64,000 nt of DNA from Bacillus sp. EB01 (GTDB taxonomy: Bacteria; Bacillota; Bacilli; Bacillales; Cytobacillaceae). Shown piece by piece: positions 1 through 64,000 of the stretch (its first letter is position 1; the number at the start of each line of letters is the position of its first letter). The notes beneath the pieces were generated by a model, which saw nothing but the letters and a program-made list of their open reading frames with translations, did not search any database and was not told where the DNA came from. Position numbers and translations under genes: made by a program. The stretch covers positions 540,823 through 604,822 of the forward strand of contig NZ_HG964497.1 in assembly GCF_000613125.1 (NCBI RefSeq), written 5' to 3'.

Positions 1-1986
1 GCCACAGTTCTAGTTTTCGGGGTTCTCATTTATGCTAGGGTGTTAGGTTCACCCCCACTCGCAGTACCACAGTCCACCCTTTACTTTTCCGATGATGGAA
101 AGGTCATTGGTGAAACCAATACTGGACAGAAAAGATATTGGGTGAAGCTTGATGATGTTTCCCCTTATCTTATCGAGGCTACCATATCCATAGAAGATAA
201 GAAGTTTTTTGAGCATAAAGGGTTTGACCTGAAACGAATTGCCGGAGCCGCTCTTGCCGACATCAAGGCATTTGAAAAGGTACAGGGCGCGAGCACCGTT
301 ACCCAGCAATATGCCAGGAATCTGTTTCTTGAGCATGATAAAACATGGAGCAGAAAACTGCGGGAAGCCTTATATGCAATCCGGCTTGAGATGAATTATT
401 CCAAGGAACAAATACTCGAAGGATATATTAATACTATTTATTACGGAAATAGAGCCTATGGAATCCAGGCGGCAAGCCAGTATTATTTTGGGAAAAATGC
501 TTCGGACTTATCTCTTGCGGAAGCATCAATGCTTGCGGGAATCCCAAAAGGACCAGGAGCCTACTCTCCCTTCGCATCAATGGAAAAAGCAAAACAGCGC
601 CAGGGAATTATCCTAAATGCAATGGCAGAGAACGGTTATATAAAAACAGTTGAAGCAAAAGCGGCTGCAAAAGAAGAACTTGCCCTGACCGGAACGGACC
701 CGCATCGTGAGCTAAAAGCGGCACCCTACTTCCAGGATGCCGTGGCAAATGCTCTGCGCTACCAGCTTGGTATCGATGAGCGTACAATCGAGCTTGGAGG
801 CCTTAGAGTTTTTACAACATTGGACCAAAAACAGCAGGAAGCTGCAGAAAAGCAAATTAACTCAATTGTTGCAGCTGATTCTGAAATTCAGGCTGCTCTT
901 GTTGCTGTCGATCCAAAGAATGGCCATATCAAGGCCATGGTTGGCGGCCGCGATTATGAAAAAAGCCCATTTAACCGGGCTGTACAGGCTCTCCGGGAAC
1001 CTGGTTCAACGATTAAGCCATTCCTTTATTACGCGGCGTTAGGCAATGGCTATACACCCTCTACTACCATGAGGAGCGAACTGACAACATTCCGGTTTGA
1101 AAACGGAGATCCTGATTACACACCTCATAACTACAATAACAAATATGCAAATGGCGATATTACTCTTGCACAGGCATTGGCTTTATCTGACAATGTCTAT
1201 GCTGTCAAAACCCATCTTTTCCTGGGCCAGGAGACACTTGCTGAAACAGCCAAAATGTTTGGGATATCAACAAAAATGGCAAGTGTTCCTTCTCTTGCTC
1301 TTGGAACCTCTGGAGTCCGGGCAATTGAAATGGCCAATGCTTATGGCATGTTTGCCAATGGGGGCAAGTATATTGAACCGACGTTGATTACCCGGGTTGA
1401 AACATCGGAAGGGAAAATCATTTATGAAAAGGATGCTGAGGAGGAAACATATTTAGACCCAGCAAAAGCCTATGTCATGACGCATATGATGACCGGTGTA
1501 TTCGATACGAAGCTTAACGGCTATGCAAGTGTAACTGGAAGCACAATTGTAAAAGGCTTGACTCGGCCGTATGCTGGCAAATCAGGCTCCACTCCTACTG
1601 ACAGCTGGATGATTGGCTATTCGCCCCAGCTCGTTTCAGCTGTCTGGACTGGGTATGATGATGCTCGCAAGATTGAGAAGGTCGCTGAAAAATCCTATGC
1701 CAAGCAAATTTGGGCTAAGTTTATGGAAGACGCATTGCAGGGTAAACCGGTCAAATCATTCAAACCGCCAAAGGACGGCGTAACCGGGGTTCATATCGAT
1801 CCAGTCAATGGGAAGCTTGCAACGAAGGGATGCCCGGTTAGAAGGTTTACGTACTTTGTTTCCGGAACGGAGCCTGATGAATATTGCACTGACCATCTTG
1901 ATCATAATGAATTGATACCTGGCGCGAAGCCGGGCGGTGCCGATAAAAAATCATGGTACAAGAAGCTTTGGAATTGGGGAGACTAA
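1..1986 (+). CDS. pbpG: Class A penicillin-binding protein (PbpG-like), 5' end outside the window
   Basis: Bifunctional cell-wall synthase: it polymerises lipid II and cross-links peptidoglycan on the outer membrane face. The frame is open from base 1, so the true start lies upstream; 661 residues are visible. Residues 1-13 are the end of a transmembrane anchor. The GT51 glycosyltransferase domain follows, with EDKKFFEHKG (catalytic Glu near 65) and GASTVTQQ. The transpeptidase domain has STIK (Ser near 336), SDN (near 396) and KSGS (near 527). KSG stands where KTG is usual. Position next to ywhD-ywhC matches B. subtilis pbpG (ywhE), a sporulation-associated PBP. Family assignment is firm; the paralogue name rests on synteny. 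Confidence 0.93.
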   Translation, partial: ATVLVFGVLIYARVLGSPPLAVPQSTLYFSDDGKVIGETNTGQKRYWVKLDDVSPYLIEATISIEDKKFFEHKGFDLKRIAGAALADIKAFEKVQGASTVTQQYARNLFLEHDKTWSRKLREALYAIRLEMNYSKEQILEGYINTIYYGNRAYGIQAASQYYFGKNASDLSLAEASMLAGIPKGPGAYSPFASMEKAKQRQGIILNAMAENGYIKTVEAKAAAKEELALTGTDPHRELKAAPYFQDAVANALRYQLGIDERTIELGGLRVFTTLDQKQQEAAEKQINSIVAADSEIQAALVAVDPKNGHIKAMVGGRDYEKSPFNRAVQALREPGSTIKPFLYYAALGNGYTPSTTMRSELTTFRFENGDPDYTPHNYNNKYANGDITLAQALALSDNVYAVKTHLFLGQETLAETAKMFGISTKMASVPSLALGTSGVRAIEMANAYGMFANGGKYIEPTLITRVETSEGKIIYEKDAEEETYLDPAKAYVMTHMMTGVFDTKLNGYASVTGSTIVKGLTRPYAGKSGSTPTDSWMIGYSPQLVSAVWTGYDDARKIEKVAEKSYAKQIWAKFMEDALQGKPVKSFKPPKDGVTGVHIDPVNGKLATKGCPVRRFTYFVSGTEPDEYCTDHLDHNELIPGAKPGGADKKSWYKKLWNWGD

Positions 1987-2001
1987 AAAATTTCTGCAAA
2001 A

Positions 2002-2031
2002 AAGAGCCGGAGCAGCTATGCCCCGGCTCTT
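2002..2031. terminator. Bidirectional terminator, pbpG / ywhD
   Basis: Inverted repeat AAGAGCCGG / CCGGCTCTT between two convergent genes. The T-run is best on the minus strand, so it suits ywhD, but it can also stop pbpG transcripts. Confidence 0.75.
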
Positions 2032-2047
2032 CCTATGCCTGCTTTTG

Positions 2048-2557
2048 TTATTCTTCACCAAGACCGGTTTTCAGCTCAGTCGACGAATTGTCCCAAAATG
2101 CCTCATTGTGCCCTTTTAGGAAGTCGGCAAGAATTTTTTTCGATTTATCATCCATATGCTCGACAATAATATGGCGTTTGAGTGATTTATCCATCCGATT
2201 GACATGCTCCGGAAGCGACTTATAGCCGCGCCGGATTTCCCGGTTAACAGTCATTTCACAAGCAGTAACGCCGGCATAATATGGCCCATTTTCATTACGG
2301 TCAATTGTAACCCAAACGAGCCAATACAGCTTGGCATCCGGGACTTCATCCTTATTGGCCAGGAACTTGATTCCTTTTTCAACTGCACTTCTTGCATGCA
2401 TTGCGCCAACATCAATAATAGCTTCGGCATCTTCAACATCGATGATAACTGGTGAAATATTGTCAAGCGTCAACGATCCCTTGCCAAAGCCTTTATGATT
2501 ATCAAGAGGATCGGTCTTGATGATATTAAAACCAACCTTTTTCTTTTTTTCTTCCAT
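2048..2557 (-). CDS. ywhD: YwhD family protein
   Basis: 169-residue soluble protein matching the YwhD family of Bacillaceae in length and position (pbpG-ywhD-ywhC). No signal peptide or membrane segment is visible and the C-terminal third is acidic. The start is preceded by a good GGAGG site. It ends at a terminator shared with pbpG and lies downstream of ywhC on the same strand, 45 nt away, so the two may be cotranscribed. The function of the family is not established. Confidence 0.85.
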   Translation of the reverse strand: MEEKKKKVGFNIIKTDPLDNHKGFGKGSLTLDNISPVIIDVEDAEAIIDVGAMHARSAVEKGIKFLANKDEVPDAKLYWLVWVTIDRNENGPYYAGVTACEMTVNREIRRGYKSLPEHVNRMDKSLKRHIIVEHMDDKSKKILADFLKGHNEAFWDNSSTELKTGLGEE

Positions 2558-2602
2558 ATCGCACTGCCTCCTTGCTAAGCACGTTCTATATTTTGAATTA
2601 TC

Positions 2603-3256
2603 TTATGTGAAAAAAGGTAATAAAAATTCCTGGATGCTTTGATCCAGTGCAGGCAGAGCGACCATAAATAACGGTGTAATCGTATAGTTATCAAGCGGGG
2701 TCAGGACAAGTATCAGGAATATCAGGGAGCCATACTGCTCGTATTGGGTCATTTTAGCCCTCAAACCACCTGGTGCAAGGTCTTCAAGAATCCGGTACCC
2801 GTCCAGCGGCGGGAACGGCAGAAGATTGAAAAGGAATAAGACAAGATTAAGCCCGATGAAAACTTGCAGGAATTCTTCCAGTGTAATCGTAAATGCCGAC
2901 TCTCCTGTAGAAATAATTAGCGTAAATAACGCCAGGTATCCGAGAAATGCAAGAACAAAGTTACTGATTGGTCCGGCTGCGGACACGAGGATTCCCCCAA
3001 GCCTCGGGTTTTTAAAAAAGAACCGGTTAACCGGAACAGGCCGTGCCCACCCAAAACCAATAACTAAAATAAGAATCGTTCCAATAGGGTCAAGATGGCG
3101 AATTGGATTCAGTGTAAGCCTTCCCTGATTCTTAGCTGTATCGTCGCCAAACTTCCAGGCCATAAATGCATGTGCGAACTCATGGACCGCAAAAGCTATT
3201 GCGAGTGACAAAACGGCATAAATAATCTCTTCAACTGTCCTATACGGAAATAGCAA
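2603..3256 (-). CDS. ywhC: Site-2-protease-like membrane metalloprotease YwhC (M50 family)
   Basis: 217-residue multi-pass membrane protein. The zinc-binding motif HEFAH lies in the first transmembrane helix (about residue 25), and the second motif NLLPFPPLDG, carrying the third zinc-ligand Asp, is near residue 145. Both are hallmarks of the short M50 peptidases (YwhC/Rip type) that cut substrates within the membrane. The substrate is unknown. The TTG start has a GGGGG-type ribosome site just upstream. It is the first gene of a probable ywhC-ywhD unit. Confidence 0.9.
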   Translation of the reverse strand: MLFPYRTVEEIIYAVLSLAIAFAVHEFAHAFMAWKFGDDTAKNQGRLTLNPIRHLDPIGTILILVIGFGWARPVPVNRFFFKNPRLGGILVSAAGPISNFVLAFLGYLALFTLIISTGESAFTITLEEFLQVFIGLNLVLFLFNLLPFPPLDGYRILEDLAPGGLRAKMTQYEQYGSLIFLILVLTPLDNYTITPLFMVALPALDQSIQEFLLPFFT

Positions 3257-3429
3257 ACGGTTTCCCCCTATACAATCATCTCTGTTTATTTACTCCCGGC
3301 CCGAAACAGCAGCGGATATAAAAAGTATACACGAATACATCCAGAAAGTGAAAACAGCCTGCACCTCGCTTGCGCTTTTTTTCCTTTTATGAAAAACTAA
3401 AATCACCATCAGTCAAGGAGGAATGGAAG

Positions 3430-3615
3430 ATGCCAATTGTAACTGTGAAAATGCTAGAAGGCCGGAGCGACGATCAAAAAAGAGCACTTGTTGAAAAGGT
3501 GACCTCAGCTGTTGTTGAAACATCCGGTGCACCCGCTGAAAACGTAACCGTAATTATTGAAGAAATGGCCAAGACTAATTATGGAAAAGCAGGCGTTAGG
3601 GCCAGCGATCAATAA
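3430..3615 (+). CDS. ywhB: 4-oxalocrotonate tautomerase-like enzyme YwhB
   Basis: 61-residue member of the tautomerase superfamily. The start is set at ATG 3430 because AAGGAGG lies 8 nt upstream and the mature protein then begins with Pro, the catalytic base of the family. Arg residues follow near positions 11 and 16 as in 4-OT. Such enzymes assemble as small oligomers and interconvert enol and keto acids; the physiological substrate in Bacillus is not known. It is convergent with ywgA. A GGCGCAAGCGCC motif follows the stop codon. Confidence 0.9.
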   Translation: MPIVTVKMLEGRSDDQKRALVEKVTSAVVETSGAPAENVTVIIEEMAKTNYGKAGVRASDQ

Positions 3616-3677
3616 AAAAGGCGCAAGCGCCATAGAGCTAAATCCTACTCTCTTTATAGACTTACTAAAACTTAAGC

Positions 3678-3715
3678 AAAAAGCTAAGCCTCCCATTAAT
3701 GGAGCTTAGCTTTTT
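3678..3715. terminator. Bidirectional terminator, ywhB / ywgA
   Basis: Long inverted repeat AAAAAGCTAAGC / GCTTAGCTTTTT with T-runs on both strands. On the minus strand the first arm is made from the last codons of ywgA and the stop codon lies in the loop. Confidence 0.85.
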
Positions 3716-4205
3716 CTTTTAAGCCTGATATATAGCTGTAAGCTTGTTCAATTTCCTCTTCCGTGTAACGCTGCTTGCTCTTAAGGGTAAAGACCTTTTC
3801 GGCAACCTCCGGACGTTCCAGGTTATCAAAATAAAGCACCGTTGAGACAAGCTCAAGGAATCGGGCGTTCTGCCCATTCATATCCATAAAGCAATCTTCA
3901 AGGTTCGGCATCTCCACTCCACTCATCGACAGGAACTCTCTTCCGGCCTCTGTCAGGCAATAGCGGTACTGGCTATAGCCGCCTTTGTTCTCCTTGCATT
4001 CTTCCAAAAAGCCCATGTTGCAGAGCTCCTCGACCCGAAGCGTCAATTCTTCCGAATAGGGGCCATAAAAGTGGAACTGGAAGCGCTCCTGGAAAGGGAA
4101 GGACATCTTTTTGGCAATATAAATCATCTTCTGCAGCTTCTTCCTTCCGACAATTTCTCCGGAAACAAGTACTGCATGCATCAATTTTGCATGGTCATTC
4201 AACAA
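3696..4205 (-). CDS. ywgA: YwgA family protein
   Basis: 169-residue soluble protein of the YwgA family, recognised from length, sequence character and the ywgA-ywfO neighbourhood. The N-terminal half (residues 15-80) resembles a winged-helix-like fold, with YIAKKMSFPFQERFQFHFYG, as in phage repressor-like or antitoxin-associated proteins; this is inference. The function is unknown. Its stop codon is inside a terminator hairpin. A dispersed repeat separates it from ywfO upstream. Confidence 0.8.
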   Translation of the reverse strand: MLNDHAKLMHAVLVSGEIVGRKKLQKMIYIAKKMSFPFQERFQFHFYGPYSEELTLRVEELCNMGFLEECKENKGGYSQYRYCLTEAGREFLSMSGVEMPNLEDCFMDMNGQNARFLELVSTVLYFDNLERPEVAEKVFTLKSKQRYTEEEIEQAYSYISGLKEKAKLH

Positions 4206-4251
4206 GCTACTTCAACTCCTGCTCCCTTTACGGGAAGAAAATAGTTCTCCT

Positions 4252-4480
4252 GTCGCTTTCGCTTTTCTATTTGTCTAGCTACACAAGGAATGCTTCGAAG
4301 CATTCACATCGTACGAAGGAAAAGCTTTTGCTTTTCCAAGGAACTCCCAGCGCCTCGTGTCCTTCGGTCCCCTCCCTACGGTAAGTCAACATCGATTCAC
4401 TTCGTTCATCGTGTTTCCTTTACCTCGTATCGAGGCCCTCCAGGCCATACGGCGCTAACCGGTCGCTTTCGCTTTTCTAT
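4252..4480. repeat. Dispersed non-coding repeat, copy A
   Basis: A 19-nt direct repeat (GTCGCTTTCGCTTTTCTAT) sits at 4252-4270 and 4462-4480 and frames this block. The interior has several hairpins (GAATGCTTCGAAGCATTC, GGAAAAGC/GCTTTTCC) and a segment shared with copy B at 53.9 kb (AAGTCAACATCGA and CTCCAGGCCATACG). The right end overlaps the ywfO stop codon. No open frame of note. Confidence 0.75.
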
Positions 4481-5772
4481 ATCTCAAGAATGCTGCGAAT
4501 CTGTTTTTTTGTATTTTTTTTCGAGGATTCATCTAGCAGAAAGTCTTCAGGAAAATAAAGTTTATGATCGGTACGCCTTTTACCGGAAATCGCATCAACA
4601 ATGGCGGACTCTCTGGACAGCTCCCTGATGTCACCATTTTTCATCAACAATTGGATAGGAAGGCGCTCCTCTTCTTCCCCCGGGCGGTAAAAATCATAAG
4701 GCAAATCAGAGGATGAATCGACGACAAGATAGTAATCCGGGTCAATGCCCGCCTTTCTGAACAGCCCAGTCAATTCAGCCAGCTTCTTGTACTCCTTGGC
4801 CGGATCGAATTCCGAGAATTTGAACAGGTTACGGTTTACGAATCGCCTGCACAAATCACTGAGGATTGCATCGTCTTCCTCCTGCCAAATTTGAAAATAA
4901 TAAAGGATAATTGATTCATCCAATTTCAAATAATCTTCCAAGACAAGGGTGCCTTCAAAGATAGAATAAAAGTGGAGGGGTTCATTTCGAAATGCATAGC
5001 CGCCGTCATGAAGATGCTTGGCACGGTGAAGAATTTTCGTCAGAATTACCTCCGCACCTCGCGAAACCGGATGAAAATACACCTGCCAGTACATCTGATA
5101 CCGGCTCATTATGTAATCTTCAATGGCATGCATACCGCTATGTTTGAAAACTACCTGATCTTCGCGCGGCCGCATAACCCTCAAGATGCGTTCCATATCA
5201 AAAAAGCCATAACTTACACCTGTAAAATAAGCATCCCTCTGCAAGTAATCCATGCGGTCGGCATCAATTTGGCTAGATATGAGCGATATAACCTGTTTTT
5301 TATCCGAAGTTTTCGCAATGATTTCTGCAACCTGTTTAGGAAAATCCTTGCCAACCCTTGAAAGGACTTTGTTCACTTCTGTTTTGCCAAGAATGATTGC
5401 CCCAGTGAATTCTTCGTGGTCCAAATCAAATACTTTTTCGAACGCATGAGAAAACGGCCCGTGCCCGAGGTCATGGAGAAGTGCAGCACAAAGGGTCAAA
5501 AGCCTGTCTTCCTCATTCCATTCAGGGCGCCCTTTAAATACATCATCTGCAATTCTCCTGATTATTTCATAGACACCCAGGGAATGGCTGAATCTGCTAT
5601 GCTCTGCCCCATGGAAGGTCAGGAATGTTGTACCAAGCTGCTTAATCCGTCTGAGGCGCTGGAACTCTCTTGTTCCAATCAGATCCCATATAACTTTGTC
5701 GCGGACATGGACGTAGCGATGGACAGGATCCTTAAAAACTTTCTCTTCATTCAGTTTTTCTGAAAATCCCAT
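4477..5772 (-). CDS. ywfO: HD-domain phosphohydrolase YwfO
   Basis: 431-residue HD-superfamily protein of the YwfO/dGTPase-like type. The metal-binding motif LLHDLGHGPFSHAFE is near residue 95; an upstream His lies in the SRFSHSLGVYE segment near 60, and Asp in IDADRMDYLQRDA near 170. These match HD enzymes that hydrolyse nucleotides to triphosphate or monophosphate products; the exact substrate cannot be read from sequence. The start at MGFSEKLN has a GAGGGGCAGGG-like site. The last codons overlap the end of repeat copy A. Confidence 0.88.
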   Translation of the reverse strand: MGFSEKLNEEKVFKDPVHRYVHVRDKVIWDLIGTREFQRLRRIKQLGTTFLTFHGAEHSRFSHSLGVYEIIRRIADDVFKGRPEWNEEDRLLTLCAALLHDLGHGPFSHAFEKVFDLDHEEFTGAIILGKTEVNKVLSRVGKDFPKQVAEIIAKTSDKKQVISLISSQIDADRMDYLQRDAYFTGVSYGFFDMERILRVMRPREDQVVFKHSGMHAIEDYIMSRYQMYWQVYFHPVSRGAEVILTKILHRAKHLHDGGYAFRNEPLHFYSIFEGTLVLEDYLKLDESIILYYFQIWQEEDDAILSDLCRRFVNRNLFKFSEFDPAKEYKKLAELTGLFRKAGIDPDYYLVVDSSSDLPYDFYRPGEEEERLPIQLLMKNGDIRELSRESAIVDAISGKRRTDHKLYFPEDFLLDESSKKNTKKQIRSILEI

Positions 5773-5946
5773 CTCATTTCCCTGCCCCTCTTAACTTGTT
5801 TCTATTATATCCCCATTTTGATTAAGATTCATCCCTCTTTCAGCAATTTCCAGCAGCATTTTTCGACAATTACCTTTTTGTGCCCCACTAAAGGAAAATC
5901 TAAAAAATTCCAGACAAAAAAGAAAAACCACCCTGGTCCGGATGAT

Positions 5947-6174
5947 TTATCGACTTTTCAGCTTTTTGCTTACTTTTTCAATCAATTCTTCCTCGGTCAA
6001 TGCCGCAAGCGGCCTGTTATTGACAAAGGCAAAAGTCTTTTTCCGGCCTGGACCACAATAGGATTGGCAGCCAATTTCTATTTTCGCATCAGGATCAAGC
6101 TTCTTTAAGCGCGGGATAAGCGTTTTGAGGTTGACTGCCTGACAGTCATCACATACGCGAAATTCATTAGTCAT
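5947..6174 (-). CDS. DUF1450 (YuzB-like) small Cys protein
   Basis: 75-residue protein. The ATG at 6174 is preferred over 6183 because GAGAGG lies 9 nt before it and would abut the earlier ATG. Features are CDDC near residue 8 and CQSYCGPG near residue 36, a CxxC-rich layout suggesting metal or redox binding, as in the DUF1450 family that includes YuzB. The function is unknown. It is divergent from rsfA, separated by about 370 nt. Confidence 0.8.
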
Positions 6175-6407
6175 TCCGTTCATCCTCTCGGTACGGAGTT
6201 TTACAGCAAAATCATATGGCTTACTGGTTATATTTTGCTATTTTCAAGTTCAAAAACATATGAATTATTGGTTTAGATTTTAATTATCATTACAGCCTGA
6301 AACGTTTAATACGGCGGATACAGTATATGTCCTATGGTATTTTACAGCTTCTGGACAGCCAATGCAAGCCGACCTACATTCCGATTCTACTATCCTTTCA
6401 AACGTTT

Positions 6408-6438
6408 TGTATAAAACTTGAAAAAAGTGTCCATGATA
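6408..6438 (+). promoter_or_regulatory. Possible forespore (SigF/SigG) promoter of rsfA
   Basis: TGTATA (containing GTATA, like GYATR) and CATGATA (like CATNNTA) are separated by 18 nt, about 105 nt before the rsfA start. rsfA is known in B. subtilis to be forespore-expressed. The match is by eye only. The rest of the 6175-6544 gap shows nothing else recognisable. Confidence 0.4.
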
Positions 6439-6544
6439 TTGCTAGGAACAAAACATTTAATTTTGATTGGCAGGTATTTCTGCCAGAATGGAAGGCTGGG
6501 TTCGAATGAATACAGAAGTAAATGAAGAAAAGGAGTGTATTGAA

Positions 6545-7357
6545 ATGAAGGTGCGCCAGGATGCCTGGACAGAAGAGGATGATTTATTGTTAGCTGAAAC
6601 AGTGCTTCGCCATGTAAGGGAAGGAAGCACCCAGCTTAATGCCTTTGAAGAGGTTGGGGACAAGCTTGATCGAACTTCGGCAGCATGCGGGTTCAGATGG
6701 AATGCAGTCGTGCGTCATACGTATGAAAAGGCACTTCAGCTTGCCAAAAAACAGCGAAAACAGCGCCAGCGTATGCTAGGTAAGGATCAAGGCGGCAAAA
6801 AGAAGCTCCTTTACACCCCTCCTGTTGAAGTCCACGAAGAATTCAGTACTATTGGAGTCTCTATGGAAACAGCAGTTGAATTCGATACACAACCTTTAAA
6901 GCAGCCAGAGAGCTTTGACCTGGAGAAGATGGTTGAGGAGCTTAATAGCAAGCATGCAGAAGCAAAAGTTCCTGCTAACAGATTCACAGTTTCACAACCG
7001 GCTTTAGTAACTTCCCAAACCGGGACAGGGTTCCAGCATGCTGGGCAAGGTTTAACAATGCAAAATGTCATTTCTTTCTTGCAGAATTATGAAAGTAACA
7101 ATGCACATGTTGAGGCGTTAAAAAGTGAGAATGAAAGATTGAAGCGGGAAATTGCCAACCTTCGCAAGCAAAATGAGGAAATGGAAACAAAAATAAATGA
7201 TCTTGAACAAAATACAGGAGTCATTCAAGAAGATTACGAAACCCTATTAAAAATCATGAACAAAGCCCGTAAGCTTGTCTTATTCGAAGAAGAGGAGCGT
7301 CCGGCAACTAAATTCAAGATGGACCGGAACGGAAATCTTGAAATGGTTGCTGAATGA
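6545..7357 (+). CDS. rsfA: Prespore-specific regulator RsfA
   Basis: 270-residue sporulation transcription factor. The start at 6545 follows AAGGAG by 9 nt and gives the family N-terminus ([20 protein letters not shown]). Residues 5-60 form a Myb/SANT-like DNA-binding domain with Trp in QDAWTEEDD and GFRWNAVV. The middle is low-complexity, and residues 200-250 form a coiled coil ([20 protein letters not shown]) for dimerisation. In B. subtilis RsfA modulates the SigF regulon in the forespore. It is convergent with lipL across a shared terminator. Confidence 0.92.
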
Positions 7358-7397
7358 CTAACTGAAATCAAGCAAGCCGAAGATGATAACAACAATC

Positions 7398-7431
7398 AAA
7401 AGCCGTAAATCCATCTTGGGTTACGGCTTTT
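7398..7431. terminator. Bidirectional terminator, rsfA / lipL
   Basis: AAAAGCCGTAA / TTACGGCTTTT inverted repeat. The lipL stop codon (7421-7423) lies inside the right arm, so the final lipL codons also encode part of the terminator. Confidence 0.8.
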
Positions 7432-8263
7432 GTAATGTGGCATTCCGTTCAGCAATCCGGGCAGAGTATCCTGGCAAAAGCTCAAGCTCATGCGGGGTCA
7501 GCTGGCCGGAATAAAGAAGACTGCTCATTTTTTTTAGCTCGATAAGAAGTTTTAACATGACATCCTGCACTGTTAGGGGCGTGCCAAGCAGTTCAGACAG
7601 GCTTGCCATCACCTCCGGCTTTACTTCAGGATAGCTAAATTTTGTTTGTTCCCCTTTTAAGGCGAGTGAATAAAACTCTCTTATTAATTCCGCCCTACTT
7701 CCGCCGCTCTCTTCCACACTTAAATAGATTTGAACAGCTACCCCTTTTCTGAGCCTTCTTTGAGAAATTCCTGCAAACTTCTTGCCGCCAATGCTCAAAT
7801 CATAGCTGCCAGGGCAGTATGATCCAATAATTTCCCGTGCTTCAATTTCTTTTCCCCAATCAGCGAACATGCAGCGAATAAGCTCCAACATCGCGTCATA
7901 TCCCCTATTAATGTCTATTCCTTTTTCTTTTTCGGGTAAAATAAGTGAAATATTCAAGACTCCTTTATCAAGTACGACGGCAAGGCCTCCCGAGTTCCTT
8001 ACAATAGGTGTAAATCCCTTGGAATAAAGATAGGCAAGGCCCTCTTTAAGATATGGCAGCTTTGTATCCTGAATACCCAGGACTACTGTATCATGATGCA
8101 CCCAGGTTCGTGCTGTAGCTGGTGCAAGATGTGAGCCAACAGATGCACATAATGTGTCGTCAATGGCAAAGGATTGGATGGCTGGCATAAGCAGCCCTGT
8201 GGTAGATTGGTCGATGAGCCGCCACTGTTCCTGCCACAGCAGCGAAGTTGCACTGTCTTTCAT
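7421..8263 (-). CDS. lipL: Octanoyl-[GcvH]:protein N-octanoyltransferase LipL
   Basis: 280-residue lipoate-protein-ligase-fold amidotransferase that moves octanoyl groups from GcvH to the E2 subunits of dehydrogenase complexes. Cys150 in [10 protein letters not shown] is at the same position as the catalytic Cys150 of B. subtilis LipL, and RNSGGLAVV near residue 90 is the conserved substrate loop. Length and locus (ywfL) match. It lies between rsfA and zupT and is probably monocistronic. Confidence 0.93.
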
Positions 8264-8525
8264 AGTGGTGCCTCCAGTTCAATTATGTGGTGTTATTATA
8301 GCATAATAACGACAAAGCCCATTATGCAGTCAAAAGAAAAAGCATTTTCGGTTTTTAATGTTGGACTAGGTTTTTCCCATAAGATAAAATGTTGAGCAAA
8401 GGAAACATTTTAAACCGAGGGCATATATTAATTTTACAAACGAAGCAGCCCGAAAAAGAGTATCCTCTCCCCGGGTTCTTCAATACTTTATAGAAGTGGT
8501 TTTTACACAAGAAAGGGGAATGAAT

Positions 8526-9326
8526 ATGGAAATCCTTTTCGCCTTTGGACTGACACTGTTTGCAGGTCTTGCAACTGGAATAGGAAGTTTAATGGCATTT
8601 TTTACTTCGACAACAAATACAAAGTTCTTATCAGTGACCCTCGGTTTCTCAGCTGGAGTCATGATTTATGTATCAATGATTGAGATTTTCCAAAAGGCCA
8701 AAATCGCCCTTGTCGCAGAATTGGGAGCAAAAGGAGGAAACTGGGCAACAGTTTCCAGCTTCTTTGGCGGAATTCTCTTGATTGCCTTAATAGACAAATT
8801 AATCCCTAAACAAGGCAACCCACATGAATTGAAAAAGGTTGAAGAGATGCAGCCCGGTGCTATCATAAAAGATCCTGCTTTGTTAAAAATGGGTACATTC
8901 ACTGCGTTGGCCATTGGCATCCACAACTTTCCGGAAGGGATCGCGACATTCACTTCCGCAATCCAGAACCCGGCTCTTGGTGTTGCCATTGCGATTGCAA
9001 TTGCCATTCATAACATTCCTGAGGGAATTGCCGTTTCTGTACCGGTATATTTTGCTACAGGAGATAAGAAGAAAGCATTCAAGCTATCCTTCCTCTCTGG
9101 CTTATCCGAACCGATTGGCGCTCTCGTTGCCTATCTATTTCTTATGCCTTTCCTTAATGACATCATGTTTGGGGTAATCTTTGCGGCCGTTGCCGGCATC
9201 ATGGTCTTCATTTCACTGGACGAATTGCTGCCCGCCGCACGAAAATACGATGAAACCCACCTTCCAATTTATGGCCTCATTGCGGGAATGGCCGTCATGG
9301 CACTCAGCTTGCTCCTTATTATCTAG
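8526..9326 (+). CDS. zupT: ZIP-family zinc/divalent-metal transporter ZupT
   Basis: 266-residue, eight-helix membrane importer. The start at 8526 follows AAAGGGG by 7 nt; the earlier ATG at 8520 is too close to it. Two signature helices carry [10 protein letters not shown] (near residue 135) and [10 protein letters not shown] (near 165), the His/Glu metal site of ZupT proteins. It imports Zn2+ and possibly Fe2+ or Mn2+. No clear Zur or MntR operator was recognised upstream (8264-8525). It is convergent with pta. Confidence 0.92.
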
Positions 9327-9340
9327 TAACAGCACACAAA

Positions 9341-9363
9341 AGCCCGGCCACTAAGGCCGGGCT
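9341..9363. terminator. Terminator between zupT and pta
   Basis: AGCCCGGCC / GGCCGGGCT hairpin with a 5-nt loop followed by AATTTTA on the plus strand and preceded by AAAA, so it can serve both convergent genes. Confidence 0.8.
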
Positions 9364-9381
9364 AATTTTATGCTTTATAGG

Positions 9382-10359
9382 TCACTGCATTAACGCTTGT
9401 GCCGCTGTAAGCAACGCCAGGTTATACACATCATCCGTGTTGCATCCGCGTGACAGGTCATTGACCGGGCGGTTCAACCCTTGGAGAAGCGGGCCGACCG
9501 CTTCATAGTTACCCAAACGCTGGGCAATTTTGTAGCCAATATTACCAGCTTCAAGGCTAGGGAATACAAAGACGTTCGCATTGCCCTGAAGGACGGAATT
9601 TGGAGCCTTAGCTGCGGCAACAGAAGGAACAAACGCGGCATCAAATTGGAATTCTCCATCGATGATTAACAGAGGATCGCGGCGCTTAGCTTCTTCCACC
9701 GCTGCCATAACCTTTTCTGTTTCCGGAGATTTGGCAGATCCTTTTGTCGAAAAGCTCAGCATCGCAACACGCGGCTCCATATCAAACATTCTTGCAGTCC
9801 GCGCACTCTCGATTGCAATTTCAGCTAGGTCATTGCTGTCAGGTGCAATATTAATTGCACAATCAGCAAACACATATTGTTCATCTCCACGAACCATCAG
9901 GAATACACCGGATGTTTTAGAGACACCTTCTTTTGTTTTAATAATTTGCAAAGCAGGCCGCACGGTATCAGCAGTGGAATGAGCTGCACCGCTAACGAGC
10001 CCGTCCGCTTTGTTTGCATATACGAGCATAGTCCCAAAGTAGTTTTCATCAAGCAAAATCCTGCGAGCATCTTCTTCGCTAGCTTTACCCTTCCTTCTCT
10101 CAACAAATGATGCTACGAGTTCATCCATCATCAAGTAATTGGCAGGGTCATAAATTTCAGCGGCTTCAAGGGATACATCCAATTGCTTGGCTTTTGACTG
10201 TACCTCTTCAATATTGCCGATAATTACAGGAGTAAGGATTCCTTCTGCAGCCAGGCGTCCCGCAGCCTTCAGGATTCTTTCATCCAGGCCCTCAGGGAAA
10301 ACGATCCTCAGGTTATTACCGGAAATCTTTTGCTTAATTCCTTCAAATAAATCACTCAC
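9382..10359 (-). CDS. pta: Phosphate acetyltransferase Pta
   Basis: 325-residue enzyme converting acetyl-CoA and phosphate to acetyl-phosphate and CoA in the overflow and fermentative acetate pathway. The GTG start at 10359 is chosen because AAGGAGG lies 10 nt upstream and the protein then begins with the usual SDLFEGIKQKI. Conserved blocks include VFPEGLDERIL, KADGLVSGAAHSTADTVRPA (near residue 125) and the C-terminal GLNRPVNDLSRGC. Length matches B. subtilis Pta. It is divergent from hemQ across a 470-nt gap. Confidence 0.95.
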   Translation of the reverse strand: MSDLFEGIKQKISGNNLRIVFPEGLDERILKAAGRLAAEGILTPVIIGNIEEVQSKAKQLDVSLEAAEIYDPANYLMMDELVASFVERRKGKASEEDARRILLDENYFGTMLVYANKADGLVSGAAHSTADTVRPALQIIKTKEGVSKTSGVFLMVRGDEQYVFADCAINIAPDSNDLAEIAIESARTARMFDMEPRVAMLSFSTKGSAKSPETEKVMAAVEEAKRRDPLLIIDGEFQFDAAFVPSVAAAKAPNSVLQGNANVFVFPSLEAGNIGYKIAQRLGNYEAVGPLLQGLNRPVNDLSRGCNTDDVYNLALLTAAQALMQ

Positions 10360-10829
10360 GTTACTTCTTCCTCCTTTTTTACACATATTCAGGATAACCC
10401 ACTGACACTAAAATTCAAGAAAAATACCGTCCCACCGAAAATGTCAGTCTTTTTAAAAAGTTCGGGAGATTGGCTGTGGAATTAGGCTCTTCCATACAAC
10501 GCTCTTACCCCGTATTCTCGGGCAGTAAGACCTACGCCAAAATTAATTTCACAAAAAAGAAATATGGCGGGGATCAGCTGCCTGTAAAAGCCCGATTGAT
10601 GAGATACGATTTATTAGGTCTTCGCCTTACCGGGCTTTGCGCGACTAACCTCAATCGAAGAACACAGGGATGGAAGTTTCACTATATTTTCAGCTTTCTT
10701 TTGACAAAATATCCTTTTTTGCCAGGAATTAAACGGACAGGCTATTAAAGGGCATCTAATGGGGATTTTTGGCGAAACTATGATATAGTAAACAAGTATA
10801 AAGAGTAGAACGAATCGGGAGTGATTTGG
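10360..10829. other. Long pta-hemQ intergenic region
   Basis: 470 nt with no convincing gene. A TATGAT -10-like hexamer lies at 10779-10784, 46 nt before hemQ, but its -35 is weak. TTGACA occurs at 10701-10706 without a good -10 at 17 nt. Arms AAAGCCCG and CGGGCTTT (about 10586-10634) could form a long-range stem. Nothing else was recognised. Confidence 0.4.
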
Positions 10830-11573
10830 ATGAGCGAAGCTGCACAAACGCTTGATGGATGGTATTGTTTGCATGATTTTAGAAGCGTCGATTGGACGAC
10901 CTGGAAAATGACGCCAGAGAATGAACGCCAAGCCGCCATAGAAGAATTTATGGGCCTAGTGGAAAAGTGGAATGCGACTCAGGAAAGTAAAGAAGGCAGC
11001 CACGCACTCTATACTGTTGTCGGCCAAAAAGCTGATTTCATGATGATGATTCTCCGCCCTACAATGGAGGAATTGAATGAAATTGAAACAGAGTTCAATA
11101 AATCGAAACTTGCTGAATATACAATTCCCGCACATTCCTATGTATCGGTTGTAGAATTGAGCAATTATTTAAAAGATGGCGAAAATCCATACGAAAACCC
11201 TCATGTACGTGCCAGACTGTATCCTATTCTGCCTAAAGCAAAATATGTTTGCTTCTACCCAATGGATAAGCGCCGCCAAGGCAATGACAACTGGTATATG
11301 CTTCCGATGGAGGATCGCCGTAAGCTTATGTACAGCCATGGCATGATTGGCCGCCAATACGCAGGAAAGGTCAAACAAATTATTACAGGCTCCGTAGGCT
11401 TTGATGATTACGAATGGGGAGTAACATTGTTCTCCGACGATGTGCTTCAGTTCAAAAAGCTTGTATACGAAATGCGCTTTGATGAAGTTAGCGCCCGCTA
11501 CGGCGAATTCGGCTCGTTCTTTGTCGGCAATATCCTTGCCGAAGAAAAGGTTGAAAGCTTCTTCAGTATATAA
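10830..11573 (+). CDS. hemQ: Coproheme decarboxylase HemQ
   Basis: 247-residue chlorite-dismutase-fold protein that makes protoheme from Fe-coproporphyrin III, the last step of the coproporphyrin-dependent haem pathway of Gram-positives. The ATG at 10830 is used because GGGAG lies 8 nt upstream; the GTG at 10821 overlaps that site. Family blocks are present: [17 protein letters not shown] containing the catalytic-region Tyr, and the haem-ligand His in [10 protein letters not shown] (about residue 170). The context pta-hemQ-gerQ matches B. subtilis (ywfI). Confidence 0.95.
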
Positions 11574-11578
11574 AAATG

Positions 11579-11616
11579 TGCTCCCACCCCGATTTATCGT
11601 GGCGGGAGCATTTTTT
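11579..11616 (+). terminator. hemQ terminator
   Basis: TGCTCCC / GGGAGCA stem extended by imperfect pairs and followed by TTTTTT directly after hemQ. Confidence 0.85.
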
Positions 11617-11812
11617 ATTGTATCCTCCTTGAGTAACAGCACTCTTCTTAAAGTACTAAATCGGCATTTTGCCTCATATGATTGAAACAGCGAGTCTTCA
11701 ATTCCGAAAAGGTAGAATCCCTAACCTTGGAATTGGAAAATCGGCAATAATGGCAGCGGAGGCTGACCCGTCGGCCGACCTCCAATGCGCAATTTATGAG
11801 GAGGGAATGCAA

Positions 11813-12337
11813 ATGTATCCGTACGGAAATTATAGTGCTGGCCAACAGGGGTATCAGCCCTATTCAGGAACAGGAGGGACACCTGTAGGCCCTGGCCCAG
11901 GTATGCAACAACAGTCTTTTGGAGGCGGACAGATGGGCGGTTTTGGAGGCGGCGCCGGTTTCCAAGCACCTTTTCCACAGACACCAACGACTGGCCAACA
12001 AGCGCAGGGGATGCTGCCAATTGAAGAATCCTATATAGAGAATATCCTCCGGTTAAACCGAGGAAAGCTGGCAACGGTTTATATGACGTTTGAAGGGACA
12101 CGGGATGGCCAAAGACGGCAGCAGGTTTTTAAAGGTATAATTGAAGCCGCGGGGCGTGACCATATTATCCTTAGCGACCCACAGACAGGGATGCGCTATC
12201 TACTGTTGATGGTTTACCTCGATTATGTAACGTTTGATGAGGAAATTGAATATGAATATCCATTTGGAGCAGGTGGCGGTGGTTTTAGCGGCAGCGGTGG
12301 ACCCGGACATGGCCAGAGCACACAGCCGCCGCGTTAG
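11813..12337 (+). CDS. gerQ: Spore coat/germination protein GerQ
   Basis: 174-residue spore protein (YwdL) needed in B. subtilis for localising the cortex-lytic enzyme CwlJ and for calcium-dipicolinate germination. The ATG at 11813 follows GAGGAGGG by 7 nt. Residues 1-65 are rich in Gly, Gln and Pro. The conserved core starts at LPIEESYIENILRLNRGKLA and ends at EEIEYEYP, and a Gly/Ser tail follows. Oddly, the N-terminal lysines used for transglutaminase cross-linking in B. subtilis GerQ are absent: the first Lys is in the core domain. Confidence 0.92.
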   Translation: MYPYGNYSAGQQGYQPYSGTGGTPVGPGPGMQQQSFGGGQMGGFGGGAGFQAPFPQTPTTGQQAQGMLPIEESYIENILRLNRGKLATVYMTFEGTRDGQRRQQVFKGIIEAAGRDHIILSDPQTGMRYLLLMVYLDYVTFDEEIEYEYPFGAGGGGFSGSGGPGHGQSTQPPR

Positions 12338-12350
12338 GTTAAATGAAATA

Positions 12351-12387
12351 GGAGGGCAAGCCAATACGGCTTGTCCTCCTTTTTTTA
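12351..12387. terminator. Terminator between gerQ and ywdK
   Basis: GGAGGGCAAGCC / GGCTTGTCCTCC hairpin with a T-run on the plus strand and an imperfect A/T tract on the other side. It is shared by convergent genes. Confidence 0.85.
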
Positions 12388-12756
12388 TAGATACTTTGTT
12401 GCACCAATGACAATTAATACCCATGCAGCCAGGAATGCGACTCCCCCAAGAGGAGTAATGGCGCCGAGAATACTAATTTTTGTCAGGGTTAAAACATATA
12501 GACTACCGCTGAACAAAATAATTCCGATTAGCATCAGCCAACCTGAGGTAGTAAACAAGGAGGCTGCTGGTACCTTTCCGAGGATGAGCCCTATTACTAA
12601 AAGTCCAGCTGCATGGAACATCTGATAGGTTACCCCAGTCTTCCAAGTCTCAAGATATTTCGGTTCAACCCGCCCCTCCAGGCCATGTGCTCCGAATGCT
12701 CCCAGGGCAACTGCCAAAAATGCGTTAACAGCCCCAATGATGATGAATGTTTTCAC
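12385..12756 (-). CDS. ywdK: DUF423 membrane protein YwdK
   Basis: 123-residue protein with four predicted transmembrane helices and the DUF423 opening FIIIGAVNAFLAVALGAFGAHGL. It has a GxHGL motif near residue 25. The function is unknown. It lies directly downstream of ywdI (12 nt) on the same strand and is probably cotranscribed. Length and locus match B. subtilis YwdK. Confidence 0.88.
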   Translation of the reverse strand: MKTFIIIGAVNAFLAVALGAFGAHGLEGRVEPKYLETWKTGVTYQMFHAAGLLVIGLILGKVPAASLFTTSGWLMLIGIILFSGSLYVLTLTKISILGAITPLGGVAFLAAWVLIVIGATKYL

Positions 12757-12768
12757 TTTATTTTCCCC

Positions 12769-13044
12769 CTAAAAGTCAAAGATTGAATCTCCGTTTGCCC
12801 CGTCCTCCACTTCCAGCTTCTTTCCAGGTATTATAGCAGTACCAAGGTTTTCCACCCCTATGGATGGTGTTGCCTGAATTGGCTGTACAGCAGGAGTTCT
12901 CGTTTCCTCTTCGGCAAGGATGACCTCGCATAAAGCCTTGATTGTATATATTTTTTCACGTACTTGGGCCTCATTTGAACTCGATTTTGCCCGGTCCAGT
13001 TCCTCACCCATTTTTCTTAGTAGAGTATGTATATGTATGTTCAA
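12769..13044 (-). CDS. ywdI: DUF5327 protein YwdI
   Basis: 91-residue soluble protein. The frame is longer, but the TTG at 13044 is chosen because GGGAG lies 9 nt upstream and translation then starts with the family N-terminus MNIHIHTLLRKMGEEL. Residues 5-50 are helical and the rest is acidic and flexible. The function is unknown. Synteny (gerQ-ywdK-ywdI-ung) supports the identity. Confidence 0.75.
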   Translation of the reverse strand: MNIHIHTLLRKMGEELDRAKSSSNEAQVREKIYTIKALCEVILAEEETRTPAVQPIQATPSIGVENLGTAIIPGKKLEVEDGANGDSIFDF

Positions 13045-13260
13045 AGAAATCAACTCCCTGTCCCATTTTACAATATCACCATTGTACAGTATTCCTGCTT
13101 TTTTCGCACATAGGCCAATACGGCAAATTTCTCTCCAGGTCATGAATGACAACTTAATACCTTCACAACCCCGAGTTATCATTCACGACCTTTATGAATA
13201 GCCTCTCTCCACTTTAGGAGTGCCAAGCTTTATCAATAAACGCATCATACTCATAAAGAA

Positions 13261-13281
13261 GGCTGACCCGTTTGGATCAGC
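13261..13281 (-). terminator. ung terminator
   Basis: GCTGATCC / GG(G)TCAGC stem followed on the minus strand by CTTCTTT, 20 nt after the ung stop codon. Confidence 0.6.
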
Positions 13282-13302
13282 ATTTTAATTAGCATTAAGT
13301 TC

Positions 13303-13983
13303 TTAAAGTGGTGGCAGCGCCCAGTCAATTTCATCATATCCAAGCTGTTTTAAAAGTTCATTTGTTTTCGAAAAAGGCTTGCTTCCAAAAAAACCTTTTC
13401 TCGCTGAAAGCGGGCTTGGATGTGCCGAGGTAATAATTTTATGCTTTTTTGTGTCAATCAAAGATAGCTTGCTTTGGGCTGGTTTCCCCCATAGGATAAA
13501 TACCAGAGGCTTGTCACGTTCACTTAACCGCGTAATTACCTGATCAGTGAACCGTTCCCATCCCTTCCCTTTATGGGAATTTGCCTCTCCCTGTCTTACG
13601 GTAAGGACTGTGTTAAGCAGAAGCACACCCTGTTCCGCCCAGCTGACAAGATATCCATGCTCAGGAGTTTCACTATCAAGATCGCTGCACAGCTCTTTAA
13701 ATATGTTTTTAAGAGATGGCGGCGGGTTGATTCCCGGCTTAACAGAAAAACTTAGTCCATGTGCCTGGCCCGGCCCGTGATAGGGATCCTGGCCAAGGAT
13801 GACAACTTTTACATCATCATAGTCTATAAACATTAATGCATTGAAAATATCACTGTATTCCGGATAAATAGTTTTCGTACGATATTCTTCTATTAAAAAT
13901 TCCCGCAATGTATGGAAATACTCTTTTTGAAATTCCTCTCCCAATACCTTAGACCAGCTTCTTGGCAAATTGTTTTCAAGCAT
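13303..13983 (-). CDS. ung: Uracil-DNA glycosylase
   Basis: 226-residue family-1 UDG that excises uracil from DNA to start base-excision repair. The water-activating motif [18 protein letters not shown] (near residue 63) and the DNA-intercalation loop [19 protein letters not shown] (near 185) are intact. AGGAGGGG precedes the start. Length and locus (ywdG) match B. subtilis. It is divergent from the YflT-like stress gene. Confidence 0.96.
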
Positions 13984-14065
13984 ATAACCCCTCCTTCCAA
14001 TCTCTATTCCCCATTTTACTGCAATTCTATCATTTTTTCTGATTGGGTTCTTCCACCCCTATCAT

Positions 14066-14090
14066 GTTTACGGCTTTGCGGAAAGGATAA
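14066..14090 (+). promoter_or_regulatory. Candidate SigB promoter of the YflT-like gene
   Basis: GTTTAC - 13 nt - GGATAA resembles the SigB pattern GTTTAA-N13-15-GGGWAW and lies about 48 nt before the coding start of a general-stress-type protein. Pattern match by eye. Confidence 0.5.
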
Positions 14091-14137
14091 ATACTAAATG
14101 TGAGATAAATTTCATAGATAAGAAGGAGGAACCAATT

Positions 14138-14461
14138 ATGTATAAGGTTGAAATCGTTGAAAATGGAGTCCAGGCCCAGGATAAGCTTTCCTTATTGGCT
14201 ACCGAAGGCTATAAGAAGGACGATATCTATTTATTTGCGCATGATAAGAAGCGCGAGTCCCATCTTGCTGACGCAACTGGAGCAGAAGAGGTCGGATTGA
14301 CGGACCAGGGCTTAATCAATTCAGTAACTGGTGTATTTAAAAAGCGGGGCGATGAACTGCGCACCCAATTTCAATCTCTTGGGCTTTCTGAATCTGAGGC
14401 TGACCGTCTTGAAAAAGAGCTGGACGAAGGCAGGCTGGTCCTTGTAGCTTGTAAAAAGTAG
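14138..14461 (+). CDS. YflT-domain general stress protein
   Basis: 107-residue soluble protein of the YflT/general stress protein 17M family (start MYKVEIVENG, body with GYKKDDIYLFAHDK and a GLSESEADRLEKEL helix). In B. subtilis such proteins are induced through SigB; a SigB-like promoter sits upstream here. The biochemical role is unknown. AAGGAGGA precedes the start and a GC-rich terminator follows. Confidence 0.85.
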   Translation: MYKVEIVENGVQAQDKLSLLATEGYKKDDIYLFAHDKKRESHLADATGAEEVGLTDQGLINSVTGVFKKRGDELRTQFQSLGLSESEADRLEKELDEGRLVLVACKK

Positions 14462-14472
14462 AGAACAACGAA

Positions 14473-14500
14473 CCCCCGGGGAAGAATTCTCCGGGGGCTT
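14473..14500 (+). terminator. Terminator of the YflT-like gene
   Basis: CCCCCGG / CCGGGGG stem then CTTTACTATAG. The T-run is interrupted but the stem is very strong. Confidence 0.7.
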
Positions 14501-14571
14501 TACTATAGTTTATCGGGCTGCAAAGGACATCCATAAAAAGGTATACCTATATAATCTGCCTTTAAAATGTA

Positions 14572-15591
14572 TCATCCCATAATCTTTTGATAAATTGATT
14601 TTGCATGAGTAAGATCTTTCGTACCGTGAACAAGAGCACGGCCATCATTGAAGATAACCATCCGCTCAGCACCAAGCTCTATCGAAATAAGATAGGGATT
14701 TCCTTTGACAGTATATCCAAGAGATCCGAGCTGCCCTGAGAGCTGCTCAAGCGAAACTTCCCCTTGTGCAGACGGGCGAATTTGCACTGTATCCCGCCCG
14801 CAAAGAACTGTGGTTTTGGTCATATTATCTTTATCAAGATATGGATATGTCGGATGTTCCCCACATGACAGGCAACCAGCAAATTTCGCTTTGCCCATTT
14901 TCATCGATGTATACTCATTGCGCCACATATCAAAGCTTACAAATTCCGTCCTAATTGCATCCCAGTCTTCTACTAGAATTTTTAGAGCCTCAGCGGTCTG
15001 ATGCGAAACAACCATTTGAACAGCCGGTCCAATAATCCCCCCAGTATCACAGGTAAGACCTTGCAAAGGAATTGTTCTCAAAAGGCAATTCAAGCAGGGA
15101 GTGACCCCAGGTATAATCGTAAAACTCATTCCATAACTTCCAACACACGCGCCATAAATCCAGGGAATTTGATATTTCTGCGAAACATCATTTATCGCCA
15201 TTCGGGTTTCGAAATTGTCTGTTGCATCAATGATTAAATCTACACCTTCTGCAAGCTCCTCTAGGAATTCCGGAGTAGCATCACCAATGATAGCCTCTAC
15301 TTCCACATCAGAATTGATTGCTTTTAGTCTTTTTTCAGCCGCAGCTGCCTTCGGTAATTTTTCGGCAACATCTTCTTCTGTATAAAGCTGCTGTCGTTGC
15401 AGGTTGCTCGCCTCGACATAGTCCCGGTCGATAATGGTTAATTTACCGACGCCCGCCCTGGTCAGCACTTCGGCGTTTCCGGAGCCAAGCGCGCCTGTAC
15501 CAATCAGCAATACATGCTTTGAGCTGATTTTCTTCTGCCCTTCATTGCCGATACCTGGAAATAAGATTTGTCTTGAATACCGTTCTGCCAT
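14572..15591 (-). CDS. moeB: MoeB/ThiF-type sulfur-carrier adenylyltransferase
   Basis: 339-residue E1-like enzyme. The ATG at 15591 follows AGGAGG by 8 nt. It has the nucleotide-binding loop IGTGALGSGNAEVLTRAGVG (near residue 30), an R-Q-Q segment (NLQRQQLY), and zinc-site cysteines CLNC (near 172) and CLSC (near 245). It has an extra C-terminal domain of about 75 residues opening with LCGRDTVQIRP and no rhodanese domain. By context it adenylates the MoaD C-terminus for molybdopterin dithiolene synthesis; it could also serve ThiS. It is last in the Moco block, after a hairpin. Confidence 0.85.
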   Translation of the reverse strand: MAERYSRQILFPGIGNEGQKKISSKHVLLIGTGALGSGNAEVLTRAGVGKLTIIDRDYVEASNLQRQQLYTEEDVAEKLPKAAAAEKRLKAINSDVEVEAIIGDATPEFLEELAEGVDLIIDATDNFETRMAINDVSQKYQIPWIYGACVGSYGMSFTIIPGVTPCLNCLLRTIPLQGLTCDTGGIIGPAVQMVVSHQTAEALKILVEDWDAIRTEFVSFDMWRNEYTSMKMGKAKFAGCLSCGEHPTYPYLDKDNMTKTTVLCGRDTVQIRPSAQGEVSLEQLSGQLGSLGYTVKGNPYLISIELGAERMVIFNDGRALVHGTKDLTHAKSIYQKIMG

Positions 15592-15695
15592 CACTTTAGC
15601 CTCCTTTCCGTAATCATCGGAGCTGTTTCTGGTACTATCAGTAAGGCTGCAATGTGAAACTTAGGCTTACTGCCCCTAAATGCGGGATAAACAAA

Positions 15696-15713
15696 GCTTC
15701 CAATGAAGGAAGC
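15696..15713 (-). terminator. Hairpin between moaD and moeB
   Basis: GCTTCC / GGAAGC stem (GGGCTTCC on the minus strand) followed by TTTGTTT. It probably attenuates or ends the fdh-moa transcript before moeB. Confidence 0.6.
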
Positions 15714-15734
15714 CCTTTTAAAAAAGTTTTTAAA

Positions 15735-15968
15735 TCAACCGCCGCTTACCGGCGGGATAAAAGCGATAATATCGCCTTCTTGTATGATTTCTTCATTCGT
15801 GGAAAATTCCTCGTTGATTGCAGCCATAACTGTATCCATTTTCGGAAGGCTGTATTTACCAGCAAGATCCGTCTTCAGTTCCCCCACTGTTTTTCCAGCA
15901 GCGTCTACGGAAATAGACTCCACTCCTGCCGCATCACGTAAATGGGCGAAAAACATCACTTTATTCAT
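15735..15968 (-). CDS. moaD: Molybdopterin synthase small subunit MoaD
   Basis: 77-residue ubiquitin-like sulfur carrier. It ends in PPVSGG: the C-terminal Gly-Gly is adenylated by MoeB and thiocarboxylated before donating sulfur to precursor Z. Its start overlaps the moaE stop (ATGAATAA), consistent with translational coupling and the 1:1 MoaD-MoaE complex. Confidence 0.93.
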   Translation of the reverse strand: MNKVMFFAHLRDAAGVESISVDAAGKTVGELKTDLAGKYSLPKMDTVMAAINEEFSTNEEIIQEGDIIAFIPPVSGG

Positions 15969-16422
15969 TCAAATCACCCTCCTCGGGTTTTCCTTTTGGA
16001 TATGCAATCGTTTCAAGCTGATTTCCGACCCATTCTTCTCCATCTTTCCAATGCTCTTTCTTCCAAATTGGAACAATCTCTTTAATCCGCTCGATTGCAT
16101 AACGATTTGCTTCGTAAGCATCAGCACGGTGTGGTGTCGATACAGCAATGACGACAGCGACATCTGTTATATCAAGGCGGCCAACCCGGTGCGTTATCGC
16201 AACTTTAGATCCTTGCCAGCGCTCCTCAATTTCACGGCCAATTTGCTCAAGTTTCTTCACGGCCATCGCTTCATATGCTTCATATATTAAAAAAAGAGTC
16301 TTTTTGCCATGAGTGAGCTCACGGACTGTTCCAATAAAGGTTGTAATCGCTCCAGCCTCCCGCTGGACAACCTTATCAATGACAGTTTGTATATTGATGG
16401 GTTCCTTTGAGATTTCAAACAT
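15961..16422 (-). CDS. moaE: Molybdopterin synthase catalytic subunit MoaE
   Basis: 153-residue large subunit of molybdopterin synthase. The second of two adjacent ATGs (16422) has the better spacing from GGAGGG. Family landmarks are GAITTFIGTVRE near residue 35, HRVGRLDITDVAVVIAVSTPHRADAYEA (split about residues 90-115) and a Lys-rich C-terminal WKKEHW. It converts cyclic pyranopterin to molybdopterin with MoaD and is coupled to moaD. Confidence 0.94.
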   Translation of the reverse strand: MFEISKEPINIQTVIDKVVQREAGAITTFIGTVRELTHGKKTLFLIYEAYEAMAVKKLEQIGREIEERWQGSKVAITHRVGRLDITDVAVVIAVSTPHRADAYEANRYAIERIKEIVPIWKKEHWKDGEEWVGNQLETIAYPKGKPEEGDLNE

Positions 16423-16486
16423 CATTTACCCTCCATGTACTACCAGGCATATTTGCCTTTCGTATTCACTAGTCTGTCGTCCCTAC

Positions 16487-18406
16487 TCAGCTTATTTTGG
16501 GAACTGCGCCGGCAATGACTTCATAGCCGCCAATTTTTTCGACTTCTCTTCTGAAATCTTCAGATTGAATTACAGAAATAAGCATTCTCCCTTTTTCGCT
16601 TTCAAAAAAGGCGCGAGTCATGACCAAATCATACTCTTCATCGGCGAGCGGAATGAATGATAAGCCCATTGATTTCGCAGCCGGATAGATTCCAAGGCCA
16701 ACTGAATCCTTATCACTTTTCACCTCAGCCGCTACGCTCAAATGGGAAAACATTTCCCTGCTGTATCCAATAATTTTTTCAGGGGAAAGGCCTTTATCCT
16801 TCAGGAGGAGGTCAAACAGAATCCTTGTCCCGGCGCCACGCTGCCTGTTAACAAAATGTGCACCTGTTCTGGCAATGTCTTCAACTGTTTCAATCCCGAG
16901 AGGATTCCCTTCCGCAACGAACCATCCCTGCTTTCTCTTTAGGAATGGATAGAGGACAATGTCCATGTCTGCTAAAAACTTCTTCACGTAAGGCAAGTTG
17001 TATTCCTTTGTCTCAGGATCTAGCAAATGGACTCCAGCAACATGCGCCTCTCCCTTGCGGATTGCCATCAGTCCCGCCATGCTGCCAACATGGGCAGATA
17101 TAACCTTCATATCAGTCCGTTTCCGTTTAATCTGTGACGACAAAAGGTCGATTGTCAGGTCGTGGCTCCCAGTGAAAACAATGCTATTCGTCACTTCTTC
17201 AAGTGGTTTGAGAAGTTCCACCTCTGCGGTATCTCCCTGTTCATACCCAAGTATGTCAGTAGGAACAACGAGCAGTGCATCTGCCCGTACATAGGACATT
17301 GTAACACCTGCCGCCCTGGTCAATGGATTTGCAACATATCGTCCGTTTACATACCCAATATTCATTCGGATAAAGTCTTCCTGGCCCATCGTTGAAACAA
17401 TACGCCGTCCTAATGTTACATCAATTTTCTGTCGTTTTGGCACAGGAATCTGCAAGTATTTGCAGATGAGCGGCTGAACAAACCACTCCATCGCAAGGTA
17501 AGCAGATACCGGATAGCCCGGCACACCTACCACTGGTTTGCCATTAATCTGCCCAAGGATAACCGGTTTGCCTGGCCGAGCGGCAACTCCATGAGTGAAG
17601 ACCTTGCCAATTTCCCCAATTACATGGGCTGTGTAATCCTTCGATCCTGCGGAAGAACCTGCATTTATAACGACAATATCTGCTGTTTCACTTGCTTTTA
17701 CTAGTGCTTCTTTTATATTTTCCGGATTATCCCTTACGATTGGAAATAAATGTGGCTCGCCGCCCCATTCCTTCACAAAGTTCGAAAAAACAATCCCGTT
17801 GAATTCAATGATCTTGCCTGGTGCAGGCTCGTCTTTCACGTCAATGAGCTCATTGCCAGTTGGAATAATGGCAACAGCCGGCTTTTTTATTACCTGAAAC
17901 GCTGTTATCCTCGCTGCAAGCAGGGATCCCAGGTCCGCGGGACGCATTTTATGTCCCTGTGGAAAAATCATTTCCTCCTGAACTATATCCTCACCGATTG
18001 GGCGGATATGCTGCCAAGGAGTAGCTGGTTCAATAATTTCTACTGTATGGTCGTCTATAACATTCACATTTTCTATCATAATAACGGCGTTATACTGAGA
18101 AGGAATCGCATTTCCTGTATCAACATAAACAAATTGATCCCCTAGGGTGAGCCTTAGCGGGTTCTGCTCATGCGCACTAAATGTATCAGCAGCAAGGACT
18201 GCAATACCATCCATAGCCGAAGCGTGGTAATGCGGCATCGATGTGCCGGCAAAAATCGGTTCAGCGGTAATCCTTCCAAGTGCCTCTTCAACGTTTAACC
18301 ATTCCGTTTCCGGGAGCAGGTCGAAGGCAGCAAGTAATTCTTCCCTTGCTACAGCCCTGGGCTTGTCCTCGAGATAAATTTTCCGTTTATACCGCTTCTG
18401 TTCCAT
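16487..18406 (-). CDS. MoeA-like molybdopterin molybdenumtransferase fused to a periplasmic-binding-protein-like domain
   Basis: 639-residue two-part protein. Residues 1-400 are a MoeA-type molybdenum insertase (SAMDGIAV, PTGNEL, AGSSAGSKDYT, GVPGYPVSAY). Residues 400-639 resemble a type-II solute-binding or LysR-effector domain (VFTGSHDLTIDLLSSQI, GSMAGLMAIRKGEAHVAGVH, NRQRGAGTRILFD) often fused to MoeA in Firmicutes and Archaea. There is no signal peptide, so it acts in the cytoplasm. The fused domain may sense molybdate, tungstate or the cofactor; that is inference. It lies 12 nt after a stand-alone moeA. Confidence 0.88.
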   Translation of the reverse strand: MEQKRYKRKIYLEDKPRAVAREELLAAFDLLPETEWLNVEEALGRITAEPIFAGTSMPHYHASAMDGIAVLAADTFSAHEQNPLRLTLGDQFVYVDTGNAIPSQYNAVIMIENVNVIDDHTVEIIEPATPWQHIRPIGEDIVQEEMIFPQGHKMRPADLGSLLAARITAFQVIKKPAVAIIPTGNELIDVKDEPAPGKIIEFNGIVFSNFVKEWGGEPHLFPIVRDNPENIKEALVKASETADIVVINAGSSAGSKDYTAHVIGEIGKVFTHGVAARPGKPVILGQINGKPVVGVPGYPVSAYLAMEWFVQPLICKYLQIPVPKRQKIDVTLGRRIVSTMGQEDFIRMNIGYVNGRYVANPLTRAAGVTMSYVRADALLVVPTDILGYEQGDTAEVELLKPLEEVTNSIVFTGSHDLTIDLLSSQIKRKRTDMKVISAHVGSMAGLMAIRKGEAHVAGVHLLDPETKEYNLPYVKKFLADMDIVLYPFLKRKQGWFVAEGNPLGIETVEDIARTGAHFVNRQRGAGTRILFDLLLKDKGLSPEKIIGYSREMFSHLSVAAEVKSDKDSVGLGIYPAAKSMGLSFIPLADEEYDLVMTRAFFESEKGRMLISVIQSEDFRREVEKIGGYEVIAGAVPKIS

Positions 18407-18418
18407 GTGCTGCTCCCC

Positions 18419-19651
18419 CTACCTTGTTGCCATCACTGGGACATATTCGCCCTGGGCGATGCCCTCTTTTTCTGAAGTGATTTCTACAATCCCATCGCTC
18501 TTCACCAATGTCGTAATTAAACCAGATTTGCCAATGATTGGTTCAGCCCACCATTCGCCTTTCTGTTCAAACAGACTGACCCGAATATAATCGGATCGGC
18601 CGGGACTTGAAGGAATATTTTTTGTGATTCTGGCAAAAATCCTGTCAGGCCTTTTTACGATTGTTTCTCCCTGCAGCCTTTTCAAAATTCTTTCACCGAA
18701 CAGGTTAAAAATAATCATGGCCGATGCTGGATGGCCAGGAAGGCCAATCACGGGTTTCCCGCCAGCGATTGCAAGGATTGTCGGTTTGCCCGGCTTGATG
18801 GATATCCCATGAACAAACACGCCTGGGCTTCCAAGGGATTGAATTACATCGGTTGTATAGTCTTTTGCCCCTACCGAGCTGCCTCCTGATAAAATGAGGC
18901 AATCAACCTGTTCAAATAACTGCATCGCCCTTTGTTGAAATTCTTCAAACGTATCAGGAACAATCCCGCCATAGACCAGGTCAATTCCCCAGTCACGAGC
19001 AAGACCTGCAATCGTCAAATAATTGATATCGCGGATTTGGCCTATTTGCAGTTCAGGTGTTTCAAATGGAACGATTTCATCCCCAGAAGACAAATAGCCA
19101 GCCCGAATACGGCGATACACTGGCACATCCGTTATTCCGAGTGATGCAAGGGCGCCAATTTCCTGCGGCCTCAGTCGAACCCCCTCTTTAAGAAGCAGTT
19201 CACCAACCCTTATATCTTCACCCCTGCGGATGATATTTTCTCCTGGTGCCACCTGTTTATAGATATTTAGAAGGCCGCTGATTTCTTCGCAATGCTCAAT
19301 CATGATTACGCTATCACTTCCAGCGGGAATCATACCCCCAGTCGGCACGTACACAGCTTCACCGAAACCGACCGGTACAGAAGCAGTTTCGCCCATTTTC
19401 ACTTCACCCACGAGAGTCAGGAAACCGGGCATAGACTCGGAGGACCCAAATGTATCTGCCGCTCTGACTGCATAACCATCAACAGTAGACCTATCAAAGC
19501 CTGGAACATCTTCACGCGCCTGCACTGGTTCTGCCAGTACATAGCCAAGTGCTTCCTCAAGCCCACGGTTTTCAACCACAGCAGTTCTCCCCACTTTTTC
19601 GTCAATCAAACTAAAAGTATCCTCTACTGTTTTGACCTTGAAAAATTGCAT
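18419..19651 (-). CDS. moeA: Molybdopterin molybdenumtransferase MoeA
   Basis: 410-residue MoeA of usual length. It catalyses insertion of molybdate into adenylated molybdopterin. Motifs include STVDGYAV (near residue 54), PTGGMIPAG, GGSSVGAKDYT (near 250) and GLPGHPASAM (near 295). It is the middle member of mobA-moeA-moeA fusion. Two MoeA-type proteins in a row suggest division of labour, for example Mo versus W or regulation. Confidence 0.94.
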   Translation of the reverse strand: MQFFKVKTVEDTFSLIDEKVGRTAVVENRGLEEALGYVLAEPVQAREDVPGFDRSTVDGYAVRAADTFGSSESMPGFLTLVGEVKMGETASVPVGFGEAVYVPTGGMIPAGSDSVIMIEHCEEISGLLNIYKQVAPGENIIRRGEDIRVGELLLKEGVRLRPQEIGALASLGITDVPVYRRIRAGYLSSGDEIVPFETPELQIGQIRDINYLTIAGLARDWGIDLVYGGIVPDTFEEFQQRAMQLFEQVDCLILSGGSSVGAKDYTTDVIQSLGSPGVFVHGISIKPGKPTILAIAGGKPVIGLPGHPASAMIIFNLFGERILKRLQGETIVKRPDRIFARITKNIPSSPGRSDYIRVSLFEQKGEWWAEPIIGKSGLITTLVKSDGIVEITSEKEGIAQGEYVPVMATR

Positions 19652-19686
19652 ATACCCCGCTTCCTTTCTCTCTCGGCAGGTAAAGT

Positions 19687-20292
19687 TTACATTCTGCTTT
19701 TTTCTTTTAGTGCTTGTTTCGCAAATTCATACTCTTCAGGGTGATTCATATTGAAAAAAATCTTATCCAAAGCAACTGCAGAATACTTCTGCAACTCTAC
19801 TTCATCAATATAAAAAGTATCTATTTTTCTTAAAAGATCCTTAATCCGGAGATTTCCTCCAATAATACAGGACTCAATCTCTTTTATTATACTCTTTTGG
19901 TACACGGCGAAAAGGGGGTGGTGTGTTCCCCCAAAGACCGGAATAATAGCATCATGATTTCCCACTTGCATAATAAGGGTTTCAGCTAGCTTCCCTGATA
20001 CAAATGGCATGTCGCACGCAACTATTAAATTAGAGTCAAAACTCGAGGCTTTAAGACCGGCATGAATACCTGCCAGCGGCCCCATTCCAGGATATTCGTC
20101 TCCAACTGTCACCACATTCAGGAAACCATATTGTTTTGAATCATTCGTAACAAGAATGATTTCTTCAAAAATGCCAATGAGTTCATCTTTTATTCTTTCA
20201 ATAGTAGGTTTCCCGCCAATTTCCAATAACGCTTTATTCGTTCCCATCCTGCTTGATTTCCCGCCGGATAGTAGGATGGCTGTCGCCTTCAT
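19687..20292 (-). CDS. mobA: Molybdenum cofactor guanylyltransferase MobA
   Basis: 201-residue nucleotidyltransferase that attaches GMP to the molybdenum cofactor to make (bis-)MGD, the form used by formate dehydrogenases. The GTP-binding signature LSGGKSSRMGTNKALLEIGG is at the N-terminus, VACDMPF (Mg-binding Asp) near residue 95. AGGAGGG precedes the start. It lies between fdhE and moeA. Confidence 0.92.
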   Translation of the reverse strand: MKATAILLSGGKSSRMGTNKALLEIGGKPTIERIKDELIGIFEEIILVTNDSKQYGFLNVVTVGDEYPGMGPLAGIHAGLKASSFDSNLIVACDMPFVSGKLAETLIMQVGNHDAIIPVFGGTHHPLFAVYQKSIIKEIESCIIGGNLRIKDLLRKIDTFYIDEVELQKYSAVALDKIFFNMNHPEEYEFAKQALKEKSRM

Positions 20293-20329
20293 GCCAACAC
20301 CCTCCTCTTTTCTAATCTTTCACCTATGA

Positions 20330-21142
20330 CTATTGTTGATTCTGTCCTGAACCGCCTCCGGTATGATAACCGTTTTCTTGGGCAATAAAATCAAGGTGGA
20401 GGGTATTCAAATCCAAAATGGCTAAGGACGGTTTTTTAATGAATTGACGTGTATCAACAATCTTGATATAGCCTATGCATTTGTCACATGCCTGGATTTG
20501 GGATGTTGAATCTCCTTCAACAGAAATAAATTTAATTGTGTCATGTTCGTCATTCCCACAGTGGGTGCAAGTGATCCTTTTGTCATGCCAGTGGACCAAA
20601 CAACGCGGACAATATAGCTCTTTCTTTCCTTCTCCTTCTAGTTGCGCAAGTCTGGCAGGCTCCCCGCATACGGGACAGCCGGCACCATGGACGCCAAAGG
20701 AGATACTAGGCTGTGCCTTCTCAGCTGCAAGCTGTAAATATGGGCGAAGCGCGGTCTCTGCTATGAAATGGGGAATCCACTCTTCTACTTCGTGATCTTC
20801 TGCGAAATCGGAGAAATACATATCATTAAATGCTAACGCCTCATCAATCCAGCGTTGTGCAGTGTTTTCATCAATTAACTTGCTTAGAAAAGCGAGCTTT
20901 TCTTCCATACTATTATTATGTTTCACCAACAGAGTCCTTAATTCCTCTATCCACTGTAAAAATAGTGGTATATCAAAATCAAAAATTGCTTGAGATGCCA
21001 CTGGAACCCCTGCCGCCAACGACGCTTTATCTACTTTTATATTGACTGATTGTTCCCCAAGGCTTTCTTTCCATTTTTCCTGAAGGCTGATAATCTCTTT
21101 TTGCAAATTTAAATACTCTTTGGATACGACGGATGTCTTCAA
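20330..21142 (-). CDS. fdhE: Formate dehydrogenase accessory protein FdhE
   Basis: 270-residue maturation factor. The TTG at 21142 is chosen because AGAGGTG lies 7 nt upstream and MKTSVVSKEYLNLQKEI reads as the natural N-terminus. Two zinc-rubredoxin-like knuckles are visible: CPVCGEPAR and CPRCLVHW (near 175-200), then CTHCGNDE and CDKCIGYI (near 205-235). FdhE proteins bind the catalytic subunit of respiratory formate dehydrogenases before export. It lies about 150 nt after fdhC with a hairpin in between. Confidence 0.88.
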   Translation of the reverse strand: MKTSVVSKEYLNLQKEIISLQEKWKESLGEQSVNIKVDKASLAAGVPVASQAIFDFDIPLFLQWIEELRTLLVKHNNSMEEKLAFLSKLIDENTAQRWIDEALAFNDMYFSDFAEDHEVEEWIPHFIAETALRPYLQLAAEKAQPSISFGVHGAGCPVCGEPARLAQLEGEGKKELYCPRCLVHWHDKRITCTHCGNDEHDTIKFISVEGDSTSQIQACDKCIGYIKIVDTRQFIKKPSLAILDLNTLHLDFIAQENGYHTGGGSGQNQQ

Positions 21143-21217
21143 CCCTGTGCACCTCTTTTCATGTATTGTCCTGCATCGGGCCAAGGCCTTCTTTAGGGTT
21201 ATATCTTTAGTTTAGTA

Positions 21218-21247
21218 GGAATGGCTGCCTTTACAGACAGCCATTCC
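21218..21247. other. Strong hairpin between fdhC and fdhE
   Basis: GGAATGGCTG / CAGCCATTCC with a 10-nt loop. The T-run is on the plus strand, not on the transcript strand of the operon, so it looks like an mRNA-stability or processing element rather than a simple terminator. Confidence 0.5.
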
Positions 21248-21290
21248 CTTTTTTGTTTCTATTAAAAGCGCATACATGTATTTACTCTTA

Positions 21291-22001
21291 TTATGCACCT
21301 TTGTGTTTTTTCTTGTCCAGCTTATCAAGGTCAGGGAAATTGCCCTTTTCCACTTCTTCATCATACCAGTCACTGTAGTGGCCTTTAGCCCACCACGCAG
21401 GAACCTTACCAGTTACTACGCCAGACCAGCCTGGGCGTGAGTGCTTGTGGATAACACTGAGATATATGTGTCCGACAATAACTGCTATTCCAATCGCAAA
21501 GCCGACATTATGAAGGAAGTATCCCCATTGAATAAGTGCTTTAGGGAAATACTCTGGAAACCACATTGTGAAGCCGGAACCGATGACCAGGATTGCACAG
21601 AAGATCTGGAGAATCGAGTTTATTTTTTCACCTGCGTTAAAGAATGTTTGTTTGACATGATCAAACTTTAAGCCAAACAATTCTTTGACGAAGTTTCCAA
21701 AAAACGCTATGTCCCGCTTTTTCCAAGTTATTAATTCCTTCATCCAGAGCATAAACCACTTCGGGCTGAAGATTAATAGGATAAAGGTCGGCGCTATGAA
21801 AGCAACAGCGAAAATTCTGTGCAGCAAACGTGCGCCCTCAGGGCCCCCGAAAACTGGATAGAGCCAGTCAAAGAATTCGGTATACATAGGCAGAGCCGTA
21901 ATGTATAGAGCAAAGAATGCTATACCATTGATCGCATGGGCCCAGACAAATGCCAATGGGAAACGGCGAACTTTAACATCCCTCAATTGCGGTTTACTCA
22001 T
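21291..22001 (-). CDS. fdhC: Formate dehydrogenase cytochrome b subunit (gamma)
   Basis: 236-residue integral membrane subunit. The ATG at 22001 overlaps the fdhB stop (ATGAGTAA). Four hydrophobic helices are visible (about 17-38, 65-85, 125-150, 165-185), with His residues in FVWAHAING, LLHRIFAV, FLHNVGF and GHIYLSVIHKHSRPGW as candidate haem b ligands. It would pass electrons from FdhB to menaquinone. The C-terminal tail is charged and faces the cytoplasm. Confidence 0.92.
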   Translation of the reverse strand: MSKPQLRDVKVRRFPLAFVWAHAINGIAFFALYITALPMYTEFFDWLYPVFGGPEGARLLHRIFAVAFIAPTFILLIFSPKWFMLWMKELITWKKRDIAFFGNFVKELFGLKFDHVKQTFFNAGEKINSILQIFCAILVIGSGFTMWFPEYFPKALIQWGYFLHNVGFAIGIAVIVGHIYLSVIHKHSRPGWSGVVTGKVPAWWAKGHYSDWYDEEVEKGNFPDLDKLDKKKHKGA

Positions 22002-22824
22002 GGCCTTCACCACCATTCTTATGCTCAGCTTCTTCAGTTTTTTTACTGAAAATCTTATTTGTTACAAATGCACCAACAAGGGCCATGGTAGTTGCACCAA
22101 GCGCCATTTTGCCGAGTGGCTGGGCATAGTCTTTCCAAAGGACTGCGGATGTTGGTACCTTCGGATTTTCAGGCAATCCGTATACAGACGGCTTCTCGGC
22201 AAGTACATACACTGTATGAGTACCGCCAACTCCCTGTGGGTTGTAAACCATTGCATTCGGATAGCGTTCCTTGATTTCAGTCACGCGCTTTTCTGCCTTT
22301 TTGATCATTTCATTTTTGTCGCCAAACTCCATCGAACCCGTATGGCAGACAGTGACACATGCTGGCTGCATGCCTTCTTCGATACGGTCAGTACACATTG
22401 TACATTTGTTGGCCTTACGGTACTCATCACCGTTTTTATCAATATAATTCTTTAGGGAAATCACGTCGAATGGGCAGTTTTGGACGCAATATCCGCAGCC
22501 TACACACTTTTCATGATCGATAACAACTGTTCCAAATTCTGTGTAGGAGATGGCATCTTCAGGACAAACCTTTTCACATGCGGCATCTGCACAGTGGAAG
22601 CATGCAGAATGACGGAACAAGTAATCAAGATTTCCCTTTGAATTTTCATGCTCGATATACTCTAGTACATTCCATGTGTCAGCAGTCACTTTGGCATGGG
22701 ATTGCACGCTTCCCTGGTACGTTACATCCTCCGCAGGAAGGTCATTCCAGTTTTTGCAGGCGACCATGCAAGCCCTACAGCCATCGCATTTGGTGACGTC
22801 AACATATTTTACATATTCCGGCAT
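21994..22824 (-). CDS. fdhB: Formate dehydrogenase iron-sulfur subunit (beta)
   Basis: 276-residue ferredoxin-like electron-transfer subunit. Four cysteine clusters can be read: CDGCRACMVAC, CFHCADAACEKVCP, CVGCGYCVQNCP and CTMC...CVTVC, enough for four [4Fe-4S] centres. A hydrophobic segment near the C-terminus (MALGATTMALVGAFV) probably anchors it beside FdhC. The ATG at 22824 shares one base with the fdhA stop (TAATG) after AGGAGGG, giving tight translational coupling. Confidence 0.95.
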   Translation of the reverse strand: MPEYVKYVDVTKCDGCRACMVACKNWNDLPAEDVTYQGSVQSHAKVTADTWNVLEYIEHENSKGNLDYLFRHSACFHCADAACEKVCPEDAISYTEFGTVVIDHEKCVGCGYCVQNCPFDVISLKNYIDKNGDEYRKANKCTMCTDRIEEGMQPACVTVCHTGSMEFGDKNEMIKKAEKRVTEIKERYPNAMVYNPQGVGGTHTVYVLAEKPSVYGLPENPKVPTSAVLWKDYAQPLGKMALGATTMALVGAFVTNKIFSKKTEEAEHKNGGEGHE

Positions 22825-25808
22825 TAGCCCTTCCTCCTTACGTCGCAAAGGAATGCTTTATACTCAGGAATCGTTGTGTTTGCATCACCGATATGCGGCG
22901 TTAAACGGTTAGCTGAATCCCCGGTTGCGTATCCCTTGTAACCAAAGTTCCATGGCATGCCGATCTGGTGGACCTTTTTGCCTTGGATTGTGTATGGTTT
23001 AAAGCGTTTCGTAATCATCGCATACGCTTCAATTTCACCGCGCGCTGACGTTACAATGACTCTATCCTTGCCCTTGATGCCTTTTTCCTTTGCCAGTTCC
23101 TCACTGATTTCAACAAACATATGGGCAGCAATTTCAGAGAGCCATTCCTGGTTCCTAGTCATTGAACCGGATTGCCAGTGTTCGCTGACACGGTATGTTG
23201 TAGCGACAATTGGAAACTTCTCTTTGTCACCTTTTTTGTTAAATTCTCCGTCAAAAATCTGGACTGCTGGGTTCAAATCCTGGCTTGAGAATGGGTTCTT
23301 GATTGGGCTTTCAAATGGCTCATAATGCTCTGGGAACGGCCCTTCATTCATGGCTGAGGCAAAAATTGACGCAACCTGGCCATTTGCCACCATAATGAAC
23401 GGATTTTTTCCGCCTGGTTCTGATGGGGATACAACTGCCTTGAAGTCTGGCACATCGTCCCCGACCCACTTCTTCTGGGCTGCATCCCAATGGATAACTG
23501 CCTTTTCTTCACTCCATGGCTTGCCGTTCAAATCGGCAGATGCGCGGTTGTACAGGATACGGCGGTTCATTGGCCAAGCGTATGACCAGTTCAGGAAGTG
23601 TTTGCCTCCAGTTTTGTTATCACGGTTTTTGGCACGGTTGCCTTCTTCCGGATAAAATCCACTGTAAATCCAGTTTCCGCTGCAGGTCGAACCATCATCA
23701 AGCAGGTCGCCAAATCCGGCAATCTGTTTTCCGGTTTTTACATCATAGCCATTGATTTCCCGGCATACCAAGTCAATATCAGGGTGATGGCCTTCGCCAA
23801 AATTCCAGTAAAGCGCATTGATTGGCTTTGCAGCTGGGGTGTTTTCATTTTTATAAAGAGCCTTGATCCTTGTTGCGAACTCATGAATGATTTCAAGGTC
23901 GGCTTTTGATTCACCTTTTGGTTCGATTGCTTTCCAGCGGTACTGCATCCAGCGGGAGCTGTTCGAGACAGATCCTTCTTTTTCAAATGAAGCACAGGCA
24001 GGCAGCAGGAAGACTTCCGTTGCAATCTCGTAAGGATTTGCTCCTGTTTCCTTTTGCCAGAACGCGGAGGATTCAGTTTCCCACAGGTCGACTGCGACAA
24101 GCCATTTCAGGTTGCCCAGTGCTTTCTTCTCTTCGCCGGCATTCGGTCCGCCGACAACCGGGTTGGTTCCAAAGAGGAATGCTCCATCAAGTTGTTTGTC
24201 GTACATTGCTTTAAACAGGTTGATATGCGAATAGTTCTTATTGCCTTTTGGCAGATACTGATAGCCAAATTCGTTCTTTTTCGTTGCATTCGGGCCATAC
24301 CAGGCTTTCAGCATACTTACAAGAAACTTAGGCTTATTGCTCCAGTAGCCAGCTTTAGGTGTTTCTTTTTCGTTGTATCCCGCCAGTGTGCCGTGTTCAG
24401 GCACAGAAGATTTTGGTGCCCCAACATAGCCTGGGAGATCCCCGTAAAGGAGACCAAAGTCAGTTGATCCCTGAACGTTTGATTCTCCGCGCATTGCAGC
24501 CAAGCCGCTTCCCGGAATACCAACGTTACCCAATAGAAGCTGCAAGATTGCCATTGCACGCACGTTTTGCGAACCAACTGTATGCTGCGTGATGCCCATT
24601 GCGTACATGATGACGCCAGATTTTCCAACTTTCCCTGTTGAACAAAATGCTTCGCAGACTTTTAGGAAATCTTCTTTAGGAGTTCCTGTGGCTTCAACGA
24701 TTTTGTCGACTGTATAGCGGGAATAATGTTTCTTCATCAACTGATAGACAGAACGCGGATGTTCAAGTGTCAAATCCTTGACGAAGTTGTCATCTTTGTC
24801 TTTTTCAAAAGCCCAAAGGGTTTTATCATAGGACCTTTTAGTTTCATCATAGCCAGAGAATAGGCCATCGTTAAAATCATAGCTATCTTTCACAATGAAA
24901 GAAGCGTTTGTATAGTTAGCAACATACTCTTTGTGGATTAGGTTTTTTTCCATTGCATAATTGACCATCCCAGCCAGGAATGCGATATCTGTTCCGGACC
25001 GAAGCGGCGCATAGACGTCAGCCAATGCTGAAGACCTTGTAAAGCGTGGGTCGACAGAGACAATTTTTCCTCCATTTTCCCTTGCCTTTGTCAGCCACCT
25101 GAACGAAATCGGATGGTTCTCCGCAGGGTTTGCTCCCATAATTAACGCACAATCAGTATATTGCAGATCATTCCAATGGTTAGTCATTGCTCCACGACCA
25201 AATGTAGGTGCCAGACCGGCAACCGTAGAACTATGTCATATTCGTGCCTGGTGTTCGAGATATACGACGCCAAGCCCTCTCATCAATTTGGCAAGAAGAT
25301 AAACTTCTTCGTTGTCGAGCGCGGCACCGCCTACGCTAGCAATTCTCTCTGTTTTATTAACTGTCATACCATCTTCTTTTACAACAAAAGAAGCATCGCG
25401 GGTTTCTTTCACACGCTTTGTGATTGTTTCATACATCCATTCCCAGTCTTTTTCTTCCCATGTATCGCTGCCCGGTGCGCGGTAGCGCGGCTTTAATACA
25501 CGCTTTTCTGAGGTATAAAGCTGTCTCAGGGTTGTTCCCTTTGAGCAAAGTTTTCCTTCGTTGATTGGGTTGTCTGGATCCCCTTCTGTGTATACAACAG
25601 TGTTGTCCTTTGTGTGGACAAGGATTCCGCACCCTACGCCGCAATAGCAGCAAATGGTTGGTGTTACTTTTGCATTGGCTGTCTTCAGCTCTTTCGATTG
25701 TGCATGGGCTTTCTTTTCGTCAAACCCAAGCTCAACGATGGCCAATGTAGCTGCTGTAGCGCCTGACAATTTCAAGAACTGCCTGCGATTCAGGTTGATT
25801 TCAACCAT
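22824..25808 (-). CDS. fdhA: Formate dehydrogenase catalytic subunit, selenocysteine-containing (UGA at 25236-25238)
   Basis: 994 residues when the in-frame TGA is read as selenocysteine (Sec191). Both halves are needed: residues 1-190 hold a Tat signal (NRRQFLKLSG at 7-16) and the [4Fe-4S] ligands C53, C56, C60 and C88. The larger part from 192 starts HSSTVAGLAPTFGRGAMTNH, which continues E. coli FdnG right after its Sec196, and carries the bis-MGD domains. Length is close to FdnG (1015). A SECIS-like hairpin follows the TGA. The protein oxidises formate on the outer face with FdhB-FdhC. Gene finders will split it at 25236. Confidence 0.93.
25207..25224 (-). promoter_or_regulatory. Bacterial SECIS element in fdhA mRNA
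   Basis: On the minus strand GGUUGCCGGUCUGGCACC starts 11 nt after the UGA. It folds as GGU-[bulged U]-GCC, loop GGUCU, GGC-ACC. E. coli fdhF has the same 11-nt spacing, the bulged U and the GGUCU loop recognised by SelB; the present stem has one more pair. Confidence 0.88.
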
Positions 25809-25898
25809 CTCTCTGTCTCCTTCCCTTAATTAAGCATCCCTTAATTCCCCGAAAAATCAGTATCACCGATAAAGATTTCCTCTGCGCGATTCCCCCTT

Positions 25899-26663
25899 TC
25901 AATTCGATTCTGCAGCAACAACCGATTCTCGAAGGTCACTGTGGACCCTGCCTGCAGTAGTATAAATTACAGCCATTTTCCCCCTTAAATAGCCTACTAC
26001 TTCTATATTTAAATATTTGGCTAACTGGATGGCCTGCTTTGTTGCAGCTGTCCTTGAGCCGATGACGGCGAAGCCAAATTTTGCTGCCTTGGATAGCATT
26101 TCATATGACACGCGTCCTGTAGTAAGGAGAATCAAATCTTCCGGATTAAGCCGATTGCGAATTGCATGGCCAATGATTTTGTCGACAGCATTGTGTCTTC
26201 CGATATCTTCCCGGATCTCCATATTGCCAGCTTCATCAACGATGCACGCTCCATGCATGCCTCCTGTTTCGAGGTAGAGCTCCGAAGCCTGCGCAAATTC
26301 AGCGCGTTTCTTCAATAAATAACTTAAAGGGTAGTTCTTAGTTGAATTATTTCTTCCAAATTCCTTTACATCTGTCATTGAGAAGAAGGTTACTCCACGG
26401 CCGCACCCAGCAGTGTAATGCTTCTTTTTTGAAAACATCTTGTCTCCATCAAAAGAATTATTCAATGTGACCCCGAGCGTTGCCATACCTTCGTGAAACT
26501 CCACTTTCTCAACATCATCCGCTATGTCAATCATCCCTTCCGAGAAGAGATAGCCATACACCCAGTCTTCTAAATCAGATTTCGTAAGCTGAAAAACGGC
26601 AATTTCATAACCGTTGACTGTAAGATTGATCGGATATTCCTCAGGACAGCTTTTTCTGTTCAT
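25899..26663 (-). CDS. fdhD: Formate dehydrogenase sulfurtransferase FdhD
   Basis: 254-residue protein that passes sulfur from a cysteine desulfurase to the Mo-bisPGD cofactor of formate dehydrogenase. The ATG at 26663 has AAGGAGG 6 nt upstream; the ATG at 26708 lacks one. Landmarks are NGYEIAVFQLT, EGMIDIADDVEKVEF, the loop TAGCGRGVTFF (near residue 100), GGMHGACIVDEAGN and EDIGRHNAVDKIIG. The loop has one Cys, not the CxxC of E. coli FdhD. It is first in the operon, 90 nt before fdhA. Confidence 0.93.
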   Translation of the reverse strand: MNRKSCPEEYPINLTVNGYEIAVFQLTKSDLEDWVYGYLFSEGMIDIADDVEKVEFHEGMATLGVTLNNSFDGDKMFSKKKHYTAGCGRGVTFFSMTDVKEFGRNNSTKNYPLSYLLKKRAEFAQASELYLETGGMHGACIVDEAGNMEIREDIGRHNAVDKIIGHAIRNRLNPEDLILLTTGRVSYEMLSKAAKFGFAVIGSRTAATKQAIQLAKYLNIEVVGYLRGKMAVIYTTAGRVHSDLRESVVAAESN

Positions 26664-26706
26664 TGTCCTTCCTCCTTTTCCGTCCGGCACCATTTCACCT
26701 ATCTTC

Positions 26707-26748
26707 ATTGTAGAAACCTCGGCCGAATACAGCAGTGATATTTATCAC
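26707..26748 (-). promoter_or_regulatory. Candidate Fnr-dependent promoter of the fdh operon
   Basis: GTGATATTTATCAC at 26735-26748 matches GTGA-N6-TCAC, the Crp/Fnr core. TACAAT at 26712-26707 on the minus strand is a good -10. A start near 26700 would put the palindrome centre at -41.5, the class II activator position. No good -35 is needed in such promoters. Inferred from sequence only. Confidence 0.6.
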
Positions 26749-27218
26749 CCTCCCGGAAATTGGGAGTCTTTTTTGAAAACCTTTGCAAATCAAGGCTGGT
26801 ACAAGTTCGACTACTAAAATTTATAATAAAAAGAGCAGAAAAAGTGGTTTTAATTTGACAGATTGGTTGCCCTTTTGTGTCTAAGTTTTGTACATTTTGT
26901 GACTGCTTAAGATTAATAACGTGAAGATAGAATTAAATATCCATCCTTCAATAGCGAGCGCTTACAACCATTGCTAATCTGCAAACCTTTCCTTCGTATA
27001 CATAGAGTAATCGGGATGAACATTTTCCGCAGTAATTTTTATCACGTCTACATGTATTAGACACAATATCGTAACAAATCAGAAATGCTTGCCAACGAAA
27101 CTTTCATTTTTATATGTTCATTGAACACTTGTCTAAACTGAGTATTGACATCAAGTCTCATTCTCTTTACAAAGGGGGTTTTAACTGAGTAAAATGAGAA
27201 GGATACGTATGTAAAGAA
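26749..27218. other. Intergenic region between fdhD and pdxK
   Basis: About 470 nt, AT-rich, between divergent genes. TTGACA occurs near 26855 and TTTATAATAAA near 26820. No open frame with a ribosome site and no riboswitch (such as the Moco type) could be recognised by eye. Confidence 0.35.
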
Positions 27219-27247
27219 CCAGGGATTACTAGTAGTAATCACCCTGG
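27219..27247 (+). promoter_or_regulatory. Leader hairpin upstream of pdxK
   Basis: Nearly perfect stem CCAGGG-ATTACT / AGTAAT-CACCCTGG with a 3-nt loop, ending 9 nt before the AAAGGAGG site of pdxK. There is no T-run, so it is not a usual terminator. It may control translation or bind a regulator. Confidence 0.55.
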
Positions 27248-27273
27248 ACGACCTGTTAAAGGAGGCAGTATTT

Positions 27274-28089
27274 ATGTCGATTAAAAAAGTAATGACACTT
27301 GCCGGTTCTGATACAAGCGGAGGCGCTGGAATTCAAGCCGACTTAAAAACTTTTCAGGAGCTTGGCGTTTATGGCATGACTGCTTTGACAACAGTTGTCA
27401 CCATGAAGCCTGATGGATGGAATCATGAGGTGCACCCTCTTCCAATCGATACCTTGAAAAAACAATTGGATACGATCCTTTCGGTTGGGATTGATGCCAT
27501 GAAAACAGGAATGCTTGGCACTGTTGAAATTATTGAACTAGCTGAAAAAGTAATTAAAGAAAACAAGCTCGATAAAGTTGTAATTGATCCGGTTATGGTC
27601 TGTAAGGGCGAAGATGAAGTCCTTAATCCTGAAACAACAGATGCTATGCGCGAACTGCTTCTCCCGATTGCGACTGTTGTCACTCCTAACCTGTTCGAGG
27701 CCGGGCAGCTTGCCAAGACCGGACCAATCCGTTCAATGGATCAATTAAAGGAAGCGGCAGCGATTATCCATGAACAGGGTGCAAAATATGTAGTCATCAA
27801 AGGCGGGAGCAAATTCGATTACAAAGGCGAAGCGATTGACCTCCTATACGATGGAAAGAACTATCATTTATATAAAACATCGAAAATTGGTACAACCTAT
27901 ACCCATGGTGCAGGATGTACATTTTCTTCAGCTATTACAGCCGGACTTGCTAAAGGGATGGACGTTCAATCAGCCATTGATACAGCAAAGTTATTTATTA
28001 CCGAAGCTATCCATGAAGGATTCCAGCTTAACCAGTATGTTGGACCTGTCTGGCACGGCGCCTATAGAAACTCATTGCAAAACAACTAG
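27274..28089 (+). CDS. pdxK: Pyridoxine/pyridoxal/pyridoxamine kinase PdxK (ThiD-like)
   Basis: 271-residue ribokinase-superfamily kinase. The N-terminal LAGSDTSGGAGIQADLKTF, VIDPVMVCKGEDEVL (near 107), TPNLFEAGQL (near 133) and the anion-hole GTTYTHGAGCTFSSA (near 208) are those of the B. subtilis PdxK (ywdB) subgroup rather than the HMP-P kinase ThiD. It salvages vitamin B6 to pyridoxal phosphate. AAAGGAGG precedes the start and a terminator follows. Assignment PdxK versus ThiD rests on the locus. Confidence 0.88.
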   Translation: MSIKKVMTLAGSDTSGGAGIQADLKTFQELGVYGMTALTTVVTMKPDGWNHEVHPLPIDTLKKQLDTILSVGIDAMKTGMLGTVEIIELAEKVIKENKLDKVVIDPVMVCKGEDEVLNPETTDAMRELLLPIATVVTPNLFEAGQLAKTGPIRSMDQLKEAAAIIHEQGAKYVVIKGGSKFDYKGEAIDLLYDGKNYHLYKTSKIGTTYTHGAGCTFSSAITAGLAKGMDVQSAIDTAKLFITEAIHEGFQLNQYVGPVWHGAYRNSLQNN

Positions 28090-28099
28090 TACACAAAAG

Positions 28100-28126
28100 G
28101 CCTGGAAAAATTTCCAGGCTTTTTTT
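28100..28126 (+). terminator. pdxK terminator
   Basis: Perfect GCCTGGAAA / TTTCCAGGC stem followed by seven T. Confidence 0.9.
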
Positions 28127-28247
28127 AATCGTTTACCTGAAAAAGAAGTGCATGCGTTTCGCTTTTCAAGGCCAACTTTAGTATGATAAACAATATTAAA
28201 ACTGTAGAATCAAAGAGGGCAGATAGCTGCCGGAAGGGGGAATCCTT

Positions 28248-28595
28248 TTGGGACCGGTCTTATTAGATAAAGTTCAGGCTGCAATCAACAATTATTGCGG
28301 CAAGGAAGTGTATATCCATCTTGAAACGACTAATGGTGCCTATGCAACACATAATGATCAGTCGTTCTTTTCCTCAGGCGCCTACATCCGCAATGCCAAA
28401 GTCCAATATGAATATGGGAAGATTACTGGAAATGGCCCTTATAGGGTAGGCTTAAAAATCCCGCTTGGCTGGATATATGCAGAAGGAATCACACATTACG
28501 AAGTGGATGAAAAGGGGAGACTGCTATTGGCAGGCCACGACTTTAGCGGAAAGCTTGCTGTCACCCTAGAGATTAGCCCCACACCGTTTGAGTAA
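28248..28595 (+). CDS. yojF: YojF family protein (DUF1806)
   Basis: 115-residue soluble protein starting at TTG 28248, 7 nt after GGAAGGGGG. It matches YojF, which in B. subtilis stands directly before bshB2 (yojG), as it does here. Motifs include GAYIRNAKVQYEYGKITGNG and LGWIYAEGITHYE. The function is unknown but long conserved with bacillithiol synthesis. The pair is separated by an unusual 258-nt spacer holding tandem repeats. Confidence 0.87.
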   Translation: MGPVLLDKVQAAINNYCGKEVYIHLETTNGAYATHNDQSFFSSGAYIRNAKVQYEYGKITGNGPYRVGLKIPLGWIYAEGITHYEVDEKGRLLLAGHDFSGKLAVTLEISPTPFE

Positions 28596-28621
28596 GAACA
28601 GTGACACAAGCTCCTGACATG

Positions 28622-28779
28622 TTATTGGGCACATTTTAACTGCTAAAAGACACTGAAACGCTGCCAATGGGGGTTATTGGGCACATTTCAACTGTTGTAA
28701 AACACTAAAACATCGCCAATACGGCTTATTGGGCATATTTTGACTGTCGGAAAAACACTGAAACATCGCCAATAAAACT
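28622..28779. repeat. Three tandem imperfect 52-bp repeats
   Basis: Units start at 28622, 28674 and 28726 with TTATTGGGCA. Each then has ATTTNAACTG/TTTGACTG, a run of A, ACACTGAAAC and ends in GCCAAT(A). The TTATTGG and CCAATA ends are inverted, so each unit can fold on itself. They lie in the yojF-bshB2 spacer and are non-coding. Confidence 0.85.
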
Positions 28780-28853
28780 TTTCAATCAGTGGCAATAAAA
28801 AACGGAGCAAGCTGGTAGACGCAGTCCAGCCTGCTTATGGAGGAGAGTATAGT

Positions 28854-29522
28854 ATGGATAAAGAAAGACATGTGCTTGTAGTCTTTCCTCACCCGGACGA
28901 TGAGGCATTCGGAGTATCAGGGACGATCGCTTCCCATGTAAAAATGGGAACCCCGGTAACATATGCCTGCCTCACTCTCGGCGAAATGGGACGGAACATG
29001 GGTAATCCCCCTTTTGCAACAAGGGAATCCTTGCCCGGAATACGCCGGCAAGAGCTTCAGGAGGCAGCCAGAGTTCTTGGTATACAGGATCTTCGCATGC
29101 TCGGATATAGGGATAAAACGGTTGAATTTGAGGATGAGGCAAAGCTTGCAGCTAACATTGGTTCTATCATCGATGAAACCAATCCCTCACTAATTATCTC
29201 ATTTTATCCTGGATACTCCGTCCACCCTGACCATGATGCAACCGGAAGGGCTGTAGTCCGTGCTGTCCAGGCAATTCCAAAGGAAAAGAGGCCAAAGCTG
29301 CATTGTGTCGCATTCTCGAATAATTGCATTGATGAGCTGGGTGAAGCGGATATCGTATACGATATCACTCCAGTCGCCGATATTAAATTAGCAGCGATAA
29401 AGGCACATAAATCTCAAACCTCATGGACTATTCAGGATATGGAAGAAAAATTAAAGAATCAGGACCCTGCAATGATGGTCTGGGTCAATAATGAGCGATT
29501 CTGGACCTATAAAATGGATTAA
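28854..29522 (+). CDS. bshB2: Bacillithiol biosynthesis deacetylase BshB2
   Basis: 222-residue LmbE-like zinc deacetylase that removes acetyl from GlcNAc-malate in bacillithiol synthesis. The zinc motif PHPDDEAFG (His, Asp, Asp near residue 13) and the second His in HPDHDATGR (near 123) are intact. AGGAGAG precedes the start. Adjacency to yojF supports BshB2 over BshB1. Confidence 0.92.
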   Translation: MDKERHVLVVFPHPDDEAFGVSGTIASHVKMGTPVTYACLTLGEMGRNMGNPPFATRESLPGIRRQELQEAARVLGIQDLRMLGYRDKTVEFEDEAKLAANIGSIIDETNPSLIISFYPGYSVHPDHDATGRAVVRAVQAIPKEKRPKLHCVAFSNNCIDELGEADIVYDITPVADIKLAAIKAHKSQTSWTIQDMEEKLKNQDPAMMVWVNNERFWTYKMD

Positions 29523-29525
29523 ACG

Positions 29526-29554
29526 AAAACCGGACAGCTTAGCTATCCGGTTTT
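29526..29554. terminator. Bidirectional terminator after bshB2
   Basis: AAAACCGGA / TCCGGTTTT stem with inner AGCT pairing, shared by bshB2 and the convergent SRPBCC gene. Confidence 0.8.
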
Positions 29555-29569
29555 ACTTCTTTTGTGACT

Positions 29570-30019
29570 TTATAGCGAGGGTCCAGTTCCCTCCAGTGCA
29601 TCTTTTAAATAGCTCATTTGGTTCCCGTCTTCTCTTTTTAGCATATCAACAATGAACCTTTTGGTAATCCTCATTCTCAGGCCAGTCGTTTTAATGATTG
29701 CCTCAAAGTGAGCATTTGTTCCTCCATCCGCTTTACTAAATCTGTATCTGTAAGTAGACTGAAGTCCATTTATATCGCTCCGGTAGGAAAAATGCTTATT
29801 CTTTTCATTTTCAACAATTTCTAACTCATTCGTCATTTCGCGGCCTCGAATCATCCGCGTTTCGAGTACTTTGTCGCCCGGCGTCAAAAACCCATCACTT
29901 GGCTTGTCTATCTTGACAACATTGGGCATGAATTCCGACATATTTTCCATATTACTAACATACTCGTATACTTCTTCGATTGGCTTTCTGATGATTACAC
30001 TTGCTTCAAAGTCCGCCAA
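29570..30019 (-). CDS. SRPBCC (polyketide-cyclase/START-like) protein
   Basis: 149-residue soluble protein. Its opening VIIRKPIEEVYEYVSNMEN followed by an alternating strand pattern and a C-terminal helix (RITKRFIVDMLKRE) fits the SRPBCC ligand-binding fold (CoxG/polyketide-cyclase type). These bind hydrophobic ligands; no specific role can be read. It probably stands alone, ending at the terminator shared with bshB2. Confidence 0.75.
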   Translation of the reverse strand: MADFEASVIIRKPIEEVYEYVSNMENMSEFMPNVVKIDKPSDGFLTPGDKVLETRMIRGREMTNELEIVENEKNKHFSYRSDINGLQSTYRYRFSKADGGTNAHFEAIIKTTGLRMRITKRFIVDMLKREDGNQMSYLKDALEGTGPSL

Positions 30020-30189
30020 GATCGCTTCACCTCTTTATCTACTTTTGCTTTTACCTTTCTATCATTATATCTTTTTTCCTTAAAGGTTTCTCCTGAACTG
30101 CCGCTTTCTAAACCCACTAAAGTAGTAAACCTATGGTAGGCAAAATCCGTACAAAAAGGTAAACTTAAGCCATTAAAGGAGGATTTTCG

Positions 30190-30552
30190 ATGCTAAAAAA
30201 AATCTATATCCCTTTGCTCCTCATTGCCTTTCTGGCTGGGTGCAGTTCCGGGCCAAACTACACGATAACACTCATGCAGCCGCTATATGTTTCAAATGAA
30301 GAAGTTCCTTTTACAATAAGAGTCCTGGAAGGAGATGAACCTGTAAACGGCCTTAAAATAACAGCTAAAACGGATATGGTCAAAATGGCACATGGCACTT
30401 CTCAAACAAATTTTAAAGAAGAAAAGGACGGTATCTACTCCGGTACAGTAAAAATTCCAATGGCTGGTAAATATAAAATAATAATGACAATTAAGAATGG
30501 CGAGGAAGAAACTACGAAAGAAATGGAATATGAGGTAAAAACGGCAGAATAA
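30190..30552 (+). CDS. YtkA-like secreted lipoprotein
   Basis: 120-residue lipoprotein: signal peptide with lipobox LLIAFLAGCSS (lipid-modified Cys near residue 18), then a beta-rich YtkA/FixH-like domain (FTIRVLEGDEPVNGLKITAK, GIYSGTVKIPMAGKYKIIMT). Met and His in VKMAHGTS could bind copper, as in related proteins; that is inference. AAAGGAGG precedes the start. It is anchored to the outer membrane face. Confidence 0.8.
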   Translation: MLKKIYIPLLLIAFLAGCSSGPNYTITLMQPLYVSNEEVPFTIRVLEGDEPVNGLKITAKTDMVKMAHGTSQTNFKEEKDGIYSGTVKIPMAGKYKIIMTIKNGEEETTKEMEYEVKTAE

Positions 30553-30562
30553 GGAGAAGAAC

Positions 30563-30649
30563 ATGCAACAACTTCGGGAATGTGCTAATTTCTTCGTCCA
30601 CGGGATTATTAATGAAAGCCCATCAATGTCCTGCAGAAAAAAGAGATAG
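30563..30649 (+). CDS. Possible 28-residue peptide downstream of the YtkA-like gene
   Basis: ATG at 30563 is 6 nt after AAGGAG, which itself abuts the upstream stop codon. The frame reads MQQLRECANFF and ends in a basic CRKKR. It is not recognised and could be a remnant of a longer gene; only the strong ribosome site speaks for it. Confidence 0.3.
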   Translation: MQQLRECANFFVHGIINESPSMSCRKKR

Positions 30650-30714
30650 AAATTTATAATGGCCTCTAGCTAATTTTAGTTGGAGGCTGTTTGTCGAAAA
30701 GTATAATCAAAAGA

Positions 30715-30785
30715 TGAGTGATTACTCACTTCACTTTTCATTTACCCTTACATATAATAGAATCATAAATGAGTGATTACTCACT
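30715..30785 (+). promoter_or_regulatory. Promoter with twin TetR operators for the ABC exporter operon
   Basis: Two identical 16-bp sites TGAGTGATTACTCACT at 30715-30730 and 30770-30785 flank a promoter: TTCACT at 30730-30735, 17 nt, TATAAT at 30753-30758. The first overlaps the -35, the second follows the -10. The operon ends with a TetR gene, so autorepression is the natural reading. Confidence 0.75.
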
Positions 30786-30814
30786 CTTCTATTTATGGAA
30801 AGAGGAGGAGAACA

Positions 30815-31540
30815 ATGAGGAATGAATCAATTGTTTCTATCAGAAATGTTTCGAAAACCTTTGGCCGCCAGAATGTCTTAAAAAATATTAATCTGGAAAT
30901 CATGCCAGGTGAAATCTTTGGCCTGCTCGGTCCTTCGGGGGCTGGGAAAACAACAATAGTTCGCCAGCTGATCGGCCTTGAAACTCCAACTGAAGGGGAG
31001 AATTGGTTGTTCGGTGAAAAAATGCCCTCGCTCAATCTTGTTGAAATGGCTGGATATATGTCTCAGTCCGATGCCCTTTACAATGAATTATCTGCAAAGG
31101 ACAACCTTGAATTTTTTGCTGCACTATATGGGCTTAAGGGGAAAGAACGGCAAGAACGGATTAAAGACGTCATGAACATGGTCCAGCTTACTGATGATTT
31201 AAACAAACCGGTAGCCGCCTTTTCAGGGGGAATGAAACGCCGGCTTTCCCTGGCTGCTGCGATGCTGCACGAACCGAAGCTATTAATCCTTGATGAACCA
31301 ACCGTAGGAATTGACCCGGTTCTTCGGAAAACTATTTGGGATCAGTTTTACCATTTGAAGGATTCAGGCACTGCCATCATTGTCACAACCCACGTTATGG
31401 ACGAGGCAGAGAAATGTGACCGCTTAGGGATGATTAGAAATGGCGAACTGATTGCAATTGGTACTCCTGCTGAACTAAAAGCAAATACCGGGTCAGACAC
31501 GATTGAGCATGCATTTCTTGTTTACGGGGGTGCATTCTAA
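30815..31540 (+). CDS. ABC exporter ATP-binding protein
   Basis: 241-residue ATPase. The ATG at 30815 has AGAGGAGGAG just upstream; the earlier GTG lies inside an operator. Walker A GPSGAGKTT (near 40), signature FSGGMKRRLSLAAA (near 138), Walker B LLILDEPTVGIDP (near 158) and the H-loop TTHVMDEAEKC. It is the CcmA/DrrA-type exporter subfamily and pairs with the next gene, whose start overlaps its stop by one base. Drug or toxic-compound export is likely but the substrate is unknown. Confidence 0.92.
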   Translation: MRNESIVSIRNVSKTFGRQNVLKNINLEIMPGEIFGLLGPSGAGKTTIVRQLIGLETPTEGENWLFGEKMPSLNLVEMAGYMSQSDALYNELSAKDNLEFFAALYGLKGKERQERIKDVMNMVQLTDDLNKPVAAFSGGMKRRLSLAAAMLHEPKLLILDEPTVGIDPVLRKTIWDQFYHLKDSGTAIIVTTHVMDEAEKCDRLGMIRNGELIAIGTPAELKANTGSDTIEHAFLVYGGAF

Positions 31541-32568
31541 TGAGAATACGTGCTCTAATCATTCGGATTCTAAAGCAATTTTTCCGGGACAAACGGACAA
31601 TGGCTTTAATGATTCTCGCTCCAATTTTAATCCTGACGATGCTCAACCTTGTTTTTAATGGGAAGGATTATGTTCCGAAAGCTGGATTGATTGGAATTCC
31701 TGAACAGTTGAAGGATCAATTAGACCTTTCGGATGCTGAAGTAAAAGACTTTGATTCTATCTCACATGCTGAACAAGCTCTAAAAGATGGGGAACTGGAC
31801 GGATATCTTGAACTGAAAGATAATAAACCTTCGATTGTACTCGAAGGGAGTGATCCCACTGCAAACAGGGCATTTATGCTTTGGATTCAGCATGCATTTG
31901 AGCCTATCGTCCCTGAAACTGAAACACAGGCACCTACTGTTGAGTATTTGCACGGTTCCGATTCTATGAGTCAATTCGATTATTTTGGACCTGTCCTGCT
32001 TGCATACTTCGTGTTCTTCTTTGTATTTTTAATAGCTGGGGTATCTTTTCTGCGCGAGCGTACAAGTGGAACATTGGAAAGGCTGCTTGCAAGTCCATTA
32101 AGACGCTGGGAAATTGTCATTGGCTATGTTGTAGGCTTCGGAATCTTTACAACCATCCAGGCTGCGATTATCTCTTGGTACGGGATATATATACTTGATA
32201 TGCTTATGGAAGGATCGTTCCTGCTTGTCTTGCTGACAACATTGTTGCTTTCATTTACTGCACTGACGTTGGGTACCTTGCTATCGGCTTTCGCAAACAA
32301 CGAGATGCAGATTATCCAGTTTATTCCTCTTGTAATAGTCCCACAGGTATTCTTTTCGGGGTTATTTAATATTGAGACAATGTCTGAATGGCTAAGCTGG
32401 ATTGGGCCATTCACTCCTCTCTATTATGCCGCGGACGCAATGCGGGATGTGATGGTAAGAGGGTATGGAATAGGGGAGATTTATCCTGACTTGCTGTTAC
32501 TGTTTGGGTTGTCTGCCCTGTTCATGGTTTTAAATAGTGTGGCCATTAAGAAGCACAGAAAAATATAG
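31540..32568 (+). CDS. ABC-2 type exporter permease
   Basis: 342-residue membrane partner of the preceding ATPase. It has one N-terminal helix, a large outer domain (residues 45-145) and five clustered C-terminal helices beginning PVLLAYFVFFFVFLIAGVSF, with the ABC-2 signature RERTSGTLERLLASPLRRWE in the first intracellular loop. This is the YhgE/NodJ-like drug exporter layout. The substrate is unknown. Confidence 0.9.
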   Translation: MRIRALIIRILKQFFRDKRTMALMILAPILILTMLNLVFNGKDYVPKAGLIGIPEQLKDQLDLSDAEVKDFDSISHAEQALKDGELDGYLELKDNKPSIVLEGSDPTANRAFMLWIQHAFEPIVPETETQAPTVEYLHGSDSMSQFDYFGPVLLAYFVFFFVFLIAGVSFLRERTSGTLERLLASPLRRWEIVIGYVVGFGIFTTIQAAIISWYGIYILDMLMEGSFLLVLLTTLLLSFTALTLGTLLSAFANNEMQIIQFIPLVIVPQVFFSGLFNIETMSEWLSWIGPFTPLYYAADAMRDVMVRGYGIGEIYPDLLLLFGLSALFMVLNSVAIKKHRKI

Positions 32569-32586
32569 GAAAGGGGCGGGAGCAGC

Positions 32587-33237
32587 ATGAATGAGATAGA
32601 CATGTCCATTGAAGATCTTTTTGAAGATGGTGAACTAACCGAAAAGCAAAAAAAAATCCTGATTGCTGCCATCGAGTCTTTCTCCGAAAAAGGCTTTGCG
32701 GCAACATCAACTAATGAAATCGCAAAAAAGGCTGGCGTTGCAGAAGGAACCATTTTCCGCCACTATAAAACAAAAAAAGAGCTGTTAATCAATATTGTTT
32801 CACCAGTCATGGCCCGTCTCGTCGCTCCCTTTGTCATTAGGGACTTCGATAAGGTCCTAAACAAACGGTTTGAAACATATGAAGAGTTCCTTCGAGCCAT
32901 GTTCATTAACCGAAGGGAATTCTTTGAAAAAAACAGCCAGATTATCAGGATTCTTGTCCAGGAAATTCCATTCCAGCCGGAACTGCGCGAACAATTCAAG
33001 GAGCATGTGGCATCCAAACTGTATGAACGGTTTGCCAGACTTGCTGACTATTATAAGGAAAATGGGGAAATCATTGATATACCAGCACCCAGCGCACTGC
33101 GGCTGACCGCATCGTCCATCATTGGTTTTTTCATAGCAAAATACCTGATTATCCCCGAGGCCTATTGGGACGATGAAGCAGAAATGGAGCGAACCATTCA
33201 TTTTATTATGCATGGGCTTGGTACCTCAAAAGAATAA
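32587..33237 (+). CDS. TetR family regulator
   Basis: 216-residue repressor. The helix-turn-helix lies at about 30-65 (TSTNEIAKKAGVAEGTIFRHY), followed by a helical ligand-binding domain ending with a hydrophobic segment. It is third in the exporter operon, 18 nt after the permease. The two TGAGTGATTACTCACT sites in the operon promoter are its likely targets, so the exported compound probably induces the system. Confidence 0.9.
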   Translation: MNEIDMSIEDLFEDGELTEKQKKILIAAIESFSEKGFAATSTNEIAKKAGVAEGTIFRHYKTKKELLINIVSPVMARLVAPFVIRDFDKVLNKRFETYEEFLRAMFINRREFFEKNSQIIRILVQEIPFQPELREQFKEHVASKLYERFARLADYYKENGEIIDIPAPSALRLTASSIIGFFIAKYLIIPEAYWDDEAEMERTIHFIMHGLGTSKE

Positions 33238-33241
33238 CCAA

Positions 33242-33276
33242 GAAGCCTGCCAATTTTATGAGGCAGGCTTCGCTTT
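33242..33276 (+). terminator. Terminator of the ABC-TetR operon
   Basis: GAAGCCTGCC / GGCAGGCTTC stem followed by GCTTTT right after the tetR stop codon. Confidence 0.85.
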
Positions 33277-33312
33277 TGCAGATATTGGAACACAAGCTAA
33301 TTAAGTGCGGCC

Positions 33313-34407
33313 TTACTGCAATTCTTTTAACGGTATGCGGTAGAGCTTATCATCCTTTTCGCCAGGATGCACGCGCCCATCCGTATTATTACTAACAAAG
33401 TATAAGTAATTACTGTCGACAAGGACATCACGAATCCGGCCAAGGTTGTTGATTAACACCCTTGTTGTTCCTGCAGTGGTATCGAACTCGCGGACTGCAT
33501 TGCCCCTCAATGTCGCGACATATAGCCTCTCTCCATCTGTATCCATACCAGAGGGCGCCCACGTCTCGTTACCGGAATGGAAGAGTGGCGTTTCCATTCC
33601 TTCCTTCTGCTCATCACCGTTAATAACTGGCCATCCATAATTCTTACCCGCCGCTATCCTGTTAATTTCGTCATGGGCAGACTGTCCATGCTCACTAGCA
33701 TACATACTCCCGTCCGATAGCCAGGCAATCCCCTGCGGGTTTCGATGGCCATAGGTGTATACATAGGAATTAGGGAAAGGATTGTCAGATGGTATACTTC
33801 CATCTAGATTCATGCGAAGGAGTTTGCCGCCAAGCGTTGCTGGGTCCTGTGCAGTTTCTGGATTTGAGGCATCACCTGCAGTGACATACAACTTCCCATC
33901 AGGCCCTATTTCAAGCCTGCCGCCATGATGCACAGGACCGCTAGGTAAACCGTCCAAAAGTGTCTCCTCTTCCCTCCACGCACTGCCGTCATAGGATAGG
34001 ACAACGACTCGATTCTTTTGGCCACCAGCATCCGTATACGTATAGTAAGCAAACGCAGAAGATTCCGATGGAAAGTCAGGGTTCAGGACAAAGCCAAGCA
34101 ATCCAGCTTCGGAAGCATCTGATAGAGTTTCTTTCAACTCAACCTTTTGCCTCACTACCTTTCCATTCTCAATTTTCACAATTGAACCTGGCCGCTCTGT
34201 AATAAAAAAGGTATCCTCTGCCTTCGCTATAGACCAGGGAACCTTCAATTTCTCTGCAATGACTTCTACCCCCTGAGTAACAGCCGGCTCCGAATCGGTT
34301 CCTGATTTGCCAGGGGCAGCCCCGTTCCTAGTGCCAGGTTCACTATCAGGTGTGCATGCAGCCAAAATAACGGCTATAAGCGCCAACGCGCCAATCCATC
34401 TTCTCAT
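33313..34407 (-). CDS. PQQ-dependent sugar dehydrogenase-like lipoprotein (YliI-like)
   Basis: 364-residue secreted lipoprotein: lipobox LAACTPDS (Cys near residue 18), a flexible linker, then a six-bladed beta-propeller of the glucose/sorbosone dehydrogenase family (PWSIAKAED, HHGGRLEIGPDGKLYVTAGD, YGHRNPQGIAWL, ASEHGQSAHDEINRI). The catalytic-type His and the calcium/PQQ loops appear kept. It oxidises aldose sugars if PQQ is available; the window has no PQQ synthesis genes. Confidence 0.88.
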   Translation of the reverse strand: MRRWIGALALIAVILAACTPDSEPGTRNGAAPGKSGTDSEPAVTQGVEVIAEKLKVPWSIAKAEDTFFITERPGSIVKIENGKVVRQKVELKETLSDASEAGLLGFVLNPDFPSESSAFAYYTYTDAGGQKNRVVVLSYDGSAWREEETLLDGLPSGPVHHGGRLEIGPDGKLYVTAGDASNPETAQDPATLGGKLLRMNLDGSIPSDNPFPNSYVYTYGHRNPQGIAWLSDGSMYASEHGQSAHDEINRIAAGKNYGWPVINGDEQKEGMETPLFHSGNETWAPSGMDTDGERLYVATLRGNAVREFDTTAGTTRVLINNLGRIRDVLVDSNYLYFVSNNTDGRVHPGEKDDKLYRIPLKELQ

Positions 34408-34476
34408 TGGTTACAGCTCCCTCTGCTTTAAATGTGTAATACATCTCCACGCCTTAACGCGGTGCGGCCGACCCTA

Positions 34477-35337
34477 CTATATTGTGATTATTTTTTCAAT
34501 TGCCTTCGCAACACCATTTTCCTCATTGGTTAACGTAACATGCGAACATACGGATTTTATATCGTCAGGTGCATTTCCCATGGCAACTGATATCCCGACC
34601 TTTTTAAACATTGAAATATCGTTATAGTTATCGCCAAGGGCCATCGTCTCTTCTAAAGATATGCCTCGATTCTTAACAAAGGCCTCAAGCGCGATCCCTT
34701 TCTGTGCATCAATCGACGTAATTTCAATATTTTCCGCGCCTGAGGAGCTAATAGCAATTCCCGGGATCGCTGATAGCTCTTCTTTCGCTTCGGCCAACAT
34801 GCTCTGATCAAGTGAGAATGCGAGGAACTTTAGTATCTCAGCTCCATCTCCATCAAATAGAGGGCGATATGTATCAACCTTCTTTACCAATCCTTTATGG
34901 AATCTTTCTTCCGCGGCAGCAAGCACTTTTTCAACATCCGCCTCCGGATTGGCTGTCAGGAGTATATCAGACATGATGGTAACTGCCTGATCATAGCTAT
35001 CGGTAAACGTGCCTTTATTTGTATATACTTCAAAATAAACATCGCTTTTCTCCAGGCGTTCGGCTATTTCCCGGGCTTTTTCAATGCTCAACGGATTTGA
35101 TGCAATTGCAACTCCCTCTTCCGAGCGTACTTCTCCCCCATTAACGCAAATGACAGGGCATCGGATGCCAGCCTCCTCGAGGACAAACTTCGCCTCGAGA
35201 TAGGAGCGGCCGGTCACAACAACAAACTCCACTCCCATATCTCTAGCCTTTTTAATAGCCTCCCGATTTTCCTTGGTAATTTCCTGCCCCGATGTTAGGA
35301 GGGTCCCGTCCATATCAGATGCTATACATTTAATCAT
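34477..35337 (-). CDS. HAD-superfamily Cof-type phosphatase
   Basis: 286-residue type IIB HAD phosphatase (Cof/YcsE-like). Motif I SDMDGTLL (nucleophile Asp near 8), motif II VVTGR, motif III Lys region and motif IV GDNYNDISMFKKVG (near 240) are complete. These enzymes dephosphorylate sugar phosphates, FMN-type compounds or pyridoxal phosphate; which one cannot be told. It appears monocistronic. Confidence 0.9.
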   Translation of the reverse strand: MIKCIASDMDGTLLTSGQEITKENREAIKKARDMGVEFVVVTGRSYLEAKFVLEEAGIRCPVICVNGGEVRSEEGVAIASNPLSIEKAREIAERLEKSDVYFEVYTNKGTFTDSYDQAVTIMSDILLTANPEADVEKVLAAAEERFHKGLVKKVDTYRPLFDGDGAEILKFLAFSLDQSMLAEAKEELSAIPGIAISSSGAENIEITSIDAQKGIALEAFVKNRGISLEETMALGDNYNDISMFKKVGISVAMGNAPDDIKSVCSHVTLTNEENGVAKAIEKIITI

Positions 35338-35449
35338 GATGTTTTCTCTCCAATCGTCCAGCGGCGTTCCGCCTTTTTCATCCCTGCCATTCTACCTTAT
35401 TTGTTCCTGTATATCCTGTTTCAAGGCTTTGATTGATGGTTTCTGTGTA

Positions 35450-36112
35450 TTAGTCCAAATACTTCGACCCTTCCCGCCTGCTTAGTGGGGCAAGCTCTGT
35501 ACTTAAGATAAACTCTTTCACCGATACTGGATTCGTTTTTGAGTATTCCCTAAGCGCCCAGCCAATTGCCTTTTGTATAAAAAATTCTTTGCTCCCTGCA
35601 TTCTCCCGTATGTATGTATATAATCGCTTTTGATCCGTTTCGTTTTTATACTTAAGCTGGTGCAAAATAGCCGTGCGACGAAGCCACATATTTTCAGAAA
35701 CTGCCCACTTATCCATTTCCTCCTGGTTTTCGGGAAACTTTTTTGCCAGCATTCCAACCGGCTTGGAGGCAAGAGTATCCACTGTATCCCACCAAGATTT
35801 TTCCGTAATTAGCCATTTCAATAACGGAAGTGAATCCGGGCCCAGCTTTTTGCTGTATCTTTCTAAGTATCCAAGCGCAGCATATTGGTATTCACGTTCG
35901 GGCAGCTTCCATAATCCTTCGACAAATGTGGGGTTAAAGGGCTTTTGTAATATGCTTGTCCTATCATAAAATTCTTTCTCGAGCTTTTTGCGCTCCGGCA
36001 TCTTCAACCCTATGAACGGGAATAAGTCCTTCATATATTTTTTCATTCCCGCTGCATTTTCAGGATTGCTGTGTATCATAAATATCGTGCGAAGTTCTTT
36101 AAGCTCATCCAT
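35450..36112 (-). CDS. AlkD-type DNA alkylation repair protein
   Basis: 220 residues from the ATG at 36112, chosen because AGGAGGT lies 9 nt before it and the 58-residue extension of the frame has no family match. HEAT-like helical repeats are visible, with WWDTVDTLASKPVG (the Trp-Asp motif of the AlkC/AlkD glycosylases, about 110), WLRRTAILHQLKYK and FFIQKAIGWALREYSKTNP (about 175). It excises positively charged alkylated bases such as 3-methyladenine. Confidence 0.88.
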   Translation of the reverse strand: MDELKELRTIFMIHSNPENAAGMKKYMKDLFPFIGLKMPERKKLEKEFYDRTSILQKPFNPTFVEGLWKLPEREYQYAALGYLERYSKKLGPDSLPLLKWLITEKSWWDTVDTLASKPVGMLAKKFPENQEEMDKWAVSENMWLRRTAILHQLKYKNETDQKRLYTYIRENAGSKEFFIQKAIGWALREYSKTNPVSVKEFILSTELAPLSRREGSKYLD

Positions 36113-36170
36113 TCTTTTGGTACCTCCTACTTCTCCCCTATAATTTCCATCCCTCTTATTTTTCAGTCGA

Positions 36171-36662
36171 CTACACCGGAACTTTAAACTCTTGGCAGAT
36201 GATTTTTTCAGTGCCTTCTTGGTCTTCATACTCCTCGTATGGTATGGAAAGGGACCTATATGTGCTATGCCAAAATTTAATAGCATGCTTGTTTTTTTCT
36301 AGTTGTGCTACAAAATAACTTCCCGGCCTCTGCTCAAATATTTGCTGTGCAGCTATGGTTGCAGCTCCTTTTCCCCTAAATCGTTTATATAGGAAAAAGT
36401 CATTGATGACATATTGAATTTGCTTAGTAAAAGGAGGCTCAAGCAGGAGGACAAACCCGGCATTTTCTCCATCCGCGACGATAAAATAGGGATTTACACC
36501 TTCTTTTTCCCAAAAATATGAAAAGGAATCAAATTCGTATGTGCCAGCTGAATTCTCCTTAAGGCTATCCGTATACGCTGATAAATCATGCAAATAATGA
36601 GCGTACATATTTCTCAGAATTTCCGCATCTTCCCTGGTTGTTTTTCTCACCGTAATACTCAT
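36171..36662 (-). CDS. GNAT family N-acetyltransferase
   Basis: 163-residue acetyltransferase from the ATG at 36662 (GGGGTG 6 nt upstream; the GTG at 36671 overlaps that site). It has GNAT features: N-terminal ITVRKTTREDAEIL, a central strand AGFVLLLEPP, and the acetyl-CoA loop RFRGKGAATIAAQQIFE (near 95). The acceptor substrate is unknown. Confidence 0.82.
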   Translation of the reverse strand: MSITVRKTTREDAEILRNMYAHYLHDLSAYTDSLKENSAGTYEFDSFSYFWEKEGVNPYFIVADGENAGFVLLLEPPFTKQIQYVINDFFLYKRFRGKGAATIAAQQIFEQRPGSYFVAQLEKNKHAIKFWHSTYRSLSIPYEEYEDQEGTEKIICQEFKVPV

Positions 36663-36780
36663 TTCTTTCACCCCGTAAAATTGTCTACTTTTAACTATTC
36701 TATCATCAGGTTGCCTTCTCCTCTGTATGATTTACCAACCTGATGCCAAACTACTAAGGAAGTGGGAAGGGGTGAAGAAC

Positions 36781-36924
36781 ATGACGAAAAAATACAATAA
36801 GGGCAGCCGCAACCAAAGCTCCCCAAAAGCAGGGCATAATCAAATGGAAATCGCTCTTGAAAACAGCGGAGATAACAGCAAAGGGAATGTAAGGGGTAAA
36901 AGTCAGAATACCAAAACAAAATAA
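36781..36924 (+). CDS. Small basic hydrophilic protein, spore-type
   Basis: 47-residue protein; ATG at 36781 follows GGAAGGGGTG by 6 nt and a terminator follows. Sequence is rich in Lys, Asn, Gly, Ser and Gln with no hydrophobic stretch (MTKKYNKGSRNQSSPKAGHN at the start). It resembles minor small acid-soluble spore proteins in composition but I cannot match it to one. Confidence 0.55.
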   Translation: MTKKYNKGSRNQSSPKAGHNQMEIALENSGDNSKGNVRGKSQNTKTK

Positions 36925-36929
36925 AAAAT

Positions 36930-36962
36930 GCCCGGCTGCAGAATTGTTGCTGCAATCCGGGC
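36930..36962 (+). terminator. Terminator of the 47-residue protein gene
   Basis: GCCCGG-TGCAG / CTGCA-CCGGGC stem with A-rich upstream flank, so it may also work for the converging 67-residue membrane protein gene. Confidence 0.75.
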
Positions 36963-36976
36963 TTATTCTGATACTG

Positions 36977-37180
36977 TCATAAATGATAATCCTCCCAAAC
37001 TTGTTGATAAATTTCATATGCCGTTTCCGAAAAGCTAAAGTCAATCAATGCCAGAAGAATCCAGAAAACCTTTTCAATCCATATAACTTCAATTTGTGCG
37101 GTAAACAGTGCAATGATGATGGAAACGAAAACTACAAATGTAAACACCCTTTTCCGGGTATACCCTTTGCTTCCGTCCAT
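36977..37180 (-). CDS. Small two-helix membrane protein
   Basis: 67 residues with two hydrophobic segments (about 11-29, VFTFVVFVSIIIALFTAQ, and 32-50) and a charged N-terminus. It is preceded by GGGGGTGATTGC. Not recognised; it could be an envelope or spore membrane protein. A near-match to the Fnr consensus lies about 75 nt upstream. Confidence 0.5.
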   Translation of the reverse strand: MDGSKGYTRKRVFTFVVFVSIIIALFTAQIEVIWIEKVFWILLALIDFSFSETAYEIYQQVWEDYHL

Positions 37181-37287
37181 GCAATCACCCCCTTATACCA
37201 ATTGTTCCTTCCCGATCATCACCTTTCCGTCCTCACTCCTTCTGTTTTTTCTTTTGTGAAATTACGCACAATCCCTTTGATAAGAAA

Positions 37288-37311
37288 GCCGGCACCTCCA
37301 AGCATGCCGGC
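37288..37311 (-). terminator. GC-rich terminator-like hairpin
   Basis: GCCGGC / GCCGGC with a 12-nt loop, followed on the minus strand by TTTCTT. Probably the end of the 68-residue protein transcript at 37378. Confidence 0.55.
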
Positions 37312-37377
37312 CCTGTGTGCTTACCTTATATACGAATGGATAACTTTAAGGTTTCAACTCGTGCAATTTAAAACATG

Positions 37378-37584
37378 TTAATCCTTTGGTTGTTGATAAA
37401 TATTGGTTCTCATGGCTGGTCCCTCTTCCCTGTCCTCGTAAAACTCTTCCTGTATAGTGAGGTTAGCCTGCTCAGTCTTGCTGTTTGGCGTGGTATCTCC
37501 CTGATTGGCACTATTTCCACCTGTCAGCCTTTTGTCCAATTCCCGATTCGTTTCAACTGCCTCATTTTTATTTTTATTAGCCAT
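37378..37584 (-). CDS. Small acidic/hydrophilic hypothetical protein
   Basis: 68-residue protein preceded by AAGGAGGG. It is rich in Asn, Glu, Thr and Gln, without Cys or hydrophobic segments (MANKNKNEAVETNRELDKRL start). Not recognised; the composition suggests a disordered, possibly spore-associated protein. Confidence 0.55.
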   Translation of the reverse strand: MANKNKNEAVETNRELDKRLTGGNSANQGDTTPNSKTEQANLTIQEEFYEDREEGPAMRTNIYQQPKD

Positions 37585-37797
37585 ATCGTTCCCTCCTTCT
37601 TCTTATCCCTAGTTTTCTCGTTTCCCGTTGGATTCAAACACTAATACTATTACAACAAAAATAATCTACATAACAGATGCAGCTGAGCACCCAAGGGTGA
37701 ACGTGCGGCCATTCATAAAGCAATCCAGGATAGCCTTGGCAGGGGAACTGAATAAGGATGACCTGGAATTTTTCAGCTTGCTTTATGTAATAACAAA

Positions 37798-37821
37798 GCG
37801 TGCGGGGAATTGCCCGCACGC
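37798..37821. terminator. Terminator of the Gly/Pro-rich protein gene
   Basis: GCGTGCGGG / CCCGCACGC perfect stem. TTTGTT follows on the minus strand and CATTTTTGTTT on the plus strand. Confidence 0.75.
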
Positions 37822-37833
37822 CATTTTTGTTTA

Positions 37834-38259
37834 CTAAAAGCATCTGAAGGAACGGATTCTTCTCAAGTCTGTTCCATAATAGGACCAGCCCCTTCTCCTC
37901 CAACGCCAGCCAGCAATCGATGTCCTCCCTACAAAAGTTGGAAAGAACCAAAAGCTGGTGCCATTATTTAGCCAAATGTATGTGTAACGGTAAAGGCAGC
38001 GCCTAATTCCGCCCGGATCAACCGCGAAAGCAGCCGCCTGGGATTCTTGCGGTGTTGCAAAAGGCGGAGGGCCGGATGGAGGGCCGTCCTGGCCTCCTCC
38101 AGGAAAGACTCCTCCTGTCGCCCCTCCTCCTGGGAACTGGCCTCCGCCAAATCCTCCCCCAGGAAATTGGCCTCCTCCCGGGAACTGTTGAAATTGTCTA
38201 TTATCGCCTTGTTCCTGTCCAGGGATATATCCGTTTGTGTAAAAATTATTGTTATCCAA
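37834..38259 (-). CDS. Gly/Pro-rich spore-coat-like protein with aromatic-Arg C-terminus
   Basis: 141 residues starting at TTG 38259, 7-8 nt after AAAGGAGG. Residues 22-65 are built from QFPGGG / FGGGQ repeats. Residues 82-141 are dense in Trp, Tyr, Phe and Arg (RRCLYRYTYIWLNNGTSFWF, then WRWRRRGWSYYG) with two Cys. I recall similar C-terminal domains in Bacillus proteins of unknown function. The make-up suggests a cross-linked spore-surface protein. There is no signal peptide. Confidence 0.7.
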   Translation of the reverse strand: MDNNNFYTNGYIPGQEQGDNRQFQQFPGGGQFPGGGFGGGQFPGGGATGGVFPGGGQDGPPSGPPPFATPQESQAAAFAVDPGGIRRCLYRYTYIWLNNGTSFWFFPTFVGRTSIAGWRWRRRGWSYYGTDLRRIRSFRCF

Positions 38260-38282
38260 TATAATTCCTCCTTTAATATTCC

Positions 38283-39386
38283 TTAATGGACTTTTACCTC
38301 TGCTAGTGATCGGATTTGGCCCGCGACCTTATCCCTGATAGCGTCTACCTTTTTAAAATCCATAGCCGGTATATAGATTGCTTCAAGTTCGTCATGAAGT
38401 TCTTTGGCCCTCGCCAGATGGGAGGTTGCTTCCTTCATCTTTGCTTTGTACCTTCCCGAAATTGATTCAATCCGGCCAGCAAAAATTTCATCGGTTGCCG
38501 GCGCAATTAAAAGCTCATACATATCGATGATTTCATCTCCATCACGGCTTGGAAAGTATTCATGTGGCGCGGTACTGTCAAAAATTGCAATCCCAATTTC
38601 GCGAAACACCACCATATCAAGGCTATGCGGGTCAAATCCACAATGATAAATTTCCACATCAATTCCCCGATCTTCTGCGCCCTTAGCAAGTTTCTTTAGC
38701 ATCGTGGACTTTCCGCTACCCGGGCGTCCCTTGATAAAGTATCTCTTTTGTACATCCTCGGTAAGGTTAGGGACAAAGTCCACCGCACCGGCAGGAGTGG
38801 CCGCACCGAGGAATCTGTGGCGGACGTCACTTGATTTATTCAGCCTGATTTTCCCAAAGAACTGGTCGATCAGCTTTCCAGTCAGTTCATCTGCCTTTTG
38901 GAAGTCCATGCTCTGGATGTAAATAAGCTCCCATTCGTCATGAATTTCAAGCGCATCCTTAAAAGTGGAATAAGCTGTCTTAAAGGCTTCTCCTATATTC
39001 TTATTTAAGTTTAAAATTTTTTCTTTATGCTGTTTGAGAGCTGACGAATTCCATGCCTCTCCTAGGTTAATATACTCTTCAATTGCACCAGGCGCCGATG
39101 GCTCAATCACATGTGGATGTGTCCCATCAACGATACCGATTTTCAAAGCTGGTATGATGACTCCATCTATGGATTGGTTATCAGAAGAGCAATGAAGCAG
39201 CTCAATGTCAAAGCCGCGATCGGTCCACTCTCTGCCAATTGCTCTCATTAATGAAGATTTCCCTGTTCCTGGCCCTCCCTTCAGGATGAATAGCTTTTCG
39301 AGCCCCTGCAGATTGGAATCATACAAACTGTGAAAGCCTCTGGCTGTATTTCCGCCAGCAAAGTAGTTCCTAATCCTTCCCGCCAC
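38283..39386 (-). CDS. Dual P-loop ATPase, PRK06851-like
   Basis: 367-residue soluble protein from GTG 39386, 7 nt after AAGGGGTG. It is an internal duplication: two similar halves each start with a Walker A (GGPGTGKSS near residue 41, GRPGSGKST near 220), followed by GFDIELLHCSSDNQSIDGV or GIDVEIYHCGFDPHSLDMV and end in YIQSMDFQKAD or YIPAMDFKKVD. It matches an uncharacterised ATPase family of spore-forming Firmicutes. Its function is unknown; it lies 23 nt before the Gly/Pro-rich coat-like gene. Confidence 0.8.
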   Translation of the reverse strand: MAGRIRNYFAGGNTARGFHSLYDSNLQGLEKLFILKGGPGTGKSSLMRAIGREWTDRGFDIELLHCSSDNQSIDGVIIPALKIGIVDGTHPHVIEPSAPGAIEEYINLGEAWNSSALKQHKEKILNLNKNIGEAFKTAYSTFKDALEIHDEWELIYIQSMDFQKADELTGKLIDQFFGKIRLNKSSDVRHRFLGAATPAGAVDFVPNLTEDVQKRYFIKGRPGSGKSTMLKKLAKGAEDRGIDVEIYHCGFDPHSLDMVVFREIGIAIFDSTAPHEYFPSRDGDEIIDMYELLIAPATDEIFAGRIESISGRYKAKMKEATSHLARAKELHDELEAIYIPAMDFKKVDAIRDKVAGQIRSLAEVKVH

Positions 39387-39688
39387 GTGCACACACCCCT
39401 TATTTAAACAAATAGATTGTTTCACCCATTATCGTATGCAGCTCTTCGCCTATGGGTGAATGCCCACATATGGATTGGTTTTCAGCAAAAACTAACATTA
39501 ACTGCCATGAGTTTAAATCGCTTTATGCGGGGAATAGTAGCTGTAACGAAGCATTCTCCGCCCCGGGGCGGTTAATATATATGAAGGGAAAGGACTCCGA
39601 ATCCGGGGTCTTTTCTGCATAACAGGCATGTCTCCGCGGTCTGGGGACATGATATACTCGTTGGAAATAACATTAATGGAGGAAAAGG

Positions 39689-40225
39689 ATGAGGGACGTA
39701 ACACTAGAGCAGATTTTCAGGCACCATATCGCCCAGAAATACCTGAATCGTTCGGGTATGGCACATGCCATTGCAGTTGCCTATCACGCATTCAATATGG
39801 CAAAGGAACACGGGCAGGACGTCGACATTGCCTCAAAAGCTGGATTTTTACACGACATGGGCCACTATACCTGGTATCGGAACGGGAAATGGGATTACGA
39901 ATTGTATAGAAAAAATGATATACATGCCATCAAGGGGGCGGAGCGGGCGCACAAGCTTTTGATTCGGCTCGGGGAAAACCCAGTGAAGGCCAAGACAATC
40001 GCGCTGGCTATCCTGTTTCATACCGACTCCTTCCTGCCTACAAATGATATTGTCCGAACCCCGTTGCAGCAAATTGTTAAATGGGCGGATGAAAAGGATG
40101 AGGAAGAAGGCGGAGCGCATCATTACCGTACCATCGAATATGGCAGGGCTCTGGACAGCCTGAAACGGTTGGATAAACTCATTGATGAAGAGTTGGAAAA
40201 AGAAAACCCTGATCAAGCTTCGTAG
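39689..40225 (+). CDS. HD-domain phosphohydrolase
   Basis: 178-residue protein with HD-superfamily residues: His in MAHAIAVAYHAFN, the HD pair in AGFLHDMGHYTWY (near residue 55), His in IHAIKGAERAH and Asp in KWADEKDEEE. It could hydrolyse nucleotides or cyclic nucleotides; nothing selects the substrate. GGAGGAAAAGG precedes the start. The final codons form the first arm of its terminator. Confidence 0.82.
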   Translation: MRDVTLEQIFRHHIAQKYLNRSGMAHAIAVAYHAFNMAKEHGQDVDIASKAGFLHDMGHYTWYRNGKWDYELYRKNDIHAIKGAERAHKLLIRLGENPVKAKTIALAILFHTDSFLPTNDIVRTPLQQIVKWADEKDEEEGGAHHYRTIEYGRALDSLKRLDKLIDEELEKENPDQAS

Positions 40226-40240
40226 AGGATCAGGGTTTTT
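40203..40240 (+). terminator. Terminator of the HD-domain gene
   Basis: AAAACCCTGATC / GATCAGGGTTTTT; the stop codon (40223-40225) lies in the loop. Confidence 0.85.
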
Positions 40241-40399
40241 GATTTTAGGATATTCGCTTTTACTAGTATTTCGGGGAGGCTTATTTTTAAAATGTAAAAG
40301 TGTTCTTGATGACACTGCTTACTGTCATTGTTTTGAGGCCCAAACTATTATAAGTATAGGCGACGATTAACCTTTACAGCCGCAGGGAGGAAAAGTGTC

Positions 40400-40516
40400 A
40401 TGATAGCTTATAGCGAAAAGAATCAGAGAATTTCCTTGGGAATAAGAGTGCATTTTGTCGATAAAGATTCTTGGCAGATGTTTAGGAATGATTTGCGGAA
40501 AAACACACCAGCTTAG
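40400..40516 (+). CDS. Possible 38-residue protein
   Basis: ATG at 40400 follows GGGAGG by about 9 nt. Reads MIAYSEKNQRISLGIRV then WQMFRNDLRKN. Not recognised. Only the ribosome site supports it, and codon use gives no clear signal over so short a length. Confidence 0.35.
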   Translation: MIAYSEKNQRISLGIRVHFVDKDSWQMFRNDLRKNTPA

Positions 40517-40531
40517 TGGAATTGTGCACCA

Positions 40532-41008
40532 CTATTTCGTCAAATCGACTAGCTCAGCTTGTATACTTTCTGCCAGCGTATTAGGGGATAGTTCAATTTG
40601 AACTCCTATTTTCCCGCCACTGACTATAATTGTTTCCTGTTCGGCTGCCCGAATGTCAATAAATGTCCTATAAAGCTTCTTCATTCCTACAGGCGAACAT
40701 CCACCTCTTATATAGCCTGTAAACTTTTGAATATCCTTAACATGTATCATTTCTACCTTTTTATCCCCTGCAGCCCTGGCAGCCTTTTTCAAATCCAATT
40801 CCTCTGCCGCGGGAATAACAAATACAAAAATTCCCTTTGACACACCCTGTGCAACAAGTGTTTTAAACACTTGCTCTACTGGCCGGCCGATTTTTCCAGC
40901 TACTGATACACCATCAATTTTGCCGTCATTTGCTCCATAGGAGAGCATGGAATATTCAGCCTTTTTCGAATCAAGAATTCTCATCGCATTAGTTTTGCTG
41001 CCTGCCAT
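40532..41008 (-). CDS. ybaK: YbaK/EbsC-type Cys-tRNA(Pro) deacylase
   Basis: 158-residue editing-domain protein. KTNAMRILDSKKAEYSMLSY, GRPVEQVFKTLVAQ (catalytic-type Lys near residue 46) and the loop GYIRGGCSPVGMKKLYRTFI (near 95) are diagnostic of YbaK, which clears Cys mis-attached to tRNA-Pro. GGAG lies upstream. It appears to stand alone. Confidence 0.9.
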   Translation of the reverse strand: MAGSKTNAMRILDSKKAEYSMLSYGANDGKIDGVSVAGKIGRPVEQVFKTLVAQGVSKGIFVFVIPAAEELDLKKAARAAGDKKVEMIHVKDIQKFTGYIRGGCSPVGMKKLYRTFIDIRAAEQETIIVSGGKIGVQIELSPNTLAESIQAELVDLTK

Positions 41009-41126
41009 TTTTTCTCAACTCCTTAAAAACGAAAAAGGAATTCGCCTGTCCGAATCCCCAGCTTTTACATATATATTATAATACTCTTGGCACAAAAAAA
41101 TAGCGGGTTATTTCTGTAATTAGCAC

Positions 41127-41151
41127 AAAGGGAGGTGGAGACCCCCCCTTT
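41127..41151 (-). terminator. Probable terminator of the downstream subtilase
   Basis: AAAGGGAGG / CCCCCCTTT imperfect stem just after the subtilase stop codon at 41166. The T-run is weak. Confidence 0.45.
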
Positions 41152-41165
41152 GATTAAACTACACT

Positions 41166-43619
41166 CTATTGGAACCATGCCTGGAACCAGCGTGTTGACG
41201 CTACAGCATAATCAGCACGGGTAACTTTCTTTGTTGGTTCGAACACTGCCTCGATTGTAGGCTTCAAATCGAATGCCCCTTGCTTAACACCGTACTTGAC
41301 ATTCAGGATATTAAGGTCGATGGCTGTCTGGACATATCCCCTTAAATCTGCTGGGATACTGGCACTGTCCTTTAATACAACTCGTTCTCCGTTATAAAGG
41401 AAGGTTACATCTCCCGTGTGTTCCTTTGCGAGACCCTGAAGGCCTAACGCTTGAACAAGTGAGTAGGCAAGCTCAGCGCGGTTCAGCGTTCCATTTGGAT
41501 TGAAGTTCCCAAATGAATCCAGGCGCATAACCCCATTTTGTGTAATGGCGCCATCCTTAATAGCAGAGCCTTTAGCAAGTGTGGCAAGTGCATATGGAAG
41601 ATCAGCAGCTGCTACATCCTTTGCCGAACCTGAAAGATTCTGGCGTATTCCCGCACCCATGACAAGATAGCGTGCAAGCTCCTTGCGCAGTAGATACTGA
41701 TCAGGCTTAAAGGTGCCATCAGTATAGCCATCCATTAGTCTTTCACTAACTGCCATCTGGATTGCGGCTGAGCCTGCATGGCCTGAGATATCATTTAATC
41801 CTGAGTATCCACTTACTTTTGTGAAGGCAAGTGAACCTGTTACCGTCTCAGGCAATGCAAGCCCGATCGGATTGAGTTCATCTCCTCTTAACCCTCTTAC
41901 CTCTGCCTTCCATTGTCCTGATTTCGGAGACGTTACTGAAACAGTGCGGTCAGGGTAAAGGGCAAAAAGAAGATTAACCCCTGAGCTGTACTCAGTTCCA
42001 TCTGGAGCAATCAGAACCAGGTTCACAGGATTTCCTGTCTGGCCAAGCAGACCATAAGCGTCTATCCTTGCGGTCAACTGGGTTACACCTTCCGGCACTG
42101 TGAATTCATGCTGGCTAGGCAACGCTGGATTATAGTCAAGTTCAAAAGTAACACGTTCCGTTTTTGAGTTTACGCTGCTATTAAACTTTTGATATTCATT
42201 GACTGTTTTCCCATAAGTTTTACCAAACATGATTGTTTCCAGGGCGGCATATGCGTTTACATAGCCTGAGCCTGCTTCCCATGTTTCATAGCCTGGCATA
42301 TTGGTCGCTGTATCCTGAAGGATTTTTTTAATTTCATCCGGAGAAAGCGAAGGATCAGCTTCTATCATCAAAGCAACGATACCAGCTACATGTGGAGTTG
42401 CCATTGATGTGCCGCTCATTGAAGTATAGAAAGGCAAATAGGCTGGTTCAATCAAATTGGCATCATCTGTAATTGCCAGGGAAGATACAGGTGCAAGGAC
42501 GCGTGTAGAAATAATATTTACCCCGGGCGCCGTAATGGTCGGCCTATCTTCCCATGTGTATGTTTCACCGTCCATTTCAAACGTGCCGCCAACACCTTTT
42601 GTGCCCCTAGAGGAGAAGTCTGCAAGTGAACCATCTTTCTCACCAGCTGCTACTGAAATTACCCATGGAGCCTTTGCGTATGGGTTATGCGTATTCTCTG
42701 CGGGACCTTCATTGCCGGCAGCAAACAGAACCGTAATCCCACGGTCGTGAGCTGCTTTTGAAGCTATGTTGATTGGGTCGTTCGGGTCGAAGTCTCCCGA
42801 GCCTCCCCATGAGTTTGTGATAACACGGATCTTGTATTTGGATTGATTCGTAATGGCGTAATCAAAGCCCCCAATTCCGTCCAGGACAAACAAAGCGGCA
42901 CCCGAACCGTAGCCAATCAGGTCAGCGCCAGGAGCTGCCCCTTCAAATTTGCCGCTTGAACTTGCGCCCGTGCCGCCAACTGTCCCGGCAACATGGGTCC
43001 CGTGTCCGGAGTTTGTATCTGTATTGACGACATTTTCAAGATACGTAACGGGAAGAAGGCCAGGGGCCAGGGAGGCAAGATTGATACTTCCAAGGACGTT
43101 TTGAACCAGGTTTTTGCCGAATTGGTGATCACGGTGTGTTCCATCCACCCCACTATCATTGACAACCACCCCGACGCCCTTACCTGAAAGTGGTAATCCA
43201 CTATTCGCCTTTTGCATAGCTGCGTCTGTCCGAGCCTTATCTACACCGGTCAGTGCCGTTGCATCATAGTTATAATATTCAAGCTTGCGATTTAAATAGA
43301 GGGATTTTACACCTTCCGTTGATGCAAGTGCCTTAATCTGGTCTTTTGTCGCGACCACACCTGCAATCGGAAGCGACTTCATTGTCACGCCTGTCGATAT
43401 GCCGAGTTGATCCAATAGATTGATTTGAGGAGCTGATGGTGCTCCCTCACCTTCAAACGTTACAATGACCTGCAGGCTGCCTGTGGATGTTTCAAGCGCC
43501 TTTGCCAAATGAACGTCAATCACAGCCGGAAGCAGCGCTGCTTTTGTTCTGTTCAATCCTGGTGCCAACAATGAAAGCACTACTATTAAACTCATAAGTA
43601 CGGAAAACCATTTTTTCAT
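41166..43619 (-). CDS. Secreted subtilisin-like (S8) protease with SLH-like C-terminus, copy 1
   Basis: 817 residues from the ATG at 43619 (GGGAGGG 8 nt upstream). Order: signal peptide (1-28), inhibitor-I9-like propeptide (55-110, KSLPIAGVVATKDQ), S8 catalytic domain with Asp155 (VVVNDSGVDGTH), His209 (GHGTHVAG) and Ser405 (GTSMATPHVAG), a beta-sandwich domain (500-600), then three S-layer-homology-like repeats (GLNDISGHAGSAAIQMAVSE, then NPNGTLNRAELAYSLVQALG). It should be held at the cell wall while degrading external protein. It is a tandem paralogue of the gene upstream. Confidence 0.93.
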   Translation of the reverse strand: MKKWFSVLMSLIVVLSLLAPGLNRTKAALLPAVIDVHLAKALETSTGSLQVIVTFEGEGAPSAPQINLLDQLGISTGVTMKSLPIAGVVATKDQIKALASTEGVKSLYLNRKLEYYNYDATALTGVDKARTDAAMQKANSGLPLSGKGVGVVVNDSGVDGTHRDHQFGKNLVQNVLGSINLASLAPGLLPVTYLENVVNTDTNSGHGTHVAGTVGGTGASSSGKFEGAAPGADLIGYGSGAALFVLDGIGGFDYAITNQSKYKIRVITNSWGGSGDFDPNDPINIASKAAHDRGITVLFAAGNEGPAENTHNPYAKAPWVISVAAGEKDGSLADFSSRGTKGVGGTFEMDGETYTWEDRPTITAPGVNIISTRVLAPVSSLAITDDANLIEPAYLPFYTSMSGTSMATPHVAGIVALMIEADPSLSPDEIKKILQDTATNMPGYETWEAGSGYVNAYAALETIMFGKTYGKTVNEYQKFNSSVNSKTERVTFELDYNPALPSQHEFTVPEGVTQLTARIDAYGLLGQTGNPVNLVLIAPDGTEYSSGVNLLFALYPDRTVSVTSPKSGQWKAEVRGLRGDELNPIGLALPETVTGSLAFTKVSGYSGLNDISGHAGSAAIQMAVSERLMDGYTDGTFKPDQYLLRKELARYLVMGAGIRQNLSGSAKDVAAADLPYALATLAKGSAIKDGAITQNGVMRLDSFGNFNPNGTLNRAELAYSLVQALGLQGLAKEHTGDVTFLYNGERVVLKDSASIPADLRGYVQTAIDLNILNVKYGVKQGAFDLKPTIEAVFEPTKKVTRADYAVASTRWFQAWFQ

Positions 43620-43780
43620 TTTTGCTTTCCCTCCCAAATTTCATTCTACTGCTACTATGATTATCGTAAAAATTTTAGTTCTCTACTATTCAACAAATGG
43701 TGTAATTTGATTTTGAAAAAGCACTATCTTTATGTCATACAAAAGTTATAGGAAATCATTCAATTATATCGATGGTACTA

Positions 43781-43809
43781 GAAATCCCCGCCTCCACAGC
43801 GGGGATTTC
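43781..43809. terminator. Hairpin terminator between the two subtilase genes
   Basis: GAAATCCCCGC / GCGGGGATTTC perfect stem just after the stop codon of subtilase copy 2, so each copy is probably transcribed on its own. Confidence 0.75.
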
Positions 43810-43823
43810 TGCCTTTTCACTTA

Positions 43824-46307
43824 TTATTGAGCTTCCGGATGATAGCTGGCAAAATAGCGGGTGATTGCTACCGCAAAGTCAGCACGGGTAACAGTTTTTC
43901 CAGGGTCGAATTTGGCCGTGATCGTCGGCTTTAGATCAAATGGTCCCTGGGTAACTGAGAAATAGGCATTCAGGATATTAAAATCAAGTGCAAGCTGGAC
44001 GTGGCCTCTCAAGTCTGCTGGAATGGAATCGGCATCCTGGATTGGTACTCGTGTATCATTGTACTGGACTGTTACTACCTGGCCCTTCAAATCATTTGCT
44101 TCTTTTTCAAGTCCAAGCGCCTGAACAAGGGAGTACGCAAGCTGAGCACGGGTTACCTTTTCATCTGGTGCAAACCTGCCCGCAGCAGCAGGCAGCATAA
44201 CACCTTTATTGTCCTGATTAATATCCTTCAACGCAGCCCCTTTGCCAAGTACTGCCTCAATGAAAGGCAAATCTGCTGACTTAACGTCAGTAACGCTGTT
44301 CACTTCTGTTATCGGGAATTGCTGCCTTACCCCGGCACCCATCACAAGGTAACGCGCCAGCTCCGAACGCTTCAGGGCTGCTCCCGGTTCAAAGTTTTTC
44401 GTACTTTTTCCATCAACCAGCCTTTTCGAAACAGCAAGCTTGATGGCAGACTCTGCCGGGTGGCCGGCAATATCATTTAAACCTGTGTAGCTGCCGGCCT
44501 GTTTTGAAACCAGTTCAATAGTTAGCGTCTCAGGAAGGCCGAGATAGCCCTGGAGACCTTCAACACCTACTTTCCAGGTTCCTTGTACTGGATTCACCAC
44601 CTGAACAGTACGGTCAGGATAAAGAGGGAAAAGCACGGATACCCCGGAAGTATGCCTCGTTCCATCTGGAGCAGTCAGGACCAGGTTGATAGGATTTCCA
44701 GTCTGGCCGAGCAAGCCATAGGCATTCACACGGGCAACCAGCTCTGTCTGTCCGGGAGAAACGGAAAAGGATGCTTCATTGCCCGTTAGAGAAACCGGGC
44801 TGTATTCCAGGTTGACTTGTTGTGTTTTCGTATTCATCACCGCGTTGGAATTGAAGATATTCTTCATATTCAACGTGCTTCCATAACCCCTGCTATTCAA
44901 GGCTGCATCGACAGCAGCGTATGCATTAACATAGCCTGCTCCCACTTCCCAGTCCTCATGACCAGGCATGTTGGTCGCAGTTTGTTCAAGAATTTGTTTA
45001 ACCTCAAGGGGATTTAATTCAGGATTTGCATCGAGTAAAAGCGCTACGATTCCTGCGACATGCGGGGCGGCCATCGATGTGCCGCTCATCGTTGTATAGT
45101 AAGGTAGATAGGCCGGTGGAATTAGATTAACATCATCTGTTGCACCAAGTGCCGCTACAGGCGCTAGTACACGTGTTGAAATAATTGTTTGCCCTGGTGC
45201 TGTTACAGTTGGACGGTCTTCCCACTTCCATGTTTGGGAGCCAACTGTTACTGTACCGCCTTTGCCCTTCACTCCCCGGGATGAGAAGTCCGCAAGCTGG
45301 CCTTGCTTCGTTCCCGCTGCAACCGTAATGACCCAGGGTGCTTTTTTGTAGTTTCCTGAGATAGTAGAATCGCCTGGCCCGGAATTCCCCGCTGAAAAAA
45401 TAGTTACAATGCCTCTGTCGTATAGTTTCTTTGTTGCGATATTAATAGGATTATATGGATCAAAGTCGGTACCCGCATCACCAGTATCTCCCCACGAATT
45501 TGTAATCACGCGGATATTGTATTCAGCCTGGTGGGTAAGTGCATAATCAAATCCTCCTAGCGTATCTAGCATTGCTACAGCGGCTCCCGATCCATATCCA
45601 ATTAGGTTGGCACCTGGTGCAACCCCCTCATACTCGCCTTTAGACATCGCACCCGTTCCGCCAACAATGCCCGCCACATGTGTGCCATGACCCGATGTTG
45701 AATCTGTATTCGGCACATTTTCAACCCATGTAACAGGCAAAAGTTCACTTAGTGCATTCAAATTGGTGGCCCCAAGGACGTTTTGGACAAGATGCCCGCC
45801 AAACTCGTGATCTTTATGTGTTCCGTCAACACCACTGTCATTGATGACAACTCCAACTCCCTGGCCATTTACTGGTATTCCACCGTTCTGCTTTGTAAAG
45901 GCTGACTCAGTTCTGAGCCTGTCGACTCCAGTTAATTCAGTGGCTTCCTTATTTTCATACTTAAGCTTTTTATTTGAATAAATCGAAAGTACATTTTCGT
46001 TCTGTGCAAGCTTCTCGACTTGCTCCTTTGTTGCAAGCACGCCTGCTATTGGCAGCTTGTTAAGGACTATCCCTTTTTCAAGGCCTAATGAATGAAGAAC
46101 AGAAAGAATTTTGGATTGTGTAGCGGCATCTTCCTTAAATGTGACAATGACCTGCTGAGGCTGCAGACTCTCTGTAAGCTTGGATAAGAGCCCTTTTTCG
46201 ATTACAGCGGTCCCATTTGCACTCGCTTTATTTGGGGCTGTTTGAAAACTGCTGAAAAAAATACTGAATACCAAGAATAAGGACAAAATTAAAGAAGTTC
46301 TTTTCAA
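43824..46307 (-). CDS. Secreted subtilisin-like (S8) protease with SLH-like C-terminus, copy 2
   Basis: 827 residues from TTG 46307, 8 nt after GGAGG; the GTG at 46322 precedes that site and is less likely. Layout is the same as copy 1: signal peptide, propeptide (NKLPIAGVLATKEQ), catalytic Asp157, His210 (GHGTHVAGIVGG) and Ser410 (GTSMAAPHVAG), beta domain, and SLH-like tail (GLNDIAGHPAESAIKLAVSK). Full-length similarity shows a tandem duplication, but the inserts differ, so it is not recent. It is a cell-surface protease. Confidence 0.93.
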   Translation of the reverse strand: MKRTSLILSLFLVFSIFFSSFQTAPNKASANGTAVIEKGLLSKLTESLQPQQVIVTFKEDAATQSKILSVLHSLGLEKGIVLNKLPIAGVLATKEQVEKLAQNENVLSIYSNKKLKYENKEATELTGVDRLRTESAFTKQNGGIPVNGQGVGVVINDSGVDGTHKDHEFGGHLVQNVLGATNLNALSELLPVTWVENVPNTDSTSGHGTHVAGIVGGTGAMSKGEYEGVAPGANLIGYGSGAAVAMLDTLGGFDYALTHQAEYNIRVITNSWGDTGDAGTDFDPYNPINIATKKLYDRGIVTIFSAGNSGPGDSTISGNYKKAPWVITVAAGTKQGQLADFSSRGVKGKGGTVTVGSQTWKWEDRPTVTAPGQTIISTRVLAPVAALGATDDVNLIPPAYLPYYTTMSGTSMAAPHVAGIVALLLDANPELNPLEVKQILEQTATNMPGHEDWEVGAGYVNAYAAVDAALNSRGYGSTLNMKNIFNSNAVMNTKTQQVNLEYSPVSLTGNEASFSVSPGQTELVARVNAYGLLGQTGNPINLVLTAPDGTRHTSGVSVLFPLYPDRTVQVVNPVQGTWKVGVEGLQGYLGLPETLTIELVSKQAGSYTGLNDIAGHPAESAIKLAVSKRLVDGKSTKNFEPGAALKRSELARYLVMGAGVRQQFPITEVNSVTDVKSADLPFIEAVLGKGAALKDINQDNKGVMLPAAAGRFAPDEKVTRAQLAYSLVQALGLEKEANDLKGQVVTVQYNDTRVPIQDADSIPADLRGHVQLALDFNILNAYFSVTQGPFDLKPTITAKFDPGKTVTRADFAVAITRYFASYHPEAQ

Positions 46308-46516
46308 TCTCCCAACCTCCACGTTCTGAATATTCTAAATTCAATTTATCATTTACCCTATTATCCCATTGTTTAAATGCCATTCCTATTCTCCACAGGC
46401 AATATTCTATCCAGGTAAAGGTACTAATTTTTCTAAGACCAAAGTAGTATTAGAAAAGCGCAAGCGCCGCAGCCTTGACTTTTTCGATGGCAGTTTATTT
46501 CCTAAATAAAAATAAA

Positions 46517-46541
46517 GCGCCTCGCTTTAAAAAGCGGGCGC
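46517..46541 (-). terminator. Terminator of the two-component operon
   Basis: GCGCC-GCTTT / AAAGC-GGCGC stem followed on the minus strand by TTTATTTTTATTT. A GAAAAGCGCAAGCGCC motif, similar to the ends of the dispersed repeats, lies just beyond at about 46453. Confidence 0.75.
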
Positions 46542-46557
46542 CAGTTTAGTTATTCTG

Positions 46558-47205
46558 TTAAGGCAGGGGTATCAGTTGATTTTGCACTGCATAAATCACA
46601 ACCTGTGAACGGCTTTTTACATCAAGCTTTTTAAAGATTTTGCTTACATGAATTTTTACTGTTTTATCACTGATAAAAAGAGCCTGCGCGATTTCTTTGT
46701 TATTCATTCCCTGAACAAGGCAAAGCAGGACTTCCTTTTCCCTTTCAGTCAGCAACGCATCCTTGGATTCCCTGGGAGGTTCTGCTTGAGGCTGGTTAAA
46801 GCTAAGAAATTTTTTAGTCATGGAAGGAGCTATCACTGACTGTCCGCGTGCTACAGAACGGATTGCCTCGACCACATGCTGAGATGGAGCATCTTTAAGG
46901 AGATAGCCATCAGCCCCTTCCCTTATTGCCGACATAAAATATTCATCATGGTCAAACATTGTGAGCACCAGGACTTTAATTTGCGGGAATTCCTTTTTTA
47001 TAATTCCAGTCACTTCAATCCCGTTCTTGTCCGGAATATTTATATCCATTAATATAACGTCAGGCTGGATTTCCGGCACTTTAACTAGTGCATCCTGACC
47101 CGAAACAGCCTCGCCAACGACTTCTATATCCGCCTCAAGATCCAGGATATTCTTCAGTCCATCCCGGAGCACAGCATGGTCATCGACTAACATGAGCTTG
47201 ATCAT
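46558..47205 (-). CDS. NarL/LuxR-family response regulator
   Basis: 215-residue regulator. Receiver domain 1-120 with Asp8/Asp9, phospho-acceptor Asp54 ([11 protein letters not shown]) and Lys near 105. LuxR-type helix-turn-helix at 148-205 ([20 protein letters not shown], then [20 protein letters not shown]). The start overlaps the kinase gene by 26 nt, so they are a coupled pair. Targets are unknown; neighbouring protease genes are candidates. Confidence 0.93.
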
Positions 47206-49042
47206 CTAAGATTCCCCCTTCTATTCCCATCCGTGGAACGGTCAGTGATATTTCCGTTCCTTCTCCTTCTTTGCTGTCGACTTGCAGGGAGGCCTGAATT
47301 TTTTCGGCAGCCTCATTCATATGAAGAATTCCGAAATGAGGTTCATTTCTAGCCTTTATCATAGCCTGGAATAAAGAGAATCCGATTCCGTCATCTTTTA
47401 TTTTTAAAAAAACATTTTCCCTTTGGTAACTAATCATTACTTCTATTTTGGCTGCCCCTGCATGTTTGAGTGCGTTCTGTACACTCTCCTGAAAAATATC
47501 AAATATTACCTTTTCCGTCATGGAGCTTAGCGGAAATTCGATTCCCCTTTTTTCAAGTTCTATTTGGACGGGATGTTCTTTCTTTAACGCCTTTATACGG
47601 GATTCTATTGCTGTAAGGAGGCCAACCCTTTCGGTGGGATAAGGACGAAGCGCATAAATGGATTCCCTTACCTCCCTTAAACTTAGGCGCAGCTTTTCTG
47701 TACTTTCCTGTATCAGCTTTAAAGAATCCTCTGGAGCCTTTTGAAATTTTCTTTCTGCCGTATCAAGAGTGAGGACTGCTCCTGCAAGCGTTTGGGCGAC
47801 CCCATCGTGAATATCACGCGCAATCCGGTTCCTTTCCTCAAGGATCAGCCTCTTCTCTTCCTCGGAAAAGAGCCATTTTGTTTTTATTAAAACCGCAAGC
47901 TGATTTGCAAGAGTAACCGCGGATTGGACATCTTCTTCCGTAAAACTCTTTGTCCTGCTTCTACCAAAGACAAACAATCCAACAAGCTCCTCATCCAGCA
48001 GAAGCGGGGCATACATTTTCGAACGGATTTCTTTTTGAAAGAATGGCGATGCTGGGCCGGCCTCCCGTTGAGAATTGTGGTAAATGACAAATTTCTTAAT
48101 CGTGTTGAGCGTCTTGGCATGCTCGCCGGACAATTCTATTCCTTCATATGTCAGGCCAGTTGAAAAAACTCTGTTCCAGTTTCCATTTTCCTTTGTCCAA
48201 AGGATGCAGGCGTCAACATCAATGAATTCAGGGAGGTTCTCCACAAGGAAATCAAGCCAATTGTTGGAGGCAATTTGTTTATTCAACTCTGAGGAAATGC
48301 TGAACAGCGCCTTAAGCTTTGACTTTTCTTTTTTTAGCCGGAAGATGTTTGAACTGAGCAGCGCCAGCCCTACCAGAGGAGCAAAGAAGAAAAAGAATGT
48401 AATTGCATCAATTTCACCACGATTCTGATTGCCCAGGACCACAAACAGGACAAGGTATCCATAGGATATCGCCATGCTATTCAATTCCTGTAATGTTTTT
48501 TGGCGCCACATTTTCATTGTATAAGGCTGCGGGCGGACAAACAGGATGGTATCAACAAGAAAATTGTTAATAAGATAAAATGGGACAATTGCAGCCGTAA
48601 TATAGAGGAGTCCTGCAATAACAGCTGGCTTTGTGTCAAAGCCGCCAATTGCAGAGGCCCACTCGGAAAAAGCCAGAGCTACATAAAAACTGATGATTAA
48701 TTGGGCAGGATTAAAGCAAATAATCCTGAGTGGCCTTTTTTTCACTATATTTACGGCTAATACGATGAATGCGTAAGACCAGATTGCATATTCCAGACCG
48801 TGCATCACATATATGGCATAGACGATAGGAAACGATATAGTTGTAAAGCCGCGCCAGACGGGCATAGGATATACTTCAACCACCCCGAGAAACGCTGCGA
48901 GCAGCACGAAAATCAACCACTGTTCAGGAACTTCGATCTCTGGTGTTGTGAGGAAAAGGATAAGTCCTCCGGCAATCGATATACCCGTCATCGCCAGGTG
49001 TGCCACTCTTTCCTTCTGCTGTACCAGTTTATGTCCAGCCAT
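47180..49042 (-). CDS. Sensor histidine kinase (7TM-like, GAF, HisKA_3)
   Basis: 620 residues. Residues 15-235 hold about seven hydrophobic helices, 245-390 a GAF-like domain, then a HisKA_3 dimerisation domain with phospho-acceptor His412 ([18 protein letters not shown]) and an HATPase domain ([22 protein letters not shown]). There is no large external domain, so it probably senses through the membrane or the cytoplasmic GAF. GGGGAAGAGG precedes the start. It phosphorylates the overlapping LuxR-type regulator. Confidence 0.93.
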
Positions 49043-49564
49043 CCTCTTCCCCTCTCCCCTATTCTAAATTTTCTGTTAATTATAATGTAAGTTAAATTAT
49101 TATTTTTGTACATTAAAAAGGCTCTTTCCTCAAAGAAAAGAACCGCTTATCCATTCTTATAATCAAATGAAAAACCCAGACCGGCCAAATGGCAATCCAC
49201 TGTCCGATGCTGGGACAAACCCCGCTCGGTTTGTTTACATTTATTATCGCAAATCTTTCTCGTCCATTACTATTCAGCAAAAGCCATATTTGATCTACTA
49301 CTTTAGTAGTAAAATGATAATCGTATTCAATTGCCTTAAAATCGATACAAATCCAGGCGACTTTGTCACGCGATTGTCAATCTATGGGAAGTAATAAAGA
49401 TTATTTTTGTAATAAACTTAAATTGTATTCGTCATCACTTAATTTCTATGAGTAAACAGGTATATTTTTTTAATATATTTTGTGAAATTTTTCACATATA
49501 AGTGTTAAATACCTTATTAACCACACATATCTTGGAAGATTACTATAATTAGAAGGTGAAAATA
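49043..49564. other. Intergenic region upstream of the radical-SAM gene
   Basis: About 520 AT-rich nt between divergent genes. Only the Fnr-type palindrome at 49481-49496 and -10-like hexamers (TATTAA at 49515-49520, TATAAT at 49544-49549) stand out. Confidence 0.5.
49481..49496 (+). promoter_or_regulatory. Perfect Crp/Fnr-type site before the radical-SAM gene
   Basis: TGTGAAATTTTTCACA fits TGTGA-N6-TCACA with no mismatch. It is centred about 76 nt before the ATG at 49565. With TATAAT (49544-49549) as -10 the centre is near -67; with TATTAA (49515-49520) it is near -39. Confidence 0.65.
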
Positions 49565-51352
49565 ATGATGTATGATTTAGTTCTTTTGCACGCACCAAGT
49601 GTTTATGATTTCAGGGAAAACTCACTTTTGGCTGGCCCAATCAGTGATGTTGTCCCATCTTCTCCAGTTTTCGAGATGTACCCGATTGGGATCACTTCGA
49701 TCGCTGACTATCTTGAACGATACGGACTCAAGGTAAGGATTATTAACATTGCCAACAGAATGCTAATGGATGAAAATTTTGATGTAGAAAAGAAGTTAAA
49801 AGGCATCAAGGCGAAGTGTTTCGGAATCGACCTCCATTGGCTTCCGCATGCACACGGCAGCATTGAATTGGCAAAGATAGTAAAGCGGCTGCATCCTGAT
49901 ACACCTATTATGTTCGGAGGCTTGTCTTCTACGTATTACCATAAAGATTTAATTGAATACCCTTGCATTGATTTCGTCCTCCGCGGTGACTCAACTGAAA
50001 AACTTGTCCTCATGCTCATGAACAAGCTTGAATTCGGTAATACCCATTATGAGGATATCCCGAATCTAACGTGGAAACGCGGAACTGAGGTTGGATACAA
50101 TCCACTTTCCTATGTACCAAAGGACCTTGATGAATTTGATGTTCCAGGGTACAGATATGCGATTAAATCGGTTTTCAAATATAAAAACTTTATGGATCCC
50201 CTGCCATACAATGGCTGGCTGCAATACCCAAACACAGCTATCCTAACTGCCAGGGGATGCACCCAGAATTGCCTGATTTGCGGCGGCTCCAAAGATGGAT
50301 ATGACCAGAACTGCAACCGGAAATCCCTTGCACTCAGGTCACCTGAAAAATTGGTTGAAGATATTCAGTTTATTCAGCGCTTCAGCCGTGCGCCCATCTT
50401 CATCCTTCATGATATCCGTCAGGGCGGCAAAAAATATGTCGAGGAATTTTTCAGCAGACTGAAAAATATCAATTTAAAAAATGAACTAGTTTTCGAACTG
50501 TTTCAATACGCAAATGAGGATTTCTTCAAACAAATCAGCGAGGCGGTCCCTAAATATAGCGTCGAGCTTACTCTCGAAACCCATGATGAAGGAATTCGCC
50601 GCTATAACGGCAAATTCAAATGTACCAATGCCAAGGTTATCGAAACCCTGCAATTCGCGTTAAAGCATGGCTGTAAAAAAATCGATTTGTTCTTCATGAT
50701 TGGTATTCCGCACCAAACGTATCAAAGTGCACTTGATAATGTTGATTTTGCTGAAAGAATTCATCTTGAATGCGGCCAGGATCCACGGTTATTCTACTTT
50801 GTGGCACCACTCGCTCCATTTCTTGATCCAGCAAGTGCTGCGTTTGAAAATCCGGAGCTCTATGGCTACAAAAAATTGTGCCATACCCTGGAAGACCACC
50901 GTAAGGCAATTACCCAGCCATCCTGGAAGCACATGCTAAGCTACGAAACAGTCGATATGACCAGGGATGACATTGTCGATGCAACCTATGATTCAGCCAA
51001 GCTTCTTAACGACTTCAAATTGAAGTACAAATTGATTGACAGGGCTGGCTATGAAGATATCAAGTATAAAATCGAAAAATCCCAGGAATATATCGAACGC
51101 ATTGACCATTTGCTGACTCTTCCTGAAGAGGAATACCAGGTGGAATTGGCCACGATCAAGAAGGAAATTGAAGAATTGAATAAACACAGCATCTGTGGAA
51201 GCAACGAGCTGAAGTGGGAAGTTCAAAAGAACTATGCTAATTTCTTCTCCTTAGCTATGGTTGGTCTTGAACAGCTTTACAAGGATTATTCAAATAGTGT
51301 CCGTTCCCGCCTGCAGCCTAAAGTGCGCCACGAAGTCAATCTAGATGCTTAA
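49565..51352 (+). CDS. B12-binding-like / radical SAM protein
   Basis: 595 residues from ATG 49565, 6 nt after AGAAGGTG. Residues 1-190 look like a cobalamin-binding-type Rossmann domain (PIGITSIADYLERYGLKVRI, PDTPIMFGGLSSTYYH) but lack the classic DxHxxG. Residues 220-480 are a radical-SAM domain with C232, C236, C239 (ARGCTQNCLICGG). The C-terminal 120 residues are helical. It recalls the Ta0216-type B12/radical-SAM proteins; the substrate is unknown. The gene stands alone behind an Fnr-type site, so it is probably made without oxygen. Confidence 0.85.
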   Translation: MMYDLVLLHAPSVYDFRENSLLAGPISDVVPSSPVFEMYPIGITSIADYLERYGLKVRIINIANRMLMDENFDVEKKLKGIKAKCFGIDLHWLPHAHGSIELAKIVKRLHPDTPIMFGGLSSTYYHKDLIEYPCIDFVLRGDSTEKLVLMLMNKLEFGNTHYEDIPNLTWKRGTEVGYNPLSYVPKDLDEFDVPGYRYAIKSVFKYKNFMDPLPYNGWLQYPNTAILTARGCTQNCLICGGSKDGYDQNCNRKSLALRSPEKLVEDIQFIQRFSRAPIFILHDIRQGGKKYVEEFFSRLKNINLKNELVFELFQYANEDFFKQISEAVPKYSVELTLETHDEGIRRYNGKFKCTNAKVIETLQFALKHGCKKIDLFFMIGIPHQTYQSALDNVDFAERIHLECGQDPRLFYFVAPLAPFLDPASAAFENPELYGYKKLCHTLEDHRKAITQPSWKHMLSYETVDMTRDDIVDATYDSAKLLNDFKLKYKLIDRAGYEDIKYKIEKSQEYIERIDHLLTLPEEEYQVELATIKKEIEELNKHSICGSNELKWEVQKNYANFFSLAMVGLEQLYKDYSNSVRSRLQPKVRHEVNLDA

Positions 51353-51567
51353 CATTTAAGGAGTCCACTATGGGCTCCTTTTCTTTTTGGAGCCTGGTTT
51401 CAAGTATTCTCTGGTGAATATAAAATATTACTATATTAATCCTCTTCACTGTCCTTGCCCACCCCCTATACACGTCAAAAGTCCTACTAATTTTCCCCAA
51501 CAGGATTATTATTTCAAAATAAAGGGTATGAATCTTTATCGCACATGAAAGGAGCCTAACATTCTGA

Positions 51568-52347
51568 ATGAATAAAAGGAACGTATTTTTTTTATGTTTA
51601 TTATTTGCCGCACTTTTAACCGGCTGTGCCGAAAAGGAAAAGTTGGCAGATGGATCTGAGCTGATAAATAAGGATAAATTTGTATTTGCAGCTTCAGGTG
51701 AATTCAAGCCATTCAGTTACATTGATGAAGAGGATTTGTCGATGGTCGGTTTTGATATCGCAGTTGGTGAAGCAATTGCCAAGGAGTTGGGCCTTGAACC
51801 TGTCCAAAAAAGGATGAAATTCAAAGGCATTGTTGAAGGTGTAAAGACAGGGAGGGCTGATGTAGCAGTTGCGTCACACACTATTAACCCTCAAAGGAGC
51901 AAGCATGTTTCCTTTTCTACCCCCTACTACTATTCAGGACCCCAAATTTTCGTGCGTCCCGACAGCGGGATACAAACCGCTGAAGACCTGAAAGGGAAGG
52001 AAGTAGCCGTTGCAAAGGGATCAACCTATGCAGAAACTGCAAGTAAATACACGTCGAATCTAAAAATGTATGACAGTGACATCACTGCACTGAAGGCTTT
52101 GAGCATCGGCAGGCATGACGCCGTAATTACAGATTTTGTAACTGGAAAAAGCGCGGCTAAGGAAGGGTTCGAAATCGAAGGCCGCCAGCTGATTGAGCGT
52201 AGTGAACAGGCGATTGTGTTGCCAAAGGATAACCCGCAGCTGCTGAAACGTGTGAATGAAGCACTCGAATCGCTTCGTAAGGATGGAACCTTAAAGAAAA
52301 TCTCCGAGGAATACTTTGGAGAAGATATTACGAAAAAACCAGAATGA
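51568..52347 (+). CDS. Amino-acid ABC transporter substrate-binding lipoprotein
   Basis: 259-residue family-3 solute-binding lipoprotein: lipobox LLTGCAEK (Cys near 18), then the binding fold (FVFAASGEFKPFSYIDEEDL, MVGFDIAVGEAIAKELG, DVAVASHTINPQRSKHVSFS). The pattern is typical for polar or cationic amino acids or cystine. The ribosome site (AAAGGAG) is 13 nt away, longer than usual. It is first of a three-gene importer operon. Confidence 0.9.
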   Translation: MNKRNVFFLCLLFAALLTGCAEKEKLADGSELINKDKFVFAASGEFKPFSYIDEEDLSMVGFDIAVGEAIAKELGLEPVQKRMKFKGIVEGVKTGRADVAVASHTINPQRSKHVSFSTPYYYSGPQIFVRPDSGIQTAEDLKGKEVAVAKGSTYAETASKYTSNLKMYDSDITALKALSIGRHDAVITDFVTGKSAAKEGFEIEGRQLIERSEQAIVLPKDNPQLLKRVNEALESLRKDGTLKKISEEYFGEDITKKPE

Positions 52348-52386
52348 TCATTAATTTTAACTTTGCTTGGAAAGGAAGATCACACT

Positions 52387-53052
52387 TTGCCTAGTTTCTC
52401 ACATTTTTTCTCAACTTTTGCAGATAGCAGCGGCCTATTTTGGGATGCTATGCTTTTAACGCTTAAACTTACTGCTGTATCTGTGTTATTCGGTATTTTG
52501 ATTGGCTTATTTTTCGCACTCTTAAAAATATCAAATATAAAAATTCTTGGTTTTATCTCTGATGCATATGTTTATCTTGTCCGTGGAACGCCCTTGATTG
52601 TTCAAATTTTCATTCTTTACTTTGGTATTAGCGGGATTTTTTTGATTCCGGACTTCTGGGCAGCGGCTCTTGCACTTGCCTTTCATAATGGGGCATATAT
52701 TGCTGAGATATTCCGTGGGACCATTCAGGCGGTTGATAAGGGCCAAATGGAAGCCGGCCGCTCACTCGGAATGAGCAAGGGGCTTGCTATGAGAAGAATT
52801 ATTTTGCCCCAGGCTTTCCGGCGTGCCCTTCCCCCGTTGGGCAACCAATTTATTATAGGACTTAAAGATTCCTCACTGGCAGCCTTTATCTCAATGAACG
52901 AGCTATTCAACGTGGCAACTACATTAGGTTCCAACAATTTCGATGAAATGACCTATTTGCTGATTGTAGCCGTTTATTACTTGATACTTGTGGCTCTGCT
53001 CACATTTATCGTCAACCGTTTTGAAAAAAGACTGGCAGTCAGTGATCGATAG
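52387..53052 (+). CDS. Amino-acid ABC transporter permease
   Basis: 221-residue HisM/GlnP-type permease with about five helices. The TTG at 52387 is preferred (GGAAAGGA 8-9 nt upstream) over a TTG at 52363, which has none. The signature EAGRSLGMSKGLAMRRIILPQ-type loop (split about 125-145) contacts the ATPase, and LVRGTPLIVQIFILYFG lies near 67. It lies 39 nt after the binding protein gene. Confidence 0.92.
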   Translation: MPSFSHFFSTFADSSGLFWDAMLLTLKLTAVSVLFGILIGLFFALLKISNIKILGFISDAYVYLVRGTPLIVQIFILYFGISGIFLIPDFWAAALALAFHNGAYIAEIFRGTIQAVDKGQMEAGRSLGMSKGLAMRRIILPQAFRRALPPLGNQFIIGLKDSSLAAFISMNELFNVATTLGSNNFDEMTYLLIVAVYYLILVALLTFIVNRFEKRLAVSDR

Positions 53053-53064
53053 GAGGAACAAGGT

Positions 53065-53808
53065 ATGGAAGCTCGTGAAATGATTAGAATAGAAAACCTG
53101 AACAAATCTTTCGGTGATTTACATGTTCTAAAAGATATTAACCTAACAGTATATGAAAGTGATGTTGTCTGCTTAATTGGTGCGAGTGGATCGGGAAAGA
53201 GTACTCTGCTGAGGTGTCTCAATTTCCTTGAAAAGAAGGACAGCGGCAAGCTCATTTTAAATGGAGAAGAAATTCTGCAGGGAACCCATGATATTAATGA
53301 AGTACGCCAACAAATCGGCATGGTTTTTCAGCACTTTAATCTTTTTCCACATATGACAGTCCTTGAGAATATTATTGAAGCACCCGTTCATGTCAAAAAA
53401 ACTCCAAAAGAAACAGCTATTCAAGAAGCACTTGAACTTTTGAAGAAGGTGGGGCTTGACGATAAGGCGGATGTTTATCCAAGCAAGCTGTCAGGCGGAC
53501 AAAAGCAACGCGTCGCTATTGCCAGAGCCCTTGCAATGCGGCCGGACATCATGCTGTTCGATGAGCCGACCTCCGCTCTTGACCCTGAGCTTGTGGGTGA
53601 AGTTCTTCAGACTATGAAGGAACTTGCCGTGGACGGAATGACAATGGTTGTTGTCACTCATGAAATGGGGTTTGCACGCGAGGTAGCCGACTGGATTGTG
53701 TATATGAATGAAGGTAGTATTGTGGAAAAAGGCCATCCTGATGAAATTTTCTCAAATCCAAAAGAAGAGCGCACACGGGAGTTCCTTAGTTCAACTGAAT
53801 TAAAGTAG
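53065..53808 (+). CDS. Amino-acid ABC transporter ATP-binding protein
   Basis: 247-residue ATPase of the GlnQ/HisP type: Walker [10 protein letters not shown] (near 38), Q-loop [16 protein letters not shown], signature [15 protein letters not shown] (near 140), Walker [16 protein letters not shown]-loop [15 protein letters not shown] lies 8 nt upstream. It completes the polar amino-acid importer and is followed by a terminator. Confidence 0.95.
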
Positions 53809-53863
53809 TTGGCTGCACCACCCGAATTTTCTTGTTTAAGATGTTACGCGAATAATATAAATT

Positions 53864-53897
53864 GGGTACCGGATTGTTTACCGGTACCCCATTTTTG
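53864..53897 (+). terminator. Terminator of the amino-acid ABC operon
   Basis: GGGTACCGG / CCGGTACCC perfect stem followed by CATTTTTG. Confidence 0.88.
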
Positions 53898-53934
53898 TGT
53901 TATAGGAATACAGATCTGTATACTGAGAATGGAA

Positions 53935-54201
53935 TCTAGCTCCAGCGCCTAGCGCCTAGTGTCCTTCGCTCTCCGTCCTACGATAAGTCAACATCGAATG
54001 CGCCTCAGGCTCTTCGTGTTTCCTTTATCTCAGTTGGAGAGACTCCAGGCCATACGTCGCTGACCACTAAGGAAAGCATCCTGAGAATAAACATCGCAGG
54101 GACACAAAGGAAAGCTTCTCAGAATAATATTCGCAGGGACAGGCGCTCTTTGCCTGTCGCGAGGCGGTTCTTTGCCTGTCACGAAGGCGCTTCCGCTTTT
54201 T
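53935..54201. repeat. Dispersed non-coding repeat, copy B
   Basis: Begins TCTAGCTCCAGCGCCTAGCG and ends GGCGCTTCCGCTTTTT four bases before the MFS stop codon. Its left part matches copy A (AAGTCAACATCGAATGCGCC, CTCCAGGCCATACG). Its right part matches copy C (CTGACCACTAAGGAAAGC, CATCGCAGGGACACAAAGG, CTCTTTGCCTG repeated twice). No open frame. Confidence 0.8.
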
Positions 54202-54204
54202 GTG

Positions 54205-55413
54205 CTATTCCATGAGTTCCTTATTTTTCGTTTCCTTGCCAAGGAACAACACTGACGCGGCACCAATCAATATTGATATACAGAAGACTGTGAAAATAAC
54301 CTGCATTGATGCTCCCTGACTGGACAAGTATGGAACGAGGAGAGGTCCAAGCACACCGCCAATTCGACCCACCGATGCCGCCATACCTGCACCCGTTCCC
54401 CGTACAGCAGTAGGGTATTGCTCTGGCGAATACGCATATAACGCACCCCATGCCCCAAGGTTAAAGAAGGACAGGAAGGCTCCAGCCACCAAAAGCATGG
54501 TTAGTGACTCGCTTGTCCCAAAGAAATAAGCACTGACCGCTGTTCCAGCGAGATATACGACTAACACAAACTTTCTGCCTATTTTTTCAATAAAGTAAGA
54601 AGCTGTATAATACCCAGGAAGCTGAGCAAGTGTCATAATCAAAACGTATTGAAAACTCTGGACCATACTATAGCCTTTTCCGATTACAACGCTTGGAAGC
54701 CAAAGGAACATCCCATAATAGGAGAACACAACACAGAACCAAAGAATCCAGAGCATAGCAGTCTGTCGCTTATACTCCTTTGACCATAGTGTTCTTATAC
54801 TTTCTAGTATTGTTGGTTTCTTCTGTTTCTCCCCAGAGATAAACCGAGGTGAATCTGGCAAATGAACCCTAAGATATATAGCATATAAAGCTGGTATAGC
54901 GCTAATTAGAAGAGCAATCTGCCAGCCGAATTCCGGAATGACAAAATAGGAGATTACTGCGGCAATCAGCCAGCCCCATGCCCAAAAGCTTTCCAGCAAG
55001 ACGACAATCTTGCCTCTCCTGTCAGCAGGAACGGACTCAGATACCAATGTTGATGCAACAGGAAGCTCCCCTCCGAGACCCATTCCAATTAGAAAACGCA
55101 ATACAAGAAATATACCCAATGATGTTGTTAACGCTGATAGTCCACTGCCAATTGAGAAAAGCAGTAACGTAATGATTAATACTTTTTTACGTCCAATTCG
55201 GTCTGCAAACAATCCAAAAATAAGGGCACCCACAGCCATCCCTATTGAATTGATGCTGCCAATCCAGCCCATTTGCTGGGCCGTTAAGTCCCAATCGATT
55301 TTTAATGCGGCTATAATAAATGAAAGCATTCCTACATCCATCGCATCAAACATCCAGGCAAGACCAGCAATACCTAGCAGCTTCCTTTCTGTTACTGTTT
55401 TTTGTTTTACCAT
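54205..55413 (-). CDS. MFS transporter, NiaP (YceI)-like
   Basis: 402 residues from ATG 55413 (GGGGG about 5 nt upstream; an ATG at 55425 has a weaker site). Twelve helices with the MFS loop GLFADRIGRKKVLI (near 75) and ESVPADRRGK. The opening AWMFDAMDVGMLSFIIAALK and GWIGSINSIGMAVGALIFG resemble the niacin carrier NiaP/YceI of B. subtilis; related members carry sugars or aromatic acids. No nadR-type site was recognised upstream. It ends at repeat copy B. Confidence 0.82.
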   Translation of the reverse strand: MVKQKTVTERKLLGIAGLAWMFDAMDVGMLSFIIAALKIDWDLTAQQMGWIGSINSIGMAVGALIFGLFADRIGRKKVLIITLLLFSIGSGLSALTTSLGIFLVLRFLIGMGLGGELPVASTLVSESVPADRRGKIVVLLESFWAWGWLIAAVISYFVIPEFGWQIALLISAIPALYAIYLRVHLPDSPRFISGEKQKKPTILESIRTLWSKEYKRQTAMLWILWFCVVFSYYGMFLWLPSVVIGKGYSMVQSFQYVLIMTLAQLPGYYTASYFIEKIGRKFVLVVYLAGTAVSAYFFGTSESLTMLLVAGAFLSFFNLGAWGALYAYSPEQYPTAVRGTGAGMAASVGRIGGVLGPLLVPYLSSQGASMQVIFTVFCISILIGAASVLFLGKETKNKELME

Positions 55414-55547
55414 ACTGACCCCCATCTTCTGTCTTTTTTATTTGTAGTATGTCCTAAAGCAAACAGCTCTTATTTGTTAGGCCTTACCATTATAACGGCT
55501 GTCAAGACAAGGGTAATAGTATTTACGCTTCAATTTTATTAAAAAAA

Positions 55548-55584
55548 TAGAGGCTTCCCTTGTAAAGTTTAGGGACAGCCTCTA
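55548..55584 (-). terminator. livF terminator
   Basis: TAGAGGCT / AGCCTCTA stem with inner CC/GG pairing, followed by TTTTTTT on the minus strand, 10 nt after the livF stop codon. Confidence 0.85.
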
Positions 55585-55593
55585 CTGCTTTTG

Positions 55594-56301
55594 TTAATGG
55601 CCGCCAAGATAGGCCATTTTTATTTGCTCACTTTCGTTCAATTCGGCAGCTGTACCAGACAGAACAACTCGGCCTGTTTCAATCACATAAGCTCGATGAG
55701 CAATTGATAGAGCCATGTGCGCATTCTGTTCCACAAGCATAATGGTTGTACCAGTTTCGTTAATTTCACTAATAATCCGAAATATCGTTTTTACCAGAAG
55801 AGGTGCAAGCCCCATGGATGGTTCATCCAAAAGGAGCAACCGGGGCCTGGCCATTAAAGCCCTGCCCATCGCAAGCATTTGCTGTTCGCCTCCCGATAGT
55901 GTCCCGGCATGCTGCTTACGGCGTTCCTCAAGCCTTGGGAAAAGCTCGAATATCTTTCCAAAGTCATCCTTGATACCAGCTTTATCCTTTCTAAGATAAG
56001 CCCCCAATTCGAGGTTTTCTTCAACTGTCATATTAGAAAAAACTCTCCGCCCTTCCGGAACATGAGAAATGCCCATTTTTACAATTGATTGGGCAGCCTT
56101 CCCTGAGATAGACTGGTTTTGAAATTCAATTTTGCCCTGCTTTGGCTTGAGCAGTCCAGAAACCGTTTTAAGGAGAGTGCTTTTGCCAGCTCCATTCGCT
56201 CCAATCAGCGTAACAATTTCCCCTTCGTTGACCTCAAGAGAAACGCCTTTTAATGCCTGGATATTTCCGTAATATACATTGATTCCATCGACTCTCAGCA
56301 T
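55594..56301 (-). CDS. livF: Branched-chain amino-acid ABC transporter ATPase LivF
   Basis: 235-residue ATPase: Walker A GANGAGKST (near 37), signature LSGGEQQMLAMGRAL (near 133), Walker B LLLLDEPSMGLAP, and the short LivF C-terminus LSGTAAELNESEQIKMAYLGG. The start shares its last base with the livG stop, so the two ATPases are translationally coupled. It is last in livHMGF. Confidence 0.94.
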   Translation of the reverse strand: MLRVDGINVYYGNIQALKGVSLEVNEGEIVTLIGANGAGKSTLLKTVSGLLKPKQGKIEFQNQSISGKAAQSIVKMGISHVPEGRRVFSNMTVEENLELGAYLRKDKAGIKDDFGKIFELFPRLEERRKQHAGTLSGGEQQMLAMGRALMARPRLLLLDEPSMGLAPLLVKTIFRIISEINETGTTIMLVEQNAHMALSIAHRAYVIETGRVVLSGTAAELNESEQIKMAYLGGH

Positions 56302-57080
56302 CAGGATACCTCCTCGCCCAAATAAGCCTCAATAACCTTTGGATTATTCCTGATTTCCTCTGGTGTTCCTTGTGCAATTAGCTGGCCGTGGTCAAGGACG
56401 TATATCCGTTCACAGACTCCCATAACTAACCCCATGTCGTGCTCAATAAGCAATACTGTCAGGTGAAAACGGTCTCTGATAAACGATATCAGTTTCATAA
56501 GTTCTTTCGTTTCATGTGGATTCATGCCCGCTGCCGGTTCATCCAATAAGAGTATTTTGGGATTTGCAGCAAGCGCCCGGGCAATTTCCAGCCTCCGCTG
56601 CTGACCGTAAGGAAGGTTCTTCGCCTTTTCATCCCTGTATTTTTCCAGTCCAAAGATTTTAAGGAACTCGACTGCCTTCTCATCCATTTCCCTTTCTCCT
56701 TCAAAATGCTTAGGAAGGCGGAAAACTGAGCTGGGAATGCCATGTTTTGCAAGCGAGTGATAAGCAACCTTTACATTGTCTATGACAGATAACTCTCCAA
56801 ACAGCCGAATATTCTGGAAGGTCCTGCTGACCCCTTTTTTTGTTATTTTATAAGGTGCAAGCTTGTTTAGCCTGTCACCATCAAGGACAATTTCACCTTC
56901 AGTCGGGACATATACCCCCGTAAGCAAGTTGAAAAAAGTTGTCTTGCCTGCTCCGTTGGGGCCGATCAGGCCAACCAGCTCACCCTGAAATAATTCCAGA
57001 TTTACATCCCATACTGCCTTCAGCCCGCCAAATCGAATTCCAGCCTTTTCGACCTTAAGCAACGGTTTGTCCTGTGCCAT
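56301..57080 (-). CDS. livG: Branched-chain amino-acid ABC transporter ATPase LivG
   Basis: 259 residues from ATG 57080, chosen for its 6-7 nt spacing from GGGGGG. Walker [10 protein letters not shown] (near 41), LivG-specific [10 protein letters not shown] (near 85), [15 protein letters not shown] (near 155), Walker [13 protein letters not shown]. The start lies inside the last 26 nt of livM. It pairs with LivF to energise import. Confidence 0.94.
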
Positions 57081-58029
57081 CACTATGCCCCCCTTCCTGC
57101 TTTTTCGACTTTTTAAAGAATGATGTTATTTCTCGTGTTCCCATAAGGCCTTGCGGACGATAAATCATTGTAAGAATGAGTACAAGGCTATAAATAATCA
57201 TTCTTGTATCGGCATATGATTGCAGCGTTGTTGAAATGAGGGTCAGAAGAATTGCGGCAATAATTGCCCCCGACATGCTTCCTAATCCTCCAAGCACAAC
57301 AAAGATTAAAATATCAAATGATTTCAGGAAACCGAAATTTGATGGCTGGATGATGTAGAAGTTATGGGCAAATAATGCGCCACCCACCCCGGCAAAAAAT
57401 GCACCGATGACAAATGCAACCACCTTATAATACGTTGTGTTTATCCCCATTGCATCAGCGGCCGTTTCGTCCTCCCGGATAGAAATACATGCCCGACCAT
57501 GAGTTGAATTAGTGAAATTGACGATAACAAGGATCGTAATGAATACACAGGCGAACGTCCAGCCCCACGTGCTCATTTGGGAAACTTGCATACCGCTTGC
57601 GCCCCCGACGAAATCAAAGTTCAAGAGGCCAATCCGGACAATTTCCCCGAACCCCAGAGTTGCAATAGCTAGATAATCTCCTTTAAGCCTCAAACTAGGG
57701 ATTCCAATGATTAGGCCAAAAACAGCAGCGACCAGGCCGCCTACGAGAAGCGCAACAATGAACGGGAGCTCGAACTTCATTGTCGTGATTGCGGAAGCAT
57801 AAGCCCCGACAGCAAGGAATCCCGCATGGCCAATTGAAAATTGGCCGGTAATTCCAATAATTAGATGCAGGCTAGCTGCGAGCATAATATTTATTCCTAT
57901 TGTAATTAGCGTATTTATATGGAAAATATTCAGGGTTCCGCTGGTTATGAGGACCTGGATGACTGAAAATACAACCAAGGCAAGAGCGATCCAAAACCAG
58001 AAACCCTTAGAGCGTTTTAAGGTTTTCAT
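57055..58029 (-). CDS. livM: Branched-chain amino-acid ABC transporter permease LivM
   Basis: 324-residue permease with eight to nine helices. LivM landmarks: LIIGITGQFSIGHAGFLAVGAYASA (split about 57-80), LRLKGDYLAIATLGFGEIVR (near 135), FVVLGGLGSMSGAIIAA (near 250) and a C-terminal MIYRPQGLMG. It lies 11 nt after livH and overlaps livG. Confidence 0.94.
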   Translation of the reverse strand: MKTLKRSKGFWFWIALALVVFSVIQVLITSGTLNIFHINTLITIGINIMLAASLHLIIGITGQFSIGHAGFLAVGAYASAITTMKFELPFIVALLVGGLVAAVFGLIIGIPSLRLKGDYLAIATLGFGEIVRIGLLNFDFVGGASGMQVSQMSTWGWTFACVFITILVIVNFTNSTHGRACISIREDETAADAMGINTTYYKVVAFVIGAFFAGVGGALFAHNFYIIQPSNFGFLKSFDILIFVVLGGLGSMSGAIIAAILLTLISTTLQSYADTRMIIYSLVLILTMIYRPQGLMGTREITSFFKKSKKQEGGHSDGTGQTVA

Positions 58030-58040
58030 TCTGTTCCCCC

Positions 58041-58919
58041 CTATACTTTCTCTCTCACGTTTTTACCAAACAGTCCAGCCGGGAGAAAAATCAGGATAAG
58101 AATCAGGACGATAAAGGCAACGCCATCACGCCAGAGGGAATAGCCAAGAGCACTGACAAGCGCTTCGATCACTCCGAGCAGAAGCCCGCCGACCATGGCA
58201 CCCGGGATAATGCCGATCCCCCCCAAAACCGCTGCAACGAATGCCTTGAGGCCTGGAATGATTCCCATTAAAGGTTCAATTTTTGTATAGTACGTACCAA
58301 AAATAACTCCCGCAGCTCCTGCGAGTGCGGAACCAATTGCAAATGTAGCCGAAATCGTATTGTTAACGTTAATGCCCATCAGCCTTGCTGCATCGGCATC
58401 GTGTGAAACAGCGCGCATGGCTTTGCCAATCTTTGTTTTATGGACGATAAATTGGAGAATGATCATAAGAGCGACGGAAACACCTAATATAAATAGGGAC
58501 TGGCTGCCGACCGAGAGCCCGAATAAATTAATCGTTTCTTTAGGAAGAACATCAGAGGGATAGGCCTCAGGCTGTGCGCCGCGGAAATAGATAACGCCAT
58601 ATTCAATTAATAGAGAAACACCGATAGCGGTAATAAGAGCTGCAATTCTCGTGGCATTCCGGAGAGGCTTGTACGCAATCCTTTCAATCAACACACCGAA
58701 AATGGCGCATACCGTCATTGTCAGGATAAGTGCCGGGAAAAAGCTCAGCTCAAGGATGGTTATCGAATAAAATCCGACAAAGGCGCCTACCATGAATACA
58801 TCCCCGTGTGCAAAATTGATCAGTTTAACAATTCCGTATACCATTGTATAGCCCAGCGCAATCAGAGCATAAATGCTCCCAAGTGAAATTCCGTTTATCA
58901 GCTGCTGTACAAATTCCAT
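58041..58919 (-). CDS. livH: Branched-chain amino-acid ABC transporter permease LivH
   Basis: 292 residues from ATG 58919 (GGGGAG upstream; the frame's upstream extension has no family match). It begins MEFVQQLINGISLGSIYALI, followed by YTMVYGIVKLINFAHGDVFM (near 30) and VLGGIGIIPGAMVGGLLLGV (near 225). First permease of livHMGF. The binding-protein gene livJ lies upstream but is separated by a 560-nt spacer filled with repeat copy C. Confidence 0.94.
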   Translation of the reverse strand: MEFVQQLINGISLGSIYALIALGYTMVYGIVKLINFAHGDVFMVGAFVGFYSITILELSFFPALILTMTVCAIFGVLIERIAYKPLRNATRIAALITAIGVSLLIEYGVIYFRGAQPEAYPSDVLPKETINLFGLSVGSQSLFILGVSVALMIILQFIVHKTKIGKAMRAVSHDADAARLMGINVNNTISATFAIGSALAGAAGVIFGTYYTKIEPLMGIIPGLKAFVAAVLGGIGIIPGAMVGGLLLGVIEALVSALGYSLWRDGVAFIVLILILIFLPAGLFGKNVREKV

Positions 58920-59083
58920 TATTAAACTCCCCTTGAAAGGTACTTTAGTCGAATAGAAGCACATCCTCCTAAATGACGATGCGCCTGTTCCGCTATAGTT
59001 TAACTTTTAAGCCGAAATAGGGGGACATCGCCCCCTATTTGTCCTCATATGCTTATTGTTTTACTAGTTAATTATCGAAGCAA

Positions 59084-59478
59084 AGACGCTTTCGCTTTTC
59101 GTTATGTCCAGCTTCAGCGCCTAGCCAGTTTTCATCCTGATTAGACATCCTTGAGTATCTTGTACCAATCATGGCTTGAAAAGCGATGATTGGTACAGCT
59201 CGAGGTCGCTTCGGTCCCTCAGTTGAAGTCAAAGAACGACTTCACCTTCTGTCCCCCCACAAGACTAGGCTTCGGAAGCATAGACATCGCACGAAGAAAA
59301 TGCGTTTTTTACATTTTCGAGGAGCGCTTGTCGGGGCTGACCACTAAGGAAAGCTTCTCAGAATAATCATCGCAGGGACACAAAGGAAAGCATCTGTGAA
59401 TTAACATCGCAGAGACAGGCGGCTCTTTGCCTGGCTCGAGGCGTTCTTTGCCTGTCGCGAAGGCGCTTACGCTTTTCG
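59084..59478. repeat. Dispersed non-coding repeat, copy C, between livJ and livH
   Basis: Starts GACGCTTTCGCTTTTC, continues GTCCAGCTTCAGCGCCTAGC, and ends GGCGCTTACGCTTTTC against the livJ stop codon. The right half matches copy B. It holds an extra 11-bp inverted repeat GTACCAATCAT / ATGATTGGTAC (about 59171-59207) and a CTCGAGGTCGCTTCGGTC block. Bases 58920-59083 just left of it show nothing recognisable. Confidence 0.8.
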
Positions 59479-60645
59479 TTAAGGATTTACCTTCGTTTCA
59501 AATTTCTGTTCGCCGCCCTCATATTTCAGGATTGCCGCAGATTTGATTGGATCATGTTTATCATCAAGTGTCAGCAGGCCGGACACAAGTTGAAGGTCCT
59601 TTGTTTCTTCTAGAGCCTTTTGGATTTTCGCAGGGTCCGCACTTCCGGCACGTTTGATTGCGTCAGCCAAGTAGTAGGCTGTATCATAACCAAGTGCAGC
59701 GAACGCATCCGGTGATTTGCCTTTGTACTTTGCCTTGAAGGCCTCAACAAACTTTTGAATCCTTTCATCCGGGTCAGCAGCGGAATAGTGGTTAGTGATA
59801 AAGGTATTATTCAACGCATCACCGCCTGCAATTTCAACAAGCTTAGGAGAATCCCATCCATCTCCTCCCATAATTGGCACGGTAATACCCAATTCACGTG
59901 CCTGCTTGATGATAAGGCCAACTTCCTCATAGTAGCCTGGCAGGAAGATGAAATCAGGGTTCTTTGACTTAATACGAGTGAGAGTGGCACGGAAATCAGT
60001 ATCCTTGGCAACATACGCTTCCTCAGCCACCACTTCTCCTGAATAGGCTTCCTTGAACGCTGCGGCAAGGCCTTTTGAATAGTCGCTTGCAGTATCTACA
60101 AATACTGCAGCCTTCTTGGAGCTTAGCTTATCCGCAGCAAAGTTTGCCGCTACTGTCCCCTGGAAAGGATCAATAAAACATGTCCGGAAGGCATAGGAAT
60201 TTACTTTTCCTCCCTTGTTCGTGATATCTGGATTTGTACCTGTAGGAGTGATGACCGGCACTTTATTTTTCTCTGCTACTTGAATCTGGGCCAATGTGTT
60301 CGTACTTGTGGCTGCGCCTATGATTGCCGCTACCTTATCCTGGCTGACGAGCTTTACGGCACCTGCAGTAGCTTCTGAAGCCTCTGATTTGTTGTCGAAT
60401 TTGATCAGCTTAATTTTCTTTCCATCGATGCCTTCTTTGTTAATATCTTCAAGTGCAAGCTCTAGCCCTTCCGCAATGGATTGGCCGTAGGAAGCTACTC
60501 CCCCGGATAATTCGAGGTTCGCTCCAATTTTAATCGTCTTGCTGTCTCCACCCGATCCGCTTGTTCCCTGACCGCCGCAGCCTGCCATCACGCCGGCAAG
60601 CAAGGAAAATGATAGAAAAATGCCTGCTAACTTTCTTTTCTTCAT
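59479..60645 (-). CDS. livJ: Branched-chain amino-acid binding lipoprotein LivJ
   Basis: 388-residue substrate-binding lipoprotein: lipobox LLAGVMAGCGG (Cys near 23), then a two-lobe Leu/Ile/Val-binding fold (IKIGANLELSGGVASYGQSI, VAAIIGAATSTNTLAQIQVA, PVITPTGTNPDI, GGDGWDSPKLVEIAGG). GGGGG precedes the start and a CodY-like box lies about 82 nt upstream. It delivers substrate to LivHMGF. The repeat between livJ and livH may lower expression of the permease genes relative to the binding protein. Confidence 0.94.
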   Translation of the reverse strand: MKKRKLAGIFLSFSLLAGVMAGCGGQGTSGSGGDSKTIKIGANLELSGGVASYGQSIAEGLELALEDINKEGIDGKKIKLIKFDNKSEASEATAGAVKLVSQDKVAAIIGAATSTNTLAQIQVAEKNKVPVITPTGTNPDITNKGGKVNSYAFRTCFIDPFQGTVAANFAADKLSSKKAAVFVDTASDYSKGLAAAFKEAYSGEVVAEEAYVAKDTDFRATLTRIKSKNPDFIFLPGYYEEVGLIIKQARELGITVPIMGGDGWDSPKLVEIAGGDALNNTFITNHYSAADPDERIQKFVEAFKAKYKGKSPDAFAALGYDTAYYLADAIKRAGSADPAKIQKALEETKDLQLVSGLLTLDDKHDPIKSAAILKYEGGEQKFETKVNP

Positions 60646-60726
60646 CCAATTATCCCCCTTATATTCTTTTTTCGGATGATGATAATTCGTGCTGCGAAAT
60701 GAATTCTTTTAATTCATAATAAAACC

Positions 60727-60741
60727 AATATTCTGAAAACA
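60727..60741. promoter_or_regulatory. Candidate CodY box upstream of livJ
   Basis: AATATTCTGAAAACA agrees with the CodY consensus AATTTTCWGAAAATT at 12 of 15 bases. CodY senses branched-chain amino acids and represses their transporters in Bacillus, which fits the gene. Read by eye. Confidence 0.5.
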
Positions 60742-60935
60742 TTGTACATGATAGTCCTAAATCCGTCTAGTATAATAATAGTTTTTTGCCATAGCTTTTT
60801 ATCTTCAAGCTTCCCCAAACTTCGACAAACACGAGAAAATGTTTTTCTTAGCAAATCCTTTCTTTTGAGTGGTTTGTATTATAATGACACTATCAACGAA
60901 TATTTTTCAATTTATATTTAGGAGATGTGACTATA

Positions 60936-62168
60936 GTGGAAAAAAAATTGATAGACCGATTTATTTCTTATGTTAAAATCGACACTCAATCCAGTGAAGA
61001 AAGCGAGTCCTGCCCCTCAACTGATGGCCAGCTTGAGTTGGCTAACATGCTAGTAAACGAACTTAAAAGCATCGGCATGGCGGATGTGACAATAGATGCA
61101 AACGGCTATGTTATGGCCACTCTTCCAGCTAATACTGAAAAGGATGTCCCTGTAATTGGCTTCCTGGCTCATGTGGATACGGCTACGGATTTTACTGGCA
61201 AAGGGGTAAATCCCCAGTTGGTTGAAAACTATGATGGAAAGGATATCACTCTCAATGAAGCTTTAGGAGTTGTGATGAAAACATCTGAATTTCCTCAGCT
61301 AGCTAATTACACAGGCCATAAGCTGATTACAACCGATGGTACTACTTTACTGGGTGCGGATAATAAGGCAGGTGTTGCCGAAATAATGACAGCAATGGAT
61401 TATCTAATACATAACCCGGATATCAAGCATGGTAAAATCAGCGTTGCTTTTACCCCCGATGAAGAAATTGGCCGCGGGCCGCATCGGTTTGATGTTCAAG
61501 CCTTTGGCGCTCAATATGCATACACAGTGGATGGCGGCCCTCTTGGGGAGCTGGAGTTCGAAAGCTTCAATGCCGCAGCTGCTAAGCTAACCTTTAAAGG
61601 GTCCAATATCCATCCTGGAACTGCAAAGGGCAAAATGGTCAATTCGATGAAACTGGCGATGGATTTCCATCATCACCTGCCAGCTAGTGAGGCCCCAGAG
61701 CTGACAGAGGGCTATGAAGGATTCTATCATTTGCTTTCCTTTAATGGTGATGTTGAAGAAACCAGGCTCAATTATATTATCCGAGACTTTGATAAGGAAA
61801 ATTTTGAGGCCCGGAAAGAAAAAATGAGGGAAATTGCAGCAGAGCTTAAAAAAGCGTATGGAGAAAATGCTGTTATATTGGAGCTTAATGATCAGTACTA
61901 TAACATGAAAGAAAAAATTGAACCTGTAAAGGAAATTGTCGACATTGCACACGAGGTAATGACAGGTTTGGACATCTCCCCAATTGTTAAACCGATACGG
62001 GGCGGAACTGATGGCTCACAACTGTCCTATATGGGGCTTCCAACTCCGAATATTTTTACCGGAGGCGAGAACTTCCACGGAAAATATGAATTCATCTCAG
62101 TAGATAACATGCTCAAAGCTGTCCAGGTCATAATCGGAATTGCTGAATCATTTGAGAAACGTGCATAA
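60936..62168 (+). CDS. pepT: Peptidase T (tripeptide aminopeptidase)
   Basis: 410 residues. The GTG at 60936 is used because the GTG at 60927 is only 2 nt from AGGAG. M20-family zinc ligands can be read: [46 protein letters not shown] and the C-terminal [25 protein letters not shown] belongs to the dimerisation lid. It removes N-terminal residues from tripeptides in the cytoplasm. It is divergent from livJ across 290 nt and ends before a bidirectional terminator. Confidence 0.94.
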
Positions 62169-62203
62169 CAACAAAGTGCAAGCGACAATTTTAACGATTA
62201 AAA

Positions 62204-62232
62204 AAGCGGCTGTCCATTTAGGACAGCCGCTT
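62204..62232. terminator. Bidirectional terminator, pepT / ABC permease
   Basis: AAGCGGCTGTCC / GGACAGCCGCTT perfect stem. The minus strand is followed by TTTT, the plus strand by CAACTTTC. Confidence 0.85.
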
Positions 62233-62254
62233 CAACTTTCTAACCCACTCTTTT

Positions 62255-63469
62255 TTATGCCTCAGTACTCTTAGCCATTTTTATTACATCTGTAAGATTG
62301 GTTTTACCGCTATATCTCATAACACCTTTTGAATAAATACGGTTTGCAATATAGCTCAAAATGCCAATTGATATTACCAGGACAACAATTGACAGGATGA
62401 CCTCAAGCGAACCAGCTTCACCAAGGACAATCCTTGAGAATGTAACCATTGGCGAGAAAAATGGAATATAAGAACTTGCCAGAACGATTCCTGCATTCGG
62501 ATCCATCATGGTTTTAAACCCTAAGAAGAAACCACCCATTAGCAGTATGGATATTGGGAATATGATTGTACCGATATCCTCCATCCTGCTGATCGTCGAG
62601 GTTATGGAAGCAAATAACAAAGCATAGACCGTATATCCCAGCATGAAATAAAGTCCAAGGAATAAGAAGATTTTAGGATTCAAGACGGATAGGTCCAATG
62701 CCATTCCCATGATGTTCATTTCCCCAGTTGTCCATCCCAGAAGCTTGGCAATGACATAACCAAGAGCGACCATCCCAATTTGCAATAGTCCTGAAAGCAT
62801 TGCGGCAATGATTTTTGCATACATCATCGTAATGGGTTTCACTTTTGTAATCATGATTTCCATTACTCTGGTTGTCTTTTCTCCGGCAATCCCCAGCGAA
62901 ACCGTATTTCCGAACATGATGATAAACATATACATCAAGAACAGGAAGAAGTATACTAGTCCAAGGGATTCTGTTTCCTTTAAGGTAACCTCATTCACTT
63001 TTACCGGGGTTAGAAGGGCTCCCGCAACAGCAGGATCGATGCCATTGGCTGTAACCACATTGTTTATATATTGCGGCTGAACGACAGCATTAATCAGTGC
63101 CAGTACCTGATAATCTGCCATGCGCCTGAAATGGTAGTCCACCTCGGGGGCTTCGCCACTTCCTTTCAAGACAATCAGCGCGTCAATATTTCCTGCCTCA
63201 ACCTCTTTTTTAATCCCCGAAACTTTATCTTCACCAATCTTTTTAATTTCTGCAAAATCAGCGGCGTCCCCCGCTTCGCTAGTATTGAATTCATAGGCTT
63301 GAGATTGGTCACTTACATAGACGGTCATCTTTTCTTCTTTATCAAAATAATGCATAAACCCGAAATAGCCCAGAACTACCGAAAATAGAACAGCGGCTGT
63401 TATTATGTAGCTTTTAGCTGATAAACCTTCCTTTAGATGAAACTTTAATACCGTCAGAAATTTTCTCAC
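62255..63469 (-). CDS. ABC-2 type exporter permease (NatB/YhaP-like)
   Basis: 404-residue permease with one N-terminal helix (about 20-38), a large external domain (45-165) and six C-terminal helices. The loop GIAGEKTTRVMEIMITKVKP (near 195) is the NatB/YhaP signature. It abuts the ATPase gene with no gap. Such systems export Na+ or hydrophobic compounds; YhaQP has no settled substrate. Confidence 0.88.
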   Translation of the reverse strand: MRKFLTVLKFHLKEGLSAKSYIITAAVLFSVVLGYFGFMHYFDKEEKMTVYVSDQSQAYEFNTSEAGDAADFAEIKKIGEDKVSGIKKEVEAGNIDALIVLKGSGEAPEVDYHFRRMADYQVLALINAVVQPQYINNVVTANGIDPAVAGALLTPVKVNEVTLKETESLGLVYFFLFLMYMFIIMFGNTVSLGIAGEKTTRVMEIMITKVKPITMMYAKIIAAMLSGLLQIGMVALGYVIAKLLGWTTGEMNIMGMALDLSVLNPKIFLFLGLYFMLGYTVYALLFASITSTISRMEDIGTIIFPISILLMGGFFLGFKTMMDPNAGIVLASSYIPFFSPMVTFSRIVLGEAGSLEVILSIVVLVISIGILSYIANRIYSKGVMRYSGKTNLTDVIKMAKSTEA

Positions 63470-64000
63470 TTAACCCACCCTCTCGACAAAGATTTGATGC
63501 AGTGTAGGCTCTAGCAGCGAAAAGTTTTGCAAGGTAATCCCAGTGGATGCGGCTGCATTCAATATATCCATACCTTCCTTTTCGTTATGCACCTTTGCTA
63601 TGTACACATTGCCACTCTTCTCAAATGGCAAATTGAATTTGCCGAAGACAGGTTCAAGCTTCTGTGCTGAAGTGATTTTGAGATTTTTATAGCCGTAATC
63701 ATCCTTGACCTTCTGTAATTTTCCAGATACTTCAATATTTCCTTGCTTCATCAGGCACACATTCTCACAAAACATCTCAATGGATTCCATTCGATGGCTT
63801 GAAAGGATGATTGTTTTTTTCAGAGCGACAAGCTCCTCTATAACATTCCCAAGCATTGTGGCATTGACCGGGTCAAGACCGCTGAAAGGCTCATCAAGGA
63901 TAATGATATCCGGGTCATGGAGGAGGGTAGCAATAATTTGTATTTTCTGCTGGTTTCCCTTTGAAAGATCACTTGCAAGCTTATTTTTATAGTCAGTGAT
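63470..64000 (-). CDS. ABC exporter ATPase (NatA/YhaQ-like), N-terminus outside the window
   Basis: The frame stays open to base 64000, so 176 C-terminal residues are seen and the Walker A lies beyond the edge. Visible parts are signature LASDLSKGNQQKIQIIATLL, Walker B IIILDEPFSGLDP and the H-loop LSSHRMESIEMFCENVCLM, then a C-terminal domain typical of the YhaQ type. An internal ATG at 63856 is not the start. It partners the permease that follows it. Confidence 0.9.
   Translation of the reverse strand: MTDYKNKLASDLSKGNQQKIQIIATLLHDPDIIILDEPFSGLDPVNATMLGNVIEELVALKKTIILSSHRMESIEMFCENVCLMKQGNIEVSGKLQKVKDDYGYKNLKITSAQKLEPVFGKFNLPFEKSGNVYIAKVHNEKEGMDILNAAASTGITLQNFSLLEPTLHQIFVERVG

Follow-up and report, generated by a model that had tools for sequence, protein, structure and literature searches.

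A passage of a 2026 review describes FdhA as the bacterial selenoprotein family with the widest distribution, and the same source states that a sizeable number of selenoproteins carry annotation in RefSeq and GenBank (PMC13188914). It is also listed first among selenoproteins, with 822 organisms, in a section of a second paper (PMC5029168), and three Firmicutes/Bacillales selenoproteins were tabulated in 2006 in part of a third (PMC1794560). In the RefSeq record of E. coli, fdhF and fdnG are each given as one CDS across the UGA. Within a limited collection of literature, nothing was found on selenoprotein together with Neobacillus or on selenocysteine together with Mesobacillus, nor anything joining selenocysteine, selenoprotein, formate dehydrogenase, Bacillus and Bacillaceae. 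We analyzed here a formate dehydrogenase operon in a stretch of 64,000 nucleotides from Bacillus sp. EB01 (hereafter the window), along with the complete genome from which it was taken (a single contig, C1, of 5,282,259 bases).

The in-frame UGA of fdhA and its operon

Two minus-strand frames, 25236-25808 and 22824-25187, were found to share one register with a single TGA at 25236-25238 between them, which agrees with the claim of the initial annotation that they are joined by one TGA with no frameshift. The UGA is codon 191 of 994, and no other stop occurs in the frame. When the UGA was read as an amino acid, FdhA scored 1266.4 bits against TIGR01553 (cut-off 814.2) over residues 6-991, and the Pfam domains Molybdop_Fe4S4, Molybdopterin, Molydop_binding and TAT_signal were above their cut-offs, the twin-arginine signal (PF10518) reaching 25.6 bits with a cut-off of 22.7. 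Judged from this profile match, the predicted alpha subunit belongs securely to TIGR01553. The coordinates of all features are collected in Table 1.

Table 1. Features of the window and of the complete genome (contig C1) considered in this study.
Feature	Position	Strand	Details
fdhA, formate dehydrogenase-N type alpha subunit	22824..25808	-	994 aa plus stop, single in-frame UGA
In-frame UGA, predicted selenocysteine codon	25236..25238	-	residue 191; alignment with 1h0h, E. coli fdnG motif
bSECIS apical hairpin	25207..25224	-	nt +12 to +29 after UGA; Rfam SECIS_3, covariation, synonymous constraint
Full Rfam SECIS_3 (RF01989) match with lower stem	25183..25241	-	model 1-59 of 59
fdhB, iron-sulphur subunit	21994..22824	-	TIGR01582 230.7 bits, below cut-off 334.7; 4Fe-4S domains
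fdhC, cytochrome b (gamma)	21291..22016	-	TIGR01583 78.4 (cut-off 115.85); PF01292 62.6 (cut-off 30.1)
fdhE-like accessory protein	20330..21184	-	TIGR01562 56.6 bits, below cut-off 187.65
fdhD, accessory sulphurtransferase, upstream of fdhA	25899..26708	-	TIGR00129 161.3, cut-off 140.9
Mo cofactor genes MoeB/ThiF, MoaE, MoeA with fused domain, MoeA, MobA	14572..20292	-	
tRNA-Sec (selC)	C1:253677-253769		65.2 bits, cut-off 47; anticodon tca
SelA	C1:1136197-1137582	minus	572 bits
SelD	C1:1138168-1139094 (L017:8133-9200)	opposite strand, divergent from selA	399.5 bits
SelB	about C1:3313.7 kb		SelB-wing_3 63.5 bits; TIGR00475 359.4 bits, cut-off 242.25
Second formate dehydrogenase alpha, 685 aa	C1:4509217-4511271 (L021:1495-3552)		TIGR01591 800.5 bits, cut-off 666.25

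Among the solved chains, 1h0h chain A gave the best score with FdhA (1038.3 bits). In the alignment with 1h0h, residue 191 stood opposite its modified residue X, which we take to be selenocysteine, and the names given by the depositors to other high-scoring solved chains say that these contain selenocysteine. The residues around the UGA read QARI-U-HSSTVAGLAPTFGRGAMTNHW here and QARV-U-HGPTVASLAPTFGRGAMTNHW around the UGA at codon 196 of E. coli fdnG, in line with the alignment to the Sec site of FdnG that had been proposed. In the predicted Sec site of FdhA (ARI-U-HSST), the UGA stands at the active-site position and is directly followed by a His. The motif UHxP, given for the selenocysteine form of formate dehydrogenase in a passage of the 2026 review (PMC13188914), is not literal here, where the residues are UHSS.

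The gene fdhD lies before fdhA, whereas FdhB, FdhC and FdhE are encoded after it and the molybdenum cofactor genes follow downstream; the ATG of fdhB overlaps the stop of fdhA (TAATG). FdhD also matched NF001943 at 174.5 bits, below the cut-off of 269. From the cofactor genes, MoeB/ThiF (NF009123) and the fused MoeA (NF011068) were over their cut-offs and MoaE, MoeA and MobA below theirs. With regard to the respiratory complex, the domain Form-deh_trans (PF09163) reached 14.0 bits with a cut-off of 22.1. Since the beta and gamma matches were under the curated cut-offs, a complex of the FdnGHI type is likely, not proven, on these profile scores.

The stop in fdhA is most likely read as selenocysteine, in which case the gene is intact and no pseudogene. 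The remark of the initial annotation that an automatic pipeline would report a truncated or split gene stands on weaker ground, given the single CDS of fdhF and of fdnG in the E. coli record. A related explanation is that the UGA serves mainly as a regulated stop, with termination after 190 residues when selenium is lacking and full-length enzyme only when it is supplied. Competition with termination belongs to the known mechanism, and a passage of one paper gives an in vivo recoding efficiency of 30-40% and a requirement for sufficient selenium (PMC4513850). The 190-residue fragment, however, would comprise the signal and the cluster domain but no more than the beginning of the molybdopterin domain, and no sign of a role for it was seen in our analysis. 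We consider a mainly regulatory function unlikely, and it refines the reading of codon 191 as selenocysteine rather than opposing it.

The hairpin downstream of the UGA

The UGA is followed by 11 nt, CAUAGUUCUAC, and then by GGUUGCCGGUCUGGCACC, which forms the pairs 12-29, 13-28, 15-27, 16-26, 17-25 and 18-24 (counted in nt after the UGA) with a bulged U14 at 25222 and the loop GGUCU at 25213-25217. The initial annotation had likened this element to the SECIS of E. coli fdhF; the 11-nt spacing and the GGUCU loop stood as quoted, but the register of the stem was that of fdnG and not of fdhF. The covariance search that it had suggested gave a match to Rfam SECIS_3 of 61 bits (E 7.5e-13), 2 bits short of the gathering score of 63, and for this reason an Rfam scan of the whole window at gathering thresholds listed no family. 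The match exceeds chance, and we regard the hairpin as a bSECIS on evidence besides the gathering score, not as a gathered member of the Rfam family.

The constraints given for a bSECIS in part of the 2026 review are an apical loop of 3-9 nt, an upper stem of 4-16 bp, a G at loop position 1 or 2, a distance from UGA to loop of 16-37 nt and a minimum free energy of <= -7.5 kcal/mol (PMC13188914). With a loop of 5 nt, six pairs and one bulged U (24-nt fold and counted structure), a loop GGUCU that starts 18 nt past the UGA, and energies of -8.6 (43 nt) and -7.7 (24 nt), the hairpin of fdhA falls within all of these limits. Compared with shuffled sequences, the folding energy showed no significant excess (z -0.06 for 43 nt and -1.69 for 24 nt), and in a 48-nt fold only the top three pairs of the hairpin were kept while the lower pairs were rearranged. 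Folding energy was for these reasons not counted as evidence; the support for the hairpin comes from conservation and covariation.

Conservation was followed by aligning the codons of 65 family loci, that of the window among them, which comprised the 30 best FdhA search matches and 35 of 40 further loci; the other five (L084-L088), distant paralogs that also have TGA, were set aside. The codon at the Sec site was TGA in 63 loci, TGT in one and TGC in one, and the stretch ACGGTTGCCGGTCTGGC was identical in all 63 TGA loci. The initial annotation had named relatives with a plain stop and nothing conserved downstream as the finding that would speak against it; what the relatives carry instead is UGA with the hairpin core in 63 of 65 cases and Cys in the other two. 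Third-position identity at conserved amino acids had its maximum over the hairpin (58 dereplicated sequences), the 12 top-ranked of 291 segments of 11 codons each beginning at codons -3 to +8 from the Sec codon.

A similar picture came from organism-labelled loci (the best 80 of 312), which overlap the family genome set and are not an independent sample: 79 have TGA, each with the hairpin core, and one (L157) has TGC. Three of these loci are clostridial; the related fdhA loci belong to Neobacillus, Mesobacillus, Cytobacillus, Evansella, Bacillus sp. and others, which places the host within the Bacillaceae in the broad sense and apart from B. subtilis. Protein identity to FdhA in these 80 was 58-87%, and the highest values (84-87%) were obtained with Neobacillus piezotolerans and Bacillus sp. 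FJAT-27445, FJAT-27245 and FJAT-27225, a ranking from which entries of the own genome, or of one very close to it, may be missing.

Covariation was scored on 18 rows, hand-picked for diversity from about 54 distinct stretches and including the window, the second formate dehydrogenase gene of the same genome, E. coli fdnG and distant paralogs. Standard pairs filled 94.4% of the 108 pair cells, and 12 cells were changed on both sides, compared with a shuffle mean of 1.9. Five forms of pair 15-27 (UA, GC, CG, AU, UG) and three of pair 18-24 (CG, UA, AU) were seen. The covariation score was 0.397, as against 0.091 in shuffles (0/500 as high) and <= 0.088 in slid structures. The two lowest pairs were each unformed in 3/18 rows, and the number of pairs with changes on both sides (three), one of five measures, was equalled by 36/500 shuffles. 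As the rows were hand-picked and also served in part to derive the structure, this result leans toward the proposed structure.

A SECIS model of our own was made from the same 18 rows. It scored fdhA of the window at 69.5 bits and the second formate dehydrogenase at 50.5 bits, values that arise by construction and are no independent evidence, since both loci are among the rows of the model. When the whole genome was searched with it (150 of 1453 candidates scored), a third match appeared in the window at 8551-8588 on the plus strand (24.7 bits, E 0.035). It lies inside an open 276-aa frame, 8496-9326, worked out by hand, and was taken as chance because seven model positions are absent and the UGA is out of frame.

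Selenocysteine machinery, family distribution and Cys paralogs

The initial annotation had reasoned that the host must carry selA, selB, selC and selD elsewhere, and had regarded the absence of selB and selC from the complete genome as decisive against it. All four genes were found in the own genome, selB and selC among them, and the Sec-decoding trait is in this way complete. Beside tRNA-Sec lie two XerC/XerD-like tyrosine recombinase genes (L011:3119-4111, plus strand, and 4474-5577, minus strand), both below family cut-offs; a search of L011 (14 kb) for a second exact copy of the terminal 14-25 nt of selC, which would point to an inserted element, gave no match. The gene directly before selB (L010:6066-6896) resembles a type II pantothenate kinase (229.1 bits, cut-off 234).

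Two further genes of this genome contain a UGA in frame. The SelD gene has one such TGA (KAG-U-GCK), for which no SECIS match was obtained in Rfam (E up to 10) or with the 18-row model; a 5-bp stem with the loop UGA folds there (z -1.16), a hairpin that differs in type from that of the formate dehydrogenase genes. The second formate dehydrogenase has a UGA at the corresponding residue (NRT-U-HAPSVAGLA), followed by a hairpin with the same GGUCU loop and a six-pair stem that folds without the bulged U; it also gave no Rfam SECIS match at E up to 10. Next to the gene of this second enzyme lies one that resembles a sensor histidine kinase gene. The UGA of fdhA, of selD and of the second formate dehydrogenase was kept in 8/8 genomes of the genus.

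The trait is widespread in the family. Among 193 genomes, SelB was found in 170, tRNA-Sec in 171 and FdhA in 121, the last count being taken at E up to 1e-100 and including G027, whose sole match has 46% identity; three genomes in the SelB tally and two in the tRNA-Sec tally were assigned by elimination. SelB was present in 119 and tRNA-Sec in 120 of the 121 genomes with FdhA. The exceptions, each with a UGA-containing fdhA, are G006 (88% complete), with no SelB match, and G078 (66% complete), with neither SelB nor tRNA-Sec, gaps that are most simply taken as missing data. One (G078) of the 20 genomes without SelB and tRNA-Sec had FdhA, the 20 including two assigned by elimination, and the 12 listed genomes of a single genus (g20), which lack both, were not among the FdhA matches. 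SelB was retained in 51 of the 72 genomes without FdhA of the TIGR01553 type, where the trait is presumably maintained by other selenoproteins. More than one copy of tRNA-Sec was listed in 15 of 171 genomes (counted by eye). At G089:C1:4542231-4545207 (L094) the fdhA match consisted of two overlapping segments and contained additional stops, which may reflect decay of this copy or a frameshift in it.

The control genome of B. subtilis gave no match for SelB or SelA, nor for tRNA-Sec when E was limited to 1e-9. At these stricter thresholds, the result agrees with the remark of the initial annotation that B. subtilis itself is without the selenocysteine system; with a looser tRNA-Sec search 14/14 control genomes matched, five of them, not named individually, over the cut-off.

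Cys copies of FdhA were found at L060 (genome G184) and L075 (G006), and each of these genomes also lists a Sec copy. L157, the TGC locus mentioned above, appears to be the same gene as L075. In both Cys paralogs the loop and the stem of the hairpin are altered; SECIS_3 scored them at 27.5 and 25.4 bits, compared with 61 for fdhA of the window, and our own model at 27.0 and 24.9 bits, near the 24.7 bits of the chance match at 8551-8588. They thus provide a natural control for the SECIS of fdhA. The two form one clade among the Sec copies with support of 100/99 (midpoint-rooted tree, 45 rows), and since both fall in one clade, the simplest history would be a single Sec-to-Cys change after duplication, followed by decay of the hairpin. 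The assembly of G006 looks like a metagenome bin, which makes the Sec/Cys pairing in this genome less sure, as it could be an effect of binning. The own genome of the window has one FdhA of the TIGR01553 kind, in the Sec form.

We tentatively suggest that in such duplicated fdhA genes a single switch of one copy from Sec to Cys preceded the loss of its SECIS, with a Sec copy retained in the same genome, yielding selenium-dependent and selenium-free isoenzymes that are switched by the selenium supply. This seems to us possible though rather doubtful; if true, some Bacillaceae may alternate between the two forms of FdhA with the selenium at hand.

These results also bear on whether UGA 191 might be read by a near-cognate or suppressor tRNA as some other amino acid, with no selenium involved. 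UGA does show some leak-through in general, but this genome has the full sel gene set, the hairpin is conserved at synonymous sites and has decayed in both Cys copies, and the UGA stands at the position of the modified residue of the solved relative, and we hold such a reading to be very improbable. A nonsense mutation, a pseudogene or a sequencing error would equally leave a TGA that splits the fdhA frame, but since 63 of 65 family loci share this TGA (the other two have Cys), as do 79 of the best 80 of 312, and the frame is free of other stops, the chance of this is practically negligible. The UGA of the relatives, the sel genes and the conserved hairpin together argue for fdhA as a selenoprotein gene and no pseudogene, as had been proposed at the outset.

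Proposed mechanism and comparison with known systems

We are close to certain of the overall explanation, in which the operon would encode an exported formate dehydrogenase of FdnGHI layout that receives selenocysteine at UGA 191 through the hairpin and SelB. By analogy with the known mechanism and with the family, FdhA would be the Mo/W-pterin catalytic subunit, exported by the twin-arginine route, of a membrane-bound respiratory enzyme. When the ribosome reaches codon 191, the hairpin 11 nt downstream of the UGA would bind SelB loaded with Sec-tRNA(Sec), and selenocysteine would be inserted instead of termination. SelA would make the Sec-tRNA with selenophosphate from SelD, whose own gene has an in-frame UGA. 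Sec191 would lie at the position of the residue that presumably ligates the metal in solved relatives. Formate would be oxidized outside the membrane, as expected from the family, and the electrons would pass from FdhA to FdhB, then to the cytochrome b FdhC and on to menaquinone.

The arrangement is well known, and with no new kind of Sec decoding it leaves the understanding of selenocysteine decoding unchanged. Its value lies in fixing the reading of fdhA as a predicted intact selenoprotein gene in a group related to B. subtilis.

The operon shares with E. coli FdnGHI the catalytic subunit of TIGR01553 (946.8 bits with 1kqf) and the order of its beta and gamma partners. It differs in that the beta and gamma subunits fall below the NCBIfam cut-offs, fdhD adjoins fdhA and the Mo-cofactor genes follow. 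The SECIS of E. coli fdnG has the same hairpin register, unpaired U14, 5-nt loop and UGA motif, whereas its loop is AGUCU in place of GGUCU and pairs 15-27 and 18-24 differ. The SECIS of E. coli fdhF (GGUUGC-AGGUCU-GCACC) agrees in the 11-nt spacing, the GGUU start and the GGUCU in the loop, but the hairpin of the window is one stem pair longer, with a loop of 5 nt; FdhF itself is the smaller formate dehydrogenase H, and 1aa6 scored 176.1 bits with the FdhA described here. The top scores among solved chains (1013.9-1038.3 bits) belonged to Sec-containing FdhA of the 1h0h and 6sdr kind, which we take to come from Desulfovibrio; to our knowledge, these solved enzymes are without the cytochrome b subunit found in the operon of the window. 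In comparison with FdhA of other Bacillaceae, differences at the codon level flank an unchanged hairpin core.
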